Positions 1-64,000 of a DNA stretch of 64,000 nucleotides are shown one piece after another. The notes under the pieces were generated by a model. That model had not been told where the DNA came from. It did no database searches and was given only the letters and a program-made list of their open reading frames with translations. Numbering within the stretch: position 1 is the first letter of the stretch; each line of letters begins with the position of its first letter. The DNA is taken from the NCBI GenBank assembly GCA_017626555.1, contig JAGAIM010000104.1:62001-126000 (forward strand), in the 5' to 3' direction. The stretch is from Bacteroidales bacterium (lineage in GTDB: Bacteria > Bacteroidota > Bacteroidia > Bacteroidales > UBA932). The position numbers and the translations under genes are program-made.

Positions 1-1641
1 CTGGATACGGAGGAATCCAGCACACTGTTCAAAGGCCTTGTCCCCCAGCCTATTGACCTTCAAAAGATCACGACGCGAATTATAAGCACCGTGCTCGGAA
101 CGATACTCAACAATATTATCAGCCAGAGCCGGTCCGATACCGGACACATAACTCAAAAGATAACTGCTGGCTGTGTTCAGATTGACTCCGACATTATTCA
201 CACAACTCTCCACAGTATTGTCCAGAGTCTCCTTAAGAAGATTCTGATCCACATCGTGCTGATACTGCCCCACTCCCAAAGACTTGGGATCTATCTTCAC
301 AAGTTCTGCTAAAGGATCCATCAGACGACGGCCTATGGACACCGCGCCACGTACAGTCACATCATAATCAGGAAATTCCTCACGGGCAACATCTGAAGCG
401 GAATATATGGAAGCACCATCCTCGCTCACGGTAAAGACACGAGTCCCTTCGGGAAGAGGAACACGCTTGATGAATTCTTCCGTCTCACGGCTTGCAGTAC
501 CATTGCCGATGGCTATGACTTCCACACCATATCTGGCAACCATAGCCGAAACTGCCTGGATTGCCTTGACCTTCTCATTTGCAGGCGGATGAGGGAAAAT
601 AGCCTCATTATGCAGCAGATTGCCCTGCTCATCCAGACATACCACCTTGCATCCTGTCCTGAATCCCGGATCAATCGCCAGAACCCTTTTCTGTCCCACA
701 GGGGGAGCAAGGAGAAGTTGACGGAGATTCTCTCCGAATATCCTGATGGATTCGATATCTGCCTTTTCCTTGGCTTCCTTCAGAACTTCATTGGAAATTG
801 AAGGCTCAAGCAGACGCTTGAATGCATCATCAAACGCCAGATGGATCTGCTCGGCAAGAGGAGCAGCCGGATAACGCCTCTCCTGACAGAAATCATAATA
901 TATCTTCTTGCCGCATTTCTCGGCATCTGCATCAATCCTGACATTGATGAATCCCTCATCCTCAGCACGGAGAATAGCCAGAAGACGATGAGGTGCGATC
1001 CGCTCAAGCGATTCGGAATAATCAAAATACGAGCGATACTTCATAGCCTCCTGCCCGACTGCCTTTTTCGTAGCCTTAGTCACAATACGGCGCGTCTTGA
1101 AAATCTGGCGCAGTGTCTCACGCACAGAAGCAGTCTCGCTGAGGCGCTCGGCAATGATATCGCGGGCACCGGCAAGAGCATCCTCAACGCTTGAGACCTT
1201 GTCTCCTACATATTTTCGTGCTTCCGGAACAGGATCGATCAAGGACACATCATACATTTTGTCGGCAAGAGGCTCAAGACCTGCCTCCTTGGCTGCTGTA
1301 GCACGAGTGCGCCGTTTTGGTTTGAAAGGAAGATACAGATCCTCGATTTCCCTGGATTCCACGCTGTTCTCGATCTTCGAACGAAGATCGGAAGTCAGTC
1401 CTCCGGCCTGCTCGATCGTCTCCAGAATAGTAGCCTTACGCTTTTCCATCTCAGCAAAGACATCACTCCAATGACGTATCTCTGCAACCGCCACCTCATC
1501 CAAGCCTCCGGTACGCTCTTTACGGTAACGGCTCACAAATGGAATTGTTGCTCCTTCCTCAAAAAGTTTTGCACAATTCTCCACCTGCCACTCCTTCACC
1601 TGAAGCAGTCTGGCAATATGCTCGATATATATATTCTTCAT
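1..1641 (-). CDS. tex: Tex-family RNA-binding transcription accessory protein (3' end beyond window)
   Basis: This reading frame starts at the ATG complementary to 1639-1641 and stays open to base 1, giving 547 residues. Tex proteins are usually over 700 residues, so the C-terminal part with the S1 domain lies outside the window. What is present fits Tex: an N-terminal helical Tex_N region, an RNase H-like YqgF domain with the DPGFRTG motif near residue 320, and a helix-hairpin-helix region near the edge (VSGIGPALA). Tex is a cytoplasmic nucleic-acid-binding protein linked to transcription and stress tolerance; its exact role is unsettled. The start lies 12 bp after the ClC gene stop, so the two are probably co-transcribed. 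Confidence 0.93.
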   Translation of the reverse strand, partial: MKNIYIEHIARLLQVKEWQVENCAKLFEEGATIPFVSRYRKERTGGLDEVAVAEIRHWSDVFAEMEKRKATILETIEQAGGLTSDLRSKIENSVESREIEDLYLPFKPKRRTRATAAKEAGLEPLADKMYDVSLIDPVPEARKYVGDKVSSVEDALAGARDIIAERLSETASVRETLRQIFKTRRIVTKATKKAVGQEAMKYRSYFDYSESLERIAPHRLLAILRAEDEGFINVRIDADAEKCGKKIYYDFCQERRYPAAPLAEQIHLAFDDAFKRLLEPSISNEVLKEAKEKADIESIRIFGENLRQLLLAPPVGQKRVLAIDPGFRTGCKVVCLDEQGNLLHNEAIFPHPPANEKVKAIQAVSAMVARYGVEVIAIGNGTASRETEEFIKRVPLPEGTRVFTVSEDGASIYSASDVAREEFPDYDVTVRGAVSIGRRLMDPLAELVKIDPKSLGVGQYQHDVDQNLLKETLDNTVESCVNNVGVNLNTASSYLLSYVSGIGPALADNIVEYRSEHGAYNSRRDLLKVNRLGDKAFEQCAGFLRIQ

Positions 1642-1653
1642 TTCGGATTATAA

Positions 1654-3441
1654 TCAGTCGTGTGACACCTGTTTCAACTGGTCCCTGTAAGCCGAGAAGA
1701 TCTTCGACTTGGATACGAAGCCCACATACGTTCTGTCAGCCTCCACCACAGGCAGATTCCAGGCCTCGGTCTGCTCGAACTTCCTCATTACGCTGTCCAT
1801 CTTCTCATCGATATAGACATACGCAGGAGCAGACTTCATATAATTATAAACGTGAGTGGTATCATACTGTTCAGTCTTGAACATTTCCCTACGTATATCC
1901 TCCAAAGAGACGAAGCCCTGGAAATGATGCTTCGAATCCACCACAGGGAATATGTTCCTCTTCGACTCAGCCACCACAGAGACAAGTTCTCCCAGTGTAG
2001 CGTCTATCCTGATAGTCTTGAAATCGGATTCGATCAAATCGCCAGTCTTCAGAAGAGTCAGCACAGCCTGGTCGCTGTCGTGGGTAAGAAGTTCACCTTT
2101 CTTTGCTATTCGCTTGGTGTAGATGGAATAAGGCTCCACCATCCTCGTAGCAGCGTATGATATTGTCGAGGTAAGAATGAGAGGTATAAGAAGTTCATAT
2201 CCTCCGGTCATATCTGCAATCAGGAAGATCGCCGTCATCGGAGCCTGCATCACCCCAGCCATCAGCCCGGCCATTCCCACGAGGACGAAATTCTGTTCCG
2301 GCACCAATCCCGATCCGGCAATCAGATTGATTGTACGCGATAATACAAATCCAGCGATCGCACCGATGAAAAGCGTAGGTCCGAAAGTTCCGCCGACTCC
2401 CCCTCCTGCATTCGTAAAGGACATCGAGAAAACTTTCAGAAGAAGAACCAGAAGAAAGAATACCGGCACAAGCCAGGCCTTGCGCAGAAAGAAAGCAAGA
2501 ATGGTCTGTCCCTCAAGGTCTATCGTACCGCCGTTAAGGAGTTCGTGAAGATGCTCATATCCTTCTCCGAAAAGAGGCGGAAAAAGGAAGATGAGAAGAC
2601 CCAGGCAGGAAGCGGATATAGCCCATCTTACGAAAGGCTTTCTGATGCTCTTTATCTTATCCTCAAGCCAAAGAGTCATTCGCGTAAAATACACCGAGCA
2701 CGCCGCGCAGAACAGTCCCAGAAGAATGTAGAAAGGGATATTGTGCATCGCAAACGGAGATATCGTGCATTCGAAAGGAGGCTTGTCTCCCAGGAAGATA
2801 TATGATATTACCGTCGCCGATATAGTCGATAGAAGCAGAGGCAGAATCGATGTCATCGAGATATTGAACAGAAGAATCTCCAATGTAAAAAGAACTCCCG
2901 CCAGAGGAGCCTTGAAGATTCCGGCCACCGCTCCTGCTGCTCCGCATCCGAGAAGAATAGTCATATTCTTGTATGACAATCCCATATATCGGGCTACATT
3001 GGATCCGATTGCCGCACCTGTATATACTATCGGAGCCTCAGCACCGACCGAACCTCCGAAACCGATGGTGACTGATGATGCCAGCATAGATGACCACATA
3101 TTGTGCGGACGTATCTTCGACTCGTTTTTTGATACAGCCTGCAGCACCTTTGTGACTCCGTGTCCGATATTGTCCTTTACGATATATTTGACAAAGAGCA
3201 TCGCAATGAGCATACCTAAGCCAGGATATATCAGGAAGAGGAAATTATATGCTTCTCCGTCAAACCAGGATGTAAGGGAATGATGGATATATTCGATCGA
3301 GAGTTTCAGAAGTACGGCCGCCACACCGCAGCATATACCGACAAACAGAGAGAGAATGATCATTACATCCCTCTCCGGCAGTTTCTTCAGCAGACGACGA
3401 AGAAAAGCGATTACACCGTTTACTGCGGATCCGTTTTTCAT
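1654..3441 (-). CDS. ClC-family chloride channel/antiporter with C-terminal CBS pair
   Basis: A 595-residue membrane protein of the ClC family, moving chloride (possibly coupled to protons) across the inner membrane. The family selectivity-filter segments are recognisable: IGHGV near residue 92, GGSVGAEAP with the gating glutamate at about 135, and GGTFGP in the second half. Roughly the last 130 residues form two CBS domains, which in relatives bind nucleotides. It is the first gene of a likely two-gene unit with tex. A good promoter sits just upstream, overlapping the terminator of the preceding gene. Family is certain; channel versus antiporter mode is not. Confidence 0.93.
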   Translation of the reverse strand: MKNGSAVNGVIAFLRRLLKKLPERDVMIILSLFVGICCGVAAVLLKLSIEYIHHSLTSWFDGEAYNFLFLIYPGLGMLIAMLFVKYIVKDNIGHGVTKVLQAVSKNESKIRPHNMWSSMLASSVTIGFGGSVGAEAPIVYTGAAIGSNVARYMGLSYKNMTILLGCGAAGAVAGIFKAPLAGVLFTLEILLFNISMTSILPLLLSTISATVISYIFLGDKPPFECTISPFAMHNIPFYILLGLFCAACSVYFTRMTLWLEDKIKSIRKPFVRWAISASCLGLLIFLFPPLFGEGYEHLHELLNGGTIDLEGQTILAFFLRKAWLVPVFFLLVLLLKVFSMSFTNAGGGVGGTFGPTLFIGAIAGFVLSRTINLIAGSGLVPEQNFVLVGMAGLMAGVMQAPMTAIFLIADMTGGYELLIPLILTSTISYAATRMVEPYSIYTKRIAKKGELLTHDSDQAVLTLLKTGDLIESDFKTIRIDATLGELVSVVAESKRNIFPVVDSKHHFQGFVSLEDIRREMFKTEQYDTTHVYNYMKSAPAYVYIDEKMDSVMRKFEQTEAWNLPVVEADRTYVGFVSKSKIFSAYRDQLKQVSHD

Positions 3442-3462
3442 TTACAAAAAAGTCAAACTTTA

Positions 3463-3495
3463 CAAAGGTAACAAATTTTCCCTTTCAAGCACAAA
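3463..3495 (-). promoter_or_regulatory. Bacteroidota-type promoter of the ClC gene
   Basis: Reading the minus strand, TTTG (3492-3495) is followed after 21 bp by TACCTTTG (3463-3470), which matches the Bacteroidota TTTG / TAnnTTTG promoter. The box ends 22 bp before the ClC start codon. The upstream element lies inside the A/T tract that serves as the poly-U of the preceding terminator. Confidence 0.6.
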
Positions 3496-3524
3496 AAAGA
3501 GCCGGCCGGAAAATCCCGGCCGGC
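3492..3524 (-). terminator. Rho-independent terminator after the small acidic protein gene
   Basis: A 9-bp GC-only stem (3501-3509 with 3516-3524, loop of six) is followed on the minus strand by a run of six T (3493-3498). It lies 22 bp past the stop of the gene at 3546-3893 and separates it from the ClC gene. Confidence 0.85.
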
Positions 3525-3545
3525 CCGATATCGTACAATATTCAA

Positions 3546-3893
3546 TTATTCACCATCAACAGGATCATCATCACCGTTAGAGTATTGCGAGATGTTGTCA
3601 TCCGGAAGACTATCGCCTTCATTTCCTTCTGAATCATCTCCGTCATCGCCATCAAGCCAACGCTCCAGATCCTCTGCATCGTCAGTCTTAACCTTGATCT
3701 TCACAAGATAGATAGCATCAGGAATCTCCACGGTCACTGCATAGAAATTCGTACCGTCCGGCTTGTCATACTTCACTAAATCCGGGAAATAATCGCTATA
3801 TCCTTTTGGATATTTTTCTGCAAATGCGGCTGCCAGTTCCTCTGACATATTCTCATAACTACATACCGCTCTCCTCTTTGGTGTTGTTGCCAT
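3546..3893 (-). CDS. Small acidic hypothetical protein
   Basis: A 115-residue soluble protein with a basic N-terminus (MATTPKRR), a mixed alpha/beta middle and a strongly acidic Asp/Glu/Ser tail from about residue 82. No catalytic motif, signal peptide or membrane segment is visible and I do not recognise the family. It is flanked by its own strong terminator and a 101-bp upstream gap, so it is probably a single-gene unit. The coding call rests on clean reading-frame use, a sensible ATG and the terminator placed just after the stop. Confidence 0.7.
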   Translation of the reverse strand: MATTPKRRAVCSYENMSEELAAAFAEKYPKGYSDYFPDLVKYDKPDGTNFYAVTVEIPDAIYLVKIKVKTDDAEDLERWLDGDDGDDSEGNEGDSLPDDNISQYSNGDDDPVDGE

Positions 3894-3994
3894 ATCTGTC
3901 TTATCTAAATTTCAGTTAGTTTTGAAATACGGTGCAATTGTAGGACATTTTTTTCAATTGAGCAACACTGAATGGACTTTTTTATTAAAAACAT

Positions 3995-5725
3995 TTACTT
4001 TCCACGACGGAAGAAGAAGGATTTCTGTTCTTTCTTGCGTTCCACATCACGTTCCACAAACACCTTTTCCAGATTTTTAGGATCCAGACCTGTGTAAAAC
4101 ATAACGGAAGAAGTTGTCATAGGAGTCGGAGTGAAGTCCTGCACCTGATCCATATAGAGACCCTGCAGGGCAGGTTTACGAGCCAGACGCTGCATCTCGC
4201 GCATACCGCAGCCGGGATGTCCGGATATGAAATACGGAACCAGTTCACATTTGCGTCCGCTGCTCCTTACAAGATTGTCAAACTCTATCCTGAGACGTTC
4301 AAAAAGCGCAAACGAAGGTTTTGCCATCAGTTTCAGGACAGAATCCTCCGTATGTTCCGGAGCCACCTTAAGACGTCCTGAAGTATGTTCAAGAACAAGT
4401 TCCTTGAAATATGGATATGAGGTCTCATCAACAAAACCCTTTTCATTCAGGAATAGGTCATATCTGATTCCGCTGCCGATATATGCGTGACGTATTCCTT
4501 TGACTGAAGCGATCCGCTTATAGAGTTTGAGAAGCCTTTCGTGCGAACGGTCCATATTCTTGCAAGGACTCGGGAAAAGGCAGGATTTCCTCCGGCATTT
4601 CTGACACAGTTCAGCGTCCTTTCCACGCATTCCGTACATATTTGCCGTAGGAGCCCCTACATCGGAAATATTCCCGGCAAAGCCCGGCAGTGCATTCAGT
4701 TCCTTGATCTCCTTGATGATCGAATCCTCGCTTCTGGACTGTATGAATTTGCCCTGATGTGCCGCAATAGTACAGAAATTACATCCTCCGAAGCAGCCGC
4801 GGTGGGTATTTATGGAGAATTTTATCATCTCGAAAGCCGGAATATGCTTGCCTTTGTAACGCGGATGCGGCAGTTTTGTAAAAGGAAGATCCCAGAACGA
4901 ATCCATTTCTTCCTGAGTTGCCGGAGGCCAGGTAGGATTTATCTGCACATAGCCCTTCCCCACAGGTTCCACCAGCACAGGAGGATTCATCATATTGGCG
5001 TAGGTCTCTATGACGTGGAAATTTTCGGCGAATGCAACTTTATCCTTGCAACAGCGTTCGTAGGAATTGAGAATGACCGCTTCCTTTGTCCGGCATCGCC
5101 CGTCCATATAGAAGGCCAGTTGAGGTATCTTCCTGATATCGTTAAGATTACGTCCGGACTCAATCGCTTTGGTGAACTCCAGCATAGTCCTCTCTCCCAT
5201 TCCATAGCACAGCCAATCGGCGCCGCTATCGACAAGTATCGATGGCTTCAGCGAATCCTGCCAGTAGTCATAATGAGTGACGCGCCTCAGAGAGGCCTCT
5301 ATACCACCGATAACCACCGGTATCTCAGGATAAATCTCCTTCAGGATCTTCGTATAGACAGTCACAGCATAGTCCGGCCTCTGACCGGCTTTTCCCTCCG
5401 GAGTATAGGCATCATCGGAACGAAGACGCTTTGCGGCCGTATAATGATTGACCATTGAATCCATTGCCCCGCTGTTCACACCGAAATAGAGCCTTGGAGC
5501 ACCTAGTTTGCGGAAATCACGCAGATCATCACGCCAGTTAGGCTGGGGTACGACAGCCACCCTGTAACCGTGTTTCTGCAGCCATCTGGCTATCACCGCC
5601 GTACCGAACGAGGGATGATCGATGAATGCACCACCGGTAAACAAGATCACATCAATGTAATCCCAGCCTAACGCTTTGACCTCCTTGGCAGAGGTCGGAA
5701 TCATATAAGAACATACTTCTGTCAT
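3995..5725 (-). CDS. ygiQ: YgiQ family radical SAM protein
   Basis: A 576-residue protein with the three-cysteine radical SAM motif CFGGCNFC (Cys311, 315, 318), the expected iron-sulfur cluster site. The N-terminal YgiQ region begins around ALGWDYIDVILFTGGAF, and further cysteines (CQKCRRKSC) follow the radical SAM core. The family is cytoplasmic and conserved in bacteria; its substrate has not been established. Its ATG lies 25 bp after the rubrerythrin stop, so it is likely co-transcribed with that oxygen-protection gene, which would suit an oxygen-sensitive cluster enzyme in an anaerobe. Confidence 0.93.
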   Translation of the reverse strand: MTEVCSYMIPTSAKEVKALGWDYIDVILFTGGAFIDHPSFGTAVIARWLQKHGYRVAVVPQPNWRDDLRDFRKLGAPRLYFGVNSGAMDSMVNHYTAAKRLRSDDAYTPEGKAGQRPDYAVTVYTKILKEIYPEIPVVIGGIEASLRRVTHYDYWQDSLKPSILVDSGADWLCYGMGERTMLEFTKAIESGRNLNDIRKIPQLAFYMDGRCRTKEAVILNSYERCCKDKVAFAENFHVIETYANMMNPPVLVEPVGKGYVQINPTWPPATQEEMDSFWDLPFTKLPHPRYKGKHIPAFEMIKFSINTHRGCFGGCNFCTIAAHQGKFIQSRSEDSIIKEIKELNALPGFAGNISDVGAPTANMYGMRGKDAELCQKCRRKSCLFPSPCKNMDRSHERLLKLYKRIASVKGIRHAYIGSGIRYDLFLNEKGFVDETSYPYFKELVLEHTSGRLKVAPEHTEDSVLKLMAKPSFALFERLRIEFDNLVRSSGRKCELVPYFISGHPGCGMREMQRLARKPALQGLYMDQVQDFTPTPMTTSSVMFYTGLDPKNLEKVFVERDVERKKEQKSFFFRRGK

Positions 5726-5750
5726 AACCTGACAAAAGTAGTCATTATTT

Positions 5751-6326
5751 TCAATAGTTCTCCTTCATCGGCTCGAAATATGCCTGAGGGAAGAGACAAG
5801 CAGGGCAAGTCTTTGGCGCAGCCTCGGCTTCAACTATATATCCGCAGTTGCGGCACTGCCACCAGATCTTACCGTCACGCTTGAAGAAATCACCATCCGA
5901 CATACGGCTCAAAAGTTTGAGATAACGGCGCTCGTGTTCTGCCTCAACCTTTGCGATATTGCGGAATGTTGCCGCAATGGCTGGAAATCCTTCCGCCGAA
6001 GCAACCTCAGCGAACTCTTTGTAGAGTACATCCCACTCTTCATTCTCACCTTTTGCAGCAGCAAGAAGATTCTCTGCTGTAGTTCCGATCACTCCTGCCG
6101 GATAGGTCGCTGTAATCTCAAGGTCACCACCCTCGAGGAAATTGAAGAATCTCTTAGCGTGCTCCCTTTCCTGCTCTGCAGTTTCCATAAAGACTCCTGC
6201 TATCTGCTCATAACCCTCCTTCCTTGCTACTTCTGCAAAAAAAGTATATCTGCTTCTTGCCTGACTCTCTCCAGCAAAAGACTTGAGGAGGTTCTGTTCT
6301 GTTTTTGTTCCTTTAACGCTGTTCAT
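5751..6326 (-). CDS. rbr: Rubrerythrin
   Basis: A 191-residue rubrerythrin, a cytoplasmic non-heme iron peroxidase that reduces hydrogen peroxide in anaerobes. The N-terminal ferritin-like four-helix domain carries the diiron ligand pairs (E-x-x-H in EQEREH and EAEHER). The C-terminal rubredoxin-like domain has the CRNCG and CPAC cysteine pairs that bind one iron. Length matches the family. It precedes ygiQ on the same strand and has its own candidate promoter. Confidence 0.97.
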   Translation of the reverse strand: MNSVKGTKTEQNLLKSFAGESQARSRYTFFAEVARKEGYEQIAGVFMETAEQEREHAKRFFNFLEGGDLEITATYPAGVIGTTAENLLAAAKGENEEWDVLYKEFAEVASAEGFPAIAATFRNIAKVEAEHERRYLKLLSRMSDGDFFKRDGKIWWQCRNCGYIVEAEAAPKTCPACLFPQAYFEPMKENY

Positions 6327-6363
6327 ATCAATAATATTTAATTGTTTATTCCATTTACGAAGG

Positions 6364-6371
6364 CAAAGATA
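6364..6371 (-). promoter_or_regulatory. -7 box for rubrerythrin
   Basis: TATCTTTG on the minus strand matches TAnnTTTG and ends 38 bp from the rubrerythrin start codon. No clear TTTG element is seen at the usual upstream distance; the surrounding DNA is very AT-rich. Confidence 0.5.
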
Positions 6372-6425
6372 AAAACAATTTTTTAATTTTGAAATATTAT
6401 AAATTAAAATTTACAAAAAAGATAC

Positions 6426-6467
6426 CTGAAGAAAACAAAAGCGGATCCGAAATGTATCCGGATCCGC
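6426..6467 (-). terminator. Terminator of the htrA-rpoD-argS run
   Basis: A 9-bp stem pairs 6441-6449 with 6459-6467, followed on the minus strand by a T-rich stretch (TTTTGTTTTC). It starts 23 bp after the argS stop. Confidence 0.8.
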
Positions 6468-6490
6468 TATAATCATACATTTAATCGCAT

Positions 6491-8281
6491 TTACATTCTC
6501 TCCGGAAGATTGATTCCAAGGATCGACATTGCCTTGCAAAGAACCTTGGCAATTGTCTCCACAAGTACCAGACGATACTGGAGCAATGCCTGATTCTCCT
6601 CACGAAGTATAGGAGTATCGTGGTAATACTGGTTGAACTCTTTGGCAAGTTCGTATGCAAAATTTGCTATGACTGCAGGCGAATGAGCCGCACCAGCCTC
6701 AGCAACCTTAGCAGGGAATGTATTGAGAATCTTTATGATACGCACCTCCTTAGGGGTAAGTTCAGAATCAGGCTTCACTGCATCAACGGTATGAGCCACT
6801 CCCTTCTCATCCGCCTTGCGCAGGATAGATTTGATACGCGCGTGGGTATATTGGATGAAAGGACCAGTATTGCCGTTGAAGTCAATAGATTCCTTAGGAT
6901 CGAAGAGCATTGTCTTGCGTGGATCCACCTTAAGGATGAAATATTTGAGGGCACCGAGGCTGATCATCTTGAAAAGAGCGTCCTGCTCCTCTTCTGAAAG
7001 ATTATCGATCTTTCCAAGTTCGAGGGAGGTCTCCTTAGCGGTATTGTACATATCAGCAATAAGGTCGTCGGCATCGACAACAGTTCCTTCACGAGACTTC
7101 ATCTTGCCTTCAGGAAGTTCCACCATTCCGTATGAAAGGTGATATATGCTGTCCGCCCAATCAAATCCAAGTTTGCCAAGAATAAGTTTGAGAACCTGGA
7201 AATGGTAGTTCTGCTCGTTTCCTACCACATAAATATGCTCATCAAGACTATATTCAGCAAAACGCTGCTCTGCAGTTCCGAGATCCTGGGTCATATACAC
7301 GGATGTGCCATCGCCACGAAGGAGGAGTTTCCTGTCAAGTCCGTCTGCAGTAAGGTCACACCAAACGGAACCGTCCTCCTGTTTTTCGAAAATGCCAGCC
7401 TCGAGGCCTTTCTGAACGAGTGCTTTTCCGAAAAGGTAGGTCTGAGACTCATAATATGTCCTGTCGAAGTTGATTCCCAAGTCGTTATAAGTCTTGTCAA
7501 AGCCTTCGTAAACCCAGCCGTTCATTGTCTTCCAGAGTTCCACTACCTCCGCATCACCGTTCTCCCATTTGAAGAGCATCTCCTGCGCAGCCTTGAGTGA
7601 AGGAGCATTCTTCTCTGCCTCTTCCTTGCTCATACCGCCTGCAACCAGTTCATCAACCTCCTTCTTGTAGAGATTGTTGAAAGCCACATAGTAGTCACCC
7701 ACAAGATGGTCGCCCTTCTTTCCGCTCGACTGAGGAGTCTCGCCGTTTCCGAGCACCTTCCAGGCATACATAGACTTGCAGATATGGATACCACGGTCAT
7801 TTACAAGGTTGACCTTCATCACATTATGTCCGCACACCTCGAGAAGTCTGGCAACAGACCATCCGAGAAGATTGTTGCGGATATGTCCAAGGTGAAGCGG
7901 TTTGTTTGTATTCGGAGAAGAGTACTCCACCATAATGGTCTTTCCTGTAGGCTCCAGTTGTCCGAAATCTTCTGCTGCAGCAATCTCAGCAAACACATTG
8001 TTCCAATAAACTTCAGAGAACGAGAGATTGAGGAATCCCTTTACAGTGTTATATGCCGAAATCTCCGGCACATTGACCTTAAGCCACTCTCCGATGGCAT
8101 TTCCTGTATTCTCGGGAGTGGTCTTGGATATTTTCAAAAGAGGGAAAACCACTAATGTATAGTCACCCTCGAACTCTTTACGAGTCACCTGCACCTGAAG
8201 TTGCGCCTCAGGTATCTCAACGCCGTAAAGCGCCTGAATTGCTTCAGACGCTTTAGTTATGATGAATTTTTCTGGAGTCAT
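6491..8281 (-). CDS. argS: Arginyl-tRNA synthetase
   Basis: A 596-residue class I aminoacyl-tRNA synthetase that charges tRNA-Arg with arginine using ATP. The order of parts is an N-terminal Arg-tRNA-synthetase additional domain, the HIGH-type motif HLGH at residues 130-133, a KMSKS-like KMKSREG, and a C-terminal DALR anticodon-binding domain. The ATG overlaps the rpoD stop by one base (TAATG), which suggests coupled translation. Confidence 0.98.
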   Translation of the reverse strand: MTPEKFIITKASEAIQALYGVEIPEAQLQVQVTRKEFEGDYTLVVFPLLKISKTTPENTGNAIGEWLKVNVPEISAYNTVKGFLNLSFSEVYWNNVFAEIAAAEDFGQLEPTGKTIMVEYSSPNTNKPLHLGHIRNNLLGWSVARLLEVCGHNVMKVNLVNDRGIHICKSMYAWKVLGNGETPQSSGKKGDHLVGDYYVAFNNLYKKEVDELVAGGMSKEEAEKNAPSLKAAQEMLFKWENGDAEVVELWKTMNGWVYEGFDKTYNDLGINFDRTYYESQTYLFGKALVQKGLEAGIFEKQEDGSVWCDLTADGLDRKLLLRGDGTSVYMTQDLGTAEQRFAEYSLDEHIYVVGNEQNYHFQVLKLILGKLGFDWADSIYHLSYGMVELPEGKMKSREGTVVDADDLIADMYNTAKETSLELGKIDNLSEEEQDALFKMISLGALKYFILKVDPRKTMLFDPKESIDFNGNTGPFIQYTHARIKSILRKADEKGVAHTVDAVKPDSELTPKEVRIIKILNTFPAKVAEAGAAHSPAVIANFAYELAKEFNQYYHDTPILREENQALLQYRLVLVETIAKVLCKAMSILGINLPERM

Positions 8282-9141
8282 TATCCTAAATAGCTTTTCA
8301 AAAGTTTGCTTCTTGAGTTGTTCTTGAGTTTGCGGATCGCCTTCTCCTTGATCTGACGGACGCGCTCACGGGTAAGTCCGAAACGCTCTCCGATCTCTTC
8401 CAGAGTCATTTCCTGGCAACCGATGCCGAAGAATGACTTGATGATTTCCCTTTCGCGAGTCGCAAGAGTAGAAAGCGCTCTCTCGATCTCCTTATTGAGA
8501 GATTCGTTCACCAATCCACGGTCTGCACTTGGAGAATCGTTGTTTACAAGCACATCCAGAAGGCTGTTGTCCTCTCCCTCTACGAACGGAGCATCCACAG
8601 ATACGTGCCTTCCCGAAACCCTGAGAGTATCAGCGATCTTGTCCTTAGGCACATCTATCATCTCGGAAAGTTCCTCGCTCGAAGGCATTCTCTCATTCTC
8701 CTGCTCGAACTTTGACAGAGCCTTGTTGATCTTATTGAGAGATCCCACCTGGTTCAGAGGAAGGCGTACGATTCTGGACTGTTCAGCCAGAGCCTGAAGG
8801 ATTGACTGACGGATCCACCATACAGCGTATGAAATGAACTTGAATCCTCTTGTCTCATCAAATTTCTCTGCTGCCTTTATAAGACCGAGATTGCCTTCAT
8901 TGATAAGGTCCGGAAGGCTGAGTCCCTGATTCTGGTACTGCTTTGCAACAGAAACCACGAAACGAAGGTTCGCTCTTGTCAGTTTCTCCAGCGCCTGCTG
9001 GTCTCCCTTGCGGATCCTCTGGGCGAGTTCCACCTCTTCCTCCACCGTGATGAGTTCTTCCCTACCGATCTCCTGAAGATACTTGTCAAGTGACGCACTC
9101 TCACGATTGGTAATCGATTTTGTAATCTTTAACTGTCTCAT
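8281..9141 (-). CDS. rpoD: Primary sigma factor, RpoD/SigA family
   Basis: A 286-residue sigma-70 factor, the length typical of the Bacteroidota housekeeping sigma, which lacks the long N-terminal region 1.1 of proteobacterial RpoD. Region 1.2 ([14 protein letters not shown]), regions 2.1-2.4 (the [18 protein letters not shown] core and [13 protein letters not shown]), regions 3 and 4 (final helix-turn-helix [19 protein letters not shown]) are all present. It directs RNA polymerase to the TTTG / TAnnTTTG promoters seen across this window. It lies 28 bp after the htrA stop and overlaps argS. Confidence 0.96.
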
Positions 9142-9169
9142 TAAATATAATTTAAGCCTGTTTCTTTTC

Positions 9170-10600
9170 CTACAGACCGAAGCCGAAATATCCTGTTCTG
9201 CCCGAAGGAGTGATACCCTCGATAAACACCGTCCTCTTCGACTTCTTCACTGCATCTATGACATCCTGAGGAGTCTTCACCGGATGGTCGTTAATATATT
9301 GGATTATGAATCCTTCCACTGCTCCGGCCTCCATCAGTTTGCCTGGTCCCAGTTCCACGATCTCCACACCGCTCTTCAAGCCGTACTTAGCCAGAGTCTC
9401 TTCCGATGCCGCCTTTATTGATGACCCGTAGAATGCCACAGAGCCATCGTCTGCTACTGTACCGTTCTCCTGAGCCGTTCCTTTGAAAATCACATCGAAA
9501 GTCATCTCCTTACCGTCACGGATGACAGTCACCTTTGCCTCGTCACCCGGAGAATATCTGCTGACCGTCTCCTGAACGGACGCAGTGCCTTTGATCTGTG
9601 TGGAATCGATAGCGATCAGTACGTCTCCGGCCTTGATTCCAGCCTTGTCTGCCGCTCCGCTTTCCGAAACCTCGCTAATATATACGCCGTTTCTAGAAGA
9701 AAGTTTCATTTCTTCTGCGATTTTATCATCGATAGGCCCCATCGTTATGCCCAGAACTGCCCTCTTTACACTTCCGTAATCCATCAGGTCGTAAGCGATC
9801 TTCTTTACGATATTGACAGGGACAGCAAATGAATAGCCTGTATATGATCCTGTCTGCGAATATATGGCAGTGTTTATGCCCACCAGGTTTCCTGCTCTGT
9901 CAACGAGAGCACCACCACTGTTGCCGGGATTGACAGCAGCATCGGTCTGGATGAATGATTCGACCTTGAATTCTCCTGTGTAGTTAGGCATCGAACGGCC
10001 TTTGGCACTGACGATTCCCGCTGTAATCGTCGAGCGAAGGTCGTACGGAGAGCCTATGGCAATGACCCATTCTCCAAGACGGAGTTTGTCGGAGTCGCCG
10101 AAAGGAATTATCGGCAGACCGGTTGCATCTATCTTCAGCAGAGCCACATCAGTTGCCGGATCGGTTCCCACAAGAGTCGCCGGGTATGTCTGATTATTGT
10201 TCAGAGTGACCTCAATCTTGCTGGCACCATCTATAACGTGGTTATTTGTAACGATATAGCCATCTTCACGGATTATTACTCCCGAGCCGCTTCCCACCTT
10301 TTCACGCTGCTGTGGAGATCCTTGCGGGAATCCGAAGAAATAGTCGAAAATCGAATTCGGAGCCTGCGGCTGGGTCTGGGTAGAAGTCACCTTCACATAT
10401 ACGACAGCATCGACAGCAGATTCGGCTGCGTATGTAAAATCCGGCCAATTCTCGTGTGACAGATTGACAGTCCTGAACTGCGATCCGTCAATGCTCTGCA
10501 CCACCGGAATCTGGTTCTTTGTCATAGCGTTTACGACAGCATAAGCCGTCAGCCCTCCGACTGCTGCGGAAAGCAAAGCGATTAGAATACCTCTTTTCAT
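9170..10600 (-). CDS. HtrA/Deg family periplasmic serine protease
   Basis: A 476-residue trypsin-fold protease with an N-terminal signal or anchor segment ([18 protein letters not shown]) followed by periplasmic domains. The catalytic triad is visible as His121 (TNNHVID), Asp151 (DPATDVALL) and Ser228 (NPGNSGGA). Two PDZ domains follow, at roughly 265-350 and 385-470. The family degrades or refolds damaged envelope proteins. I chose the ATG at 10600 because a longer frame starting at 10672 would put 24 charged residues before the signal segment and would cross the probable promoter. Confidence 0.94.
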
Positions 10601-10627
10601 ATTTATGTCCTGTAAATAATTTTTGTA

Positions 10628-10635
10628 CAAATCTA
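10628..10635 (-). promoter_or_regulatory. -7 box for the htrA-rpoD-argS run
   Basis: TAGATTTG on the minus strand matches TAnnTTTG, 28 bp before the htrA start. A TTG lies 23 bp further upstream, slightly too far for the usual spacing. Confidence 0.45.
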
Positions 10636-10729
10636 TATTTATGCGCAGTTTTTGCTGACAATCTAGCAGCATTTGTTATCACCGGGGTGAAAAAATCAAA
10701 AAATATGCCAATGGCTCGGAAAAATTTTC

Positions 10730-10737
10730 TATATTTG
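10730..10737 (+). promoter_or_regulatory. -7 box for dnaN
   Basis: TATATTTG matches TAnnTTTG and lies 61 bp before the dnaN ATG. No good TTTG partner is seen upstream. Confidence 0.45.
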
Positions 10738-10798
10738 TTCACTTAATATGCCGTATTATATATAGGCGCAAAATGAAATAATATAAACACTATAAATT

Positions 10799-11920
10799 AT
10801 GAAACTAATCATTTCAAGTTCAGAACTGTTAAGAGGAGTAATGGCTGTAGCCAAGGCAATTCCGGCAAAGTCGCCACTCCCGATTCTTGAAAACTTCCTG
10901 TTCGACCTCAAGGGCAATACGCTTGAGATCACCGCATCTGATTCGGAGTTGACACTCAAGACTCAGATCGAAACTGAAAGTACAGCCGAAGAAGGAAGAA
11001 TCGCTGTTCCGGCAAAACATATGATGGATCTCCTCAAGGAACTTCCTGACCAGCCTCTGACAATCAGCACCTCAAGCGACAGTTCGTTCGTATGCAGTTG
11101 GGCAAGCGGAGAGTCAACTCTGCCATATTTCCCTGCTGAGGACTATCCTGCAATCACAGGCACTGACGACACTGCTGTCACACTCCAGTTCCCTGCTCAA
11201 AGCCTCGTTGACGGCATTTCAAGCACAATCTATGCTACCGCTGACGACGAGATCCGTCCGGCAATGAACGGTATATTCTTCGACATCGACCTCTCATCGA
11301 CAACCCTCGTAGCATCAGACTCACACAAACTTATATGCTACACTACCGCTGACGTGAAGGCATCCGAGAAGGCATCTTTCATTCTTCACAAGAAGCCTGC
11401 TGCCATCCTCAAGTCTATCATCGGCAAAGATGCGGAGACTGTCGATATTGCATTCGACTCAAAGAATGCTGTTTTCAAGTTCGGAAACACAATGGTGATC
11501 TGCCGTCTGGTAGTAGGCAAATACCCTAAGTACCGTGACGTAATCCCTCAGAACAACTCCAACATCCTGAGGATCAACAGAGTACAACTCCTCAACACTG
11601 TAAGACGCGTATCAGTCTGCTCCAACAAGGCTTCGAACCATATCAAATTCGACCTCAAGAGCGGCAGCCTTATGATTTCTGCCCAGGATCTCGGCTTCTC
11701 AATCGCAGCACACGAAACAATGCAGTGCCAGTATGACGGAGAGGATCTCACAATCGGTTTCAAGTCTCCGTTCATAATTGAAATCCTTTCAAATATGACC
11801 TGTGGCGAACTCGTTATGAAGTTCCTCGACAGCAAGCGCGCAGCACTCATCGTTCCAGCCGAAGAGGAGGAAGAAAGCGAAAAGATCTGCGGTATCATTA
11901 TGCCTATTATGATCAGTTAG
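10799..11920 (+). CDS. dnaN: DNA polymerase III beta subunit (sliding clamp)
   Basis: A 373-residue clamp protein with three repeated clamp domains of about 120 residues; it forms a dimeric ring that tethers DNA polymerase III to DNA. The N-terminus (MKLIISSSELLRGV), the central AMNGIFFD segment and the C-terminal ending IMPIMIS (equivalent to the family MPMR end) fit DnaN. It is followed two bases later by a DnaQ-like exonuclease, an arrangement that fits a replication or repair role for both. Confidence 0.97.
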   Translation: MKLIISSSELLRGVMAVAKAIPAKSPLPILENFLFDLKGNTLEITASDSELTLKTQIETESTAEEGRIAVPAKHMMDLLKELPDQPLTISTSSDSSFVCSWASGESTLPYFPAEDYPAITGTDDTAVTLQFPAQSLVDGISSTIYATADDEIRPAMNGIFFDIDLSSTTLVASDSHKLICYTTADVKASEKASFILHKKPAAILKSIIGKDAETVDIAFDSKNAVFKFGNTMVICRLVVGKYPKYRDVIPQNNSNILRINRVQLLNTVRRVSVCSNKASNHIKFDLKSGSLMISAQDLGFSIAAHETMQCQYDGEDLTIGFKSPFIIEILSNMTCGELVMKFLDSKRAALIVPAEEEEESEKICGIIMPIMIS

Positions 11921-11922
11921 TT

Positions 11923-12849
11923 ATGGAACTGAATCTAGAGAGACCATTGCTGTTTTTCGACATCGAAAGTACCGGCCTTAACATCGCGTCGGATTCGATC
12001 ATCGAACTCAGTTTCGTCAAGATTCTGCCCGGAGGAGAACAATGGGTCAAGACCTGGCGTGTCAGACCTTGGGACTATGAGGCTCAGTGCCAGAGACCGA
12101 TCAATCCTTCTGCTCAGGCTGTGCACGGAATATCTGCAGAAGACCTTGTAGGCTGCCCTACATTCTATCAGATTGCCGACGAAGTGACAGAATGGCTTAC
12201 AGGAAGCGACCTTGCAGGCTTCAATTCTGCCAAATTCGACCTGCCGATGCTTGCAGAAGAGATTGAACGCGTACGCAGATATACCGACAAGCAGCCGTCA
12301 ATCGATCTCCACTCTATGAAAATGGTGGATGTGCAGAACATATTCCACGCTATGGAGCCCAGGACATTGAAAGCGGCCTATCTGTTCTACTGCGGACGCG
12401 AACTTGAGAACGCCCACGCAGCAGAAGCAGACACCCTTGCCACATACGAAGTGCTCAAAGGACAACTTGACAGGTACTCCGGCGATCCGCGCATTGAAAA
12501 CAATGTCGATAAACTTGCGAAATTCTCCACCAAACAACGTACGGTTGACTATGCCGGACGACTTATCCTCAATGACAAGGACGAGCCGGTGGTAAGTTTC
12601 GGAAAGCATAAGGGTAAGACTGCGCGTGAGGTCTATTTCAACGAGCCATCATATTTTGCCTGGATTGACAACGGCGATTTCACATTGGACACGAAACGCC
12701 AGTTCGCAAGGCTTAAGGCTCAGTATGAAGCCGAGAAAAAGGCCGCAGCAGCAGAAAAGAAGAAGGCCACCACGTTTGTGCCACGCACTAAAGGCTATAC
12801 TCCTTTTGAAGAACTGGGCAGCCTATTTTCACAAGAAGAACAACAATGA
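11923..12849 (+). CDS. DnaQ-like 3'-5' exonuclease with DUF3820 domain
   Basis: A 308-residue protein. Residues 1-185 form a DEDDh exonuclease domain: DIEST carries the first Asp/Glu pair, FNSAKFDLPML is the second motif, and HAAEADT supplies the His/Asp. Around residues 222-265 a DUF3820 module follows (VVSFGKHKGK and YFAWIDNGDF). A lysine- and alanine-rich tail ends the protein. It resembles polymerase III epsilon-type proofreading or repair exonucleases, and the position next to dnaN supports a replication or repair role. Confidence 0.9.
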   Translation: MELNLERPLLFFDIESTGLNIASDSIIELSFVKILPGGEQWVKTWRVRPWDYEAQCQRPINPSAQAVHGISAEDLVGCPTFYQIADEVTEWLTGSDLAGFNSAKFDLPMLAEEIERVRRYTDKQPSIDLHSMKMVDVQNIFHAMEPRTLKAAYLFYCGRELENAHAAEADTLATYEVLKGQLDRYSGDPRIENNVDKLAKFSTKQRTVDYAGRLILNDKDEPVVSFGKHKGKTAREVYFNEPSYFAWIDNGDFTLDTKRQFARLKAQYEAEKKAAAAEKKKATTFVPRTKGYTPFEELGSLFSQEEQQ

Positions 12850-13430
12850 ACATTATAGTAAAATCATACGGAAGCGGATTATGCTATTGCCGCCCGGACA
12901 CGACTTGGGAGAGGGAGAACAAGGATTTCTACTCTCCCGAGTGCGTTAATGAACTGCATTGGGCTCCGATTGTCTTTGTCAGAATCTGCAAGGCCGGCAA
13001 ATGTATCGGACAGAAATTCGCATCAAGATATTATGATGCCTTCAATTTCGGTGCACTCCTGTATTGTCATACGCCAGAGTCATCAGAGATTGCCTTCACT
13101 TCCTGTACAGACCATTCTTCACTCCTGCCGGCTCCGCTCTATAATCCGGTAGTGCTGGAGAATGATGACAATATATATGAAGTGAGAAAGAACGGCGAGA
13201 CTATTTTCAGCAGCCACGGTCCGGATGCCGTATCAGACAGCGCATCATTTAAGGCACTGATCGAGGATGCTGTATGCAGGGCATCCAGGTTAACTTCACT
13301 GAGGATAGGAGATTTCTTAGCCATCGAACTTGCACCAAAATCGATTCTCGCGTCACGTGAGGAAGGTGAAATAAACTTTAAGGCAACATATTGTGAGAAC
13401 GAATCATTCGATATGAAACTTATTTTCTGA
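12846..13430 (+). CDS. Unknown protein, possibly distant fumarylacetoacetase-fold
   Basis: A 194-residue cytoplasmic protein whose ATG overlaps the exonuclease stop (ATGA), so it is translationally coupled. I do not recognise it firmly. The C-terminal half (a SFKALIEDAVCRASRL helix, then LRIGDFLAIEL and a beta-rich end) is laid out like the end of fumarylacetoacetate-hydrolase-family proteins, but the metal-binding glutamates of that family are not obvious. Treat the product as hypothetical. Confidence 0.75.
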   Translation: MNIIVKSYGSGLCYCRPDTTWERENKDFYSPECVNELHWAPIVFVRICKAGKCIGQKFASRYYDAFNFGALLYCHTPESSEIAFTSCTDHSSLLPAPLYNPVVLENDDNIYEVRKNGETIFSSHGPDAVSDSASFKALIEDAVCRASRLTSLRIGDFLAIELAPKSILASREEGEINFKATYCENESFDMKLIF

Positions 13431-13469
13431 GACATTGGCATTTGATTTGGAAATGAAGGTTTCCGTGAA

Positions 13470-13500
13470 TTGGAATAAACGGACCTTATATATAAATTTC
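13470..13500 (+). promoter_or_regulatory. Candidate promoter of catalase
   Basis: TTGG (13470-13473) and TAAATTTC (13493-13500, one mismatch to TAnnTTTG) are spaced by 19 bp and lie 14 bp before the catalase ATG. Peroxide control would be expected, but no operator can be assigned. Confidence 0.4.
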
Positions 13501-13514
13501 CAAATCAATCCCCA

Positions 13515-15017
13515 ATGGACAAGAAATTCAATCCCCACAGGCTGACAGCCGAAAACGGCAGGCCTATCGCAGACAATCAGAACATCCAGACGGCAGGTCG
13601 TCCAGGCCCTGTCACAATGCAGGATCCTTGGTTCACCGAAAAACTCGCTCATTTCGACAGGGAGGTCATTCCTGAGAGACGTATGCACGCAAAGGGAGCG
13701 GGAGCATACGGCACATTCACAGTTACAAACGACATCACCCGCTGGACAAGGGCATCTATATTCGCCGAAGTCGGCAAAAAGACGGAGTGCTTTGTCCGGT
13801 TCTCCACTGTGGCTGGAGAAAGAGGAGCCGCTGATGCAGAAAGAGACATCCGCGGATTTGCGATGAAATTCTACACAGACACAGGCAACTGGGATCTTGT
13901 CGGCAACAACACTCCGGTATTCTTTCTGAGAGATCCTCTTAAATTTCCCGACCTCAACCACGCCATCAAACGTGATCCGCGCACTGGTATGAGGAGCGCC
14001 ACCAGCAACTGGGATTTCTGGACACTTCTGCCGGAAGCCCTGCATCAGGTGACCATAACTATGAGTCCGAGAGGTATTCCATTGTCATACAGACATATGC
14101 ACGGTTTCGGAAGTCACACCTACAGTTTTATAAATGCAGATAACAAACGCACCTGGGTAAAGTTCCATCTCCAGACTCTTCAAGGCATAAAGAATCTGAC
14201 CGATGAAGAGGCTGAAGCGGTGATCGCAAAAGACAGAGAATCACACCAGAGGGATCTTTTCGAAGCAATCGAACGCGGAGACTATCCTAGATGGAAGATG
14301 CAGATCCAACTTATGACCGAAGAAGAAGCAAAGGAATACAGGATCAATCCATTCGACCTGACCAAGGTATGGTACCACAAGGACTTCCCTCTTATGGATG
14401 TAGGAATCCTTGAATTGAACAGAAATCCGGAAAATTTCTTTGCAGAAGTAGAACAGGCTGCATTCAATCCGATGAACATAATCGACGGAATAGGGTTCTC
14501 ACCTGACAAGATGCTTCAAGGCCGTCTGTTTTCTTACGGAGATGCGCAGAGGTATCGCCTAGGGGTCAATCATCACCTTATTCCGGTCAACAGGCCAAGA
14601 TGCCCTTTTCATTCTTACCACAGAGATGGTCAGATGCGTACGGACGGTAATTATGGCAGAACCATATCATACGAACCGAACAGTTTTGGTGAATGGGCTG
14701 ATTCACCGCAGTTGAAGGAGCCATCTCTTGACGGCGGACCGGCATACAACTATGATGAAAGGGAATTTGACAGCGACTACTTCACCCAGCCGGGAATGCT
14801 ATGGAGGCTTATGAGTCGGGAAGATCAGAAAATCACCTGCGAAAACACAGCAAGAGCAATGGGAGATGCCGAAGTATTCATCAAGCAAAGGCATATCAGG
14901 AATTGCTATAAGGCAGATCCTGAATATGGGGCTGGAGTGGCATTGGCACTAGGTTTGGATCTGAATGAAGCGATGATTGCCAGCGACCCTGCTGACAGAC
15001 ACGAATTTTATTACTAA
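13515..15017 (+). CDS. katA: Heme catalase, clade-3 type
   Basis: A 500-residue mono-functional catalase that disproportionates hydrogen peroxide into water and oxygen. The distal active-site His58 (RRMHAKGAG), Asn131 (GNNTPVF) and the proximal heme-ligand Tyr341 ([11 protein letters not shown]) are in place, and the length fits small-subunit catalases. With rubrerythrin and the thioredoxin lipoprotein it suggests good tolerance of oxidative stress. Confidence 0.97.
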
Positions 15018-15042
15018 ATTTGCGCAAAGCAAAATAACTGAT

Positions 15043-15501
15043 ATGAAAACTTTAAAGACCATTACACTGGCCATCGTGGCCATAATGATGCTTGCAGCCT
15101 GTGGGAATGCAGGAGCGCAGAATGATAAGAAGGCAGATAAGACACAGAAAGCAGTGAAGGAACTAAATGCTGAAAGTTTCAGCGAAAAGGTCTATGATAT
15201 GAATTCGGAAGAGTTGGTTTTCCTTGGAGACAAACCGGTGATAGTCGATTTCACTGCCAGTTGGTGCGGTCCGTGCCAGAGAATCGCCCCTATTCTTGAG
15301 GAACTCGCTGTAGAATATGATGGAAAAATCATCATCTACAAAGTTGACATCGACAAGGAAAGAGGACTTGCACAGAGTTTCAACGTAAGTTCCATCCCGG
15401 CGATCCTCTATATTCCTGCAAACGGCAATGAGCCGGTTATGACGATCGGAGCAAGAGGAAAGGAAAAATTCAAGGAAGAGATTGCAACCTTCCTTATGTA
15501 A
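15043..15501 (+). CDS. Thioredoxin-fold lipoprotein
   Basis: A 152-residue protein with a lipoprotein signal peptide (lipobox LAAC, modified Cys about 20) and a thioredoxin domain with the WCGPC redox site and the cis-proline segment SSIPAI. It is predicted to be anchored in the periplasm and to reduce or exchange disulfides. The ATG at 15043 was chosen over an in-frame ATG at 14977, which lies inside the catalase gene and would bury the signal peptide. It starts 25 bp after catalase, and a strong terminator follows. Confidence 0.92.
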   Translation: MKTLKTITLAIVAIMMLAACGNAGAQNDKKADKTQKAVKELNAESFSEKVYDMNSEELVFLGDKPVIVDFTASWCGPCQRIAPILEELAVEYDGKIIIYKVDIDKERGLAQSFNVSSIPAILYIPANGNEPVMTIGARGKEKFKEEIATFLM

Positions 15502-15507
15502 AAATAG

Positions 15508-15537
15508 AAAAAGGATATCGCTTGATATCCTTTTTTT
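15508..15537. terminator. Bidirectional terminator between the thioredoxin gene and tRNA-Thr
   Basis: A 12-bp stem (15508-15519 with 15524-15535, loop GCTT) has T runs on both outer sides when read from either strand. It ends two bases from the tRNA 3' end and serves the two convergent transcripts. Confidence 0.88.
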
Positions 15538-15538
15538 G

Positions 15539-15611
15539 AGCCACCTATGGGATTCGAACCCACGACCTTCGCGTTACGAATGCGATGCTCTACCGACTAA
15601 GCTAAAGTGGC
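15539..15611 (-). tRNA. tRNA-Thr (anticodon CGT)
   Basis: On the minus strand a 73-base cloverleaf can be folded: acceptor stem GCCACTT with AGGTGGC, D-arm with AGAGC, anticodon loop TTCGTAA giving CGT, and T-loop GGTTCGAATCC. The CGT anticodon reads ACG threonine codons. The closing pair next to the anticodon loop is an A-C mismatch. The CCA end is not encoded. Confidence 0.95.
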
Positions 15612-15640
15612 AACCGAAACTCCTTCTTTCGAAGGGACTG

Positions 15641-15648
15641 CAAATATA
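15641..15648 (-). promoter_or_regulatory. -7 box for tRNA-Thr
   Basis: TATATTTG on the minus strand, 30 bp upstream of the tRNA 5' end, matches TAnnTTTG. Confidence 0.5.
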
Positions 15649-15660
15649 GATATTTTTCCA

Positions 15661-15668
15661 TAAATTTG
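15661..15668 (+). promoter_or_regulatory. -7 box for the BaiN-type flavoprotein gene
   Basis: TAAATTTG matches TAnnTTTG and lies 48 bp before the ATG at 15717, facing away from the tRNA promoter 12 bp to its left. Confidence 0.4.
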
Positions 15669-15716
15669 CATCTGAATAATTCAACTTTCGCATTTGCATA
15701 ACTTGAGCAATAATCA

Positions 15717-17048
15717 ATGCTTACTATGGAAAAGAATTCGGCTGACATTATTATAATAGGCGGAGGAGCCGCAGGACTTATGGCTGCAGCAGGTGCGGCT
15801 GGTAAATTTGCGGAAGATGGCAGGGCTGCAAAGGTACTTGTGCTGGAAAAGATGCCAAGGCCAGGCAGAAAAATAATGATTACCGGCAAGGGACGGTGCA
15901 ATTTCACCAACGTGAAGCCCTGGAACGAATTCAGCAGCCATATTCATCCGAAACCCAATTTCCTGAAGCATTCGTTCTACAATCTCACTTCCGAAGGAAT
16001 GATCGATTTTATCGAACGGAACGGCACTGAGACTGTCGTGGAACGCGGTGACCGTGCATTTCCCGTATCCCATCTGGCATCTGATATCGTGGACGCTTTG
16101 GTACGTGCGGCAGAAAATGCAGGTGCACAGATTAACTGTGGTAAAGAAGTCAAGGAAATCTCCAAGAATGAAGGACGATTCACAATCAGATGTACTGACG
16201 GCTCGGAATACAACTGCCTAAAACTCATCATCTGCACAGGCGGACTCTCATACCAGAAGACCGGCTCCACAGGAGACGGATACAGATGGGCCAGCATTTT
16301 CGGCCACAACGTAAAACCCCTCTTCCCTTCCCTCACTGCCATTGTTCCACGCGGTTACAAGACAGATGCGCCTGCCGGAGATTTGAAAGGGCACATAAAC
16401 CGTAACACCCCGCTCAGCGAAACCGGTGAAAGCCTCTGCGGCAACCAACTCAAGAACGTAAGTCTCAGCCTCTATATTGACGGCAACCTCGCACAGGAAG
16501 AATTCGGTGACCTCGACTTCACCGATGGCGGCATCGAAGGCCCTATAGGATTCAAGGTCAGCCGCAGATGCGTCAATGCCATCACCAACGGTTCCAAGGC
16601 CTCGGTGATCATCGACCTGAAACCTGCCGTAGAACCGGAAGATCTCACAGTCCGCATCGGCTGTCTATGGAACGAAATATCCAAGGATAAAAAGACTGCC
16701 AACAAACTCTACAAGGACAGATTCAGGATACTTCTTACCAAGGTACTGCCGATGTCTCTCATCCCGGCATTCACCAAACTGAACCCTGGAGCAGACCACA
16801 AGACACTTCCCAAGATCCTCAAGAACTGGAAATTCGACATTGCCGGCTTCGTAGGTTATGAAAGATGCGTCATCACAGCCGGCGGCATAAGTCTCGATGA
16901 AATCACAGCCAAGTCCCTGGAATCCAAACTCATACCAGGACTTTACTTTGCCGGCGAAATCCTCGATCTTGACGCAGACACAGGCGGTTACAACTTGCAG
17001 ACCGCTTTCTCCACCGGATATCTTGCCGGCATTTCTGCGGCTAAATAA
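15717..17048 (+). CDS. BaiN/HI0933-type NAD(P)/FAD-dependent oxidoreductase
   Basis: A 443-residue flavoprotein. The N-terminal FAD-binding motif IIIIGGGAAGLMAA is followed by the family signature GRKIMITGKGRCNFTN, and the C-terminal FAD motif is LYFAGEILDLDADTGGYN. Relatives include BaiN of bile-acid metabolism, but most members have no known substrate, so no reaction is assigned. A second in-frame ATG at 15726 is equally plausible as the start. The 3' end overlaps the convergent mnmA gene by 8 bp. Confidence 0.9.
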   Translation: MLTMEKNSADIIIIGGGAAGLMAAAGAAGKFAEDGRAAKVLVLEKMPRPGRKIMITGKGRCNFTNVKPWNEFSSHIHPKPNFLKHSFYNLTSEGMIDFIERNGTETVVERGDRAFPVSHLASDIVDALVRAAENAGAQINCGKEVKEISKNEGRFTIRCTDGSEYNCLKLIICTGGLSYQKTGSTGDGYRWASIFGHNVKPLFPSLTAIVPRGYKTDAPAGDLKGHINRNTPLSETGESLCGNQLKNVSLSLYIDGNLAQEEFGDLDFTDGGIEGPIGFKVSRRCVNAITNGSKASVIIDLKPAVEPEDLTVRIGCLWNEISKDKKTANKLYKDRFRILLTKVLPMSLIPAFTKLNPGADHKTLPKILKNWKFDIAGFVGYERCVITAGGISLDEITAKSLESKLIPGLYFAGEILDLDADTGGYNLQTAFSTGYLAGISAAK

Positions 17049-18456
17049 CTCCCGAGCCTATCATTTCGTCGCCGTCATACCAGGCAGCGAACTGACCGGG
17101 GGTTATTCCTCGCTGAGGGGAGTCGAATAGGATATACAGACCGTTTGAACGCATTATGACAGTGGCATCCTGCAGAGGCTGGCGGTAACGGATGCGCACA
17201 CGATAGCGCCTGACCTCACCAGGGGTCATAGCCAGATCAGGACGTATCCAGTGAATTTCAGAAGGATCGATCCTCAGGCAACTGCGCGAAAGCCCCTTAT
17301 GAGTGTGTCCCTCTCCCACATATATTATATTTCGTGGGATGTCTGTCCCGATGACGAATACGGAATCCTTATGGCCACCGATATTAAGTCCCTTACGCTG
17401 CCCTATCGTATAGAACTGAGCGCCATCGTGTCTGCCCACTATCTTTCCGTAGGGATTCTCCTTATATCTGGTCTTCTTTATATGCTTGCGGCCGCTGCGG
17501 TATGTCTCTGTCTCAAAGCGTATGTCATAATCAACAGGCTGCGACAGGCGGAACAACTGTCCGTCAGAAAGAGAGGACAACTTATCCTCATCAAAAGGAC
17601 ATCCTCCGGATATAACAGGTACAGCCTTGTCTTCTGAAATATAGTCAGTAATCAGTTTGACATCTGCACCTCCATCCTTCAGTATGGATGCAAGGGTATC
17701 CCTTACAAACGCATATTGCTCATTATCAGCATAATATGCATCATAAACCTCAACAACATCGCCCTCACAAGGCTTCAATTTCTGCTGGAGGAACGTAGGA
17801 AGATCGACCTTTCCCACAAAGCATATTCCCTGAGAATCCTTTTTGTCGGCAGATGGAAGATCGGCCTCGTGAGCCAGTCTGCGTACTTCAGGCTTGACTA
17901 TGTCACCTATCGGGAACATCGCCTGAGAAAGTTGATCCTGTGAAAGTTGGCAGAGGAAATAACTCTGATCCTTATTGGAATCGGTTCCGGCAAGAAGACG
18001 GTATATCTTCTGTCCATCCTCGGTTTCAAACGTCTCCTTACGGCAATAATGTCCTGTAGCCACATAGTCTGCTCCCAGATTCTTTGCACACTTAAGAAAA
18101 GCATCGAACTTTATTTCCCTGTTACACAGAACATCCGGGTTGGGAGTACGTCCTTTCTCATACTCGTCGAACATATAGTCAACAACCCTCCGTCTGTATT
18201 CCTTGCTCAAATCAACGAAATAGAAAGGGATACCGATCTTACGTGCCACCATCTCCGCCACAAAACGATCTTCCTCCCACTCACAGTCGCCGTGTAAAGT
18301 AGTGGATGCATCGTGCCAGTTCTGCATAAAGAGCGCGAAAACATCATAGGCCTGCTGCTTGAGCAAAAGAGCCGCCACACTGGAATCCACACCTCCGGAA
18401 AGTCCTATACAAACCTTAATCTGCGCGTTATCTGCCATATTATGAGACATTTTCAA
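17041..18456 (-). CDS. mnmA: tRNA 2-thiouridine(34) synthase MnmA with an internal insertion
   Basis: A 471-residue tRNA thiolase that adds sulfur to U34 of tRNAs for Lys, Glu and Gln. The PP-loop ATP site is SGGVDSS near the N-terminus. The nucleophilic cysteine is Cys111 (NPDVLCNREIKF) and the persulfide cysteine Cys212 (SQGICFVG). MnmA is usually 350-390 residues; here about 95 extra residues (roughly 240-336) sit between EGDVVEVY and the conserved GKIVGRHDGAQFYTIGQRKG. The start could also be an internal Met two or six codons later. Confidence 0.94.
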   Translation of the reverse strand: MKMSHNMADNAQIKVCIGLSGGVDSSVAALLLKQQAYDVFALFMQNWHDASTTLHGDCEWEEDRFVAEMVARKIGIPFYFVDLSKEYRRRVVDYMFDEYEKGRTPNPDVLCNREIKFDAFLKCAKNLGADYVATGHYCRKETFETEDGQKIYRLLAGTDSNKDQSYFLCQLSQDQLSQAMFPIGDIVKPEVRRLAHEADLPSADKKDSQGICFVGKVDLPTFLQQKLKPCEGDVVEVYDAYYADNEQYAFVRDTLASILKDGGADVKLITDYISEDKAVPVISGGCPFDEDKLSSLSDGQLFRLSQPVDYDIRFETETYRSGRKHIKKTRYKENPYGKIVGRHDGAQFYTIGQRKGLNIGGHKDSVFVIGTDIPRNIIYVGEGHTHKGLSRSCLRIDPSEIHWIRPDLAMTPGEVRRYRVRIRYRQPLQDATVIMRSNGLYILFDSPQRGITPGQFAAWYDGDEMIGSGVI

Positions 18457-18465
18457 AAAATGTAT

Positions 18466-18473
18466 TATATTTG
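18466..18473 (+). promoter_or_regulatory. -7 box for cdd
   Basis: TATATTTG, 33 bp before the cdd ATG, matches TAnnTTTG. It sits in a 50-bp divergent promoter region shared with mnmA. Confidence 0.5.
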
Positions 18474-18482
18474 TAGAGTCTG

Positions 18483-18513
18483 CAAATATAACTTAATTGC
18501 ATTTTTATGACAA
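18483..18513 (-). promoter_or_regulatory. Promoter of mnmA
   Basis: On the minus strand TTG (18511-18513) is followed after 20 bp by TATATTTG (18483-18490), 26 bp before the mnmA start. The upstream element lies inside the first codons of cdd, so the two divergent promoters are interleaved. Confidence 0.55.
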
Positions 18514-18980
18514 GTAAAGAAATAAAAATCGCCTATCTGGAATATGAATCGATCGACCAGTTGGACAACAGGGACCGCGAACTCGCTGAAGCCGCAATAG
18601 AAGCGACAAAAGGTTCATACGCCCCATATTCCGGATTCAATGTAGGTGCAGCCGTTCGTCTGGACACTGGAGAGACAATAAAGGGCTCGAATCAGGAAAA
18701 CGCAGCCTACCCTTCAGGAATATGTGCAGAAAGGACAGCAATGTTCTATGCATCAGCCACTTATCCAGAAAACGCAATCGAAGCCATAGCCATTGCAGCA
18801 AGTCAGAACGGCATACTGTGCGATACTCCGGCCACTCCTTGCGGAGCCTGCAGACAGGTAATGGCTCAATACCAGACAAAAGGAGGCAGACAGATGGAGA
18901 TTATTCTTGTAGGGGGTAAAAAAATCTGGAAATTCGATAAGGTGGACGATCTGCTTCCGCTGATTTTCGACAGTATCTGA
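18507..18980 (+). CDS. cdd: Cytidine deaminase
   Basis: A 157-residue enzyme that deaminates cytidine and deoxycytidine to uridine forms in pyrimidine salvage. The zinc site is formed by CAERTA (Cys and the catalytic Glu) and PCGACRQ (two Cys). The NVGAAVRLD and ENAAYPSGICAE segments match the homotetrameric family. Confidence 0.97.
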   Translation: MTSKEIKIAYLEYESIDQLDNRDRELAEAAIEATKGSYAPYSGFNVGAAVRLDTGETIKGSNQENAAYPSGICAERTAMFYASATYPENAIEAIAIAASQNGILCDTPATPCGACRQVMAQYQTKGGRQMEIILVGGKKIWKFDKVDDLLPLIFDSI

Positions 18981-19000
18981 TCCACGTCACGTATATATAC

Positions 19001-19007
19001 GAAAAAA
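19001..19007 (-). terminator. Poly-U tail of the SRP RNA terminator
   Basis: Six T on the minus strand follow directly after the closing SRP RNA stem, so the RNA's own helix acts as the terminator hairpin. Confidence 0.65.
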
Positions 19008-19104
19008 GGGAAAGCGATATACATCGCACCGCTACGACCTCCTACCCTTGCTGCGGTCAAGCCCTGGGGGAATTCAGAGGGAGCTGGTCGTGTATGACTT
19101 TCCC
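19008..19104 (-). ncRNA. ffs: Signal recognition particle RNA (small bacterial type)
   Basis: The minus-strand RNA folds into one long interrupted hairpin. GGGAAAG at the 5' end (19098-19104) pairs with CTTTCCC (19008-19014), then CATACA with TGTATAT, then CGACC with GGTCG. The apical part carries the SRP-type conserved CAGGG and GCAGCAAGGGTAGG strands that bind Ffh. A T run follows the closing stem, and a consensus promoter lies exactly upstream. About 97 nucleotides fits the small, Alu-less SRP RNA. The RNA works with Ffh in co-translational membrane targeting. Confidence 0.88.
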
Positions 19105-19109
19105 GGATG

Positions 19110-19140
19110 CAAAGGTAGTGATTTTTTCTTGACGTGCAAA
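19110..19140 (-). promoter_or_regulatory. Promoter of the SRP RNA
   Basis: On the minus strand TTTG (19137-19140), 19 bp, then TACCTTTG (19110-19117) is a full match to the Bacteroidota consensus. It ends six bases before the predicted RNA 5' end, which gives an internal calibration of where transcription starts relative to the box. Confidence 0.8.
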
Positions 19141-19254
19141 AATCTTTTGACTTTTTGCCTATATGCTTCCCCATTGGCATAATATCTGATATACCTTGTA
19201 GCAATCCGGCGTTTCAAACGTCTGATATTATAAAACGACTAAACGAACATACAA

Positions 19255-22149
19255 ATGAAACGAATCCTTACTCTGCTGTGCCTTACAGTAGCGGCACTTC
19301 CATTGTTTGCGCAAAGGACTATCTCGTATGATATGATCCAGCGCAACCGCAATCTCAAAGTAAAACTCACTCTCGTTGATTCCAAGACATCCGAACCGAT
19401 AAGTTGGGCATCGGTATATCTGATCCCGGACAGAGACACCACAATCACACATTTTGCCCTTTCTGACGACAAAGGAGACGTTCTCATCGAAGAAGTCCCT
19501 ACCGGAAAATACGAACTGAATGCTGAAATGATCGGCTATCTGCCATATAAGAAGGTTTATACGTTCAAAGGATGGGAATATGATGCCGGTATAATAAAGA
19601 TGGAAGAGAATCCGGAATATATCGACGCTGCGACTGTATCGGCAGTCGGGAATGCCATTACTATCAAGAAAGATACGATCGAATTCAACGCATCGTCATT
19701 CAAGGTGGGAGAAAACGCTATGCTGGAAGACCTGATCAAGAAGATGCCTGGAATGGAAGTGAGTGATGACGGAACGGTAACTCTGAACGGAGAAAAGATC
19801 GACAAGATCACCGTGGGCGGAAAGACTTTCTTTTTCAACGACCCCACTGCGGCCTTGAAGAACCTTCCTGCCAAAATCGTTGACAAGATCAAGGTGGTGG
19901 ACAAGACAAAGGATGAAGCAGAAGTCAAAGGCATCGTGACCAAAGACGATAAGGAGAAGGTGATGGATGTGGAATTGAAGGAAGAGTTCACCAAAGGATG
20001 GTATGGAAACGCCAGACTTGGAGCAGGCTCCACCCTCACTCCTAAGACTGATGATAATCTAATAGATGACAGAGGACTCCTTTACAACGGCAATGCAATG
20101 GTGACTGGCTACACGGAAAAGGATCAGATAGTTTTCATAGGTAATGCCTACAATGCACTGGAACCGGGAGCCGGGACTGTGACCTATTATACTGGTAATG
20201 AAGATCCTGACCAGGATTTCAACAGCATCGGCGGACTTGACAGAAATGCCAAGGCCGGAATCAATTACAATACTGAAAGGATAAAAGGTACTGAAACAAA
20301 TCTATCTGTAACTTACGACAATAATGGCAAAATCTCAAGCCAGAAATCATTCAGAACCACATTTCAGCCGGACAGTCCCGATATATTCACCGACAGGGCA
20401 CATAATGCCCGAGGAACGCAGAACAAAGTTGGAGGCACAGTAAACATTCAGTCTAAAAAGAACGACAAATATCACTTTAATTTCAGGCAGACGGCCGGCT
20501 TCGGCACTGAAAGCATTGCATCAGAAAATGCATCAACAACTAGAAACGCCTCTGACACACTCAACAGATCGATATCATCCTCATCGTCATCCGCAAGAAA
20601 ATTCGATGCTGAGGGATTGCTTTACGGAGGATTCAAGAAACTGGGAAAGGAAAGAAGAACCCTTTCGGCCGCATTCTTTTATAATTTCAACAATACCGAC
20701 AAAGATATACTTGAATTATCTGAAGTCAGTCTGAAAGGACAGAATACAGTAAAAAACCTTACATACGATGCGGACAGGAAGAGATATTCCCTTAACGGCT
20801 CCATTTCATATAGTGAGCCGATAGGTGAAAGATGGACAATGCAGGCTGGTGTAGGTACGGTGTATTCCGTTTCTGAATACTCAAAGAATGCCAGCAATCC
20901 GGACGGCACTCGAAACGATTACTACTCATCGGTTTCCGATAGTTATTATACCGAAAATATAGGAACCGTATTGGGACAATGGAAGAATGACACATCAAGC
21001 ATACAGTTCGGACTCAGAGCCAGTCTTATAAAGAATGAAGTTAGAGCCGAATCCTTAGGGATAAAGACAGTGACCGGCAGGGATGAATGGCTGTTCAACT
21101 GGTCACCGTTCGTTAGTTACCAATACGAAAAGAACACAACCAACATTTATGCAGGATATTACGGATTCGCAGGGCAACCGTCATCCTCAATGCTCAATCC
21201 TGTGCTCGACATATCGGATCCGATACAGATAAGTGCAGGTAACATCTATCTCAGACCTTCATACGACCACGGTCTGTATTCATCGTTCACAACCAACAAC
21301 AGAGAGACATTCTCATTCCTCAATGTATTTGTCAATGCATCATTGACCACAAGAAGTACGGTATATGCAAGTTGGACCGACAGCGACGGAATCAGATATG
21401 CTGTGCCTGTGAATTCTGAAAAGCCTCAAAGTTCCGGAGCCGTTTACACATCATACAACAGACCGTTCGGAAAGGACAGGAAGTTCACATTTACAGCATC
21501 AGGGCGCATAACATATTCAAACTCTTACAGTTACCAGGCTACTTCCCGTCACGAAGGTCTGGACATACAGTCTTTCGACTATAATGAATTTATGAAAGAT
21601 TTCTGGGGTGATGCAAACGGCAACCGCTTCTACAGCGGAGAGAGCGGATTTGCAGAAAGCCGCACCGGCACTGCAGACTGGGGGCTTTCAGCAAGTCTGA
21701 AATACAGCATCGACAAACTGGATATCACTGCAGGAGGATCAACATCCAACAAAATCACAAAATATTCACTCGATCCTTCAGCCGATATGAATACCTGGAA
21801 CAGCAGAGTATATGCGAACATACTCTTCCAACCGGGTAAAGGATGGGAAATCGGTAGCGATCTTGCCTATCGTTTCTACAACGGATACAGCACCGGATTC
21901 GGCACACCTGAGTGGATGTGGAATATGAGCATCAGCAAAAGCATCAAGGGAGTGACTCTGAGCCTTAAGGCAGAGGATATCCTCAACCAGACAAGAAGTC
22001 TGAACCGGATCATATCCGGAGAATACAAAGAAGACGTATATAGTAATGTACTTGGCAGATTCTTCCTATTCAGCGTGTCCTTCAACTTCGGAAAGATGAA
22101 CTCGAAGAAGAACAGCAACGTGGAAAACGCAATGTGGAATATGATGTAG
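19255..22149 (+). CDS. Outer-membrane beta-barrel protein with carboxypeptidase-regulatory-like domain
   Basis: A 964-residue secreted protein. A signal peptide (MKRILTLLCLTVAALPLFAQ) precedes a carboxypeptidase-regulatory-like beta-sandwich (about 35-115), a plug-like region (about 120-240, with LEDLIKKMPGMEV) and a long C-terminal beta-barrel of alternating strands ending in MWNMM. This is the TonB-receptor-related outer-membrane beta-barrel family. No SusD partner is adjacent, so a SusC role is unlikely and the ligand is unknown. Its start lies about 150 bp upstream of the divergent SRP RNA 5' end. Confidence 0.88.
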   Translation: MKRILTLLCLTVAALPLFAQRTISYDMIQRNRNLKVKLTLVDSKTSEPISWASVYLIPDRDTTITHFALSDDKGDVLIEEVPTGKYELNAEMIGYLPYKKVYTFKGWEYDAGIIKMEENPEYIDAATVSAVGNAITIKKDTIEFNASSFKVGENAMLEDLIKKMPGMEVSDDGTVTLNGEKIDKITVGGKTFFFNDPTAALKNLPAKIVDKIKVVDKTKDEAEVKGIVTKDDKEKVMDVELKEEFTKGWYGNARLGAGSTLTPKTDDNLIDDRGLLYNGNAMVTGYTEKDQIVFIGNAYNALEPGAGTVTYYTGNEDPDQDFNSIGGLDRNAKAGINYNTERIKGTETNLSVTYDNNGKISSQKSFRTTFQPDSPDIFTDRAHNARGTQNKVGGTVNIQSKKNDKYHFNFRQTAGFGTESIASENASTTRNASDTLNRSISSSSSSARKFDAEGLLYGGFKKLGKERRTLSAAFFYNFNNTDKDILELSEVSLKGQNTVKNLTYDADRKRYSLNGSISYSEPIGERWTMQAGVGTVYSVSEYSKNASNPDGTRNDYYSSVSDSYYTENIGTVLGQWKNDTSSIQFGLRASLIKNEVRAESLGIKTVTGRDEWLFNWSPFVSYQYEKNTTNIYAGYYGFAGQPSSSMLNPVLDISDPIQISAGNIYLRPSYDHGLYSSFTTNNRETFSFLNVFVNASLTTRSTVYASWTDSDGIRYAVPVNSEKPQSSGAVYTSYNRPFGKDRKFTFTASGRITYSNSYSYQATSRHEGLDIQSFDYNEFMKDFWGDANGNRFYSGESGFAESRTGTADWGLSASLKYSIDKLDITAGGSTSNKITKYSLDPSADMNTWNSRVYANILFQPGKGWEIGSDLAYRFYNGYSTGFGTPEWMWNMSISKSIKGVTLSLKAEDILNQTRSLNRIISGEYKEDVYSNVLGRFFLFSVSFNFGKMNSKKNSNVENAMWNMM

Positions 22150-22163
22150 TGGTACTTTTTCAC

Positions 22164-22171
22164 TATATTTG
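22164..22171 (+). promoter_or_regulatory. -7 box for the small lipoprotein gene
   Basis: TATATTTG lies 39 bp before the ATG at 22211 and just after the stop of the beta-barrel gene. Confidence 0.45.
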
Positions 22172-22210
22172 CGTCATATAGGAAAACATATAAACTCAAT
22201 CATACTGATA

Positions 22211-22597
22211 ATGAAACGAATATTGACAATCATCCTTGCTATTGCAGCCTTGGTTGCCTGCAATCCTGACAACGACAAACTGGAGTTCAATCCTTCGCAA
22301 CTCCCTGGTACGAAATGGGAAGGCGAACTGAAATTATATGAAGGAAACCGCCTGGAGAGCGCATCTACTGTGACACTCCGGTTCGACACCGCAGACTCAG
22401 GAGAATTTTTCCAGAAAAGAAGCGGATCAGGCAACAAAGAGAATTACAGATTCTCTTATACAGCGAAAAACAATATGCTGTCTTTCGACTGCCCAGTCAT
22501 CAGCGGCTCCTGGAGCGTATCAGACTATAATTCCCAGACGATGAAACTTACTTTGGAACCATCAAAGAACGGTGTAATGGTTCTTTCCGTAAAATAG
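22211..22597 (+). CDS. Small lipoprotein of unknown function
   Basis: A 128-residue protein with a lipoprotein signal (MKRILTIILAIAALVAC, lipobox LVAC, Cys17). The mature part is beta-rich (WEGELKLYEGN, TVTLRFDTADSG, LSFDCPVISGSW) and looks like a small beta-barrel or lipocalin-like domain of a kind common in Bacteroidales lipoproteins, without a recognisable binding site. I chose the ATG at 22211 because it begins the signal peptide. It ends two bases before the convergent M64 peptidase gene. Confidence 0.8.
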   Translation: MKRILTIILAIAALVACNPDNDKLEFNPSQLPGTKWEGELKLYEGNRLESASTVTLRFDTADSGEFFQKRSGSGNKENYRFSYTAKNNMLSFDCPVISGSWSVSDYNSQTMKLTLEPSKNGVMVLSVK

Positions 22598-22598
22598 A

Positions 22599-23882
22599 TC
22601 ATTCGGCAGTATAAAACTCGATTATGCGGGCGATGGCTCTCTGACATACAGGGCAGAAACCATCGGCCGCATTTGTTTTCATACGGCAATCAGGGAATGG
22701 TCTGTACACGCCCTTTGACTGATATCCTCCTCCTTCATATACACCAAGGAATGTTTCCTCAGATGTCCCGTCTGCAATATGTTTCCATATATCTCCTTCA
22801 GGCTGTGGGGTCGGAATTGAAATGAACTGAGGCAGCATATCATCCCATTTCGATGAAAAGTCAAACAAAGTAGTAATATTCTGCTCCCAAGGCTCACATT
22901 CAGGATAATAATATTCAACGAACTGATCGTCATAATAATATTCATCCGCAAGGCCGGCAAAACTATGGCCGAATTCGTGAACTACCACAGGCTCGAACGA
23001 AGGATGATGAGCGGTAGTCAAAGTATAGGAGTTGAATATTCCTCCGCCACCGTAAGTATCTGTATTCGCGAGTATTACAATATGTTCATACGGTATCCCA
23101 CAAAGGGCATCGTGCATTTGTCTAAGCCTGAGCGTAGTCAGATACCTGTCCATATAGAATGTATTGAAATGAGATCCAAGCGCAGTTTCCTTCCATACGC
23201 CTTCACCCGGTACACTGACCCCGCTCTCGTTCGAAGGCAGAGCAACTGCTACAAAATTGAATCTGTCAGAATACCTGTCAAATGGTTTATGAGCAAGGAT
23301 GGCATCTATAGCCTTTTTAGCGTCATCATAGAAAACATCCGCTTCAGAGGCAGTATATCCCTCAGCCACGACAGCCACATCGATCTTGTCTGCAGGATCT
23401 CCGCTTTTCAGGATATATCTGTGAGGAGCCAGATCGGGATTGATTTGTCTGATGAGTATGTCCTCCGGATCGACAAGATGACTGAAAGAGGCGGAAACAT
23501 TGCCTTTGAAATCATAAAGTTCGACATTGACGACTGCCGGTCCGGAAGGCATAGGCAGAAGGAATACATTCTCGAACGCCCTGCGCAGACGCGTAGCCTC
23601 TTCCGTTGTCTGCCATTCCTGGAAAAGAGTCGAAAAACTATGACGATACAAGACACGGCCAGTAGCAGCAGCAGTCATACATATCTGCCCGTTGCCCCTG
23701 ACCGGAACATTATCCATATTGCATCTGCGTCCGGCCCATCCGTCAAAGCAGGACATCTCATCCAGAGCAATTTCCTGCGTCTTGTCAGTCCCGGAAAATA
23801 TATAGTCCACCCTGAGAGTCTTGTCCTGAGCCATCAGCCCGAATGCCGATAGCATAAAGCATATAATCAAAAACCTTCTCAT
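22599..23882 (-). CDS. Secreted M64-family metallopeptidase (IgA-peptidase M64)
   Basis: A 427-residue exported zinc peptidase. A signal peptide (MRRFLIICFMLSAFGLMA) leads into an N-terminal beta-sandwich of about 130 residues. The catalytic domain carries the zinc motif HEFGHSFAGLADEY, and four Cys-containing segments lie in the C-terminal part (CRMKTNAADGFCPVC). The family includes a clostridial IgA protease and many gut Bacteroidota proteins of unknown target. An alternative start ten codons upstream (23912) would put extra residues before the signal. Confidence 0.9.
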   Translation of the reverse strand: MRRFLIICFMLSAFGLMAQDKTLRVDYIFSGTDKTQEIALDEMSCFDGWAGRRCNMDNVPVRGNGQICMTAAATGRVLYRHSFSTLFQEWQTTEEATRLRRAFENVFLLPMPSGPAVVNVELYDFKGNVSASFSHLVDPEDILIRQINPDLAPHRYILKSGDPADKIDVAVVAEGYTASEADVFYDDAKKAIDAILAHKPFDRYSDRFNFVAVALPSNESGVSVPGEGVWKETALGSHFNTFYMDRYLTTLRLRQMHDALCGIPYEHIVILANTDTYGGGGIFNSYTLTTAHHPSFEPVVVHEFGHSFAGLADEYYYDDQFVEYYYPECEPWEQNITTLFDFSSKWDDMLPQFISIPTPQPEGDIWKHIADGTSEETFLGVYEGGGYQSKGVYRPFPDCRMKTNAADGFCPVCQRAIARIIEFYTAE

Positions 23883-23994
23883 AACTGCAATCGCTAATTT
23901 CCTATGTATCATCCAATTAACTCATCTGCGTGCTCCCCATAGTGAGGCACGTAATATTCATAACAGACTCACTGCCAGCGGATTAGGCTCTGCA

Positions 23995-25530
23995 CTAAAT
24001 CCTGGCAGCGCAGTTGATTCCATCAAGAGCCGACGACACGATTCCACCGGCATACCCGGCCCCCTCGCCACAAGGATAAAGTCCCGGTACCTGAATATGC
24101 TCCAGAGTCTCCGGGTCACGAGGTATGCGCACCGGTGAGGAAGTACGGGACTCTACTCCAAGAAGAAGAGCATCATTGGTATAATAACCACGCATCTTCT
24201 TGTTACCGATCTCAGGAAAGGCATATTTCAGCCTCAATGAAACGTGCTCGGGTAGAAGTTCGTGAAGAGGGGCATTTGCCGCTCCCGGATGATATGATGT
24301 CTGAGGGAGTCCTGTAGAAGGGATACGTCTGCAGAAGTCCATCATCCTCTGTGCCGGAGCCTTCAGTGAACCTGTGTATTCGAACATTTTCCTTTCCACA
24401 TCCTTCTGGAACTGAAGCAGTGCCAAAGGACCGTGCTGAGCATATTCCGGGAAATCCTCCGGCTCGATCTGAACGACCACTCCGGAATTCGCCCACTTGG
24501 AGTTGCGCTGTGAATTGGACATTCCGTTAAGGACAAGTTCTCCTTCCGCAGTGGCAGCCGGCACCAGTATTCCTCCGGGACACATACAGAACGAGAATAC
24601 TCCCCTGCCTTCGATCTGCGTCACAAAAGAGTATTCGGCGGTAGGCATAAAAGGTTGATACTTACCGTGATACTGTATTTTATTAATCAATGACTGAGGA
24701 TGTTCCACACGCACACCGAGGGCGAATCCCTTGGATTGTATTTCCCATCCCTTCCTGTCGAACATTTCATAAATATCACGTGCGGAGTGACCTGTCGCAA
24801 GGATGACCTTACGTGAAGAATAAATCTGACCGTCCGCAACCGTCACATCAAATGTGCCGTCTCCTTTCTTTGTTATATCAGTCACACGCGAATCAAAATG
24901 ATACTCACCTCCGTGTTCCACTATGCATTTACGAATGTTCTCGACCACCAGTGGAAGCCTGTCGCTACCGATATGAGGGTGTGCATCAATCAATATGGAA
25001 GGATCGGCTCCGAACCTCACCAGTTGATGAAGCACTTCTCTGATATCTCCTCGCTTGGAAGACCGCGTATATAATTTTCCGTCAGAGAATGTACCTGCTC
25101 CTCCTTCTCCGAAACAATAGTTGGAATCAGGATTCACAACACCATCACGAGAGAGTTTGGCCATATCGAATTTCCTCTGATGAACATCCTTGCCCCTCTC
25201 CAGAACAACTGGTCTGAAGCCGTTCATCAGCAGTCTCAGCGACGCGAACATACCAGCAGGTCCTGCACCGATCACTATCACAGGCTCAGAACCGGACACA
25301 TCCTTATATTCATCAAGGACATACTCAGCCATAACCTCGTCTGGCTTGTAAACTTCTATCCTGTAACGGTATAGAATATCGTTCCTGGCATCTATGGAAC
25401 GACGCATTATACGATATCTTATCTGCTGCTTCATCTTAGGAGACACGCCAAGAGCCTTTACAGCCGCTGTCTGAATCTCATCTGATGTAAGTTCTTTTCC
25501 CAATTTGGAAGTTACTTCGATTTCTTTCAT
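23995..25530 (-). CDS. Uncharacterised FAD-dependent dehydrogenase (COG2509 type)
   Basis: A 511-residue flavoprotein. About 90 N-terminal residues form a small domain (ending YVLDEYKDV), followed by the FAD dinucleotide motif VIVIGAGPAGMFAS. The family segment CFGEGGAGTFSDGKLYTR and the C-terminal PCGEGAGYAGGIVSSALDG are intact. The reaction of this family is not established. It lies downstream of tsaD on the same strand (48-bp gap) and may be read with it. Confidence 0.88.
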   Translation of the reverse strand: MKEIEVTSKLGKELTSDEIQTAAVKALGVSPKMKQQIRYRIMRRSIDARNDILYRYRIEVYKPDEVMAEYVLDEYKDVSGSEPVIVIGAGPAGMFASLRLLMNGFRPVVLERGKDVHQRKFDMAKLSRDGVVNPDSNYCFGEGGAGTFSDGKLYTRSSKRGDIREVLHQLVRFGADPSILIDAHPHIGSDRLPLVVENIRKCIVEHGGEYHFDSRVTDITKKGDGTFDVTVADGQIYSSRKVILATGHSARDIYEMFDRKGWEIQSKGFALGVRVEHPQSLINKIQYHGKYQPFMPTAEYSFVTQIEGRGVFSFCMCPGGILVPAATAEGELVLNGMSNSQRNSKWANSGVVVQIEPEDFPEYAQHGPLALLQFQKDVERKMFEYTGSLKAPAQRMMDFCRRIPSTGLPQTSYHPGAANAPLHELLPEHVSLRLKYAFPEIGNKKMRGYYTNDALLLGVESRTSSPVRIPRDPETLEHIQVPGLYPCGEGAGYAGGIVSSALDGINCAARI

Positions 25531-25578
25531 AATAATTATTATTCAGGTCCTCTTACAGGAGCGGACAACAGGAAGGTT

Positions 25579-26601
25579 TCAGAATTCTGCCAGACGACTG
25601 ACAGGAGCCACATCAAGCGATGCACGTTCACCGTTCATATAGTGGAACCAACCGGCAATCGCTATCATTGCGGCATTGTCTGTGGTGAATTTGAACTCCG
25701 GAAGAAATGTAGTCCATCCCCTCTTGCGTCCTTCTTCCTCAATTCTTGCACGCAGACCGCTGTTTGCCGACACACCTCCTCCAATGGTTATCTGCTTGAT
25801 ACCGGTATGTTTTGCGGCCTTTATCAGTTTATCCATAAGGATATCTATCAGAGCCTTCTGGAAACTAGCACATATATCAGCCTTGTTCTTCTCCATAAAA
25901 TCAGGATCGATAGCGATCTGGTCACGGACAAAATAAAGAAGAGAAGTCTTGATGCCGCTGAAACTGTAATCAAAGCCAGGGATATGCGGCTTTGAAAATT
26001 TATACTTCAACGGATCGCCTTCTTTGGCAAGTCTGTCAACGACAGGTCCTCCCGGATAACCCAGACCCATCATCTTCGAGCACTTGTCGAAGGCCTCACC
26101 TACCGCATCATCGATGGTCTGCCCGAGTATCTCATATTCAAGGGGACTGTTTACGCGCACGATCTGCGAATTGCCTCCAGAGACTAGAAGACACAGGTAA
26201 GGGAACTCCGGATGCCGATTGTCAGCATCATACTGCTTGATGAAATTTGCAAGTATATGTCCTTGAAGATGATTGACTTCCACCAATGGTTTATCCAATG
26301 CCAAAGACAATCCCTTGGCAAATGAGGTTCCGACCAGAAGCGACCCCAGCAGCCCAGGGCCTCTTGTAAAGGCAATGGCGGTTATATCCTCAGCCTTGAT
26401 GCCGGCACGGGATATCGCCTCGCTCACCACCGGAACTATATTCAACTGATGCGCTCTGGAAGCAAGTTCGGGAATGACACCTCCATACGCCTTATGGACA
26501 TCCTGGCTGGCCAGAACATTCGATAAAAGATATCCGTCTTTAATAACGGCTGCGGAAGTATCATCACAGGAAGATTCTATTCCTAATATTATATCTGCCA
26601 T
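25579..26601 (-). CDS. tsaD: tRNA N6-threonylcarbamoyladenosine transferase TsaD
   Basis: A 340-residue ASKHA-fold enzyme that transfers the threonylcarbamoyl group to A37 of ANN-decoding tRNAs together with TsaB and TsaE. The N-terminus ILGIESSCDDTSAAV, the metal-binding HLQGH and the nucleotide-site VSGGNSQIV and GGGVSANSGLR motifs are present. Length is typical. MtaB, which further modifies t6A, is encoded about 6 kb away on the other strand. Confidence 0.97.
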   Translation of the reverse strand: MADIILGIESSCDDTSAAVIKDGYLLSNVLASQDVHKAYGGVIPELASRAHQLNIVPVVSEAISRAGIKAEDITAIAFTRGPGLLGSLLVGTSFAKGLSLALDKPLVEVNHLQGHILANFIKQYDADNRHPEFPYLCLLVSGGNSQIVRVNSPLEYEILGQTIDDAVGEAFDKCSKMMGLGYPGGPVVDRLAKEGDPLKYKFSKPHIPGFDYSFSGIKTSLLYFVRDQIAIDPDFMEKNKADICASFQKALIDILMDKLIKAAKHTGIKQITIGGGVSANSGLRARIEEEGRKRGWTTFLPEFKFTTDNAAMIAIAGWFHYMNGERASLDVAPVSRLAEF

Positions 26602-26687
26602 ACAATTACATTTTCACAATCCTGTATCCACCGCGAACAAACGCAGGGACGGAAAGAAAGGCACACTATATGCTATCTTTCCGATGG

Positions 26688-26695
26688 CAAAAATA
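26688..26695 (-). promoter_or_regulatory. Candidate -7 box for tsaD
   Basis: TATTTTTG on the minus strand, 86 bp before the tsaD start. The match to TAnnTTTG is good but the leader would be long. Confidence 0.35.
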
Positions 26696-26719
26696 CGGAT
26701 TTTATTCGATATTTTTTAT

Positions 26720-26727
26720 TAATTTTG
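26720..26727 (+). promoter_or_regulatory. -7-like box at the tamB start
   Basis: TAATTTTG matches TAnnTTTG but ends only four bases before the TTG start codon of the tamB-like gene, so transcription from it would begin at or just inside the coding region. Confidence 0.35.
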
Positions 26728-26731
26728 CAAG

Positions 26732-29700
26732 TTGGACCATCAAATAGCAACAATTATCAAAAAGGCTCTGAAAATATTCTGGCTTACCGTCGTAGCAATC
26801 GCGGCTGTCCTGTTGGGCACGGCACTGATCATTCAGTTGCCGCAGACACAGACGTTCATAGTAGGAAAAGTCGTCGATAAACTCAACGAACGGCTGGATG
26901 CCGACATATCTTTCGAAAAGATACATTTCAGACCTTTCAAGACTCTGCTTTTAAAGAATGTAACGATCATTGACAGAAACCCCTCTTTCGATGCTTCCGA
27001 TTCCTCCAAAGTACGGGTTGACACATTCTTCCGTGCGGAATACATCACTGCAGAATTCACCTTTGAAGGATTAGTCAGACAACAAGGCATCCATCTGGAC
27101 GAGGCAGTCATTACAAATGCGCAGATGAACCTCGTACTTGAAGACAAACCGGATGCCGGTGACGGAGACACTTCCACAGACAATCTTTCAAGAATATTCA
27201 GGCTCAAGAAGCCGGAGACACCAAAGCGCAGCGAAAAGGAAATATTCCACATCAAGGACGTACAGATCAGGAATATGGGCTTTTCGATGAAAAATTACGG
27301 AGCCGACAAAATCCCTTACCACGGAGGCATAAACTGGGATGATCTCGATATCAAGGACATAAACATCACAGCAAACGAACTGCAATTCAAGGCCGGGATT
27401 ATGTCCGGAACAGCAGAGCATCTTTCGTTCCGGGAAAAAAGCGGATACCGCACCGAATTTATGAGTGGAAGCGCTCGTGTCGGCAGGGGCAAGACAATCG
27501 TAGAACACTTGACTCTGGACGATCCCTGGTCTGAATTATATATGCCGCTATATATGATGAGTTATGAGAATGTCAAGGCTTTTTCTGACTTTATCAGTCG
27601 AGTGAAGATTGACGGAATCATAGACGACAGTACACTGGATTTCACGACATTGACATACTTTGCTCCGCAACTCAAGGGCAACAATCTCAGAGCACGGATT
27701 TCCGGAAAAGTTTCGGGATATGTCGATGACTTCGACATAATGAACCTTAATATCGCAACATATCCGGGAGGATTCTCCGGAAGAGTCAGCGGCAATATGA
27801 AAGGCATTCCGGACATTGAGAACACGAGCATAGATGCCAAAGTGAGCGGTTTGAACTTCACCACAGAAGGGCTCGGACGCTTCATGAGCGGATGGATGAG
27901 TGAAGGTGAGGCTGATTTCAGCAGATTTGCTAAGGGAATAATCTTTATGGCAGAAGCATCTGCTGCAGGAAAACTGGACAACCTTGACATCAATGCCGGC
28001 ATCAATTCCTTCATCGGAAGCATCGCAGCCGACCTGAATATTTCGGGTATCATCTCAGAGAAGAATCCGCTAAGTATCAGAGGAAAGGCAAGAACAGACG
28101 ATTTCGACATCGGTAGAGCTATAGGGTCAGACATATTGGGTCCTCTTACAATGAGTACTACCCTCAAGGCAAGCCTTGACAAACCTGCATCCGTCAGGAT
28201 TGATTCTCTTAAGATCGACAGATTGAATTTCAACAGATATGATTATCAGAATATTATGGCTGTCGGATCATTATCCGGCAATATGTTCAACGGTACCATC
28301 ATAGCCAGCGATCCGAATCTCAACGCCATTCTGCAAGGTGGCTTCGCATTATCGGCAAAAACCAACAATGCCCGATATCAGTTCTATGCAAATGTTTCAT
28401 ACGCCGACCTGAACGCTCTTAATATCGATAAAAGAGGAAAGTCCAGGCTCCACTTCAGGACAAATGCCAACTTCAGAAAGACCGGCAACGGAAACATTCT
28501 CGGCGACATCGATGTTGCTGATCTTACTGTCACAAACAGGGACAGCACTATGAACATCGGCAATATGAATCTCACTTCACTTAGCAGCGACGATGTGTAT
28601 AAGATGAGGTTCAGATCCCAGTTTGCAGATGCAAGTTTCACCGGAACCGCACCTGTAACAAAATTTGCAAAGGATCTGATATCGCTGACTGCCAAGTGTG
28701 AAATTCCTGCTTTGTTTTCCAATCCGGGCAGCAGTTGGGACGGGAACAGTTATAATGTTGATATATGCACACACGACAGCAGAACCTTCCTTGCATTCAT
28801 AATGCCCGGAGCATATATCCACAGCGGCACTCAGGTGCATCTGGGAATCGACAGCAACGGAAACCTTTCCTCATCGCTAAACTCTCAGAGAATAGCGCTG
28901 AAAGCCAATAACTTCCAACATCTGAAGGCAGAATTTGACAACAATGAAAGCACCTTCAAGGGAGAAATATCATCTTCAGAAGCAGAACTTGCCGGATTTG
29001 CCCTTAATGACAATCATCTTAAGTTCCTCGCTGACGACAACCATATCGGACTCAGTTATTCATACGACAACCACAGTGATATGGAAAACAGAGGTGAACT
29101 GGTTATCAACGGCAGCCTCTCCAGAGAAGATGATATACTTAATGTAGGCATTACCCTATTGCCATCGACTTTGTATTTCAACTCTGAAGAATGGAACATC
29201 CTGCCTTCAAATTTAAGGATCAGGGATAAAGACATCATCATCGACTCATTCGAAGCGGTGAACGGAGATCAGAGATTATACGCATACGGTAAGACCTCGC
29301 AGACCAGGACAGACACATTGACATTCGGCCTCGACAGATTCAATCTGGCTGCAATAGCCCCGATCGTGGGGCAGCAACTTGGCCTCAGAGGAATTGCTAC
29401 CGGAAATGTAGAAATAACTTCTCCTGTCAATTCCAAAGGACTTCTTGCAGATATTTTATGCGATTCCACATTCATTGCAGGCGAGCCATTGGGAACTGTT
29501 ACAATAGGAAGCACGTGGGATGAAGAATTTGAAAGATTCAACATTTCAGCAAGAAATCTCTACAACGGGAAGAAGAATCTCGATGCTTTTGCCCGATATA
29601 CTCCAAAGACCAGGATGCTCGATGCCGATCTCATTCTGGACAGCCTCAACATAAAGTACGCAGAACCTTTTCTTACAGATGTATTCAGCGAGATGAGTGG

Positions 29701-31333
29701 ATATATATCTGGAAATATCAATGCTGAAGGTCCGGTCAATATGCTGGAAATAAGCAGCAAGGGGACAAGGCTCGACGATGCAGTACTGAGAGTCGGCTTC
29801 ACAAATGTTCCATACTATGCAGACGGTCTCTTCCACCTCAACGACACCGGTGTATATTTTGATGAAATAAGCATCAGGGACAGATATAACGGCACCGGTA
29901 CCGTGGAAGGAAGCATAAACTGGTCGCAATTCAGGGATATAACATTCGACACAAGGATCAAAGTCAGAGACATCGAGGGCATTGACCTTGATGAGACTAT
30001 GAGCAGCGATTTCTACGGCAATGTATATGGCACTGGAAATGTATCCATCACAGGCCCGATCAATTCGCTGACACTTACGGTGGATGCAGTAACAGCCAAG
30101 ACCGGTCAGTTCCATATTCCTATGAGTGGAACTGCCACATCCAACGGAACGACAGATCTTCTCAAATTCAAAGAACCATCCAGAGAAGTTTATGTCGATC
30201 CATACGTAGCAATGATGGCACGTATGGACCGGGAGCACACAGGCAAAAGCGACCTGCTGGTGAAACTTAGGGTTGAGGCCTCTCCTAACGTGGAAGCATT
30301 TGTTGAAATAGACAAGGCCAGTGGAAATGTCCTCAGCGGTCAAGGCAACGGCTTGATCGAACTCGAAGTCGGAGAGGATCGTTTCAACATAAACGGAGAT
30401 TACACGCTTACTGGAGGAAAGTACAATTTTTCCGCACTTGGACTTGTGAACAGGGTATTTGACATACAGAACGGAAGTTCGATCATTTTCAGTGGAGATA
30501 TAATGCAGAGTACGCTTGACATCGAGGCAATCTACAATACAAAAGCATCACTATCCTCCCTTCTGTCAGACGAGTCGTCCGTAGCAAACAGGAGAAACGT
30601 GGAATGCGGAATAAGGATAACTGACAAACTCATCAACCCGAGACTGCAATTCTTCATTGAAGTTCCGGATCTGAACCCGATGATCAAATCCCGCGTTGAA
30701 AGCGCGTTGAGTACGGAAGACAAGGTGCAGAAGCAATTCCTCTCCCTCCTTCTCTCCAACAGTTTCCTCCCGGATGAACAGTCCGGCATTGTGAACAACT
30801 CATCATTGTTCTATTCGAACGTTACAGAGGCTATGGCCAACCAACTCAGCAATATACTGCACAAACTGGATATTCCGCTTGACCTAGGTCTCAAATACCA
30901 GCCAACCGAACAAGGCACGGACATATTTGATGTGGCTGTATCGACCCAGTTATTCAACAACAGAGTAGTAGTGAACGGCAATATAGGCAATAAACAATAT
31001 GAAGGTGGCGGCACCCAGAACGATGTGGTCGGAGACTTGGACATCGAGATCAAACTGAATCGTTCTGGAGCATTCCGCCTCAATATCTTCTCTCATTCGG
31101 CTGACCAATATTCCAACTATCTGGACAATTCACAGAGAAACGGTGTCGGTCTTACATACCAGACAGAGTTCAACAGTTTCAGGCAATTCTTCAGGAATGT
31201 ATTTGCCGGAAAGCAGAAGAGACAGGAGGCCAGACTTGCTGAACAGCAGGAAATGCTGAACGGAGAGAAAATTGAATTCAGTATTACTGGAGAAGACAAG
31301 AAAAAGACAGACAGGAAGAAAGATGACAGATAA
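26732..31333 (+). CDS. tamB: TamB-like translocation/assembly protein (DUF490)
   Basis: A 1533-residue envelope protein with one N-terminal membrane anchor (about 15-37) and then a very long beta-rich region of repeated AsmA/TamB-like segments. The C-terminal 450 residues form the TamB/DUF490 domain, including YTLTGGKYNFSALGLVNRVF and the closing LGLKYQPTEQGTDIFDVAVSTQLF. Such proteins span the periplasm and take part in outer-membrane assembly or lipid transport. The only usable start is TTG at 26732: an in-frame stop lies four codons upstream and no ATG is near the anchor. It heads an operon whose next gene overlaps by 11 bp. Confidence 0.9.
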   Translation: MDHQIATIIKKALKIFWLTVVAIAAVLLGTALIIQLPQTQTFIVGKVVDKLNERLDADISFEKIHFRPFKTLLLKNVTIIDRNPSFDASDSSKVRVDTFFRAEYITAEFTFEGLVRQQGIHLDEAVITNAQMNLVLEDKPDAGDGDTSTDNLSRIFRLKKPETPKRSEKEIFHIKDVQIRNMGFSMKNYGADKIPYHGGINWDDLDIKDINITANELQFKAGIMSGTAEHLSFREKSGYRTEFMSGSARVGRGKTIVEHLTLDDPWSELYMPLYMMSYENVKAFSDFISRVKIDGIIDDSTLDFTTLTYFAPQLKGNNLRARISGKVSGYVDDFDIMNLNIATYPGGFSGRVSGNMKGIPDIENTSIDAKVSGLNFTTEGLGRFMSGWMSEGEADFSRFAKGIIFMAEASAAGKLDNLDINAGINSFIGSIAADLNISGIISEKNPLSIRGKARTDDFDIGRAIGSDILGPLTMSTTLKASLDKPASVRIDSLKIDRLNFNRYDYQNIMAVGSLSGNMFNGTIIASDPNLNAILQGGFALSAKTNNARYQFYANVSYADLNALNIDKRGKSRLHFRTNANFRKTGNGNILGDIDVADLTVTNRDSTMNIGNMNLTSLSSDDVYKMRFRSQFADASFTGTAPVTKFAKDLISLTAKCEIPALFSNPGSSWDGNSYNVDICTHDSRTFLAFIMPGAYIHSGTQVHLGIDSNGNLSSSLNSQRIALKANNFQHLKAEFDNNESTFKGEISSSEAELAGFALNDNHLKFLADDNHIGLSYSYDNHSDMENRGELVINGSLSREDDILNVGITLLPSTLYFNSEEWNILPSNLRIRDKDIIIDSFEAVNGDQRLYAYGKTSQTRTDTLTFGLDRFNLAAIAPIVGQQLGLRGIATGNVEITSPVNSKGLLADILCDSTFIAGEPLGTVTIGSTWDEEFERFNISARNLYNGKKNLDAFARYTPKTRMLDADLILDSLNIKYAEPFLTDVFSEMSGYISGNINAEGPVNMLEISSKGTRLDDAVLRVGFTNVPYYADGLFHLNDTGVYFDEISIRDRYNGTGTVEGSINWSQFRDITFDTRIKVRDIEGIDLDETMSSDFYGNVYGTGNVSITGPINSLTLTVDAVTAKTGQFHIPMSGTATSNGTTDLLKFKEPSREVYVDPYVAMMARMDREHTGKSDLLVKLRVEASPNVEAFVEIDKASGNVLSGQGNGLIELEVGEDRFNINGDYTLTGGKYNFSALGLVNRVFDIQNGSSIIFSGDIMQSTLDIEAIYNTKASLSSLLSDESSVANRRNVECGIRITDKLINPRLQFFIEVPDLNPMIKSRVESALSTEDKVQKQFLSLLLSNSFLPDEQSGIVNNSSLFYSNVTEAMANQLSNILHKLDIPLDLGLKYQPTEQGTDIFDVAVSTQLFNNRVVVNGNIGNKQYEGGGTQNDVVGDLDIEIKLNRSGAFRLNIFSHSADQYSNYLDNSQRNGVGLTYQTEFNSFRQFFRNVFAGKQKRQEARLAEQQEMLNGEKIEFSITGEDKKKTDRKKDDR

Positions 31334-32036
31334 GAAAGGCAGACTTTATCTCATCCCGTCACCATTGGGAGAGAACGATCCGGCTGAGGTGATACCTGGT
31401 CCGGTATTGGAATCATTACAACATTTCAGGACTTTTGTTGTTGAAGAAGTCAGGACAGCAAGAAGGTACCTTTCGAAAGCAGGTTTGAAAGGACGTATAG
31501 AAGGGCTTGAGTTCCTCGAACTTAACGAACATACCGATCAGTCCACTGTGGAAAGTTACATAAGTCTGTTCGACAATGGCAATGACGTTGCTCTGATTTC
31601 AGAAGCCGGACTACCGGCTGTTGCCGATCCGGGCGCTCAACTCGTCTCCCTTGCGCACAGACACGGGATAGAAGTGGTTCCTGCAGTGGGGCCATCCTCT
31701 CTTATGATGGCACTTATGGCATCCGGACTGAATGGCCAATCATTCGCGTTCTGCGGGTATATTCCGGCAAAGACAGAAGAAAGACGCAGCAGGCTCAGGA
31801 CTCTTGAAAAAATTTCCGGACAATTGAAACAGACCCAGATACTTATAGAGACACCATACAGGAACGACTCCCTGTTTGCAGACATTCTATCAGTATGCGG
31901 AGCGACTACCAGAATATGCGTTGCGGCAAACATCACTATGCCTGATGCATATATCAAGACGAAACGGGTCAGCGAGTGGAAGAAGGAAGGACTCACTATA
32001 GGCAAAAGGCCTTGCGTATTTTTGATTTTAGCATAA
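31323..32036 (+). CDS. RsmI-like SAM-dependent methyltransferase
   Basis: A 237-residue protein of the tetrapyrrole methylase superfamily, the group that includes RsmI, which 2'-O-methylates C1402 of 16S rRNA. The segments LYLIPSPLGEN, ALISEAGLPAVADPGAQLV and VVPAVGPSSLMMALMASG form the usual SAM-binding fold. It is shorter than classical RsmI, so a different substrate is possible. The ATG at 31323 overlaps the tamB stop; an earlier in-frame start would extend into tamB without adding family sequence. Confidence 0.9.
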   Translation: MTDKKGRLYLIPSPLGENDPAEVIPGPVLESLQHFRTFVVEEVRTARRYLSKAGLKGRIEGLEFLELNEHTDQSTVESYISLFDNGNDVALISEAGLPAVADPGAQLVSLAHRHGIEVVPAVGPSSLMMALMASGLNGQSFAFCGYIPAKTEERRSRLRTLEKISGQLKQTQILIETPYRNDSLFADILSVCGATTRICVAANITMPDAYIKTKRVSEWKKEGLTIGKRPCVFLILA

Positions 32037-32037
32037 T

Positions 32038-32400
32038 ATGGAAAACATCGGTGTAATCGAACTCGAGGGAATGGAGTTCAAGGCTTATCACGGTTGTCTG
32101 GAGCAGGAAAAGGTAAGAGGCAATGTATTCACTGTGGATTTCCGTGGTGAACTGGATCTTTCGGCTGCTGCAGAAAGCGATGACCTGAATGACACACTCA
32201 ATTACGGAGAAATATATGAGATAGTATCAGACGAAATGTCCGTTCCGTCCGAACTTTTGGAGAATGTGGCCGGACGTATCGTCAAGGCTATAGAAAATCG
32301 CTTTCCTCAATTAGTGAGGTTTTCTGTCAGGGTATCGAAGAAAAGACCGCCGGTGAATGGGGTGACCCAGTGGTCAAGAGTAACATTGTTTCATAGATGA
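32038..32400 (+). CDS. folB: Dihydroneopterin aldolase
   Basis: A 120-residue FolB enzyme that splits dihydroneopterin into 6-hydroxymethyl-dihydropterin and glycolaldehyde in folate synthesis. The N-terminus IELEGMEFKAYHGCLEQEK carries the Tyr-His-Gly segment of the pterin pocket, DTLNYGEIYEIV the middle motif and VRVSKKRPPV the catalytic lysine region. It starts one base after the methyltransferase stop, and its stop overlaps the next ATG. Confidence 0.95.
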   Translation: MENIGVIELEGMEFKAYHGCLEQEKVRGNVFTVDFRGELDLSAAAESDDLNDTLNYGEIYEIVSDEMSVPSELLENVAGRIVKAIENRFPQLVRFSVRVSKKRPPVNGVTQWSRVTLFHR

Positions 32401-33650
32401 AAGTAAGGATAGCGTTTATCACGTTGGGGTGTAAGTTGAATTATGCTGAGACCTCGACATACGAAAGAGAACTTCTGAAAGAAGGATTCGAGGCTGTGCC
32501 GTGGAGCAAAGGTGCGGACGTTTTTCTCGTGAACACGTGTACGGTGACAGAGCATTCTGACAAGAAAAGCCGCAACATCATAAGGAAACTTCACAGGCAG
32601 AATCCGGAAGCGAAGATCTTTGTGACCGGATGTTATGCCCAACTCAAGAAGACCGAGATTGAAGCAATAGAAGGAGTGACATCCGTATTCGGAGCGACAG
32701 AAAAAAGCCGCATAGTTCCAACAATACTGGCAATGGTAAACAATCAGAGTATCGACGACATACAGTCACCGACATTCTTCCCTGCATATTCAAGTGGCGA
32801 AAGGACACGTTCATTTCTGAAGGTGCAGGACGGATGCGATTACAAATGTCATTACTGCACAGTACCATACGCACGCGGAGAAAGCCGCAACATACCGATA
32901 TCCAGCATTATTCCTCAGGCTGAAGCCATTGCTGCTGAAGGCATAAAGGAAATTGTGCTTACCGGAGTGAATACTGGAGATTTCGGAAAATCTACGGGCG
33001 AAACATTCTTTGATCTCATCAAGGCTCTCAACGATGTAGAAGGAATAGAACGCTACAGGATTTCATCTATCGAGCCTAATCTTCTGACTGAAGAAATGAT
33101 TGACTGGATAACTTCCGGCAGCAAATTCCTCCCTCATTACCATATCCCTCTCCAATCGGGATGCGATACTATTCTCAAAGAGATGGGCAGGAGGTACGAC
33201 ACTGCAGCATTTGCACGGAAGATACAATATATCAGGGAAAAGACAGAAGTGCCTGGAGGACCGAAGGTATTTTTCGGCATCGATGTGATTGTCGGATTCC
33301 CGGGAGAGACTGACGAACTGTTTATGGAGACCTACAATTTCCTGAAAGACACCGTGCGTCCAGCCTTCATACACATCTTCCCATATTCCCGCCGCTCCGG
33401 AACTCCTGCAGCAATAAGGAAGGATCAGGTGCAGGATTGCGTCAAGACCAAGAGAGTACAGATGCTGGAGTCCATTTGTGCGGAACTACATCAAGAATTC
33501 ATTGATGCCAACAAAGGAGTTGCAGAGAAGGTTCTGTTCGAGAGTACCGACAGAAAAGGTATGATGGAAGGATATACAGGTAACTATATCAGGGTATCAC
33601 GTCCATACGACCCGGAAATGATCGGAAAGATAGTCGATATCACAATATGA
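32397..33650 (+). CDS. mtaB: tRNA (t6A37) methylthiotransferase MtaB
   Basis: A 417-residue radical SAM methylthiotransferase that converts t6A37 to ms2t6A37 in ANN-decoding tRNAs. The N-terminal UPF0004 domain has the cysteines in ITLGCKLN, VNTCTVT and VTGCYAQ that bind the auxiliary cluster. The radical SAM motif is CDYKCHYC near residue 145. A short C-terminal domain of the TRAM position closes the protein. It overlaps folB by four bases (ATGA) and the next gene likewise. Confidence 0.94.
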   Translation: MKVRIAFITLGCKLNYAETSTYERELLKEGFEAVPWSKGADVFLVNTCTVTEHSDKKSRNIIRKLHRQNPEAKIFVTGCYAQLKKTEIEAIEGVTSVFGATEKSRIVPTILAMVNNQSIDDIQSPTFFPAYSSGERTRSFLKVQDGCDYKCHYCTVPYARGESRNIPISSIIPQAEAIAAEGIKEIVLTGVNTGDFGKSTGETFFDLIKALNDVEGIERYRISSIEPNLLTEEMIDWITSGSKFLPHYHIPLQSGCDTILKEMGRRYDTAAFARKIQYIREKTEVPGGPKVFFGIDVIVGFPGETDELFMETYNFLKDTVRPAFIHIFPYSRRSGTPAAIRKDQVQDCVKTKRVQMLESICAELHQEFIDANKGVAEKVLFESTDRKGMMEGYTGNYIRVSRPYDPEMIGKIVDITI

Positions 33651-34498
33651 GCAAGGCAAAGTTGACATTTCTTGGCACCGGTACTTCTCAAGGAGTTCCG
33701 ATGATAGGCTGCGGATGCGATGTCTGCCGCAGCCGGGATCCTCGTGACAAGAGGCTGAGAGCCAGCGCTTTCGTCGAATATGAAGGTATGCGGATACTGA
33801 TAGATGCCGGCCCGGATTTCAGACAGCAGATGCTCAGGGCAGGGATATCTCATCTTGACGCAATCCTATTGACGCACAACCACAAGGATCACACAGGAGG
33901 TCTGGATGACATCAGGGCATTCAACTACCTCGAAAAGAGGGCATCAGAGATTTATTGCGAGAAATATGTTGAAGACTCTCTAAGACTGGAATATTCATAC
34001 GCATTCGCAGAAAAGAAGTATCCCGGAGCCCCCGAATGGCACGTTCATAATATAGATGAAAATCCTTTCACACTTATGTGTGGCGGCCCGTACGAAGTGC
34101 TGTCCTGGGAACCAGGAAAGGGATATATCCACACTATGGCCGGAGAAAACGATCCTGTCAGAAAGGCCACGGTCATTCCCATCCGCGGAATGCACTACAA
34201 ACTCCCTGTTCTCGGATATCGTTTCGGAAATATTGCGTATTGCACAGATATGAACTTCATCCCCGAAGAGGAATTTGCAAAACTCGAAGGGTTGGATCAT
34301 TTTATCATAAACTGCGTAAAATACGGCAAGCATATCTCGCACTATTCTCTGGAAGAAGCAGTAGCGGTGGCTCAGCGCGTCGGAGCAAAACATTCCTGGC
34401 TTACCCACCTTTCACACCAACTTCCTACATACAACGAACTGGCCTCCGAACTTCCGGAAGGCATACTCCCCGCTTACGACGGCCTGGTGATTGAATAA
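33647..34498 (+). CDS. MBL-fold metallo-hydrolase (PhnP-like)
   Basis: A 283-residue metallo-beta-lactamase-fold enzyme. LTFLGTGTSQGVP opens the fold, the zinc motif is THNHKDHTGG, and a cysteine-rich loop (IGCGCDVCRS) resembles the extra zinc site of PhnP-type phosphodiesterases. Asp in CTDMNF and a late HLSHQ add further metal ligands. Substrate unknown; cyclic phosphodiester hydrolysis is a reasonable guess from relatives. It is the last gene of the tamB operon, with an ATGA overlap to mtaB. Confidence 0.9.
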   Translation: MSKAKLTFLGTGTSQGVPMIGCGCDVCRSRDPRDKRLRASAFVEYEGMRILIDAGPDFRQQMLRAGISHLDAILLTHNHKDHTGGLDDIRAFNYLEKRASEIYCEKYVEDSLRLEYSYAFAEKKYPGAPEWHVHNIDENPFTLMCGGPYEVLSWEPGKGYIHTMAGENDPVRKATVIPIRGMHYKLPVLGYRFGNIAYCTDMNFIPEEEFAKLEGLDHFIINCVKYGKHISHYSLEEAVAVAQRVGAKHSWLTHLSHQLPTYNELASELPEGILPAYDGLVIE

Positions 34499-34515
34499 AT
34501 GCCCCGAGGCTGACT

Positions 34516-34789
34516 TCAAACACCCAATACAATATTGGCATCCAGATCAAGTTTACGACAGATCTCGCGTGACATCTAATTCATACATCCGCAATTTCAA
34601 CACATCCTTCAAGGAGGGGTCTCCTAATGAGTAATTCTCGTCGGAATATTCTGCAGCCAATTCTGACAAAAGTTCAAGTTCAATTCTTGAAGGATCACTC
34701 AACGGAGCATCCTCTTTCACCAGAGGCAAAAGAAATTCAACTCTTGAAACCACCCAATCATATTGTTCCTTGTTTTTTATCTTAGCCAT
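34516..34789 (-). pseudogene. higA: HigA-type antitoxin, HTH region apparently deleted and frame shifted
   Basis: The intact frame from the ATG at 34789 runs to a stop at 34553 (78 residues). It has the N-terminal half of Bacteroidota HigA antitoxins (IELELLSELAAEYSDENYSL, then KDVLKLRMYELD). At that point relatives continue into a helix-turn-helix domain, but here the frame ends. In another frame, directly after the junction, 34516-34575 encodes a peptide ending RKLDLDANIVLGV, which resembles the normal C-terminus of these antitoxins. The simplest reading is an internal deletion that is not a multiple of three and removed the DNA-binding helices. A shortened toxin-neutralising protein may still be made. 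Confidence 0.65.
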
Positions 34790-34791
34790 AA

Positions 34792-35085
34792 TCAAATACT
34801 TTTGCAATCTATCTTGTCATAATCATTATATGTACCGATAAAGCGTATATATACAAAGCCGATTGAAAACTTTACTACGGCCACCAAACGATACTCATCA
34901 CCTTTTATATTAAATACAAATCGTTCGTTCCCTACATAATCAACACTATTGAATGTATTCTTGATATCTGACAAACTGCGCCACTCACTCTTCCTCACAA
35001 CCTTGCACCATACCTGTAAGGCCGTTTTAGAAGAAGGATTCCTTTCTGTAAACTCCTTCATAGCCTGTTCCGTAAATATCCTCAT
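34792..35085 (-). CDS. higB: HigB-family toxin (ribosome-dependent mRNA interferase)
   Basis: A 97-residue protein starting at the ATG at 35085. The sequence MRIFTEQAMKEF, then WRSLSDIKNTFNSVDYVG, FNIKGDEYRLVAVVKF and YIRFIGTYNDYDKID follows the HigB toxin pattern (RelE superfamily, cleaving mRNA on the ribosome). It precedes the antitoxin gene with a two-base gap, the toxin-first order typical of higBA. The reading frame looks complete, in contrast to its partner. A longer frame from 35097 adds only four residues. Confidence 0.88.
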   Translation of the reverse strand: MRIFTEQAMKEFTERNPSSKTALQVWCKVVRKSEWRSLSDIKNTFNSVDYVGNERFVFNIKGDEYRLVAVVKFSIGFVYIRFIGTYNDYDKIDCKSI

Positions 35086-35239
35086 ACTTATATACATACT
35101 GTAAATTAAAACACAAAAATTCTATAATTCAAAATTAAATTCCATATTTCAGGATACGCATATTTGCAACTGAATGTTCGAACATAATATCAAATTAAAG
35201 TTTTTCTCTTTTTTATGTTTTTTGAACTTTTCTTATCTC

Positions 35240-35273
35240 CTAAAATATTTAGTAAAACTCCTAAATTTATTAG
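35240..35273. promoter_or_regulatory. Two operator-like dyads upstream of the BlaI-type repressor
   Basis: Two copies of CTAA-N5-TTAG lie at 35240-35252 and 35261-35273, 21 bp apart centre to centre, so on the same DNA face. The second also extends to a longer hairpin-like dyad (AAACTCCTAA against TTAGGAGTTT) and ends 19 bp before the -7 box, where the upstream promoter element should be. This layout fits autorepression by the adjacent BlaI-type dimer. Confidence 0.6.
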
Positions 35274-35292
35274 GAGTTTTGTTTTTTCTTAC

Positions 35293-35300
35293 TATATTTG
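35293..35300 (+). promoter_or_regulatory. -7 box of the BlaI operon
   Basis: TATATTTG matches TAnnTTTG, 24 bp before the repressor ATG at 35325. Confidence 0.6.
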
Positions 35301-35324
35301 CATTGTAAAATAAATTCAGACATT

Positions 35325-35684
35325 ATGAAACTCACAATAAAGGAAGAAGAGATAATGAAGATCTTCTGGGAGCACGGAGAGATGTTCATCAGAGACATAC
35401 TGAAATATATGCCGGAACCGAAACCGAACTACAACACCGTGGCTACCCAGGTCAAGTTCCTTGAAGACAAGGGTTTTCTGACAAGAAGGCCTGTCGCAAA
35501 CACATTCATATATGTACCTGCCCGCACGGAGAAGGAATACAGCGGCGATACGATCGGCAATGTCGTTCGGCAGTATTATAACAACTCTTACGCGAGTGTC
35601 GTTTCTCAGTTCGTAGAAGAGGAAAAGATGGATCTGGACGAATTGAAGGCGCTTATTGCTGAAATCGAGAAGAGACGTAAATAG
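35325..35684 (+). CDS. BlaI/MecI/CopY-family repressor
   Basis: A 119-residue winged-helix repressor. The DNA-binding part (KEEEIMKIFWEHGEMFIRDILKYM, then NYNTVATQVKFLEDKGFLTRR) occupies residues 1-70, and a helical dimerisation tail follows. Members repress resistance or envelope-response operons until cleaved by a partner M56 membrane peptidase, which is encoded just downstream (7-bp gap). The ATG at 35325 is preferred; an upstream frame extension would include promoter sequence. Confidence 0.95.
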   Translation: MKLTIKEEEIMKIFWEHGEMFIRDILKYMPEPKPNYNTVATQVKFLEDKGFLTRRPVANTFIYVPARTEKEYSGDTIGNVVRQYYNNSYASVVSQFVEEEKMDLDELKALIAEIEKRRK

Positions 35685-35691
35685 AATCATT

Positions 35692-37308
35692 ATGAACGGA
35701 CTTATAATATATATGATAAAGAGCAGCATATATATGACTGTGTTCCTGTCATTCTATATGCTGGTTATGAGGAAGACCACTTTCTTCAGGCTGAACCGCA
35801 CCATCTTTATGGCTGCTACCATCCTCTGTCTGGTGCTTCCGCTTATAAGGATAGAGATGCCGGCTGACAGTTTTTCAATGACCCCGGTCTCATTCATTGA
35901 AGAGGCGATTTCGGCAGAACCGGAGACATTGAAGGCTGCAGCCATCGGAGCGGAAACAGAATGGAAAACACTGTTGCTCAGTATCATATACTTCGTGGGC
36001 TGTCTGGTATCATTGACTGCCGCAGTTGTATCATATATCAGAATGAACAGATTGATAAGATCAGCCAGGCAGGAGAGAATCGGCGACACGACAGTAAGAA
36101 TCGTCGAGAGCGACATCCCGTCGTTCAGTTGGGGAAGACACATAGTGCTGAGCAGGGCGGACATCATCGAAAATCCAGCGATCCTGATTCACGAGAAGAT
36201 GCACGTGGAATGCAGGCACTCCATCGATCTGATGATCTATACTGCGGCTACTGTATTCCAGTGGTTCAATCCTCTGGTATGGATCGCCCGAACCGAACTA
36301 AAGATGCTTCACGAATATGAAGCGGACGAACTTACAATCAACAAAGGCATCGATGCAACTCAATATCAACTGCTTCTGGTGAAGAAAGCTGTGGGAGTTA
36401 AACGCTTCCAATTGGCCAACGGCTTCAATCACTCGAAACTTAAAAACAGAATCACTATGATGCACAAGAACAAAACGAACAAATGGATGAGACTGGCTTA
36501 TTTCCTCTGCATACCGGCTCTCATCGTAGCAATGGGCTCCTGCGCACAGAAGACCAATGCAGGCAACATCAGTAATCCGGATGCCCTCAGCATCGCTGGA
36601 GACGAGGCCTCAACAGACACATTGCAGTCTGATGTAGTTCCATTCCAGTTTGCGGATATAAAACCGAGTTTTAACGGGGGCGATGCCAACAAATTCAGCA
36701 AGTGGGTCAATGAAAATCTGAACTATCCGGAAAACTGCAAGAAAGAAGGAATATGCGGAAGAGTAACCCTCACATTCACAGTAACCGAGACCGGCAAGGT
36801 CACGGATGTCAAGGTACTCAGGGGCGTACACGAAGATCTCGACAAGGAAGCACTCAGAGTCGTAAGTTCGTCACCGGACTGGACCCCAGGAATGAAGGAC
36901 GGGAAACCTGTCGCGATAACATATACCTTCCCTATAATCTTCCAGACTAAGAAGCCTGACACAGAAGCGGTTCCATTTCAGTCAGTGGAAACAAAACCGA
37001 GTTTTAACGGGGGCGATGCCAACGAATTCAGCAAGTGGGTCAATGAAAATCTGAACTATCCGGAAAACTGCAAGAAAGAAGGAATATGCGGAAGAGTAAC
37101 CCTCACATTCACAGTAACCGAGACCGGCAAGGTTACGGATGTCAAGGTACTCAGGGGCGTACACGAAGATCTCGACAAGGAAGCACTTAGAGTCGTGAGT
37201 TCGTCACCGGACTGGACCCCGGGAATGAAGGACGGAAAACCTGTTCCTATAACCTTCACCTTCCCTGTGATCTTCCAGACTAAGAAGCCTGAGAAAGACG
37301 CGCAGTGA
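35692..37308 (+). CDS. M56 (BlaR1-type) membrane peptidase with two tandem TonB C-terminal domains
   Basis: A 538-residue inner-membrane protein. About four hydrophobic segments (roughly 5-25, 35-55, 92-115 and 273-290) surround an M56 zinc peptidase domain with HEKMH at residues 167-171 and ELKMLHEYEAD. After a linker come two TonB-C-like domains (about 316-424 and 427-535), each with the GRVTLTFTVTETGKV strand. The two are nearly identical in protein and DNA and repeat at 333 bp, so the duplication is recent. The peptidase probably senses an envelope signal and inactivates the BlaI-like repressor; the TonB domains suggest contact with outer-membrane receptors. No penicillin-binding sensor domain is present. 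Confidence 0.9.
   Translation: MNGLIIYMIKSSIYMTVFLSFYMLVMRKTTFFRLNRTIFMAATILCLVLPLIRIEMPADSFSMTPVSFIEEAISAEPETLKAAAIGAETEWKTLLLSIIYFVGCLVSLTAAVVSYIRMNRLIRSARQERIGDTTVRIVESDIPSFSWGRHIVLSRADIIENPAILIHEKMHVECRHSIDLMIYTAATVFQWFNPLVWIARTELKMLHEYEADELTINKGIDATQYQLLLVKKAVGVKRFQLANGFNHSKLKNRITMMHKNKTNKWMRLAYFLCIPALIVAMGSCAQKTNAGNISNPDALSIAGDEASTDTLQSDVVPFQFADIKPSFNGGDANKFSKWVNENLNYPENCKKEGICGRVTLTFTVTETGKVTDVKVLRGVHEDLDKEALRVVSSSPDWTPGMKDGKPVAITYTFPIIFQTKKPDTEAVPFQSVETKPSFNGGDANEFSKWVNENLNYPENCKKEGICGRVTLTFTVTETGKVTDVKVLRGVHEDLDKEALRVVSSSPDWTPGMKDGKPVPITFTFPVIFQTKKPEKDAQ
36642..37295 (+). repeat. Tandem 333-bp in-gene duplication of a TonB-C domain
   Basis: Two copies of a 333-bp (111-codon) unit lie in frame within the M56 gene, the second starting near 36972. 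Long stretches, for example around 36661-36890 against 36994-37223, differ at only a few bases. Confidence 0.85.
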
Positions 37309-37310
37309 TT

Positions 37311-38510
37311 ATGAAACGAATCTTTGTCCTGACAGCGTTATATATACTGCTATGCTTTCCGTTGCGGGCCCAGACGGACAGCATCAGTTTCGATGTGCGC
37401 CAGTCACTGGAAAACGCCAGACAGTTACGGAGGCTCTGCAAGACCGACCAGGCAATAGATACTCTTATGGTAGCACTTCAGCACAACACCTCTGATATGG
37501 AGGTGTTGACTGAACTGGCCGAATGCCATACTTCGGCAGGCAATACGGAGGAGGCATACGGATGGTGGGTTATGCTTTCGACTATGCAGCCTGACAATCT
37601 ATATTTCCAGATAGCCCAGGCCAGACTTCTCTACCGCGAAAAGGCATACGAAGAATGCATCAGGATCTGCCGTGGCATCACAGCAAGGGATACGATCCCC
37701 GATATCCTTGCTATGACCGCAGACGCCTACAGGCTCTCAGGCAAGGCTGATTCCGCCCTGGTATATTACAATGAATTCCTTCGGATAAAACCGCATCACG
37801 CCAGGACAATCAGCAAGAAAGCCGACATTCTTCTGGCTGCGAAGAAATATGACGAAGTACTGGAAATGACCGGACCTTTCCTTGAAGCGGAACCGGACAA
37901 TATGACCGTACTTCCGATACACGGACTTGCACTGCACCTCAACAAGAAGTACAAGCCATCTCTGGAAGTCTTCGAGAAGCAACTGAGTCTGGGAGACAGC
38001 ACTTACAGTGTGCGGTATTACCTTGGCCTGAATCACTTTATGCTTGACAATATCCTCCAGGCAGAAAGGGAGTTCGAAAAGGCCTATCAGTTGGACTCGT
38101 CAGATGTAATGCTCGTATATCAACTTGCAGAGACCAAGAGCAGACGAATATATGGGAGCAACGATGAAACGGAGCGGCTGTATGCAAAGGCTCTGAAGAT
38201 GCTCGAGCCGAATCCTGTGATGATGCACAACATATACGGAAGCCGGGCAATGTCCTTCCACAAGTCGGAAGATTTCAGGACCGCCATAAAATATTACGAA
38301 CTTAGTTATAGATACAACCCGAAGAATATATCCGCACTATCATCCATAGGCTACTGCTATGAAAGGCTGAAGGAATATGACGATGCATTGAAGTATTACG
38401 AACTATACCTCAAGAAAGGCCGCCCCGGCAGCAAGGGATACCAGTTCGTCGAGGAAAGCATAGCATATATCAAGCAGGAAAAATTTATGGAAGATATGCG
38501 GGCAGACTGA
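37311..38510 (+). CDS. Secreted tetratricopeptide-repeat protein
   Basis: A 399-residue protein with a signal peptide (MKRIFVLTALYILLCFPLRA, cut near AQ) followed by a nearly continuous array of TPR helices from about residue 28 to 385, for example AEREFEKAYQLDSS and YDDALKYYELYLKKG. It is predicted to be periplasmic and to act as a protein-protein scaffold. The ATG lies two bases after the M56 gene stop, so all three genes form one operon; it may be the sensor or effector partner. Confidence 0.88.
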   Translation: MKRIFVLTALYILLCFPLRAQTDSISFDVRQSLENARQLRRLCKTDQAIDTLMVALQHNTSDMEVLTELAECHTSAGNTEEAYGWWVMLSTMQPDNLYFQIAQARLLYREKAYEECIRICRGITARDTIPDILAMTADAYRLSGKADSALVYYNEFLRIKPHHARTISKKADILLAAKKYDEVLEMTGPFLEAEPDNMTVLPIHGLALHLNKKYKPSLEVFEKQLSLGDSTYSVRYYLGLNHFMLDNILQAEREFEKAYQLDSSDVMLVYQLAETKSRRIYGSNDETERLYAKALKMLEPNPVMMHNIYGSRAMSFHKSEDFRTAIKYYELSYRYNPKNISALSSIGYCYERLKEYDDALKYYELYLKKGRPGSKGYQFVEESIAYIKQEKFMEDMRAD

Positions 38511-38516
38511 ATGTAT

Positions 38517-39788
38517 CTATAAAATTTGATTATCTTGATTCGAACTATCCGGAAAATCTGAATAACTGAAAAAATCCTCGAAAAGTTGCTTCTGGGCACC
38601 CAGGAACACGATATGATGATTCCCTATCGGTGCGGTAAGGAAATAATCCCGGCATACCCTGCCTCCGTCTCCATCGAGTTTCACTCTTATCTGAGTCCTG
38701 CACAGGCTGGATTCGCACAGGTTGCCGGTCAAGGCCGCTTCGCAACAGAAGATACGTGACATATCTCCCGCTACCTTCACTATCGTCGCCTGTCCTTCCG
38801 GCAACTCCCCTTTTATTGCGATTCCAAGGCCGGATTCGAAATGAGTGTCGAAAGAATAACTTCCCACCATATCCAGAGGTACAGTACAATGAGCCAGAAC
38901 CATTTCTCCCTGTTCAGGATCAATACGCGAAGGATTGGCCTGGAATCCGCACTGCCCTGTAAGTGCCTTGCCTATCATCATCGTAACAAGTGCCGGAACA
39001 TCACCCTCGCATCCCGCGGGCACTCCTTCCGCGTTGAGCATAGCCAAAGCAAGACAACCGGTATTCCCCACCGCATCAAGCAAATCGAAGCATCTGACAG
39101 TCAAGCCTTTCAGGTCATATCTGCGTACGATTCCCTTTAAAGCGGAATATATCCGGAATGACATTTCAGCACGGTCTTTCAGGAACGACGGAGCCTTGTC
39201 ATTGAATTGACTCTTCACCTTATCTGCGAGATCAGAGGAAATGGACGGCTGACTAGATATCTCAGCAACCAATTCCTCGATTGGAACATCGATGAGATTT
39301 ATTCCCAGAACGCTTTTGAGTCTGTCCTTGTCGGCGTTGCTGGAGATAAGCCAGTCGGAGGGTTTGCCTATGACTCCAACGTTGCTGTCAGCGAGTCTTT
39401 TCGCTGCTGAGACTACCTTGGCCAAAGTGGTGAGTCTGCCTGCTATATATGATATATTCCCGTGAAGGATTTCGCCACGACGACCCTGTTGATTCAGATA
39501 GGACATTATCTCCATCGACGCAGCAAGGGAGTTGCTACGGCCAGATGTCAACAGAACAATATTCCCCTTGAGTGAGGGAAACACTTTCTTGAAGATACCT
39601 TCCGTACCTCCGGTTCTGACAAATATGACCTCCAGGTCGTGCGTACCGTATGTTCCGAAGTCGGCTCCTTTATAGTCGAATCTGAAGTTGAGTTCACTTT
39701 CAATTTCCGCTATGAAACCAGCGGAAACTGCCTCCACAGACTTCTGGTCGTGAAGTGGAGAAGTTAAAGTATATAGTCCTATATTCAT
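38517..39788 (-). CDS. Sugar-isomerase-like protein (L-fucose/L-arabinose isomerase fold)
   Basis: A 423-residue cytoplasmic protein. The N-terminal half (FIAEIESELNF, IFVRTGGTEGIF, LLTSGRSNSLAASMEIMSYL) looks like the substrate-binding domain of L-fucose/L-arabinose isomerase relatives. The C-terminal half (CLALAMLNAEGVPAGCEGDVPALVTMM and MVLAHCTVPLDM) carries the Glu/Asp and His positions that bind metal in that family. The exact sugar is unknown. It stands alone, convergent with the TPR gene and divergent from the SDR gene. Confidence 0.65.
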   Translation of the reverse strand: MNIGLYTLTSPLHDQKSVEAVSAGFIAEIESELNFRFDYKGADFGTYGTHDLEVIFVRTGGTEGIFKKVFPSLKGNIVLLTSGRSNSLAASMEIMSYLNQQGRRGEILHGNISYIAGRLTTLAKVVSAAKRLADSNVGVIGKPSDWLISSNADKDRLKSVLGINLIDVPIEELVAEISSQPSISSDLADKVKSQFNDKAPSFLKDRAEMSFRIYSALKGIVRRYDLKGLTVRCFDLLDAVGNTGCLALAMLNAEGVPAGCEGDVPALVTMMIGKALTGQCGFQANPSRIDPEQGEMVLAHCTVPLDMVGSYSFDTHFESGLGIAIKGELPEGQATIVKVAGDMSRIFCCEAALTGNLCESSLCRTQIRVKLDGDGGRVCRDYFLTAPIGNHHIVFLGAQKQLFEDFFSYSDFPDSSNQDNQIL

Positions 39789-39830
39789 AAAAAAGGGTTG
39801 GTCGATAGGGTTAGCCTTCCTTTGACAAAG

Positions 39831-39862
39831 TTATATGTTTTTTACAATTTTGATTAACTTTG
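39831..39862 (+). promoter_or_regulatory. Promoter of the SDR gene
   Basis: TTTG (39831-39834), 20 bp, TAACTTTG (39855-39862): a full consensus match, 24 bp before the first ATG. Confidence 0.7.
39836..39843 (-). promoter_or_regulatory. -7 box for the sugar-isomerase-like gene
   Basis: TAACTTTG on the minus strand, 47 bp before the start at 39788. It sits directly beside the upstream element of the divergent SDR promoter. Confidence 0.45.
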
Positions 39863-39885
39863 CCTTGGTATTCTGATGCTGAGAA

Positions 39886-40563
39886 ATGATGAAAGTATTG
39901 ATAACAGGAACATCTCAAGGAATAGGCAAGGCAATCGCAGAGCATTTCCTCGAAAAGGGGCACTGCGTCTATGGAATCGACAGGCAGCAGTCTGCGATCA
40001 AGGATAAATCTTACGTCCATTTCATCTGCGATATCAGGGATTACGACAACCTGCCTGAGATCGAAGATGTGGATATCCTGATCAATAATGCAGGCACGCA
40101 GAATGAAGAAGACATCGACATCAATCTGAAGGCTCTCATACGCATTACAGAAAAATACGGAGTCCAGAAAAATATAAAGTCAATACTCAACATCGGATCA
40201 GCAAGCGCACACACAGGCTCGGAATTTCCGGAATACTGTGCAAGCAAGGGAGGCGTTATGGCTTACACGAAGAATGTGGCATTGAGAGTATCCGAATATG
40301 GAGCAACCTGCAACAGCCTCGATCCGGGAGGAGTGCTTACCCCACTGAATGACTGCGTGGTCAACGATCCTGAATTATGGCAACAGATTATGGAACAGAC
40401 CCCTCTGAAACGATGGGCTACAGCGGAAGAAATAGCCAGATGGGCATTTTTCCTCACCATAGAAAACTCGTTCTGCACCGGCCAGTGCATCGTTGTGGAT
40501 GGAGGCGAATCGATAAACTATCGTTTCATCTGGAGCGACCCGAATTCTACGGATGCTCGCTAA
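39886..40563 (+). CDS. Short-chain dehydrogenase/reductase
   Basis: A 225-residue SDR enzyme of the classical type: the NAD(P)-binding TGTSQGIGKAIA at the N-terminus, the NNAG motif, and the catalytic Ser plus Tyr-x3-Lys in YCASKGG. C-terminal segments (DPGGVLTPL and GQCIVVDGGE) are standard. The substrate is not readable from sequence. Two adjacent ATG codons (39886, 39889) are both possible starts. Confidence 0.92.
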   Translation: MMKVLITGTSQGIGKAIAEHFLEKGHCVYGIDRQQSAIKDKSYVHFICDIRDYDNLPEIEDVDILINNAGTQNEEDIDINLKALIRITEKYGVQKNIKSILNIGSASAHTGSEFPEYCASKGGVMAYTKNVALRVSEYGATCNSLDPGGVLTPLNDCVVNDPELWQQIMEQTPLKRWATAEEIARWAFFLTIENSFCTGQCIVVDGGESINYRFIWSDPNSTDAR

Positions 40564-40570
40564 GGCTCCA

Positions 40571-42463
40571 TCAATAATCTTCTGGAGGCGGCACGGAGCC
40601 CTCATCTGTCAGATGTCTAAGGACGGATATATAATCCTCTGATGACGAGTCTGTTACAGAGCCAAACCGGAGAGTGACATCCTCCAGAGAGTACTTCCCT
40701 GCCTTTTCTTCATTTATGAAAGCAATCAGTCTGGCAGCCGTATCATCGGAAACGGCAGACTTTCTTTTTGCAGAGCGGCAGACATCGCAGGTTCCGCAGT
40801 CGGCACTATCTTTCTGTCCGAAATATTCAAGCAGATATGAACTTCTGCAGGCATCTTCTTCGCTGATATAATCAATCATCTTCTGCATCCTCTCAAGACT
40901 CGAATTCTTCAGGAGAGCATATCGTTCAGGATCGAGATTGACATTCTTTGGACGCAGCCTCTCGTGATGGAGGTAAAGAACCGTTGCGTGGTCGTTCGGA
41001 ATATAACGGATTATATGCTCCAACGAAAGTTTGTACAGAAGTTGGCGAAGCATCGGCACGGTCACACCTATGCGTGAAGCAACATAATCCTCGTCTATAG
41101 GTACAGGATATGAGAAAAGACCGGTATATCTGCGCATAAGGACTTCGAGCAATCCGGCCATCGCGGGATCAGGTAACTCAATCTCATACAAGTCGTTGCG
41201 TTCAACTCTGACCTGCACCTTCGTCGATATGTCCACATCTTCCGACAAAGTCCAATGGCCGGTCCTTTCAATATAGACCATTGCATAATATGCAGACTGC
41301 CTCTGAAGTCCGAAATGACGGCAGAATCCGTCAAGGTCAAACTTCAACTGTCTGCCGGCACCTGCATCATACGGTATTTCATAGAATATATGCACCTTGT
41401 GATATATATCCTCAATATATTCTAAAGATGGGAACGATACAGAAGCGATCTGACGCAGGCGCTTGGTGTCCGCTGCATTCCATAGAAGAACTGCAAAACT
41501 TCTCTTTCCGTCACGTCCTCCCCTTCCGGCTTCCTGGAAATAAGCCTCCGGACTGTCCGGGACATCGAAGTGAACTACGAATCTGACATCCGGCTTGTCG
41601 ATGCCCATACCGAAAGCATTCGTGCATACCATCACTCTTATCTTGCCCTTCTTCCACTGCTCCTGTCTGTCAGACCTCGAATCCGGCCCCAGACCAGCGT
41701 GATAGAATGATGCCGGGATACCGTTTGCATTAAGGAAGGCTGAGAGTTCCTCAGTCTTCTTCCTGCTGCGCACATATATTATTCCTGTACCTTGGACATT
41801 TGTACAGATGCTCAGGAGTTGTCCGAGTTTATCATCGCATCTGCGCACGATATATGAAAGATTCGGCCTTTCGAATCCGCTCTTTATCAAACACTTATCC
41901 CCGAAGCGCAATTTATCCATTATGTCATCGGCAACTTCGGGAGTTGCAGTCGCAGTCAACGCGATGACGGGCGCATCCACCAAGTCGCGGATCACGCCTA
42001 TCTGAAGATAGTCCGGGCGGAAATCGTATCCCCATTGAGATATGCAATGTGCTTCATCTACTACTATGAAACTCACATTCATTTCCTTGACATAATTCCT
42101 GAAAAGAGGAGTTCCGAGCCTTTCCGGTGATAGATAAAGAAACTTGAAGTCGCCGTATGCGGCATTGTTGAATGCGAGTTCCACTTCCCGTCGTCCCATT
42201 CCGGCATTGACGCACAATGCCTTGATGCCGCGGTCGTTGAGATTCTGTACCTGATCCTTCATCAGAGCGATGAGAGGGGTGACGACAATTGCAATTCCTT
42301 CACGCATCAACGCCGGCACCTGGAAGCATACTGATTTTCCTCCACCGGTCGGGAGAATGGCCAGCACATCCCTTCCGTCCAAAGCAGCATTGACTATCTC
42401 CTCCTGCTTCGGTCGGAACGAATCATAACCCCAGTATTCCTTGAGTATATCCGACGGTGCCAT
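40571..42463 (-). CDS. recQ: RecQ-family ATP-dependent DNA helicase
   Basis: A 630-residue 3'-5' helicase. The motor has Walker A LPTGGGKSVCFQ, DEAH in VVDEAHCISQWG, and motif VI in QEAGRGGRDG. The C-terminal zinc-binding region has the cysteines in CRSSYLLEYFG and CGTCDVC, followed by a winged-helix-like part; a full HRDC domain is not evident. It acts in recombination and repair. I chose the ATG at 42463 (MAPSDILKEYWGY), where homology starts; earlier in-frame ATGs up to 42562 would run into the promoter. Confidence 0.95.
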   Translation of the reverse strand: MAPSDILKEYWGYDSFRPKQEEIVNAALDGRDVLAILPTGGGKSVCFQVPALMREGIAIVVTPLIALMKDQVQNLNDRGIKALCVNAGMGRREVELAFNNAAYGDFKFLYLSPERLGTPLFRNYVKEMNVSFIVVDEAHCISQWGYDFRPDYLQIGVIRDLVDAPVIALTATATPEVADDIMDKLRFGDKCLIKSGFERPNLSYIVRRCDDKLGQLLSICTNVQGTGIIYVRSRKKTEELSAFLNANGIPASFYHAGLGPDSRSDRQEQWKKGKIRVMVCTNAFGMGIDKPDVRFVVHFDVPDSPEAYFQEAGRGGRDGKRSFAVLLWNAADTKRLRQIASVSFPSLEYIEDIYHKVHIFYEIPYDAGAGRQLKFDLDGFCRHFGLQRQSAYYAMVYIERTGHWTLSEDVDISTKVQVRVERNDLYEIELPDPAMAGLLEVLMRRYTGLFSYPVPIDEDYVASRIGVTVPMLRQLLYKLSLEHIIRYIPNDHATVLYLHHERLRPKNVNLDPERYALLKNSSLERMQKMIDYISEEDACRSSYLLEYFGQKDSADCGTCDVCRSAKRKSAVSDDTAARLIAFINEEKAGKYSLEDVTLRFGSVTDSSSEDYISVLRHLTDEGSVPPPEDY

Positions 42464-42540
42464 ATTGTCATTTCCTCGCATTACATATTCTCTGGTACGC
42501 CATATTGTCAGCATTACTGGACAAGGCATATAATATGCAG

Positions 42541-42548
42541 CAAATGTA
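42541..42548 (-). promoter_or_regulatory. -7 box for recQ
   Basis: TACATTTG on the minus strand, 77 bp before the chosen recQ start. A TTG lies 16 bp further upstream, closer than usual. Confidence 0.4.
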
Positions 42549-42569
42549 GCGAAAATATTCACGGCAATG

Positions 42570-42600
42570 TTTGACGAATGCTAAAAAAATTATATTTTTG
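42570..42600 (+). promoter_or_regulatory. Promoter of pckA
   Basis: TTTG (42570-42573), 19 bp, TATTTTTG (42593-42600): a full consensus match, 50 bp before the pckA ATG. Confidence 0.75.
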
Positions 42601-42649
42601 CAGGGATATACGGAATTTAGTTAAAACCTTAAATATTTTATAAGAAATT

Positions 42650-44257
42650 ATGAGCACAATTGATTTGACCAAGTACGGTATTACCGACGTGAAGGAAATT
42701 CTTCACAACCCGTCTTATGAGGTTCTCTTCGCTGAGGAGACAGATCCAAGCCTCGAGGGATACGAGAAAGGCCAGTTGACAGAACTTGATACCATCAACG
42801 TAATGACAGGTATCTACACAGGACGTTCTCCTAAGGACAAATTCTTCGTAATGAACGAGGCAAGCAAGGACACTGTATGGTGGACTTCAGAGGAGTATAA
42901 GAATGACAACAAGCCTTGCTCAGAGGAAGCGTGGGCTGACCTCCGCGCAAAGGCTATCAAGCAGCTCAACACCGCAAAGAAACTTTATGTAGTTGATACA
43001 TTCTGCGGTACAAACGAGGCTACACGTCTTAAGGTACGTTTCATTATGGAGGTTGCTTGGCAGGCACACTTCGTCAAGAATATGTTCATCCGCCCTACAG
43101 AAGAGGAACTCGCAAACTACGGCGAGCCTGATTTCGTATCTTTCAACGCTGCAAAGGCAAAGGTTGACAACTACAAGGAACTCGGACTCAACTCTGAGAC
43201 TGCAACTGTATTCAACCTCAAGAGCAACGAGCAGGTTATCCTCAACACTTGGTACGGTGGTGAGATGAAGAAGGGTATCTTCTCTCTTATGAACTACTAC
43301 AACCCTCTCAAGGGTATCGCTTCAATGCACTGTTCTGCAAACACAAATATGGAAGGAACAAGCACAGCGATCTTCTTCGGTCTTTCAGGTACAGGTAAGA
43401 CTACCCTTTCTACAGACCCTAAGCGTCTGCTCATCGGTGACGACGAGCACGGCTGGGATGACGAGGGAGTATTCAACTACGAAGGCGGTTGCTATGCAAA
43501 GGTTATCAACCTCGACCCAGAGTCTGAGCCAGATATCTACAATGCAATCAAGAGAAACGCTCTCCTCGAGAACGTTACAGTTGATGCAAACGGTAAGATC
43601 GACTTCGCTGACAAGAGCGTGACTGAGAACACTCGCGTATCTTACCCTATCAACCACATCAACAACATCGCAGTTCCTTCAAAGGGTCCTCACGCTCAGC
43701 AGGTTATCTTCCTTTCTGCTGACGCATTCGGAGTTCTCCCTCCAGTATCTATCCTCACTCCTGAGCAGACTCAGTACTACTTCCTTTCAGGATTTACTGC
43801 AAAACTCGCAGGTACAGAGCGTGGTATCACTGAGCCTACTCCAACATTCTCTGCTTGCTTCGGTGCAGCATTCCTTTCACTTCACCCAACAAAGTATGGC
43901 GAGGAACTCGTAAAGAGAATGGAGAAGGTAGGTGCAAAGGCATATCTCGTGAACACAGGATGGAACGGAACCGGCAAGCGTATCTCTATCAAGGATACAA
44001 GAGGAATCATCGACGCTATCCTCGACGGTTCTATCGACAAGGCTCCTACCAAGACTATCCCTTACTTCAACTTCACAGTTCCTACAGAACTCCCTGGCGT
44101 TGACCCTGCAATCCTCGATCCTCGTGACACTTACGCTGATGCAGCACAGTGGGATGAGAAGGCTAAGGATCTTGCAGCACGTTTCATCAAGAACTTCAAC
44201 AAGTTCACAGGAAACGACCTCGGTAAGGCTCTCGTAGCAGCAGGTCCAAAACTTTAA
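42650..44257 (+). CDS. pckA: Phosphoenolpyruvate carboxykinase (ATP)
   Basis: A 535-residue ATP-dependent PEPCK that interconverts oxaloacetate and phosphoenolpyruvate. In gut Bacteroidota it usually runs toward oxaloacetate, fixing CO2 on the way to succinate. The kinase-1a P-loop is [10 protein letters not shown] (243-252), with [21 protein letters not shown] as the metal and kinase-2 segment. Codon use is strikingly biased (many GCT, GGT and CTC codons) compared with its neighbours, as expected for a very highly expressed gene. It is monocistronic with its own terminator. Confidence 0.98.
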
Positions 44258-44283
44258 TCTGACAACTTGATCAGATACAATAT

Positions 44284-44317
44284 GTGGATGACTCACCATT
44301 GGGTCATCCACTTTTTT
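44284..44317 (+). terminator. Rho-independent terminator of pckA
   Basis: A 9-bp stem (44284-44292 with 44303-44311) followed by six T, 26 bp after the pckA stop. Confidence 0.88.
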
Positions 44318-44361
44318 GTGCCAGTACTTAACGTGTCACACAACCACCTACATATCAACGA

Positions 44362-44409
44362 GTTATGTCAGATGCCTGCTGCATATATGCAGCAGGCATC
44401 TGACATAAC
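44362..44409. repeat. Perfect 48-bp palindrome
   Basis: The left 24 bases (44362-44385) are the exact reverse complement of the right 24 (44386-44409), with no spacer; the centre reads GCATATATGC. No T run follows on either side. It sits between the pckA terminator and the end of the convergent ABC transporter gene, where it could form a cruciform in DNA or a long hairpin in the exporter mRNA. Confidence 0.95.
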
Positions 44410-44454
44410 CCACTATCAATCAAGCAGTTGGATGCCACCGTGCGATATCATTCG

Positions 44455-46089
44455 TCAGTCCAGGCGAAGAATGCTGTCGCAATAATCGATGATCTTTTCC
44501 CGGTGTGTTATGAAGATCATTGTATGATCCGGAAGTCTTGAAATCAGACGTTCCATAAGCAAGGTTTCAGTCCCGGCATCAAGAGCAGAACTGAACTCAT
44601 CAAGGAGAAGGATGCTGCCCGGACGAAGAAGAGCACGGGCTATGGCAATGCGCTGTGCCTGCCCCTCTGATAGTCCTGCCCCGGCCTCAAAGCATTGAGT
44701 ATCCAATCCTGACGGAAGATCCATAACAAAATCTGCAGCAGCGGTATGCAAGGCTTCAAGCAACTGAGACTCGGTCGCATCCGGATTACCCATAAGGAGA
44801 TTATCACGGACGGTACCGCTGAAAAGTGTGTTTCCCTGAGGCACATAGACAAGATTGGCACGGGTCGCAGGCGAAACCTCCTTTATAATTTCAGATGAAT
44901 ATACTTCTATCCTGCCGCTCTGGGGCTTGAGCAAAGACAGAAGAAGACGGATGAGCGTACTTTTCCCGACTCCTGTAGGACCTACGATTGCAGTGCGGCT
45001 GCCTGGCTTGAAGTCGTACGAAAAACCATCCAGAACTTTATCCCTGGAGTCTGGGTATGCAAAGGAAACATCGCGCAATCTGACTCCTACAACTCCATCA
45101 ATGAGCACAGGATCTGTCATTGGCTCACGTGGCAAAGCCTCCAGTTCCATAAGACGGTCAATTGATGCAGTAGAATGTATAAGAGCCGGCAACTGACTGC
45201 TCATCTCCACCAGAGGACGCTGAATCTGTCCGATGAGTTGAAGAAAGGCTGTCATCATTCCGTATGTGACTATGCCCTTGCTTATTCCGGTCACCCCCCA
45301 GATAAAGGCTATTACGTGCCCGGCCTGAAGAGCAAGTGACATAAAGCCACGGGATACGACACTGAACTTTGTCCTCCGGATTTCGTTTCCATAAAGATTA
45401 CCCTGAAGATCATCCAAGGTTGCGGAACTGGCATCCGTATATTCAAGTGACTGAAGCACAGAAAGATGCTGCAGACTTTCCTGCAAGTGTGACTGTACCC
45501 TTGAATCACTTTTACGGATATCCAAAGTAAGATTTCTGACCCTTGATGTTATATACTTTCCCAAAAGCATACCTGCTGGCACAACTACGATGATGACCAC
45601 AGCAAGCCTCGGATCAAGAATCAGAAGAAAAAGAAAAGCAGCGACAAACTGCAGGGCAGTGCCTAGAAGATTGGGAAGAGATACGGCAAAGGAAGAAGCG
45701 ACGACCCTCACATCTTCCTGCATACGGTTGAGTATGTCACCCGAATGATGACGTTTACCACCATCACTCTGAAGATGAAGAAGGATATTGAAAAGTCTTT
45801 TACGAAGCCGGTTCTTTATCTTGATTTCAGTTGTGGTCTGTAAATAGGAACGGACCGCATTGAGAAGTATCCTGAACAGTGAAATTCCTATCATCACAGC
45901 AGCCCATATCAGTATGGACTCACCTATTTCCTTTCCGGCAAATGCGTCAACAGCCAGATCCACCAATTTTTTGCTCACATAGACAAAGCCGATCGCGCAA
46001 CCGGCAATCATTATATGGCAAAACATAGTGACGGCAAGCCGGAAACGATACGGTCTTACTGCATTCAGAAACCATTTCAGATACTTCAT
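44455..46089 (-). CDS. ABC exporter, fused membrane and ATPase domains
   Basis: A 544-residue half-transporter. Six membrane helices fill residues 1-310. The ATPase domain has Walker A GPTGVGKSTLI, signature LSEGQAQRIAIARAL and Walker B LLLDEFSSALD. No C39 peptidase domain is fused. It most likely works as a homodimer exporting a peptide, lipid or small molecule. It starts three bases after the HPr-kinase-like gene, so the two are one operon and the cargo is probably linked to that locus. Confidence 0.93.
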   Translation of the reverse strand: MKYLKWFLNAVRPYRFRLAVTMFCHIMIAGCAIGFVYVSKKLVDLAVDAFAGKEIGESILIWAAVMIGISLFRILLNAVRSYLQTTTEIKIKNRLRKRLFNILLHLQSDGGKRHHSGDILNRMQEDVRVVASSFAVSLPNLLGTALQFVAAFLFLLILDPRLAVVIIVVVPAGMLLGKYITSRVRNLTLDIRKSDSRVQSHLQESLQHLSVLQSLEYTDASSATLDDLQGNLYGNEIRRTKFSVVSRGFMSLALQAGHVIAFIWGVTGISKGIVTYGMMTAFLQLIGQIQRPLVEMSSQLPALIHSTASIDRLMELEALPREPMTDPVLIDGVVGVRLRDVSFAYPDSRDKVLDGFSYDFKPGSRTAIVGPTGVGKSTLIRLLLSLLKPQSGRIEVYSSEIIKEVSPATRANLVYVPQGNTLFSGTVRDNLLMGNPDATESQLLEALHTAAADFVMDLPSGLDTQCFEAGAGLSEGQAQRIAIARALLRPGSILLLDEFSSALDAGTETLLMERLISRLPDHTMIFITHREKIIDYCDSILRLD

Positions 46090-46092
46090 AGG

Positions 46093-46977
46093 CTATTCGG
46101 TTACGGCCTTATGGCAAGTATATGCTGCATCGGCATCAGGAAGGCATTCAAGATGCCAGCAGGCCACTTGGGATATTACCTTCTCTACTGTTTTATGCAA
46201 AGCGTCTGTAGAAGCCCTGTCCCAACGCATACAAGAGCACGCCGGCATCAATGATGCGTATGCCTGCAGAAGGACATTGCGGCTTATTTTATTATACGGA
46301 GCCTGACTCAGACGCACTATTGCTTTCAAAGGTACGGAATCATTCTTATAGCAATGTGTCTTACCGCTCCAAGGCGTACCATATACCACAGCCTTTCCTT
46401 CCTTCAGACGAATGACCGGATTATCATCATTCAATAGTTCCGCATCATCAATATTGTTGAGCCACAGACGGCTATGAGTACTCTTTCCGGTTCCGCTCCT
46501 GCCCAGGAACATATATCCGCCTCCATTATGCTTTATGACTGACGCGTGCACCATAAGCGTATCGTATGGGCTGGTACAGAAGGTATAAAGTAGCATCATA
46601 GCATTGCTCAAGGAGAATTCCGTCAGGCGTTTAGCGCGCGATAGGGGCACATAGACTACATTATGCCTGAAATCGTCCGAAGGGATAAGAATACAGTCCG
46701 GATGTGCCTTTGTGTATGAGAATCCGAAATTGAATTTTCCTTCATTGTCAAAAATCCAGAAATAAGGAGCCTCATCATTAAGGCATTCGCGCACATCACC
46801 AGGATCAGTACTCTTCAAATCGTCAGAATACCTGACAGTCAAAGTGAATATCGGCTCTGCGTCACTCGCTGCAGCAAACGGCTGATATGGGCCAAGGTAC
46901 TCTTCGGCATTGACATTTTCCGGCATTATCACCTCAAAAAGATGACCGGCAACTTCATATTTGTATGATTTTTCCAT
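46093..46977 (-). CDS. HPr-kinase-like (PEPCK-fold) protein
   Basis: A 294-residue protein. The N-terminal 140 residues are beta-rich and of unknown function. From residue 145 a kinase-like domain has the P-loop GRSGTGKST (159-167), the acidic LLNDDNPVIR and the conserved YGTPWSGKTH. These match the HPr kinase/phosphorylase C-terminal fold, and homologues of this sort appear in lasso-peptide and other PqqD-associated clusters, where some phosphorylate the peptide. The usual HPr-recognition tail is not evident. Its -7 box ends just eight bases before the ATG. Confidence 0.75.
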   Translation of the reverse strand: MEKSYKYEVAGHLFEVIMPENVNAEEYLGPYQPFAAASDAEPIFTLTVRYSDDLKSTDPGDVRECLNDEAPYFWIFDNEGKFNFGFSYTKAHPDCILIPSDDFRHNVVYVPLSRAKRLTEFSLSNAMMLLYTFCTSPYDTLMVHASVIKHNGGGYMFLGRSGTGKSTHSRLWLNNIDDAELLNDDNPVIRLKEGKAVVYGTPWSGKTHCYKNDSVPLKAIVRLSQAPYNKISRNVLLQAYASLMPACSCMRWDRASTDALHKTVEKVISQVACWHLECLPDADAAYTCHKAVTE

Positions 46978-46984
46978 AATTTTT

Positions 46985-46992
46985 CAAAGATA
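46985..46992 (-). promoter_or_regulatory. -7 box of the HPr-kinase-like/ABC operon
   Basis: TATCTTTG on the minus strand ends eight bases before the ATG at 46977. Calibrated on the SRP RNA promoter, the transcript would have a leader of only one or two bases. Confidence 0.5.
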
Positions 46993-47006
46993 GTGATTTT
47001 TATCCG

Positions 47007-47014
47007 TATTTTTG
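47007..47014 (+). promoter_or_regulatory. -7 box of the S26-type peptidase gene
   Basis: TATTTTTG ends seven bases before the ATG at 47021 and points away from the HPr-kinase-like promoter 14 bp to its left. Confidence 0.5.
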
Positions 47015-47020
47015 CAGTAT

Positions 47021-47479
47021 ATGACAACAATAGTAAAAGATAAGGCATTGATGATGGAGGAGATCAGGACATTGATCTCCGAAGGGCATACTGTATCGCT
47101 GACAGTGAAAGGCAATAGTATGAATCCGTTTCTCGTGAGTATGAGGGATCAGATGACATTGGGTCCCTGGAAAAAAGAAGACATACGCAAAGGATGCGTG
47201 GCACTTGTAAAGGACATCAAAGGCAACTATCTGATCCACAGGATTATACACACCGACGCAACGACAGTCACATTGATAGGAGACGGGAATATAGGCCTGC
47301 AGGAAACTGCCAGGTACGAAGACATCATCGGTATTATGTACAACATAACACGCAAAGGTAAGGTATGGACATCAGAAAGCCGGATCTGGAAACTATACTC
47401 CTGCATCTGGATGTTCCTCCTCCCCGTGCGCCGATGGCCTCTCGGAGCCTGGAGAAGAATTTTCCTGAAGAGCCGCTAA
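47021..47479 (+). CDS. S24/S26-type signal-peptidase-like protein (Ser/His form)
   Basis: A 152-residue protein with the S26 serine box KGNSMNPFLV, a second conserved segment GCVALVKDIKGNYLIHRI and IGDGN. In classical bacterial signal peptidase I the second catalytic residue is Lys; here the HRI position is His, as in the SipW/ER-type enzymes. No N-terminal anchor is seen; a hydrophobic stretch near the C-terminus (YSCIWMFLLPV) may attach it to the membrane. Context suggests it trims a peptide made by this locus. The true start may instead be ATG 47051 or 47054, which would give a normal leader. Confidence 0.78.
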   Translation: MTTIVKDKALMMEEIRTLISEGHTVSLTVKGNSMNPFLVSMRDQMTLGPWKKEDIRKGCVALVKDIKGNYLIHRIIHTDATTVTLIGDGNIGLQETARYEDIIGIMYNITRKGKVWTSESRIWKLYSCIWMFLLPVRRWPLGAWRRIFLKSR

Positions 47480-47593
47480 TTTTTTTCTGTAGGCATCCAT
47501 ACGCTTTTTCCAGGCAATCTGTCTGGCTTTCTGCTCCCTGGCTTTGCGCGCCTGAAGTTCCTCATATTTCTTCTCGAGATAGTTGTCTGCCAT
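47393..47593 (-). CDS. Small charged coiled-coil protein overlapping the peptidase gene antisense
   Basis: A 66-residue protein (MADNYLEKKYEELQARKAREQ at the start) rich in Lys, Arg, Glu and Ala, predicted as one long helix to about residue 43, then a Pro/Ser/Glu tail. The first 38 codons lie in otherwise empty DNA; the tail is antisense to the end of the S26-type gene. A -7 box stands 20 bp before the ATG. I think a small protein is made, but I cannot assign a function and it does not resemble a typical precursor with a leader and core. Confidence 0.55.
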   Translation of the reverse strand: MADNYLEKKYEELQARKAREQKARQIAWKKRMDAYRKKLAALQENSSPGSERPSAHGEEEHPDAGV

Positions 47594-47613
47594 AATTACA
47601 TTCTATGATTGTG

Positions 47614-47621
47614 CAAATATA
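47614..47621 (-). promoter_or_regulatory. -7 box of the small coiled-coil gene
   Basis: TATATTTG on the minus strand, 20 bp before the ATG at 47593. Confidence 0.45.
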
Positions 47622-47629
47622 ACAATCTG

Positions 47630-47661
47630 TTTGGTTGAAAAGGAGTTTTTTGATACTTTTG
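47630..47661 (+). promoter_or_regulatory. Promoter of the PqqD-like gene
   Basis: TTTG (47630-47633), 20 bp, TACTTTTG (47654-47661): full consensus, 18 bp before the ATG at 47680. Confidence 0.7.
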
Positions 47662-47679
47662 CAGAAAATCAGCAAAAAG

Positions 47680-47946
47680 ATGAAAATCAAGAAAGGATTC
47701 GTACTCCGCGAAATGTGTGGAGAAAACATAGTCGCAGCAGAAGGGCTCGAGAACATTAATTTCAACAAACTGATCTCACTCAACGAGAGTGCGGCATATC
47801 TCTGGAAGGAACTTGAAAACAAGGAATTCACTGTCGAAGATATGGCAGAGTCCCTTATCAGCCGTTACGGCATCGACAAGGAACTCGCTTTAAAGGATTC
47901 TGCAAATCTTTGCGACGCCTGGATCAAGGCCGGAATCGCTGAATAA
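47680..47946 (+). CDS. PqqD-like (RRE-fold) protein
   Basis: An 88-residue PqqD-family protein: MKIKKGFVLREMCGENIVAAEG, then FNKLISLNESAAYLWKELENKEFTVEDMAESL and a helical end. The pattern of an N-terminal beta-hairpin, the LNESAAYLW core and three helices is the RiPP-recognition-element fold, which binds the leader of a precursor peptide and hands it to a modifying enzyme. The start at 47680 fits the promoter; an in-frame start at 47635 would include the -7 box. It ends two bases before the convergent oxidoreductase gene. Confidence 0.88.
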   Translation: MKIKKGFVLREMCGENIVAAEGLENINFNKLISLNESAAYLWKELENKEFTVEDMAESLISRYGIDKELALKDSANLCDAWIKAGIAE

Positions 47947-47948
47947 CC

Positions 47949-49799
47949 TTATTTCACGAAATATCCGTCATAATCCACCTCGAACTTTCCGAACGGATCG
48001 AATGCCGCATCAATAACGACAGCGGCTTCTAATCTTATTGCTGTCCTGGTCGGATCATAATCCTTGAGGCCCAATCCGTTCCACCAGGATTCTTCCGATC
48101 CGTATGGGATTGCTCCCCCACCGGCACGAACAAGTTCAAGCATACGGCCTACAGTAATTTCACCCGGCTCAAGGACAAAGCCTCCATAGAGATCCGACAC
48201 ATATATTTCTTCACCTAGAAGAGGATCTGCAGCACGGAACCAGGTCTGGTTTTCCCATCCGGCATTGCGTCCTTCACCTCGCAGGATACCAGTAGCCCCG
48301 ATCCTCTGCAAAGCCTTGAAATGCCGGTCTTCACGTGGCAGATCGAGATAAGGCATAATGAAGCATCCTGATTCGAGAAGAGCCTCCTGCAATTGTCTTA
48401 CCCCGACTTCCTTTACCGAACGTCCTTCTGTTACAGCGATGGCAGCCAGGGCACCGGCAGCCTGTCCTATCTGCATAACAACAGGCTGAAGCCTTGTTGC
48501 TCCATTCATAAGATTCGACACTGAAATGGATTTTTCCGCCACGATCAGATCATCAGTCTGCTTCGGGATTATTGTTCCCATAGGGACATTGAATGAAGGT
48601 ATCGGATAGAAGTGCAGATCAGGAAGCGACTTCCAGTCCGGGTGACGGAAATGATGATGATCCACAGCATAGTCCCCCACAGCAATTCCGGTACGATAAT
48701 ACGGCTTCTCAAATCCGTATGGATCTGCTGCTGCATCCATAGTAAAGAATGCTTCTCCGACAATCCTGCGCGACTCTCTATGATAAGGGAAGAACGGAAG
48801 TCCGTCCTCAGTCGGAAAGACATCGTCTGCAATACCCAGATTCCTCATACCCAACTGTGTCTGTATGAAATAGATGAAAGACAAAGTGAACTTCTTTGCC
48901 TGAGCAAACGCTTCGTCCCTCTGTTCCCTATCCATCTCCACGGCATTGACATAAAAATCATTTCCATATATAGGCCAGTTGATCATATACCTTCCCTGAG
49001 GAGTCTTTCCGTATGATATCATCATTTCCGGAGACCATATAGTCTGCCCTGTCTCTGCCACAGTGCTCATCGGATTCAGAGCCGAATTTGCAAACAGCGA
49101 AAGATCATATCCTTCAGGTTCAGGAATGGTCATATCTGCATCCGGGCCATAATCCTTAAGGAAAGCGACGTATGTAAGATCCTGGATCACATCATTGGAC
49201 TGATCCGGAGCAATAGACTCACCTGTCAGCGAGGATGCCTCCATACCGATCCTATAATCTACACCGCAAGCCTTGGCAACGTCACCAAGTTCCGTTGCAT
49301 CAATCAGAATATCAGCATTGATACGGTGTTTCTTTCCGGATGCATCGCGATATGAAACTGTCCAGTCCCCTGCCTTGCCTGCAACATCGGTCACAACGGT
49401 CTCTCGTCTGACATCAAGAAGTTCTCCGCACGTTTCGGCCATATCCGTAAATATTTCCTGCCCGATCTGCGGATCGAAATTGACCAGACTGACCCAACCG
49501 CTCTGCAATGCATCATATCCCCCATATCTTGCTGCAAGAGAATCTGTAAATTCGCCGAAAATACCGCTTCTTAGCCTGTAATTGCCGTCAATGCAACTGA
49601 CCCCGGCAGAAGTAAGCATACCGCCTAGCCAAGGAGTTTCTTCCAGAATGACAGTCCGGACGCCCATTCTGGCGGACTGTATGCCGGCCGCCACTCCACT
49701 GGCGCCCCCACCGACGACAAGCACCTCTGTGTCTTCCTGCCTGTTACAGGAAACCAACGCAAACAAACCGATTATTGCAACCTTAAGAAAACCTTTCAT
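47949..49799 (-). CDS. Secreted FAD-dependent oxidoreductase lipoprotein (FAD_oxidored family)
   Basis: A 616-residue protein with a lipoprotein signal (MKGFLKVAIIGLFALVSC, lipobox LVSC) and then an FAD-binding domain starting VLVVGGGASGVAAG. Family segments LGGMLTSAGVSCIDGN, DILIDATELGDVAKACG and LMNGATRLQPVVMQIGQAAGA follow. Members sit in Bacteroidota glycan loci; the substrate is probably a sugar, but this is not shown by the sequence. An extracytoplasmic flavoprotein of this kind is likely folded with its cofactor outside the cytoplasm or delivered with it. Confidence 0.85.
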   Translation of the reverse strand: MKGFLKVAIIGLFALVSCNRQEDTEVLVVGGGASGVAAGIQSARMGVRTVILEETPWLGGMLTSAGVSCIDGNYRLRSGIFGEFTDSLAARYGGYDALQSGWVSLVNFDPQIGQEIFTDMAETCGELLDVRRETVVTDVAGKAGDWTVSYRDASGKKHRINADILIDATELGDVAKACGVDYRIGMEASSLTGESIAPDQSNDVIQDLTYVAFLKDYGPDADMTIPEPEGYDLSLFANSALNPMSTVAETGQTIWSPEMMISYGKTPQGRYMINWPIYGNDFYVNAVEMDREQRDEAFAQAKKFTLSFIYFIQTQLGMRNLGIADDVFPTEDGLPFFPYHRESRRIVGEAFFTMDAAADPYGFEKPYYRTGIAVGDYAVDHHHFRHPDWKSLPDLHFYPIPSFNVPMGTIIPKQTDDLIVAEKSISVSNLMNGATRLQPVVMQIGQAAGALAAIAVTEGRSVKEVGVRQLQEALLESGCFIMPYLDLPREDRHFKALQRIGATGILRGEGRNAGWENQTWFRAADPLLGEEIYVSDLYGGFVLEPGEITVGRMLELVRAGGGAIPYGSEESWWNGLGLKDYDPTRTAIRLEAAVVIDAAFDPFGKFEVDYDGYFVK

Positions 49800-49855
49800 A
49801 GTAATATTTTTACAAATTCAAGCGCTAATTTAAAATATATTTTAATAATATTGAT

Positions 49856-49863
49856 TAACTTTG
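49856..49863 (+). promoter_or_regulatory. -7 box of the DUF5009-esterase-phosphoesterase operon
   Basis: TAACTTTG matches TAnnTTTG, 26 bp before the ATG at 49890. Confidence 0.5.
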
Positions 49864-49889
49864 TACAAAATGTTTAACCGGAAAAGGAT

Positions 49890-51299
49890 ATGAACAATTC
49901 AGTCAAGACAGGACGCATTGCATCCATAGACATACTCCGCGGAATTGCAATCATAGGTATGGTATTATGCGCCAACATCGGTTTCAATTCAGATCTTCCT
50001 GCGTGGATGTTTCACGCACAGACACCACCACCGACATACGCATTCAACCCGGATGTGCCTGGCATAACCTGGGTCGATCTGGTGTTCCCGTTCTTCCTGT
50101 TTTCTATGGGAGCCGCATTCCCATTTGCTATGAGAAAAAGACTCGAAAAAGGACAGAGCAGATGGTCGGTAGCAGGCAGTCTTGTCAAGAGATGGCTGAT
50201 CCTGACGGTTTTTGCCATCGTCTTGGGAAATGCATACAGCATCGACAGCAGCGCAAGACCATCCTGGCAGGTAAACATTTATATGATCTCATTATGGGCG
50301 GCAATGTTCCTGTCGCTTGTCAGGATACAGAATCCTGCGGGAGCCTCCGGATGGAAGAGCCGTCTCGGGGAAGTAATAAACATATCCGGACTCATTATGC
50401 TCATTGCCCTCGCCTTCGTGTTCACCAGATGGTTCGGTCTTACATTGGACAAAGGGAAATGTGACATAATTATTATGATTCTTGCTGTCATAGCCGTCTC
50501 CGGAGGTCTTATATGGATGTTCACAAAAGACAGCATCCGTCTCAGATGGCTTGTATTTATGCTTGTCGCGGCTTTCAAGGCAATGGATTCATACGCACCC
50601 GAGGCGCTCTCTTTTGTGCCATCCTGTGCCTGCATATCCTGGTTTTTCAATTGGGATTGGCTCCAGTATCTGCTCATCGTCTTGCCTGGATCTATTGTCG
50701 GAGATATGATACTCGAACATTCCAGAAGCGGTGAGAAGACACAGATAGGACGCAATGGAGCGATCGGCGGTCTGATTGCTATGACCGCCGCCATAGTACA
50801 ACTTTGGGGATTGTTCACAAGAAATGTCACAGCAGACTTCATTATCACCGGAATTCTGGCCATCGCATTCTTCTGCATTACCTGGAAAGAAAGAAATGTA
50901 TATACCGGCATAGCAAAAATCGGATTTTTCTTATTGCTTTCGGGAATATTATTCGATCCTATCGACGGAGGAATAACCAAAGATTACTGCAACATTTCAT
51001 ACGTCCTGACCACAGGTGGTATGGCAGCCCTCACTACAGCCTTTCTGCTTATGCTTGAAATCCGTTCCGGAGTCAAAGGGAAATTCATCGCAGGGGTAGG
51101 TCAGAATCCGATGCTGGCATATACTGTGACAAATTTCCTGATAGGGCCGATACTTAACCTGACCGGCATCCTACCTCTTATTTACAGTCTGTCTGACGGT
51201 TCACAGTTCTGGGGAGTGATGCAAGGAGTATTCATAACATTCCTTATGATGTGCGTAACATTCGCATTTACAAGATTGAAATTATTCTGGAGAAGTTAA
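49890..51299 (+). CDS. DUF5009 / HGSNAT-NagX-like membrane acyltransferase
   Basis: A 469-residue inner-membrane protein with about eleven helices. The start RIASIDILRGIAIIGMVLCANIG and WVDLVFPFFLFSMGAAFPFAM (with the Asp and Phe-rich helix) are signatures of the family that includes human heparan-alpha-glucosaminide N-acetyltransferase and bacterial NagX. Those enzymes move an acetyl group from cytoplasmic acetyl-CoA to an amino sugar on the other side of the membrane. Here it heads a three-gene operon and lies about 8 kb from a GH89 gene, which acts on the acetylated product in animals. Confidence 0.85.
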   Translation: MNNSVKTGRIASIDILRGIAIIGMVLCANIGFNSDLPAWMFHAQTPPPTYAFNPDVPGITWVDLVFPFFLFSMGAAFPFAMRKRLEKGQSRWSVAGSLVKRWLILTVFAIVLGNAYSIDSSARPSWQVNIYMISLWAAMFLSLVRIQNPAGASGWKSRLGEVINISGLIMLIALAFVFTRWFGLTLDKGKCDIIIMILAVIAVSGGLIWMFTKDSIRLRWLVFMLVAAFKAMDSYAPEALSFVPSCACISWFFNWDWLQYLLIVLPGSIVGDMILEHSRSGEKTQIGRNGAIGGLIAMTAAIVQLWGLFTRNVTADFIITGILAIAFFCITWKERNVYTGIAKIGFFLLLSGILFDPIDGGITKDYCNISYVLTTGGMAALTTAFLLMLEIRSGVKGKFIAGVGQNPMLAYTVTNFLIGPILNLTGILPLIYSLSDGSQFWGVMQGVFITFLMMCVTFAFTRLKLFWRS

Positions 51300-51310
51300 A
51301 AAATATTGAT

Positions 51311-52423
51311 ATGCGCAAATTGATAATAACACTTATGGCAGGACTAAGTCTTGCGGCAGGAACCGACATTTCGGCAAAAAAGGTTAAGGAGTATATAGAG
51401 ACCCCAGCATCCGACTCTCGTATCGAATATACAGGAAGGACACTGGTGAACGGATCAGATGTATCATACGATTGGAGCGGCGTATATTTCAGAGTAAGGT
51501 TCAACGGGCCATATCTTGCAGTAAAATGTTCCGACTCGAAGAACAGTTGGTTCAACCTGTGGGTTGACAAAGAGATGTCACCTGTAGCGGACAGCAAATT
51601 TCTTGTCGGCGCGAAAGACACTTTGGTAGTTCTGGCCGAAGGACTTGGCAAAGGAGAGCACGAAGTGATTCTTCAAAAAAGGACAGAAGGCGAACAGGGG
51701 CAATTCACAGTGCACAGTTTCATAACTGAAGGTGAAGTACTTCAGGCTGCCGGACGTAAGGAAAGACATATAGAATTCATCGGAGACTCCTATACCTGCG
51801 GATACGGCACTGAAAGCAACGACAAGGACGATCCTTTCCTTGCCGAGACCGAAAACTGCAACCTCACTTACGCCGCAATAACAGCAAGATATTTCGGAGC
51901 GGACTTCAACCTCGTAAGCCACTCGGGACAGGGCATCGCACGGAATTATGATGACTTCAGACCAGGATACAATATGCCGGACAGATACAGTCAGACATTC
52001 GATGAGGATCCTGATATGAAATGGGATGCCACAAAGGCGCCGTACAGACCTGACGTCGTGGTCATCTACCTGTGCACCAACGACTTTTCTACTGCCAGAC
52101 AGCCTCACGAAGAGATCTTTGCAGGCAGATATATAGAACTCCTCAAAAAGGTGAAAGCCAATTATGGAGAGGATATCCCGGTACTGTGTATGGCATCCAA
52201 TGTAACTCCTTTCAGTTTTGACTACATCCGCAATGCCTGCCTTATGAGCGGTCTTGAGAATGTATATTATCTCGGATTGAGCAAGGGAGTACACAACTAC
52301 GAAGATGATCTGGGCGCAAGTTGGCACCCTAACTACCAGGGTCATATAAAGGTTGCAAGTTGTATGATTCCATACATCGCGACATTGACTGGATGGGAAA
52401 TGGAAGAGAAACCTTATAAGTAA
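51311..52423 (+). CDS. Exported SGNH esterase, CE2-like
   Basis: A 370-residue secreted protein (signal MRKLIITLMAGLSLAAG). Residues 25-145 form a beta-sandwich (YDWSGVYFRVRFNGPYLAV), and the SGNH hydrolase follows, with catalytic Ser160 in FIGDSYTCGYG, the CTNDFS block and His339 in SWHPNYQGH. This order matches family CE2 carbohydrate acetylesterases, which remove O-acetyl groups from sugars. The ATG at 51311 begins the signal peptide; it lies 11 bp after the acyltransferase stop. Confidence 0.87.
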   Translation: MRKLIITLMAGLSLAAGTDISAKKVKEYIETPASDSRIEYTGRTLVNGSDVSYDWSGVYFRVRFNGPYLAVKCSDSKNSWFNLWVDKEMSPVADSKFLVGAKDTLVVLAEGLGKGEHEVILQKRTEGEQGQFTVHSFITEGEVLQAAGRKERHIEFIGDSYTCGYGTESNDKDDPFLAETENCNLTYAAITARYFGADFNLVSHSGQGIARNYDDFRPGYNMPDRYSQTFDEDPDMKWDATKAPYRPDVVVIYLCTNDFSTARQPHEEIFAGRYIELLKKVKANYGEDIPVLCMASNVTPFSFDYIRNACLMSGLENVYYLGLSKGVHNYEDDLGASWHPNYQGHIKVASCMIPYIATLTGWEMEEKPYK

Positions 52424-52429
52424 TAATAT

Positions 52430-53851
52430 ATGAGAATATCTGTTTTAGCACTGATCGCCTTTGCGATGGTCACTGCCAACTCACTGAATGCCAGGGACAT
52501 CAAGGGAACAGTAAAGGACACGGAAGGGAAAGGAATCCCCGGAGTAGTGGTTTCCGACGGTCTGAACACCGTACAGACAGACTCCAAGGGTCGTTTCAGG
52601 ATGGATGCCGACCAGGACAGCAGGTTCGTATTCATCTCCACACCATCCGGATATATTTCCTCGACCCTCGAAGGGGCTACCCTTTTTTACAAGGAATTGA
52701 AGGAAGATGTAAAAAGGTATGACTTCATCGTGGAGAAAAACTCCAAGGATGACACAAATCACAACGTAATCGTAATCGCCGACCCTCAAATCAGCGAAAG
52801 AAGCGAACTTTCCGATCTTAAGAAACAGGCAGAAGATATGGCTGGGTTCGTAAAGGAAATGGACGGAGACTACACATTCGGTATCTGTCTGGGCGATATC
52901 GTGGGATGGGATCATAGCATTTACCCTGAGTATAATGAAATTATGGCAAAGCCTGGTTTCGACTACAGATATGTCATCGGCAACCACGATATGACCAACT
53001 GGGGACGTTCTTTCGAGACTTCTATGAAGAATTACGGAGATATGTACGGGCCGGCCTGGTATTCTTTCAATGTAGGAAAAGTGCATTACATCGTCCTTAA
53101 CGACAATTTCTATGTAGGACGCGATTATTTCTACATCGGCTATATAGATGAAAGGCAACTCAGATGGCTGGAACGCGATCTTTCATACGTGGAACCGGGC
53201 AGCAGGGTTGTGGTCTCGCTGCATATCCAGACTACTAATGACAAATCGGACCGTGATGCATTCCAATATGGCATCATCGGCGACAACCTATGCAACAAAC
53301 CGGCATTCTATGCTATGCTTGAGCCATACAAGACTACCATCCTTTCCGGACATAGCCATACGGCAGATTTCGAGCAGATCAGCGACAACATCTTCGAAAT
53401 CAATGTAGCAGGCTTTTGCGGAGCCTGGTGGTGCGGCGAGGTTTGCATAGATGGCGCTCCGGCCGGGTTCAAGGTATTCGATATGGATGGGAACGATATC
53501 AAATGGATATACAAGGGATGCGGGCATCCTCTGGACTATCAGATGAAGGTATATACTGGTCTTGCTGAATACCCGGGACAGATAATAGCAAACGTATGGG
53601 ATTACGACCCTATGTGGAAGATAGAATATTATGAAGACGGGGTGAAGGTCTGCGATATGCAAAGATTCAAGGCTCAGGATCCACTTGCAAAGGAATTATA
53701 CAAGGATCCAGCCTCTTTGAAACGCTCGTGGGTATATGCCATACCGACAGAAAATATGTTCAAGGCAACCGTATCTGACGAAGCGAAGAAACTTGAAGTA
53801 AGAGTAACCGACCGTTTCGGAAGGACGTACAGCACTGCTATAGACAAATAG
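52430..53851 (+). CDS. Exported calcineurin-like metallophosphoesterase
   Basis: A 473-residue secreted protein. Signal peptide (MRISVLALIAFAMVTANSLNA), an N-terminal carboxypeptidase-regulatory-like domain (about 22-100), then the dinuclear-metal phosphoesterase core: DPQIS, GDIVGWD, GNHDM, SLHIQTT and GHSHTA. A C-terminal beta domain closes it. It could remove phosphate from glycans or nucleotides in the periplasm; the natural substrate is unknown. It starts six bases after the esterase stop and ends the operon. Confidence 0.88.
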   Translation: MRISVLALIAFAMVTANSLNARDIKGTVKDTEGKGIPGVVVSDGLNTVQTDSKGRFRMDADQDSRFVFISTPSGYISSTLEGATLFYKELKEDVKRYDFIVEKNSKDDTNHNVIVIADPQISERSELSDLKKQAEDMAGFVKEMDGDYTFGICLGDIVGWDHSIYPEYNEIMAKPGFDYRYVIGNHDMTNWGRSFETSMKNYGDMYGPAWYSFNVGKVHYIVLNDNFYVGRDYFYIGYIDERQLRWLERDLSYVEPGSRVVVSLHIQTTNDKSDRDAFQYGIIGDNLCNKPAFYAMLEPYKTTILSGHSHTADFEQISDNIFEINVAGFCGAWWCGEVCIDGAPAGFKVFDMDGNDIKWIYKGCGHPLDYQMKVYTGLAEYPGQIIANVWDYDPMWKIEYYEDGVKVCDMQRFKAQDPLAKELYKDPASLKRSWVYAIPTENMFKATVSDEAKKLEVRVTDRFGRTYSTAIDK

Positions 53852-53868
53852 AAATCCGATATGATTTT

Positions 53869-53906
53869 AAGGCTCTGCATCCGGAGATTTCCGTTTGCAG
53901 AGCCTT
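53869..53906. terminator. Hairpin between convergent phosphoesterase and GntR genes
   Basis: Eleven perfect base pairs (53869-53879 with 53896-53906) enclose a second small stem (CGGA with TCCG). It lies 18 bp after one stop and 13 bp after the other. No real T run is present, so it may be a weak or bidirectional terminator. Confidence 0.6.
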
Positions 53907-53918
53907 GAATTTATACTA

Positions 53919-54950
53919 TCAGAAGGAGTTCCTTCGGGTCATATTGAAATCACAATGTACTTTCCATATCTTACGGTTCAGGATCATATTAGCGGCCGTG
54001 TAACCCATCTGCTTGAAATCGGTTGATATGGTAGTCAATCCATCAAGGACAACCTCATTAAGGTCAAATTCATTATAGGATATGATGAATATATCCTTAC
54101 CTATCTTCAGGCCGTTTTCTTTCGCCTTCCTCGCCAAGGATGCGAGCCCCCAGTCAAGTTGAGAATTGACTATAAGGAAGGTCTCGTTAGGTGATATCGA
54201 ATCAGGTGTCGCAGTCATAAAAGTGACTGGAATCGAGAATTCCATACAGAAGCGTTCCACTCCCCTGCAGATGGACTTTCCATAAAGACTGGCCGGAAGA
54301 GTCAGCACATTAAGCATCGAAGTGGATTTGAGTTTATCCAGTCCTTGCTTCAAGCCCTCATATACATCATTTTCAAAATCCTGATATACAACGCCATAAT
54401 TTCCCGTGTATCGCTGGAGCCAATGGTCGATCATTATCAGTTTCCTGTTTGGAACACGTGAAATCAGTTTAGCCGCAGCAGCCTGCGTCTTTTCATCCAA
54501 CGGGAAGTGGGGCGCAATGACATAGTAATCGAATCGGTCAAGATACGAATCAAGAAAATACGAAAACAATTCAAGGTTCTGATTATGGGTCAGAATCGTA
54601 AGTTCCGCATTCTCCCCAAGTTTCTCCGCCAGAGAATTGAAGAGTATTTCCTTATACACGCTAAGTTTATCAAAGAGGACCAACACTTTAGGCTTTACAT
54701 TCTTATCAAGTTCAGCCACATAGAAGCCCTTGCCCTGCTGCGGAATTATAAGCCCTTTCTCCCGAAGGATACCGTAGGTTTTCTTGACAGTCTCTTTGGA
54801 GATACCTATCTGAGCCGAAAAGTCATTCATTGAAGCAATCTGTTCTCCCGCACGAAGTTTTCCAGATCGTATCAAGTCTTCAAACTGCTCGACCAACTGC
54901 TTGTAAATAGGAGTCTTACTCGCAGTATCAATCAAAATTTCAACACCCAT
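53919..54950 (-). CDS. GntR-family regulator with periplasmic-binding-protein-like sensor
   Basis: A 343-residue transcription factor. Residues 1-75 are a GntR winged helix (TPIYKQLVEQFEDLI, IASMNDFSAQIGISKETVKKTYGIL, GLIIPQQGKGFYV). From residue 80 a LacI/periplasmic-binding-protein-like sensor follows (KVLVLFDKLSVYKEILFNSL to DGLTTISTDFKQMGYTAANMIL), which usually binds a sugar. It probably controls the surrounding glycan genes. The start is ATG 54950; a TTG at 54959 is less likely. It lies downstream of GH20 on the same strand. Confidence 0.9.
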   Translation of the reverse strand: MGVEILIDTASKTPIYKQLVEQFEDLIRSGKLRAGEQIASMNDFSAQIGISKETVKKTYGILREKGLIIPQQGKGFYVAELDKNVKPKVLVLFDKLSVYKEILFNSLAEKLGENAELTILTHNQNLELFSYFLDSYLDRFDYYVIAPHFPLDEKTQAAAAKLISRVPNRKLIMIDHWLQRYTGNYGVVYQDFENDVYEGLKQGLDKLKSTSMLNVLTLPASLYGKSICRGVERFCMEFSIPVTFMTATPDSISPNETFLIVNSQLDWGLASLARKAKENGLKIGKDIFIISYNEFDLNEVVLDGLTTISTDFKQMGYTAANMILNRKIWKVHCDFNMTRRNSF

Positions 54951-54966
54951 CTGATACAATTTAAGG

Positions 54967-54978
54967 TTAGTACACTAA
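54967..54978. promoter_or_regulatory. Candidate operator palindrome before the GntR gene
   Basis: TTAGT-AC-ACTAA is a perfect 12-bp dyad between the GH20 stop and the gntR-type start, 16 bp before the latter. It could be an autoregulatory site, but no second copy was recognised elsewhere. Confidence 0.35.
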
Positions 54979-54988
54979 ATATCAATCA

Positions 54989-56542
54989 TCACAGAGGGAA
55001 TCCATCGAAACGAAGTCGTCCTGTCTGTGCTTTCAAAGTTTCATTGGTAAGGTCAAAAGTACTGTATCCGAGCGAACGGAACACTTGTATGAGAGCAAGA
55101 GCACGTTCACGGAAAGCAAAGAACTCTCTCTTATCCTGAGGTGTCCAGCCTATCTCCGCTATAGCGAATGCCCTCGGATAAAGCATATATTCAGCGTGAG
55201 AAGGATAAGGAATAAGTTCACACCACAGATTGCCTTGAAGGCCGAGAATGTGATGGTGATACTCAGGTGAAATTCCTTCAACCGGATCGTAACTGTAAAC
55301 GTGACGCAGCGACTGAAGATGTCCCACCGCCCTTGGCTCTTTCTTGATAAGATCTTGATAATAATCAAGATATACGTATGTATTCGGTGACATTATTACA
55401 TCGTGGCCCATAGAAGAAGCCTTGATTCCACCGGGAGTACCTCTCCAGGACATCACAGTCGCCTGTTCGGGAAGTCCGGTCTCTACAATCTCATCCCAAC
55501 CGATTATTATCTTTCCCCTTTCACGCAGGAATTTTTCGATATGACGCACAAGGTATCCCTGAAGTCCGCTCTTGTCGCTCATTCCTTCTTCCTTCATCCT
55601 CCTCTGGCAATTCACACAAACCTCCCAATCTTTCTTCACTGCCTCATCACCTCCGATGTGGATATACTTATATGGAAACAATTCCATCACTTCCTCCAGG
55701 ACTGTCTCCAGAAACCTTATCGTCTGATCATTCCCGACACAAAGATCCCAGGAAAATGGTCTGGGTTTGCCGTCCGGTCCCACGCAGGACAATTCAGGAT
55801 ATGCTCTGTTGACTTCCATACTATGGCCAGGCATCTCGATTTCAGGAATTATGTCGATATGACGCTCCGCTGCGTAGGCGACAATTTCGCGTATATCATC
55901 CTTGGTATAGAAACCGCCGTACGCTTGAGGATCATCAGCATTTGTAAAAGGATATCCCATAGCCTCCCACTCGTGATATACCTCACCTCTTCTCCACGCC
56001 ACGTGATCAGTCAGATTCGGATACGCATCGATCTGGATACGCCAGCCTGCCGCATCTGTAAGATGAAGATGCAGAACATTCATCCTGAGAAGAGCCAAAG
56101 CATCAATCTGTTTCAAGATGAAAGCCTTCCCTTTGAAACTCCTGGACTCATCCAGCATAATGCCCCTGTGACGGAAGCGCGGATAATCAAAGATCTCACA
56201 ATACCTCACATCCTTATCAAGAAGACGCATCTGCTCGAGTGCCTGACGTCCGCGGAACGCCCCTTCATCTGTCAAAGCATAAATCTTTACTCCTTTCTTG
56301 CCGACAGAAAGAGCGTATGCCTCTTCCTTAGCATAATCAGGAAGATTCTCCACTTTACGTGCAAAATCAGGAGAACTTAGGTATATCTTTACATCTGAGC
56401 CATCACACTTAAGAGAATATACTCCCTCCGACAAGGTATATTCCACTGGTGCAGGGATGATCCTATCCGGACCGGAATAAGCATATAACATATTGATTGA
56501 CAGCACATTAAGCACTACAACCACAAATAAATCCCTAATCAT
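54989..56542 (-). CDS. GH20 beta-N-acetylhexosaminidase
   Basis: A 517-residue exported glycoside hydrolase that cleaves terminal beta-GlcNAc or beta-GalNAc by substrate-assisted catalysis. After a hydrophobic signal (IRDLFVVVVLNVLSINMLYAY) comes a GH20b-like domain (about 25-120), then the catalytic barrel with LHLHLTDAAGWRI, PEIEMPGH and the Asp299-Glu300 pair in HIGGDEA. The ATG at 56542 starts the signal; an earlier GTG at 56605 would lie upstream of the promoter. Confidence 0.95.
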   Translation of the reverse strand: MIRDLFVVVVLNVLSINMLYAYSGPDRIIPAPVEYTLSEGVYSLKCDGSDVKIYLSSPDFARKVENLPDYAKEEAYALSVGKKGVKIYALTDEGAFRGRQALEQMRLLDKDVRYCEIFDYPRFRHRGIMLDESRSFKGKAFILKQIDALALLRMNVLHLHLTDAAGWRIQIDAYPNLTDHVAWRRGEVYHEWEAMGYPFTNADDPQAYGGFYTKDDIREIVAYAAERHIDIIPEIEMPGHSMEVNRAYPELSCVGPDGKPRPFSWDLCVGNDQTIRFLETVLEEVMELFPYKYIHIGGDEAVKKDWEVCVNCQRRMKEEGMSDKSGLQGYLVRHIEKFLRERGKIIIGWDEIVETGLPEQATVMSWRGTPGGIKASSMGHDVIMSPNTYVYLDYYQDLIKKEPRAVGHLQSLRHVYSYDPVEGISPEYHHHILGLQGNLWCELIPYPSHAEYMLYPRAFAIAEIGWTPQDKREFFAFRERALALIQVFRSLGYSTFDLTNETLKAQTGRLRFDGFPL

Positions 56543-56565
56543 ATCAATAGCAGTCAATTGAATTG

Positions 56566-56598
56566 CAAATATATAAAAAAAGACCACACAACAGCAAA
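56566..56598 (-). promoter_or_regulatory. Promoter of GH20
   Basis: On the minus strand TTTG (56595-56598), 21 bp, TATATTTG (56566-56573), ending 24 bp before the GH20 ATG. Confidence 0.65.
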
Positions 56599-56606
56599 GC
56601 AACACA

Positions 56607-56635
56607 CAAAAAAAGCATCCCAGATCGAGATGCTT
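56607..56635 (-). terminator. Terminator of the DUF4623 lipoprotein gene
   Basis: A 7-bp stem (56613-56619 with 56629-56635) followed on the minus strand by a run of seven T. It begins 20 bp after the stop at 56655. Confidence 0.75.
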
Positions 56636-56654
56636 CTTTTGTGTATTGAAGATG

Positions 56655-58304
56655 TTATTTCAACTCGAAGACAGAAAGACCACCTCCCTGCATCATAGCA
56701 ACAATGTGGAGTTTGCCGTCAATTTCAACCACGCTGCAATCACCGTATGTATTACCAGCCTTGCAAGATGCCTCATCACCTTCATAAAGGGCAATCGAAT
56801 AGATAGGCTCGCCCATCAAAGATGCCTCAAGGCTTCCTAGATCTTCCACTACGACGAGGTTGCAATGAGTATTGTCTGGAAGTTGAACGTATGCAATATA
56901 TTTCTTTCCGCCGAAAGTAAAGAACTGAAAACTGAATGAACCGTTAAGTTCAGGGTATGCATTGCCTGCATCCCACTTTGGCCAGTTTCCACCTGCGTGA
57001 ACCGCTCCGGCAGTATTCTTTGTCCAGAACTGTGCAAGAGACGCAGTCGTAATCATCGCCTCATCAGAACCCGGATAGATTGTAGCCTCAGCAAGTCCGC
57101 CGCTGAATGTATCGAACCAGCAATATTCCCTGAGATCGGAACTTGTAGCACCATTCTCTATATGGAATGCCATTACCTTCGTACCGCTCTGTGATGGAGC
57201 CCAGATCGAACCATCCTGCCAAGTTCCTGACACCGAGATTCTGTCTCCGTATCTTCTCCAGTCGGAAGCATTGGCAAGGCCATCCCATCTGAATGCGTGG
57301 AATGCCACAGGATCCTTATCTGTTCCATTTGAATAAGCATAGATATTGAAGTTCTGGCTGCCGTCCACAGCAAGATTGGTAGCGATAAGTACCGGATCAC
57401 CTTCTGCATTAGGAATGCACTCAAGCGCTGAGACTGCGTGTGTACCACCTGAAATACCTCCTACTGGAAGCGCCTTATATACAGGTGCTGCATCACCGGC
57501 CAGAAGTGAGGCCAGTTCCACAGCGTAAATCTTTGCTGTTGCCTCAGAAGAGTTCAAATATACATATTTGCCGTCAGAAGCCATAGAACGGTTAGCGATG
57601 CCTGGAATGAATGCACACCAAGGCTCAGAACCATTTGAATAGTATGCTGCAACACGTTCAAGAACAACTCCGTCGTATGCATCCTGAGAAATCGTAAAAC
57701 TTGCGATCTCCTTGCCTTCCGCATAAATATCTACATCTGCAGAACGCACCTCTTTTGTTCTGTTTGCAGTATATGTAAATGCGAGAGTCTTCTTTACGGC
57801 ATCGGTAATACCCTTTGTCTCCACAAATGAAAGCCAGTCACTTTCAAGGGACACCTCAAAATCAGGATAATCGACATTGACATCGACATTGAGAGCGCCC
57901 GCACTTGAAGGCAGTTGTTCAATGGCAGCGATATCAAAAATACAAGGAAGACCAGGTTCCTGAGTGAAAACAATCTCTCCAAGTGTTTCGCCTCCGGCAA
58001 CGATCTTTGCCGCTTCCTTACGGACAGTCATTGCAGGGTTGGCTGTATATGAGAAGGTCAGAACTTTCTCAACGACAGGCAGCGCCTTTGTCTCAACAAA
58101 TGTCACCCAAGGCTCGGAAGTAGCCATAACGACTTCAAAATCAGTATAATCCGTGCTGATCTGCACATTAACTGTACCTGCTGTTGCCGGAAGATCCGAC
58201 ACTTCAGCAAGAATCTCGAACACCTCTGGCTCCACGACTTCCTCAGGCTTGTTACAAGCCACTATAGCGACAGCCAGAATCAAAGCAGAAAATACTTTCT
58301 TCAT
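56655..58304 (-). CDS. Lipoprotein with two BACON domains and DUF4623
   Basis: A 549-residue surface or periplasmic lipoprotein (MKKVFSALILAVAIVAC, lipobox IVAC). Two BACON-like beta-sandwich domains follow (about 28-115 and 116-210), each with the SEPWVTFVETKA / SDWLSFVETKG pattern and ending TFTQE- or TISQD-like. The rest is a beta-propeller-like DUF4623 region (MASDGKYVYLNSSEATAKIYAV onward). BACON domains are thought to bind carbohydrate or mucin. Its place between GH20 and GH89 points to glycan binding. Confidence 0.85.
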   Translation of the reverse strand: MKKVFSALILAVAIVACNKPEEVVEPEVFEILAEVSDLPATAGTVNVQISTDYTDFEVVMATSEPWVTFVETKALPVVEKVLTFSYTANPAMTVRKEAAKIVAGGETLGEIVFTQEPGLPCIFDIAAIEQLPSSAGALNVDVNVDYPDFEVSLESDWLSFVETKGITDAVKKTLAFTYTANRTKEVRSADVDIYAEGKEIASFTISQDAYDGVVLERVAAYYSNGSEPWCAFIPGIANRSMASDGKYVYLNSSEATAKIYAVELASLLAGDAAPVYKALPVGGISGGTHAVSALECIPNAEGDPVLIATNLAVDGSQNFNIYAYSNGTDKDPVAFHAFRWDGLANASDWRRYGDRISVSGTWQDGSIWAPSQSGTKVMAFHIENGATSSDLREYCWFDTFSGGLAEATIYPGSDEAMITTASLAQFWTKNTAGAVHAGGNWPKWDAGNAYPELNGSFSFQFFTFGGKKYIAYVQLPDNTHCNLVVVEDLGSLEASLMGEPIYSIALYEGDEASCKAGNTYGDCSVVEIDGKLHIVAMMQGGGLSVFELK

Positions 58305-58382
58305 AGAATGAAAAAATTTAGTTGTTAATATAGTTTATTGAATTTATCTTTAGTGTGGTGTGCTGTGGTGTAAAACAACGCG

Positions 58383-58390
58383 CAAATATA
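58383..58390 (-). promoter_or_regulatory. -7 box of the DUF4623 lipoprotein gene
   Basis: TATATTTG on the minus strand, 78 bp before the start, just after the GH89 stop. Confidence 0.45.
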
Positions 58391-58406
58391 AGAATAAATT
58401 CAATAC

Positions 58407-60560
58407 CTACAAACCATATTTTTCCAAAGCGTCCAAAGAAAGTTGTCTAAAATCTCCTGGAGAACGATATTCAATTGTCTGATCCTGAGTTGCCCACGCA
58501 TTTTCGAATGCCTCTAGTCTTTCGAAAAAGGCACTTTCATCATAAGCGCGATTCTCTGCAATGCAGGAAATTATTTCTTCTATGAACATTTCCCATCTCG
58601 GCTTGCAATACGAAGCGACAAAGCCGCTCCATAAGCGTGAAGCATAATCCCTGATGGAAGTATGAAGTCCCCAGATGCTGATTATGGTACGCGCATTACG
58701 AGTATAATAAGGCACTTCTTCGGGCGAAGAGGCACAGGCTGCCGCATCATTGAGCCAGCGGTCGAGTCGTAACTGAGGCTCGCAGGCTGCAAGAGCATCT
58801 ATATCATCTATAAGAGCGATCATCACTTCTCCGACTTCCCTGGCACGCTGAATATCTCCGGATCTATATGCGTTCACAAAGTCATCACGCAAGGATGCAA
58901 AATGATTTCCAAGTACCTGAGTTCCGATATTCACGACATCAAACCTGTATGTATCACGTTGAGACTGGACAGAAAGCAGTTTCCTCCAGATTCTTGTCAA
59001 TATCGAATTATCATATCGGACATTATGGATGGCCGTCCAATGCCAGAATCCTTCAAGACAAGGACGGGCGCACATCAACGGAGTCTGACTTGAGAAGGAA
59101 CCTGCAATATATACACTGTCAGTGAGCGACTTCCAAGCCTCGCGTGCCAACGGATCTTCATTTCCGATTCTTCTGTCGGCCAAAGCCTCAACCCACTCAG
59201 AATCATTCATTCCGTGATTCCAGGCCTTATCAAGCACATACTCATACATAAATTGATTTACCCCGAAGCCTTCAAGAGTAGATCCTAATCCCGCAAGGTT
59301 GGATCCGCCATTGGCCAAGGCATCTTCGATTCTCTCGCTTGTCTGATGGAAATTGCCGGCAAGCCTGACATTTCCTCCGAAATTACCAAGATAACAGAGA
59401 ATATAAGGCTGACCATAAAACGAATCAGTCAATTTCCATACAGGGGTATTCTCAATATAATAATCGAGAATCAGCACCTTATCCTGAGGTACGGCTTTCA
59501 GATAAGCCTCGACATTCTCTTCAGTCCAATGTTTCTGATCGTAAAAGAACAGCCATCCCATCTGAAGCCACAGAGCATCCGGATCGACTGACGCTATGGA
59601 ATTGTAGGCACCTTCCGACATAGAAGCCAATGTACCGGGATCCCAGGACGGAGCCTCCACCTCATTGAAAAGATCCATTCCATATATATGATCTGTTCCG
59701 AAGAGCCTGGTCTGTTCCCGAAGGAACTCCCTCTGAATCAAGGGATATAGAGAATCCATAGGAGATAGGAAATGGCAGAGGTTTTCAGATGGGAAGCCTC
59801 CCCAATGCTTGATGTCTGTTATTGCCGCCTCCGGATATATTTCCTTCAACTGCTCAGGAACGTGGCCGTTGAAAGCAGAGAGGACAGGCCTCATATTGAG
59901 AGAACGCTCACGCTTCAATATCTTCTTCTGGAGTTCCACCTGAGAATCTATCCATCCCTGAGGAAGCGGTCCGTCAAATGCATCTATATTATTCATCCGG
60001 TGCCAGGCAAGATGTGCAGGACCGGTGAAATAGGAACGGATTTCCGCATCTGTCAGGCCGTGCTTGCGCCATACATTCTGCCATACAGCCTCCTGTCCGG
60101 TATTTGCCAGAGGCATAGTAACTCCATTCAGAGCCATCCAGTCGATGAAACGCTCCCAGTCCTCCCATTTCCACCAAGGCATAGTATAGCCGAATGTACA
60201 ATAATTAAGGAAGAAACGCTCCTTCACCCGGGCTTCCACACGCACCGGCTCCTTCACCTGAGGCATTACAGACGGATATTGAACAGGATCGTATGCATAC
60301 CAGGAAACAGTGACATCACAATAATTCTTGAGATAATGATTCAAGCCGACAGCCATCGAATTGGCATTATTACCCTTGATTACCAACCTGTCATCAACAG
60401 TCTGCAATTCAAAGACATCCACAGTGTCCTGAATCTGGACAAAGTCAATTTCATATTCCGGCACGATTCGTCCGGCCAGCATTTCCGCATTCCTCTCATC
60501 TATTGTAGAACAGGATATCGTTGCTGCTGCAACTGCTGCAAAGAAAAAAGTCTTGGTCAT
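58407..60560 (-). CDS. GH89 alpha-N-acetylglucosaminidase (NAGLU family)
   Basis: A 717-residue exported enzyme that removes terminal alpha-linked GlcNAc, as in heparan-type chains and alpha1,4-GlcNAc-capped mucin. A lipoprotein-like signal ends in TISC (Cys17). The N-terminal domain has VGLNHYLKNYCDVTVSW; the catalytic barrel has LNYCTFGYTMPWWKWEDWE, Glu300 in DLFNEVEAP and Glu430 in STLEGFG, matching the two catalytic glutamates of human NAGLU. An all-helical C-terminal domain completes it. The start overlaps the upstream unknown gene by four bases. Confidence 0.95.
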   Translation of the reverse strand: MTKTFFFAAVAAATISCSTIDERNAEMLAGRIVPEYEIDFVQIQDTVDVFELQTVDDRLVIKGNNANSMAVGLNHYLKNYCDVTVSWYAYDPVQYPSVMPQVKEPVRVEARVKERFFLNYCTFGYTMPWWKWEDWERFIDWMALNGVTMPLANTGQEAVWQNVWRKHGLTDAEIRSYFTGPAHLAWHRMNNIDAFDGPLPQGWIDSQVELQKKILKRERSLNMRPVLSAFNGHVPEQLKEIYPEAAITDIKHWGGFPSENLCHFLSPMDSLYPLIQREFLREQTRLFGTDHIYGMDLFNEVEAPSWDPGTLASMSEGAYNSIASVDPDALWLQMGWLFFYDQKHWTEENVEAYLKAVPQDKVLILDYYIENTPVWKLTDSFYGQPYILCYLGNFGGNVRLAGNFHQTSERIEDALANGGSNLAGLGSTLEGFGVNQFMYEYVLDKAWNHGMNDSEWVEALADRRIGNEDPLAREAWKSLTDSVYIAGSFSSQTPLMCARPCLEGFWHWTAIHNVRYDNSILTRIWRKLLSVQSQRDTYRFDVVNIGTQVLGNHFASLRDDFVNAYRSGDIQRAREVGEVMIALIDDIDALAACEPQLRLDRWLNDAAACASSPEEVPYYTRNARTIISIWGLHTSIRDYASRLWSGFVASYCKPRWEMFIEEIISCIAENRAYDESAFFERLEAFENAWATQDQTIEYRSPGDFRQLSLDALEKYGL

Positions 60561-61258
60561 AATGGTATCGATTGTAGTTCCGTATCCAAACCGGAGATTT
60601 TATATTTTAATACTCCTTTAGAAGTCTCAACTAAGAAAATAACACCTGCCGTCTGATTCTTATAGGATATCAAATGAATGTCATTGATTTCTTTGACAAA
60701 TCGAGAGAAAACGTATTCCTTTGATTTCCAAGCACATCGTATTCCAGATTCCCTCTCTGGAGCCACAAGTGAATGATGTACTATGAACAATCTGTTTTGC
60801 ATATCGAAGCGGACTCCACTGCTCTGATAATCATAATAAAACTCGACTACGCCCCTGGGATCAGCCTGCACACCATCATAATAGTACCGGAAGCAATTAG
60901 GGATCTTTGTACCCTTGACATCGAACCGGATAGTGTTGTTTATCTGAATGTCCCATTTCTTATCGTATGGGTCAGGATTATGTTCCACACCCTCGTTTCT
61001 ATAAAAAAGGAACTCATCACAATCAGCACATCGAAGAACAAACCAACGCCGCAGATAATACTGCTGATGATCCGAGTCAAACCCGGAAATGAATCTCTCA
61101 AGATCTGCCAAGGATGCAACTTCAAAAATGTTGCACACTCTTTTCAACTCATTGTCATAGACATTGTTCTGCACGTGACCCCATTTAAGAGGGATTCTCT
61201 GTGCTATAGTCCTCAAATCGCTTGAAATAATATCAAATTGGGTTTGCGTCAAATCCAT
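60557..61258 (-). CDS. Unknown protein translationally coupled to GH89
   Basis: A 233-residue protein without signal peptide or membrane segment. It is rich in aromatic residues and contains a CADCDEFLFYR segment and IRFDVKGTKIP; the latter resembles the Asp-x-Lys strand of PD-(D/E)xK nucleases, but one short motif does not prove that fold. Its TGA overlaps the GH89 ATG (ATGA), so a cytoplasmic protein of unknown role is coupled to a secreted glycosidase. ATG 61258 is preferred over the adjacent GTG at 61261. Confidence 0.75.
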   Translation of the reverse strand: MDLTQTQFDIISSDLRTIAQRIPLKWGHVQNNVYDNELKRVCNIFEVASLADLERFISGFDSDHQQYYLRRWFVLRCADCDEFLFYRNEGVEHNPDPYDKKWDIQINNTIRFDVKGTKIPNCFRYYYDGVQADPRGVVEFYYDYQSSGVRFDMQNRLFIVHHSLVAPERESGIRCAWKSKEYVFSRFVKEINDIHLISYKNQTAGVIFLVETSKGVLKYKISGLDTELQSIPL

Positions 61259-61295
61259 CACCGAATATCATTAAAGAACGTCATATAAATACGGG

Positions 61296-63146
61296 CTACA
61301 AAGATAGGGCTTTTATTTGATCTGCATATTGACTCCATTGCTTCTTGTATATCTCCAAAGAAGACTGAGGGACATAGAAGTTCCTGTCAGGAATATCAGG
61401 GTCAAAGCACTCTGCACCCAGAAGCGGAGGTTCTACCGGACTCAGATATATATTCTTCAATGATGAGCATAATATGAACGCCTCAGATGAAATCGTCATC
61501 ACACTAGCCGGCAAGTGTATATCTGTCAGACAATGACATCCGCCAAAGGCACCACAGCCTATAATCCTCACATTGTCATTTATGACATACGACTCAAGAC
61601 TCAGACAATTGGCAAAGGTATATTGAGGAATTGAATCCCATTTTTGGGGAAGACTGACTTTCTTCAAACTGTAACATTCCGAGAACAATCCAAACATTGA
61701 ATCGAAGTCCAGATTGACACTCTCTGGAATAACAATTTCCTCAAGTCCTGTGCACTCTTTGAAAATCTCATTTCCCATCGTCTTAAGGCTTTCTGGTAAC
61801 TTAATGGTTCTTAAAGATGTGCACCTTGAAAAGGCGCAATATCTGACTTCGATGACAGTCTCCGGGATTGTAACATTCTCAAGAGAAAGGCAAGCACCAA
61901 ACGCCCATTGCCCGATAAGGCTCACCCCTGCCGGGATCTTTATCGACTTCAGTGCGGAACACTCATAGAACAGCAGACTTGATATCTCTGTGATGCCAGA
62001 CGGAAGTTCAATACCAATAAGGGCGGAACAATGAGCGAAAGCCATACTCTCTAATCCGGTAAGCCCTGAAGGCAGTTCAAGACTCACTAATGAAGAACAA
62101 TAATCGAATGCAGATTCACCTATAGATGTGACCGTATCCGGGATAATCACTTCTGACAGAGAATTGCAGTTTTTGAAAAGCCCATCACTTACTTCGGTAA
62201 TTCCTTCCGGAATTATGAATGATTCCAAAGCCGAACAGGATTCGAATGCATAAGGTTCCAATGACCGTACATTTTCATAGCCCGATATGCTCTTGAGACT
62301 TGAACATTGAAGAAAAGCACATTGACCAATCGCATTCACATTTGAAGGTAAGGTAATCGAGGTCATATCAGAAGCATACCTGAACGCCTCATCTCCTATC
62401 TGCGTTATCGGCTCGGAACATTCTATCACTCCAAATCCGTATGCCGCTGTATGAGAAATTATTTCTGAACCCAGACGGTCTGTGTAATATAACATTATAG
62501 GCTCTTCCGCTTTTGTCGTATATGAAATGGATTTTTCTCCAATAGGCTGTGTCAATGTATAAGTGAGGGAAACCGAAGGATCCGTCTTTGAGCGGACAAT
62601 AACCTCGGCACTTCTACGTATGCCGCTGTTGTTTTCAGCAAACTCCAACGCAAATCCATCATCATCAATACCGCCGGCCAGACTGATCCATTCTTTACCG
62701 GAATCAGATACGATTGTTTCATACTCACAGTTCGAATCGACAGGAATATGCATTCTGCAGCCCTGTGCAGGGACGCTGAACAAAGTAGTTCCAGTTGCAT
62801 TGAGCAGATCCTTCTTCTTCTGACTTATAGAAAATCGGACCTTCTTCAATCCACAGTGAAACGAGAACTCGGCACTTCTGGATTCCGGAGCCGCATCAGC
62901 CATAAATGTGACAATTTCACCTTCTTCAGAAGCAGATCCTTCCGTTACGGAAGGGACACACCACTTGCTTTTTCCTTCCATCCACCACGCATAGTTTGTC
63001 TTGACACGGACGTTAACACATCCTCCTTCCGGAGGCATAATGCCTTCAGGAATGTCCAGTTCAAGGATTACAATATGTTCCTCAACCTTTTCGCAAGACA
63101 GAAGGGCGCAAAGCAGAAAGATATAAATATATTTTAAATATCGCAT
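61296..63146 (-). CDS. BspA-like leucine-rich-repeat lipoprotein with BACON-like N-terminus
   Basis: A 616-residue surface lipoprotein (IYIFLLCALLSC, lipobox LLSC). Two BACON-like domains cover about 25-205. Residues 230-590 are a run of some fifteen LRR_5 (BspA/TpLRR) repeats of about 23 residues, each like CSSLVSLELPSGLTGLESMAF. The end (FYVPQSSLEIYKKQW) is a typical cap for such proteins. They often mediate adhesion to host or matrix proteins, or bind glycans. It precedes the unknown gene and GH89 on the same strand. Confidence 0.9.
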   Translation of the reverse strand: MRYLKYIYIFLLCALLSCEKVEEHIVILELDIPEGIMPPEGGCVNVRVKTNYAWWMEGKSKWCVPSVTEGSASEEGEIVTFMADAAPESRSAEFSFHCGLKKVRFSISQKKKDLLNATGTTLFSVPAQGCRMHIPVDSNCEYETIVSDSGKEWISLAGGIDDDGFALEFAENNSGIRRSAEVIVRSKTDPSVSLTYTLTQPIGEKSISYTTKAEEPIMLYYTDRLGSEIISHTAAYGFGVIECSEPITQIGDEAFRYASDMTSITLPSNVNAIGQCAFLQCSSLKSISGYENVRSLEPYAFESCSALESFIIPEGITEVSDGLFKNCNSLSEVIIPDTVTSIGESAFDYCSSLVSLELPSGLTGLESMAFAHCSALIGIELPSGITEISSLLFYECSALKSIKIPAGVSLIGQWAFGACLSLENVTIPETVIEVRYCAFSRCTSLRTIKLPESLKTMGNEIFKECTGLEEIVIPESVNLDFDSMFGLFSECYSLKKVSLPQKWDSIPQYTFANCLSLESYVINDNVRIIGCGAFGGCHCLTDIHLPASVMTISSEAFILCSSLKNIYLSPVEPPLLGAECFDPDIPDRNFYVPQSSLEIYKKQWSQYADQIKALSL

Positions 63147-63187
63147 ATAATATAGTCTCTTATGAATGTCTTGGCCTGATCTACGTT

Positions 63188-63892
63188 TTATAAGTTATGC
63201 TGTTCTTCAGCGAGTACGGATTTGTAATATTTTCTTGAAATCGGCAACTGTGACTCGCCGATATAAACATATTCCTTATCAATAGATGCAATTAATTCCC
63301 GGTTTACTACATAGGAACGATGGATTCTGATGAAGTCATCGCCGAGAATATTTTCCCATTGTGAAATTCCTGTCTTGTTACGATAGATCCTGTTTTCTGT
63401 AGCATATACCGCTACTTCCCTGTCGTTAGATTCTACATACAGGATTTCTGACGGAAGAATGGATACCTTATGCCTGTCCGATATGAAAGTAATGGTTTTG
63501 TCTTCCGGGAGAATGCTGGAGAGATACTTTGAAAGGTACCAGTCCCCCAGGCAGAGCAAAGTGATGACCACGGCTACAAACATAGGATTGACCAGGACAC
63601 CGGCAATTGAAGGATACGGATGGTCCGAGATCCAGATATGCACTGATACTATGAGCAGAAATTCCATCACGGCAACAGCAGTGAATAGAAATATCGTATT
63701 TGCAATTTTCTTTTTGCCATCCTCATCAAGAACCTTTGGGAGGAGGTACTTCACCAGAAATGTGCCAGGCAGGAAAAGACTTCCCATAAGCATTCCCAAA
63801 GCAAACGGATAACCGAGACTGAGGAGGATGACGGCTATTATGACTACCGCCAGCATCCAGTAGGAGAATGTTATGAGAATCGTCCTGTTCAT
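63188..63892 (-). CDS. Membrane-bound LytTR-type DNA-binding regulator
   Basis: A 234-residue protein with four predicted membrane helices (about 5-27, 33-50, 66-88 and 100-118) and a C-terminal LytTR DNA-binding domain (about 135-230: HKVSILPSEILYVESNDREV, FIRIHRSYVVN, LPISRKYY). It likely senses a membrane or small-molecule signal and regulates transcription directly. ATG 63892 is chosen; a TTG nine bases earlier lies in the -7 box. It may control the LRR lipoprotein gene downstream. Confidence 0.9.
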   Translation of the reverse strand: MNRTILITFSYWMLAVVIIAVILLSLGYPFALGMLMGSLFLPGTFLVKYLLPKVLDEDGKKKIANTIFLFTAVAVMEFLLIVSVHIWISDHPYPSIAGVLVNPMFVAVVITLLCLGDWYLSKYLSSILPEDKTITFISDRHKVSILPSEILYVESNDREVAVYATENRIYRNKTGISQWENILGDDFIRIHRSYVVNRELIASIDKEYVYIGESQLPISRKYYKSVLAEEQHNL

Positions 63893-63898
63893 CTTATG

Positions 63899-63906
63899 CA
63901 AATGTA
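63899..63906 (-). promoter_or_regulatory. -7 box of the LytTR gene
   Basis: TACATTTG on the minus strand ends seven bases before the ATG at 63892, implying an almost absent leader. Confidence 0.45.
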
Positions 63907-63949
63907 ATGTAAATTGTTGAAATATCCCTCTTGATGCGCTCAGAATGTG

Positions 63950-63991
63950 GTCAGAGAGGGATTCAACACAGTCAGAGGTGGATTCGACATA
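63950..63991. repeat. Two 21-bp direct repeats upstream of the LytTR gene
   Basis: The units 63950-63970 and 63971-63991 (GTCAGAG..GGATTC.ACA.A) agree at 17 of 21 positions. A period of about two helical turns is what LytTR proteins recognise, so this is a candidate binding site, although it lies at the window edge and could also belong to a coding repeat. Confidence 0.5.
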
Positions 63992-64000
63992 GCATTTCTA

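Follow-up and report, generated by a model that had tools for sequence, protein, structure and literature searches.

A conserved Bacteroidales locus as the probable hub of an LPP-like RiPP system with dispersed, lipoprotein-paired precursors

The four genes at positions 44455–47946 of the window (the whole 64-kb stretch of DNA analysed here) very probably constitute the maturation and export hub of a RiPP system that resembles that of the linear polyphosphorylated peptides (LPP), with precursors encoded in trans and paired with lipoproteins. We propose that the system is a linear one, with no macrocyclase at the locus. By sequence comparison and statistics, the evidence lies in a recurrent gene set, a family of leader peptides, the pairing of these peptides with lipoprotein genes, their co-occurrence with the cassette, the groove residues of the leader-binding (RRE) protein, and the folds predicted by models of the kinase and the RRE.

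Reading of the window confirmed genes for an ABC exporter, an HPr-kinase-like (HprK) kinase, a Sec11-type S26 peptidase and a PqqD-like protein (Table 1), and the four-gene locus described in the first-pass annotation is thus upheld by the open reading frames and by family tests. The HprK and S26 genes point away from each other across a 43-bp gap, and a TTG at 47012 is an alternative start for the latter. The promoter that the annotation had assigned to the PqqD gene is likewise present as a full match to TTTG-N-TANNTTTG, which we take to be the Bacteroidota promoter consensus; there are seven full matches in the 64 kb against 1.42 expected. The listed PqqD reading frame begins at 47635 with a TTG that lies within this promoter. 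By itself, the short TANNTTTG pattern does not exceed chance expectation (13 occurrences, 10.2 expected, in L047, the locus from which the two boxes in Table 1 were converted).

Table 1. Features of the cassette, in window coordinates
Feature	Position	Strand	Comment
ABC exporter	44455..46089	-	544 aa; MsbA-type half transporter
HPr-kinase-like kinase	46093..46977	-	294 aa
-7-type box (TATCTTTG) 5' of HprK-ABC unit	46985..46992	-	TANNTTTG box; converted from L047 10486-10493
-7-type box (TATTTTTG) 5' of S26 gene	47007..47014	+	TANNTTTG box; converted from L047 10508-10515
S26 archaeal/Sec11-type signal peptidase-like leader peptidase	47021..47479	+	152 aa
Bacteroidota-type promoter of PqqD gene (TTTG..TACTTTTG)	47630..47661	+	full TTTG-N-TANNTTTG match
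PqqD-like discrete RRE (putative leader-binding protein)	47680..47946	+	88 aa

The grouping of the four genes is beyond chance, as their repeated association across the 56 loci read shows: HprK in all 56, S26 in 51, the ABC exporter in 47 and PqqD in 46. These loci come from 40 of the 59 HprK-positive genomes and from 16 database loci, two sets that may share strains; the short loci L001–L030, for 29 of which longer versions existed, were omitted. A fifth gene, for an NTP_transf_5 nucleotidyltransferase, co-occurs with the cassette, HprK being found in 51 of the 53 genomes that carry it among 149 genomes of the family. The single copy in this genome lies outside the window, on contig C68, and in relatives the gene adjoins the cassette (L050, L066, L075 and L082, for example). 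The first-pass annotation had overlooked this partner, as it had the precursors and the lipoprotein link. Just one further conserved short ORF, P0005 (47593–47393, minus strand), was noticed in the S26–PqqD interval, and it was rejected as a precursor: 9 of the 18 genomes bearing it, such as those of genus g6, are absent from the HprK list, and P0005 is a more general short protein.

The PqqD-like protein, the only match to its profile in this genome at E ≤ 0.001, matches PF05402 above the cut-off (4.9e-12). The profile search retrieved the TfuB1 RRE at 4.6e-7 and LppB only at E 0.38. Its AF2 model (pLDDT 87.9) predicts an RRE fold, the top Foldseek matches being the lasso RRE–leader complexes 5v1u and 5v1v, followed by 6jx3. 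According to the accessible part of the LPP study (PMC13381572), residues N33, Y60 and D70 of LppB hold the YxxP motif; in our alignment they correspond to N35, Y63 and D73, of which N35 and D73 are invariant and Y63 is conserved in at least 90% of 24 sequences. The hydrogen-bonding residues are thus kept, and other pocket residues partly differ from those of LppB.

The kinase is weakly matched in sequence (best family profile ScmC, 1.8e-6, below the cut-off). Its AlphaFold model (pLDDT 90.5) predicts the fold of PEPCK and HPr kinase/phosphatase, as matched by Foldseek, and G159, the SGTGKST motif (161–167) and D184–D185 are invariant in 18 sequences. Matches of the S26 protein to Peptidase_S24 (2.3e-4) and archaeal signal peptidase I (5.9e-4) also fall below the cut-offs, and a profile search gave weak hits to SEC11C (0.0037) and SEC11A (0.0082). 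Residues S33, M34, H73, R74, G87, D88 and E95 are invariant in 16 sequences; in our reading, E95, which stands roughly at the position expected for an Asp, is a candidate third catalytic residue. In genome G003, HprK and S26 are fused in frame. The exporter matches the Pfam families ABC_membrane (2.4e-34) and ABC_tran (3e-27), and no C39 peptidase domain is among the Pfam families listed.

The likely precursors of the cassette form a family of peptides of about 35–65 residues with a leader of the form YExPxxEVxExxxExGFAxS and a short acidic core. Profile searches revealed 18 intact-looking copies in this genome and one broken copy (L218, contig C216, among the 18 matches of one search) without an intact start or YxxP. 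No precursor was found in the window itself, the sole leader-profile match on contig C43 being at 31202–31279, roughly 31 kb ahead of the window. YxxP occurs in all 48 distinct leader sequences, as the profile selects for it; Glu is found at +13 in 40 of them, and Ser lies at +19 or +20 from the Tyr in 46 of the 47 sequences that are long enough. Searches with 16 of the precursors gave no Pfam or NCBIfam match at E ≤ 1. Two profiles were used, a first (A5) and a refined one (A6) built from 39 of 48 leader segments; a regular-expression search gave 172 matches, mostly evident chance, and the peptide counts rest on the HMM route only.

Each precursor copy in this genome lies directly 5' of a lipoprotein gene. 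Where the downstream gene is in view, a lipoprotein follows in 45 of 45 cases and a fimbrillin motif is found in 41 of the 45, against backgrounds of 155 and 27, respectively, among 818 ORFs. These figures refer to a looser lipobox rule, adopted because the first regular expression (which, in 44 downstream genes, recognised a lipobox in 31 and the fimbrillin motif in 28) proved on inspection to be too narrow, missing FMSC and SFSC, for example. We call the lipoproteins fimbrillin-like because of this motif and because 3 of 10 downstream proteins matched Pfam Mfa_like_1, one just under the cut-off (26.8 of 27 bits). Linkage to the cassette is seen in relatives: in L172, peptide, lipoprotein, NTP_transf_5, ABC, HprK, S26 and PqqD genes form a single same-strand run; in the near relative L039 a peptide–lipoprotein pair adjoins PqqD; and G089, G037, G148 and G023 carry peptide genes within the cassette or next to it.

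The peptides follow the cassette across genomes. Among the 149 family genomes, A5 (E ≤ 1e-3) detected them in 40 of 59 HprK-positive and 3 of 90 HprK-negative genomes, or 26 of 45 against 3 of 90 (p 1e-12) on leaving out the 14 HprK-positive genomes that gave seeds; A6 at the same threshold raised the counts to 47 of 59 and 5 of 90 (p 1e-21), these in-family tests not being fully independent because peptides lying close to cassettes supplied the seeds for the profiles. The peptides do not merely follow the lipoproteins, since among genomes with Mfa_like proteins A6 found them in 41 of 52 with HprK and 5 of 43 without it (p 2.7e-11). Stratification by genus gives a far weaker signal than the overall one (CMH p 0.003; labels for 132 of 149 genomes). 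Twelve of the 59 HprK-positive genomes have no peptide at this threshold (A6), and none of the five HprK-negative genomes with a peptide has this PqqD in the profile search. Among the matches listed, a peptide lies within 5 kb of HprK in 14 of 40 genomes with both, a count that is partly circular because nine of the 14 gave seeds found near cassettes; in the 26 non-seed genomes, five such cases compare with 0.73 expected (p 0.001). In 395 genomes outside the family, A6 (E ≤ 1e-3) matched only this genome (G000), G499, G150 and G507, four of the five with a strong HprK match; leaving out this genome, peptides occur in 3 of 4 such genomes and in 0 of 390 others. G542 has the RRE, S26 and kinase, and a peptide match is absent.

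The first-pass annotation had supposed that these genes recognise, modify, cut and export a peptide, possibly with its precursor elsewhere, and had looked to co-occurrence of the genes, a peptide groove in PqqD and a conserved short peptide as checks. The cassette genes do co-occur beyond chance across genomes, key groove residues are kept, and a peptide family has been found. The idea of such a system is supported by an enzyme set that equals that of LPP in the accessible account (PMC13381572), and a precursor elsewhere is likely, given a YxxP-leader family scattered through the genome.

Other readings of the locus have been weighed. A YxxP leader ([Y/W]xxP in the paeninodin/pseudomycoidin type), a discrete RRE, an HprK-like kinase, a nucleotidyltransferase and an ABC exporter also accompany lasso peptides, as far as the accessible text of PMC7533575 and PMC13381572 describes them, so that this could be a lasso system with its cyclase and B2 protease elsewhere in the genome. 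We find this hardly credible: unlike the paeninodin/pseudomycoidin type, the cassette carries its own S26 peptidase, an asparagine-synthetase-like cyclase was not seen by eye at the locus, and the B2 protease family PF13471 has no match in this genome (an assembly without about 5%). Only one of the 149 family genomes, G089, has PF13471 above the cut-off, on a contig other than that of its cassette, and 27 more have sub-threshold partial matches only. A non-lasso kind of system, which the first-pass annotation had allowed for, is therefore likely.

The surroundings of the genes suggest instead that an exopolysaccharide or surface-polysaccharide carrier might be modified, the leader peptides being unrelated. 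By eye, many unlinked NTP_transf_5 copies lie in capsule-type loci, and the cassette adjoins Wza/Wzc-like genes in G499, G507 and one of the two G150 loci; LPP and paeninodin clusters, too, are reported to lie often in capsule loci in the accessible part of PMC13381572. Three facts make this quite unlikely: the RRE keeps its YxxP-binding residues, the cassette includes an enzyme resembling leader peptidases, and the peptide genes co-occur with the cassette. The unbroken succession of peptide and lipoprotein genes, together with the weaker association within genera, would also fit a role of the short ORFs as leaders or attenuators in lipoprotein operons, or as chaperone peptides specific to the lipoproteins, with shared ancestry accounting for their co-occurrence with the cassette. 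This we judge very improbable, given that 38 of the 43 genomes having Mfa_like proteins without the cassette lack the peptides, that three order- or class-level relatives have peptides and cassette together, that the four genomes named above carry peptide genes within the cassette or next to it, and that the leader bears the RRE motif.

Returning to an LPP-like RiPP system, we infer the following scheme, including the binding, the sites of phosphorylation and cleavage, the sequence of the steps, the end product and its role. The PqqD-like RRE would bind the leaders of the 35–65-residue precursors through YxxP; the HprK-like kinase would phosphorylate the conserved Ser (Tyr+19/+20) where the core begins; the nucleotidyltransferase encoded on contig C68 may modify the peptide further; the S26 peptidase would cut off the leader beside the conserved Ser; and the MsbA-like protein would export the product. 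Alternatively, this Ser may be the residue at the cut rather than the one phosphorylated. The roughly 18 precursors would be encoded in trans, each preceding a fimbrillin-like lipoprotein gene in a two-gene unit. It is possible, and we put this forward only tentatively, that short phosphopeptides encoded across the genome are all handled by one hub of RRE, kinase, peptidase and exporter, each mature peptide being the dedicated partner of the lipoprotein encoded downstream, for instance by serving in modified form as a donor strand, cap or ligand through which the surface protein is switched or decorated. If so, RiPP machinery would be part of surface-protein assembly and not of antibiotic production. 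An RRE hub acting in trans could handle peptides from many loci, and most members of this class would escape genome mining that seeks precursors next to the enzymes. The predicted YxxP binding, phosphoserine at Tyr+19/+20 and S26 cleavage beside that Ser are directly testable.

The SynChlorMet cassette includes radical SAM enzymes, and no ORF of at least 200 aa with CxxxCxxC was found in the 34–58 kb region of the window. Its PqqD and HprK-like pair (TIGR04248/TIGR04249) gave the best NCBIfam matches to both our proteins, at scores far below the cut-offs (18.1 of 100 and 27.5 of 125 bits), and was rejected, as was the HprK-related kinase A system (TIGR04352), whose HprK-like kinase is weakly matched (19.6 bits, where the cut-off is 200). 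The closest comparison is with the lpp cluster of P. alginolyticus (Popov et al. 2026; PMC13381572), described in the accessible part of that paper as having a YxxP leader and a Ser-phosphorylating kinase; the authors regard LPP as restricted to Bacillota and their roles as unknown. As far as that account goes, both systems have a SipW/SpI-like serine leader peptidase, a discrete RRE with a Tyr/Pro pocket, an HprK-like kinase, an NTP transferase and an MsbA-like exporter, with no cyclase in the set, and both show a YxxP leader, a conserved Ser soon after it, a variable core and links to capsule loci. The exact leader consensus is not found here, YxxPxVLxHQxIxFETxxS in LPP being replaced by YExPxxEVxExxxExGFAxS, without HQ and FET, and the conserved Ser lies at Tyr+18 in LPP but at Tyr+19/+20 here. 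LPP clusters contain one to three precursors, whereas no precursor gene was found inside the cluster in this window and the 18 or so are scattered; only some relatives have precursor genes within the cluster or next to it. Unlike in LPP, each precursor is paired with a fimbrillin-like lipoprotein, and the NTP transferase is unlinked in this genome. LPP-type machinery in Bacteroidales (an assignment by relatives) paired with fimbrillin-like lipoproteins offers a genetic clue to function. The LPP kind itself has already been published; what is new here is an LPP-like system in Bacteroidota, not Bacillota, with dispersed, lipoprotein-paired precursors.

The four-gene locus that the first-pass annotation described was confirmed when the genes were re-read (see the table). 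By score against curated models, the exporter belongs with the type I/MsbA-like half transporters and has no peptidase domain; the S26 and HprK-like proteins match such models weakly. The PqqD-like protein matches the Pfam profile PF05402 (4.9e-12), and its gene does have the promoter of its own earlier ascribed to it, a full match in front to TTTG..TANNTTTG, which we take to be the promoter consensus. The AlphaFold models of the kinase and PqqD proteins are both good (mean pLDDT 90.5 and 87.9). In structure searches, the predicted kinase fold resembles PEPCK and HPr kinase/phosphatase, and the top matches of the PqqD model are the lasso RRE–leader complexes of TbiB1 (5v1u/5v1v) and next TfuB1 (6jx3), followed by PqqD itself (5sxy). 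A small conserved ORF, which begins MADNYLEKKYEE..., overlaps the 3' end of the S26 gene and has a TATATTTG box upstream; it occurs also in cassette-free genomes and is probably unrelated to the cassette.

Coordinates of the cassette and of other features (G, genome, G000 being the source; L, fetched locus; C, contig)
Feature	Position (strand)	Remarks
Four-gene cassette	window 44455-47946
ABC exporter and HprK-like kinase	within 44455-47946	one leftward unit
S26 peptidase		divergent from HprK-ABC unit
PqqD gene		right end of locus
Small conserved ORF	window 47393-47593 (-)	66 aa
Fused HprK-S26 ORF	L076 8937-10448 (+)	503 aa
IspG/GcpE-like-HprK ORF	L049 9490-11667 (-)	two genomes, one genus (with L055)
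IspG/GcpE-like-HprK ORF	L055 8156-10342 (+)	as L049
Best A5 match	C43:31205	outside window
Additional A6 match	C201:37620	intact
Two peptide-lipoprotein pairs	L278 (G000:C201:52500-62000)
PF13471 gene locus	L171 (G089:C1:2000-21900)
Broken NTP_transf_5	L282 6515-7656 (G051:C21)	two reading frames

A search of the 149 genomes of the family found the kinase in 59. We read 56 loci, comprising 40 family genomes (the source included) and 16 further database loci, titled as Bacteroidales MAGs except for one Bacteroidia and one Alistipes, several naming ruminant guts. The genes are grouped beyond this window as well, with S26 in 51, ABC in 47 and PqqD in 46 of the 56 loci, some absences being contig ends; in several near relatives PqqD is shifted a few kilobases off or lies beyond the fetched stretch. 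Beside the divergent order of the window, HprK-S26-PqqD-(NTP5)-ABC and PqqD-(NTP5)-ABC-HprK-S26 are frequent. NTP5, the NTP_transf_5 nucleotidyltransferase (PF14907), is an additional partner, found in 53 of the 149 genomes, 51 of which carry the kinase (Fisher p about 1e-28). Kinase and peptidase form a single ORF in G003, and elsewhere a gene judged by eye to be IspG/GcpE-like lies in frame ahead of the HprK-like gene in one ORF of 725-728 aa.

No precursor had been seen at the locus, and indeed no leader-profile match falls within the window; the copies lie elsewhere in the genome. Short ORFs beside the cassette in relatives share the leader YxxPxxEVxExxxEQGFAxS. A first profile of this leader (A5, 27 positions) finds 18 copies in the source genome (13 at E<=0.01), and a second, built from family members only (A6), gives 19 matches at E<=0.1 (17 at E<=0.01). 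Seventeen A5 copies are intact-looking peptide ORFs, each with a lipoprotein-type ORF directly 3' (overlapping to 74 bp away; one truncated by a contig end); the eighteenth, on C216, is broken and also has a lipoprotein ORF behind it. With the additional A6 match, followed by a 917-aa lipoprotein-type ORF, the source genome holds 18 intact-looking copies and one broken.

Across the source and other genomes, the following ORF is in view for 45 peptides, four more leaving the fetched stretch. All 45 next genes pass a looser lipoprotein rule, against 155/818 background ORFs, and 41 carry a fimbrillin-like TKT..W motif, against 27/818; a stricter first rule gave 31/44 and 28/44, respectively. Mfa_like_1 is matched by three of 10 downstream proteins tested (one slightly below cut-off), and some of the 10 have C-terminal LRR or Fib_succ_major domains. 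None of 16 peptides tested matched Pfam or NCBIfam at E<=1. A serine stands at Tyr+19 or +20 in 46/47 peptides, the region past Tyr+20 is acidic (30% D/E, 2% K/R), and Trp is among the final three residues in 27/48. At L278, two peptide-lipoprotein pairs lie near each other, their lipoproteins varying widely in length and C-terminal domains, and further downstream are a third lipoprotein-type ORF and, by eye, a nuclease-like ORF.

The peptides keep company with the kinase. At E<=1e-3, A5 matches 40/59 kinase-bearing family genomes versus 3/90 others; 14 of the 59 were the source of the seed peptides found near cassettes, and with these removed the counts are 26/45 versus 3/90 (p 1e-12). A6, its rows drawn from matches in kinase-bearing genomes, gives 47/59 versus 5/90 (p 1e-21). 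The lipoproteins alone are insufficient as an explanation, since the association persists among the 95 genomes with Mfa_like proteins (A6, 41/52 versus 5/43, p 2.7e-11). Within genera it is weaker yet present (CMH p 0.003; genus labels for 132/149). Among 395 genomes across the phylum, A6 at E<=1e-3 occurs in four (G000, G499, G150 and G507), and strong kinase matches (E<=1e-76) in the same four and G542; nine more, whose kinase matches are weak (E from about 1e-10 to 1e-23), are peptide-free at E<=1e-3. A6 contains no extra-family sequence, but A5, the source of its members, had two outside seeds (G499 and G150).

Among the A5 matches listed, a peptide lies <=5 kb from the kinase in at least 14 of 40 peptide-and-kinase genomes, nine of the 14 being seed donors. 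The 26 non-seed genomes contribute five, against 0.73 expected (p 0.001), one of which, G058, has a peptide identical to that of seed genome G139. A single strand of G089 (L172) carries, in this order, peptide, lipoprotein, NTP5, ABC, HprK, S26 and PqqD, and in a near relative (L039) a peptide-lipoprotein pair adjoins PqqD. There are exceptions: 12 kinase genomes are peptide-free at E<=1e-3 (A6), and five genomes (G021, G033, G051, G066 and G128) have the peptide without the kinase, none with a PqqD of this kind.

The sole NTP_transf_5 copy found in the source genome is on contig C68, beside genes that by eye are aminotransferase-like and sugar-phosphate nucleotidyltransferase-like. Capsule/exopolysaccharide-type loci (L119, L120, L122-L125, L128, L129, L132, L135) hold unlinked NTP_transf_5 genes among Wza/Wzc-like and nucleotide-sugar genes, named by eye; at L119 a second PqqD-like gene is immediately upstream. 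In G051, which has a leader peptide and lacks the kinase, a capsule-type locus carries the broken NTP_transf_5. L171 of G089 has a PF13471 (lasso B2) gene near PqqD-, HprK- and NTP_transf_5-type genes, on a contig other than that of the LPP-like cassette of this genome.

This analysis establishes gene content, motifs, predicted folds and statistics. For the chemistry of maturation, the precedent of the linear polyphosphorylated peptides (LPPs) of Bacillota, the RRE pocket alignment, and the serine and core features of the peptides point to a pathway in which the RRE would bind the leader, the kinase would phosphorylate the conserved Ser, the nucleotidyltransferase would elaborate it, the S26 peptidase would cut just ahead of it and the ABC protein would export the product. 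According to the available text of PMC13381572, the LPP RRE holds the Tyr and Pro of YxxP and positions the leader for the peptidase, whose cut falls after FET and two residues ahead of core Ser3, the residue that receives several phosphates from the kinase. The serine here is one or two positions away from that of LPP, at Tyr+18, and it may instead be the residue at the cut rather than the phosphorylation site. Of all the clues, the pairing with lipoproteins is the most interesting, suggesting that the system has a cell-surface role.

In that same available text, LPPs are described as confined to Bacillota, their clusters as holding one to three precursors and their role as not known, and 'Bacteroid', 'lipoprotein' and 'fimbri' are absent. 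Searches of a collection of open-access papers listed no further account of a system of this type (PqqD with fimbrillin, LPP, or RRE/HprK/signal peptidase in Bacteroidetes); in the available text of a survey of Bacteroidales RiPPs, PqqD appears in a cited title only (PMC10352776). As far as PMC13381572 sets them out, the LPP enzymes, an SpI-like peptidase, RRE, HprK-like kinase, NTP transferase and MsbA-like exporter, are the same set as here. N33, Y60 and D70 of LppB align with N35, Y63 and D73, the residue names fitting with an inferred chain offset of 18; among 24 PqqD-like sequences, N35 and D73 are invariant and Y63 nearly so. Several other pocket residues differ from LppB, for example V35 to S37, V63 to D66 and F74 to L77. 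The full LPP leader consensus and in-cluster precursor are absent here, whereas the gene set and YxxP features are present. In its manner of working, the present system appears to be like LPP, and it may be an LPP in the strict sense.
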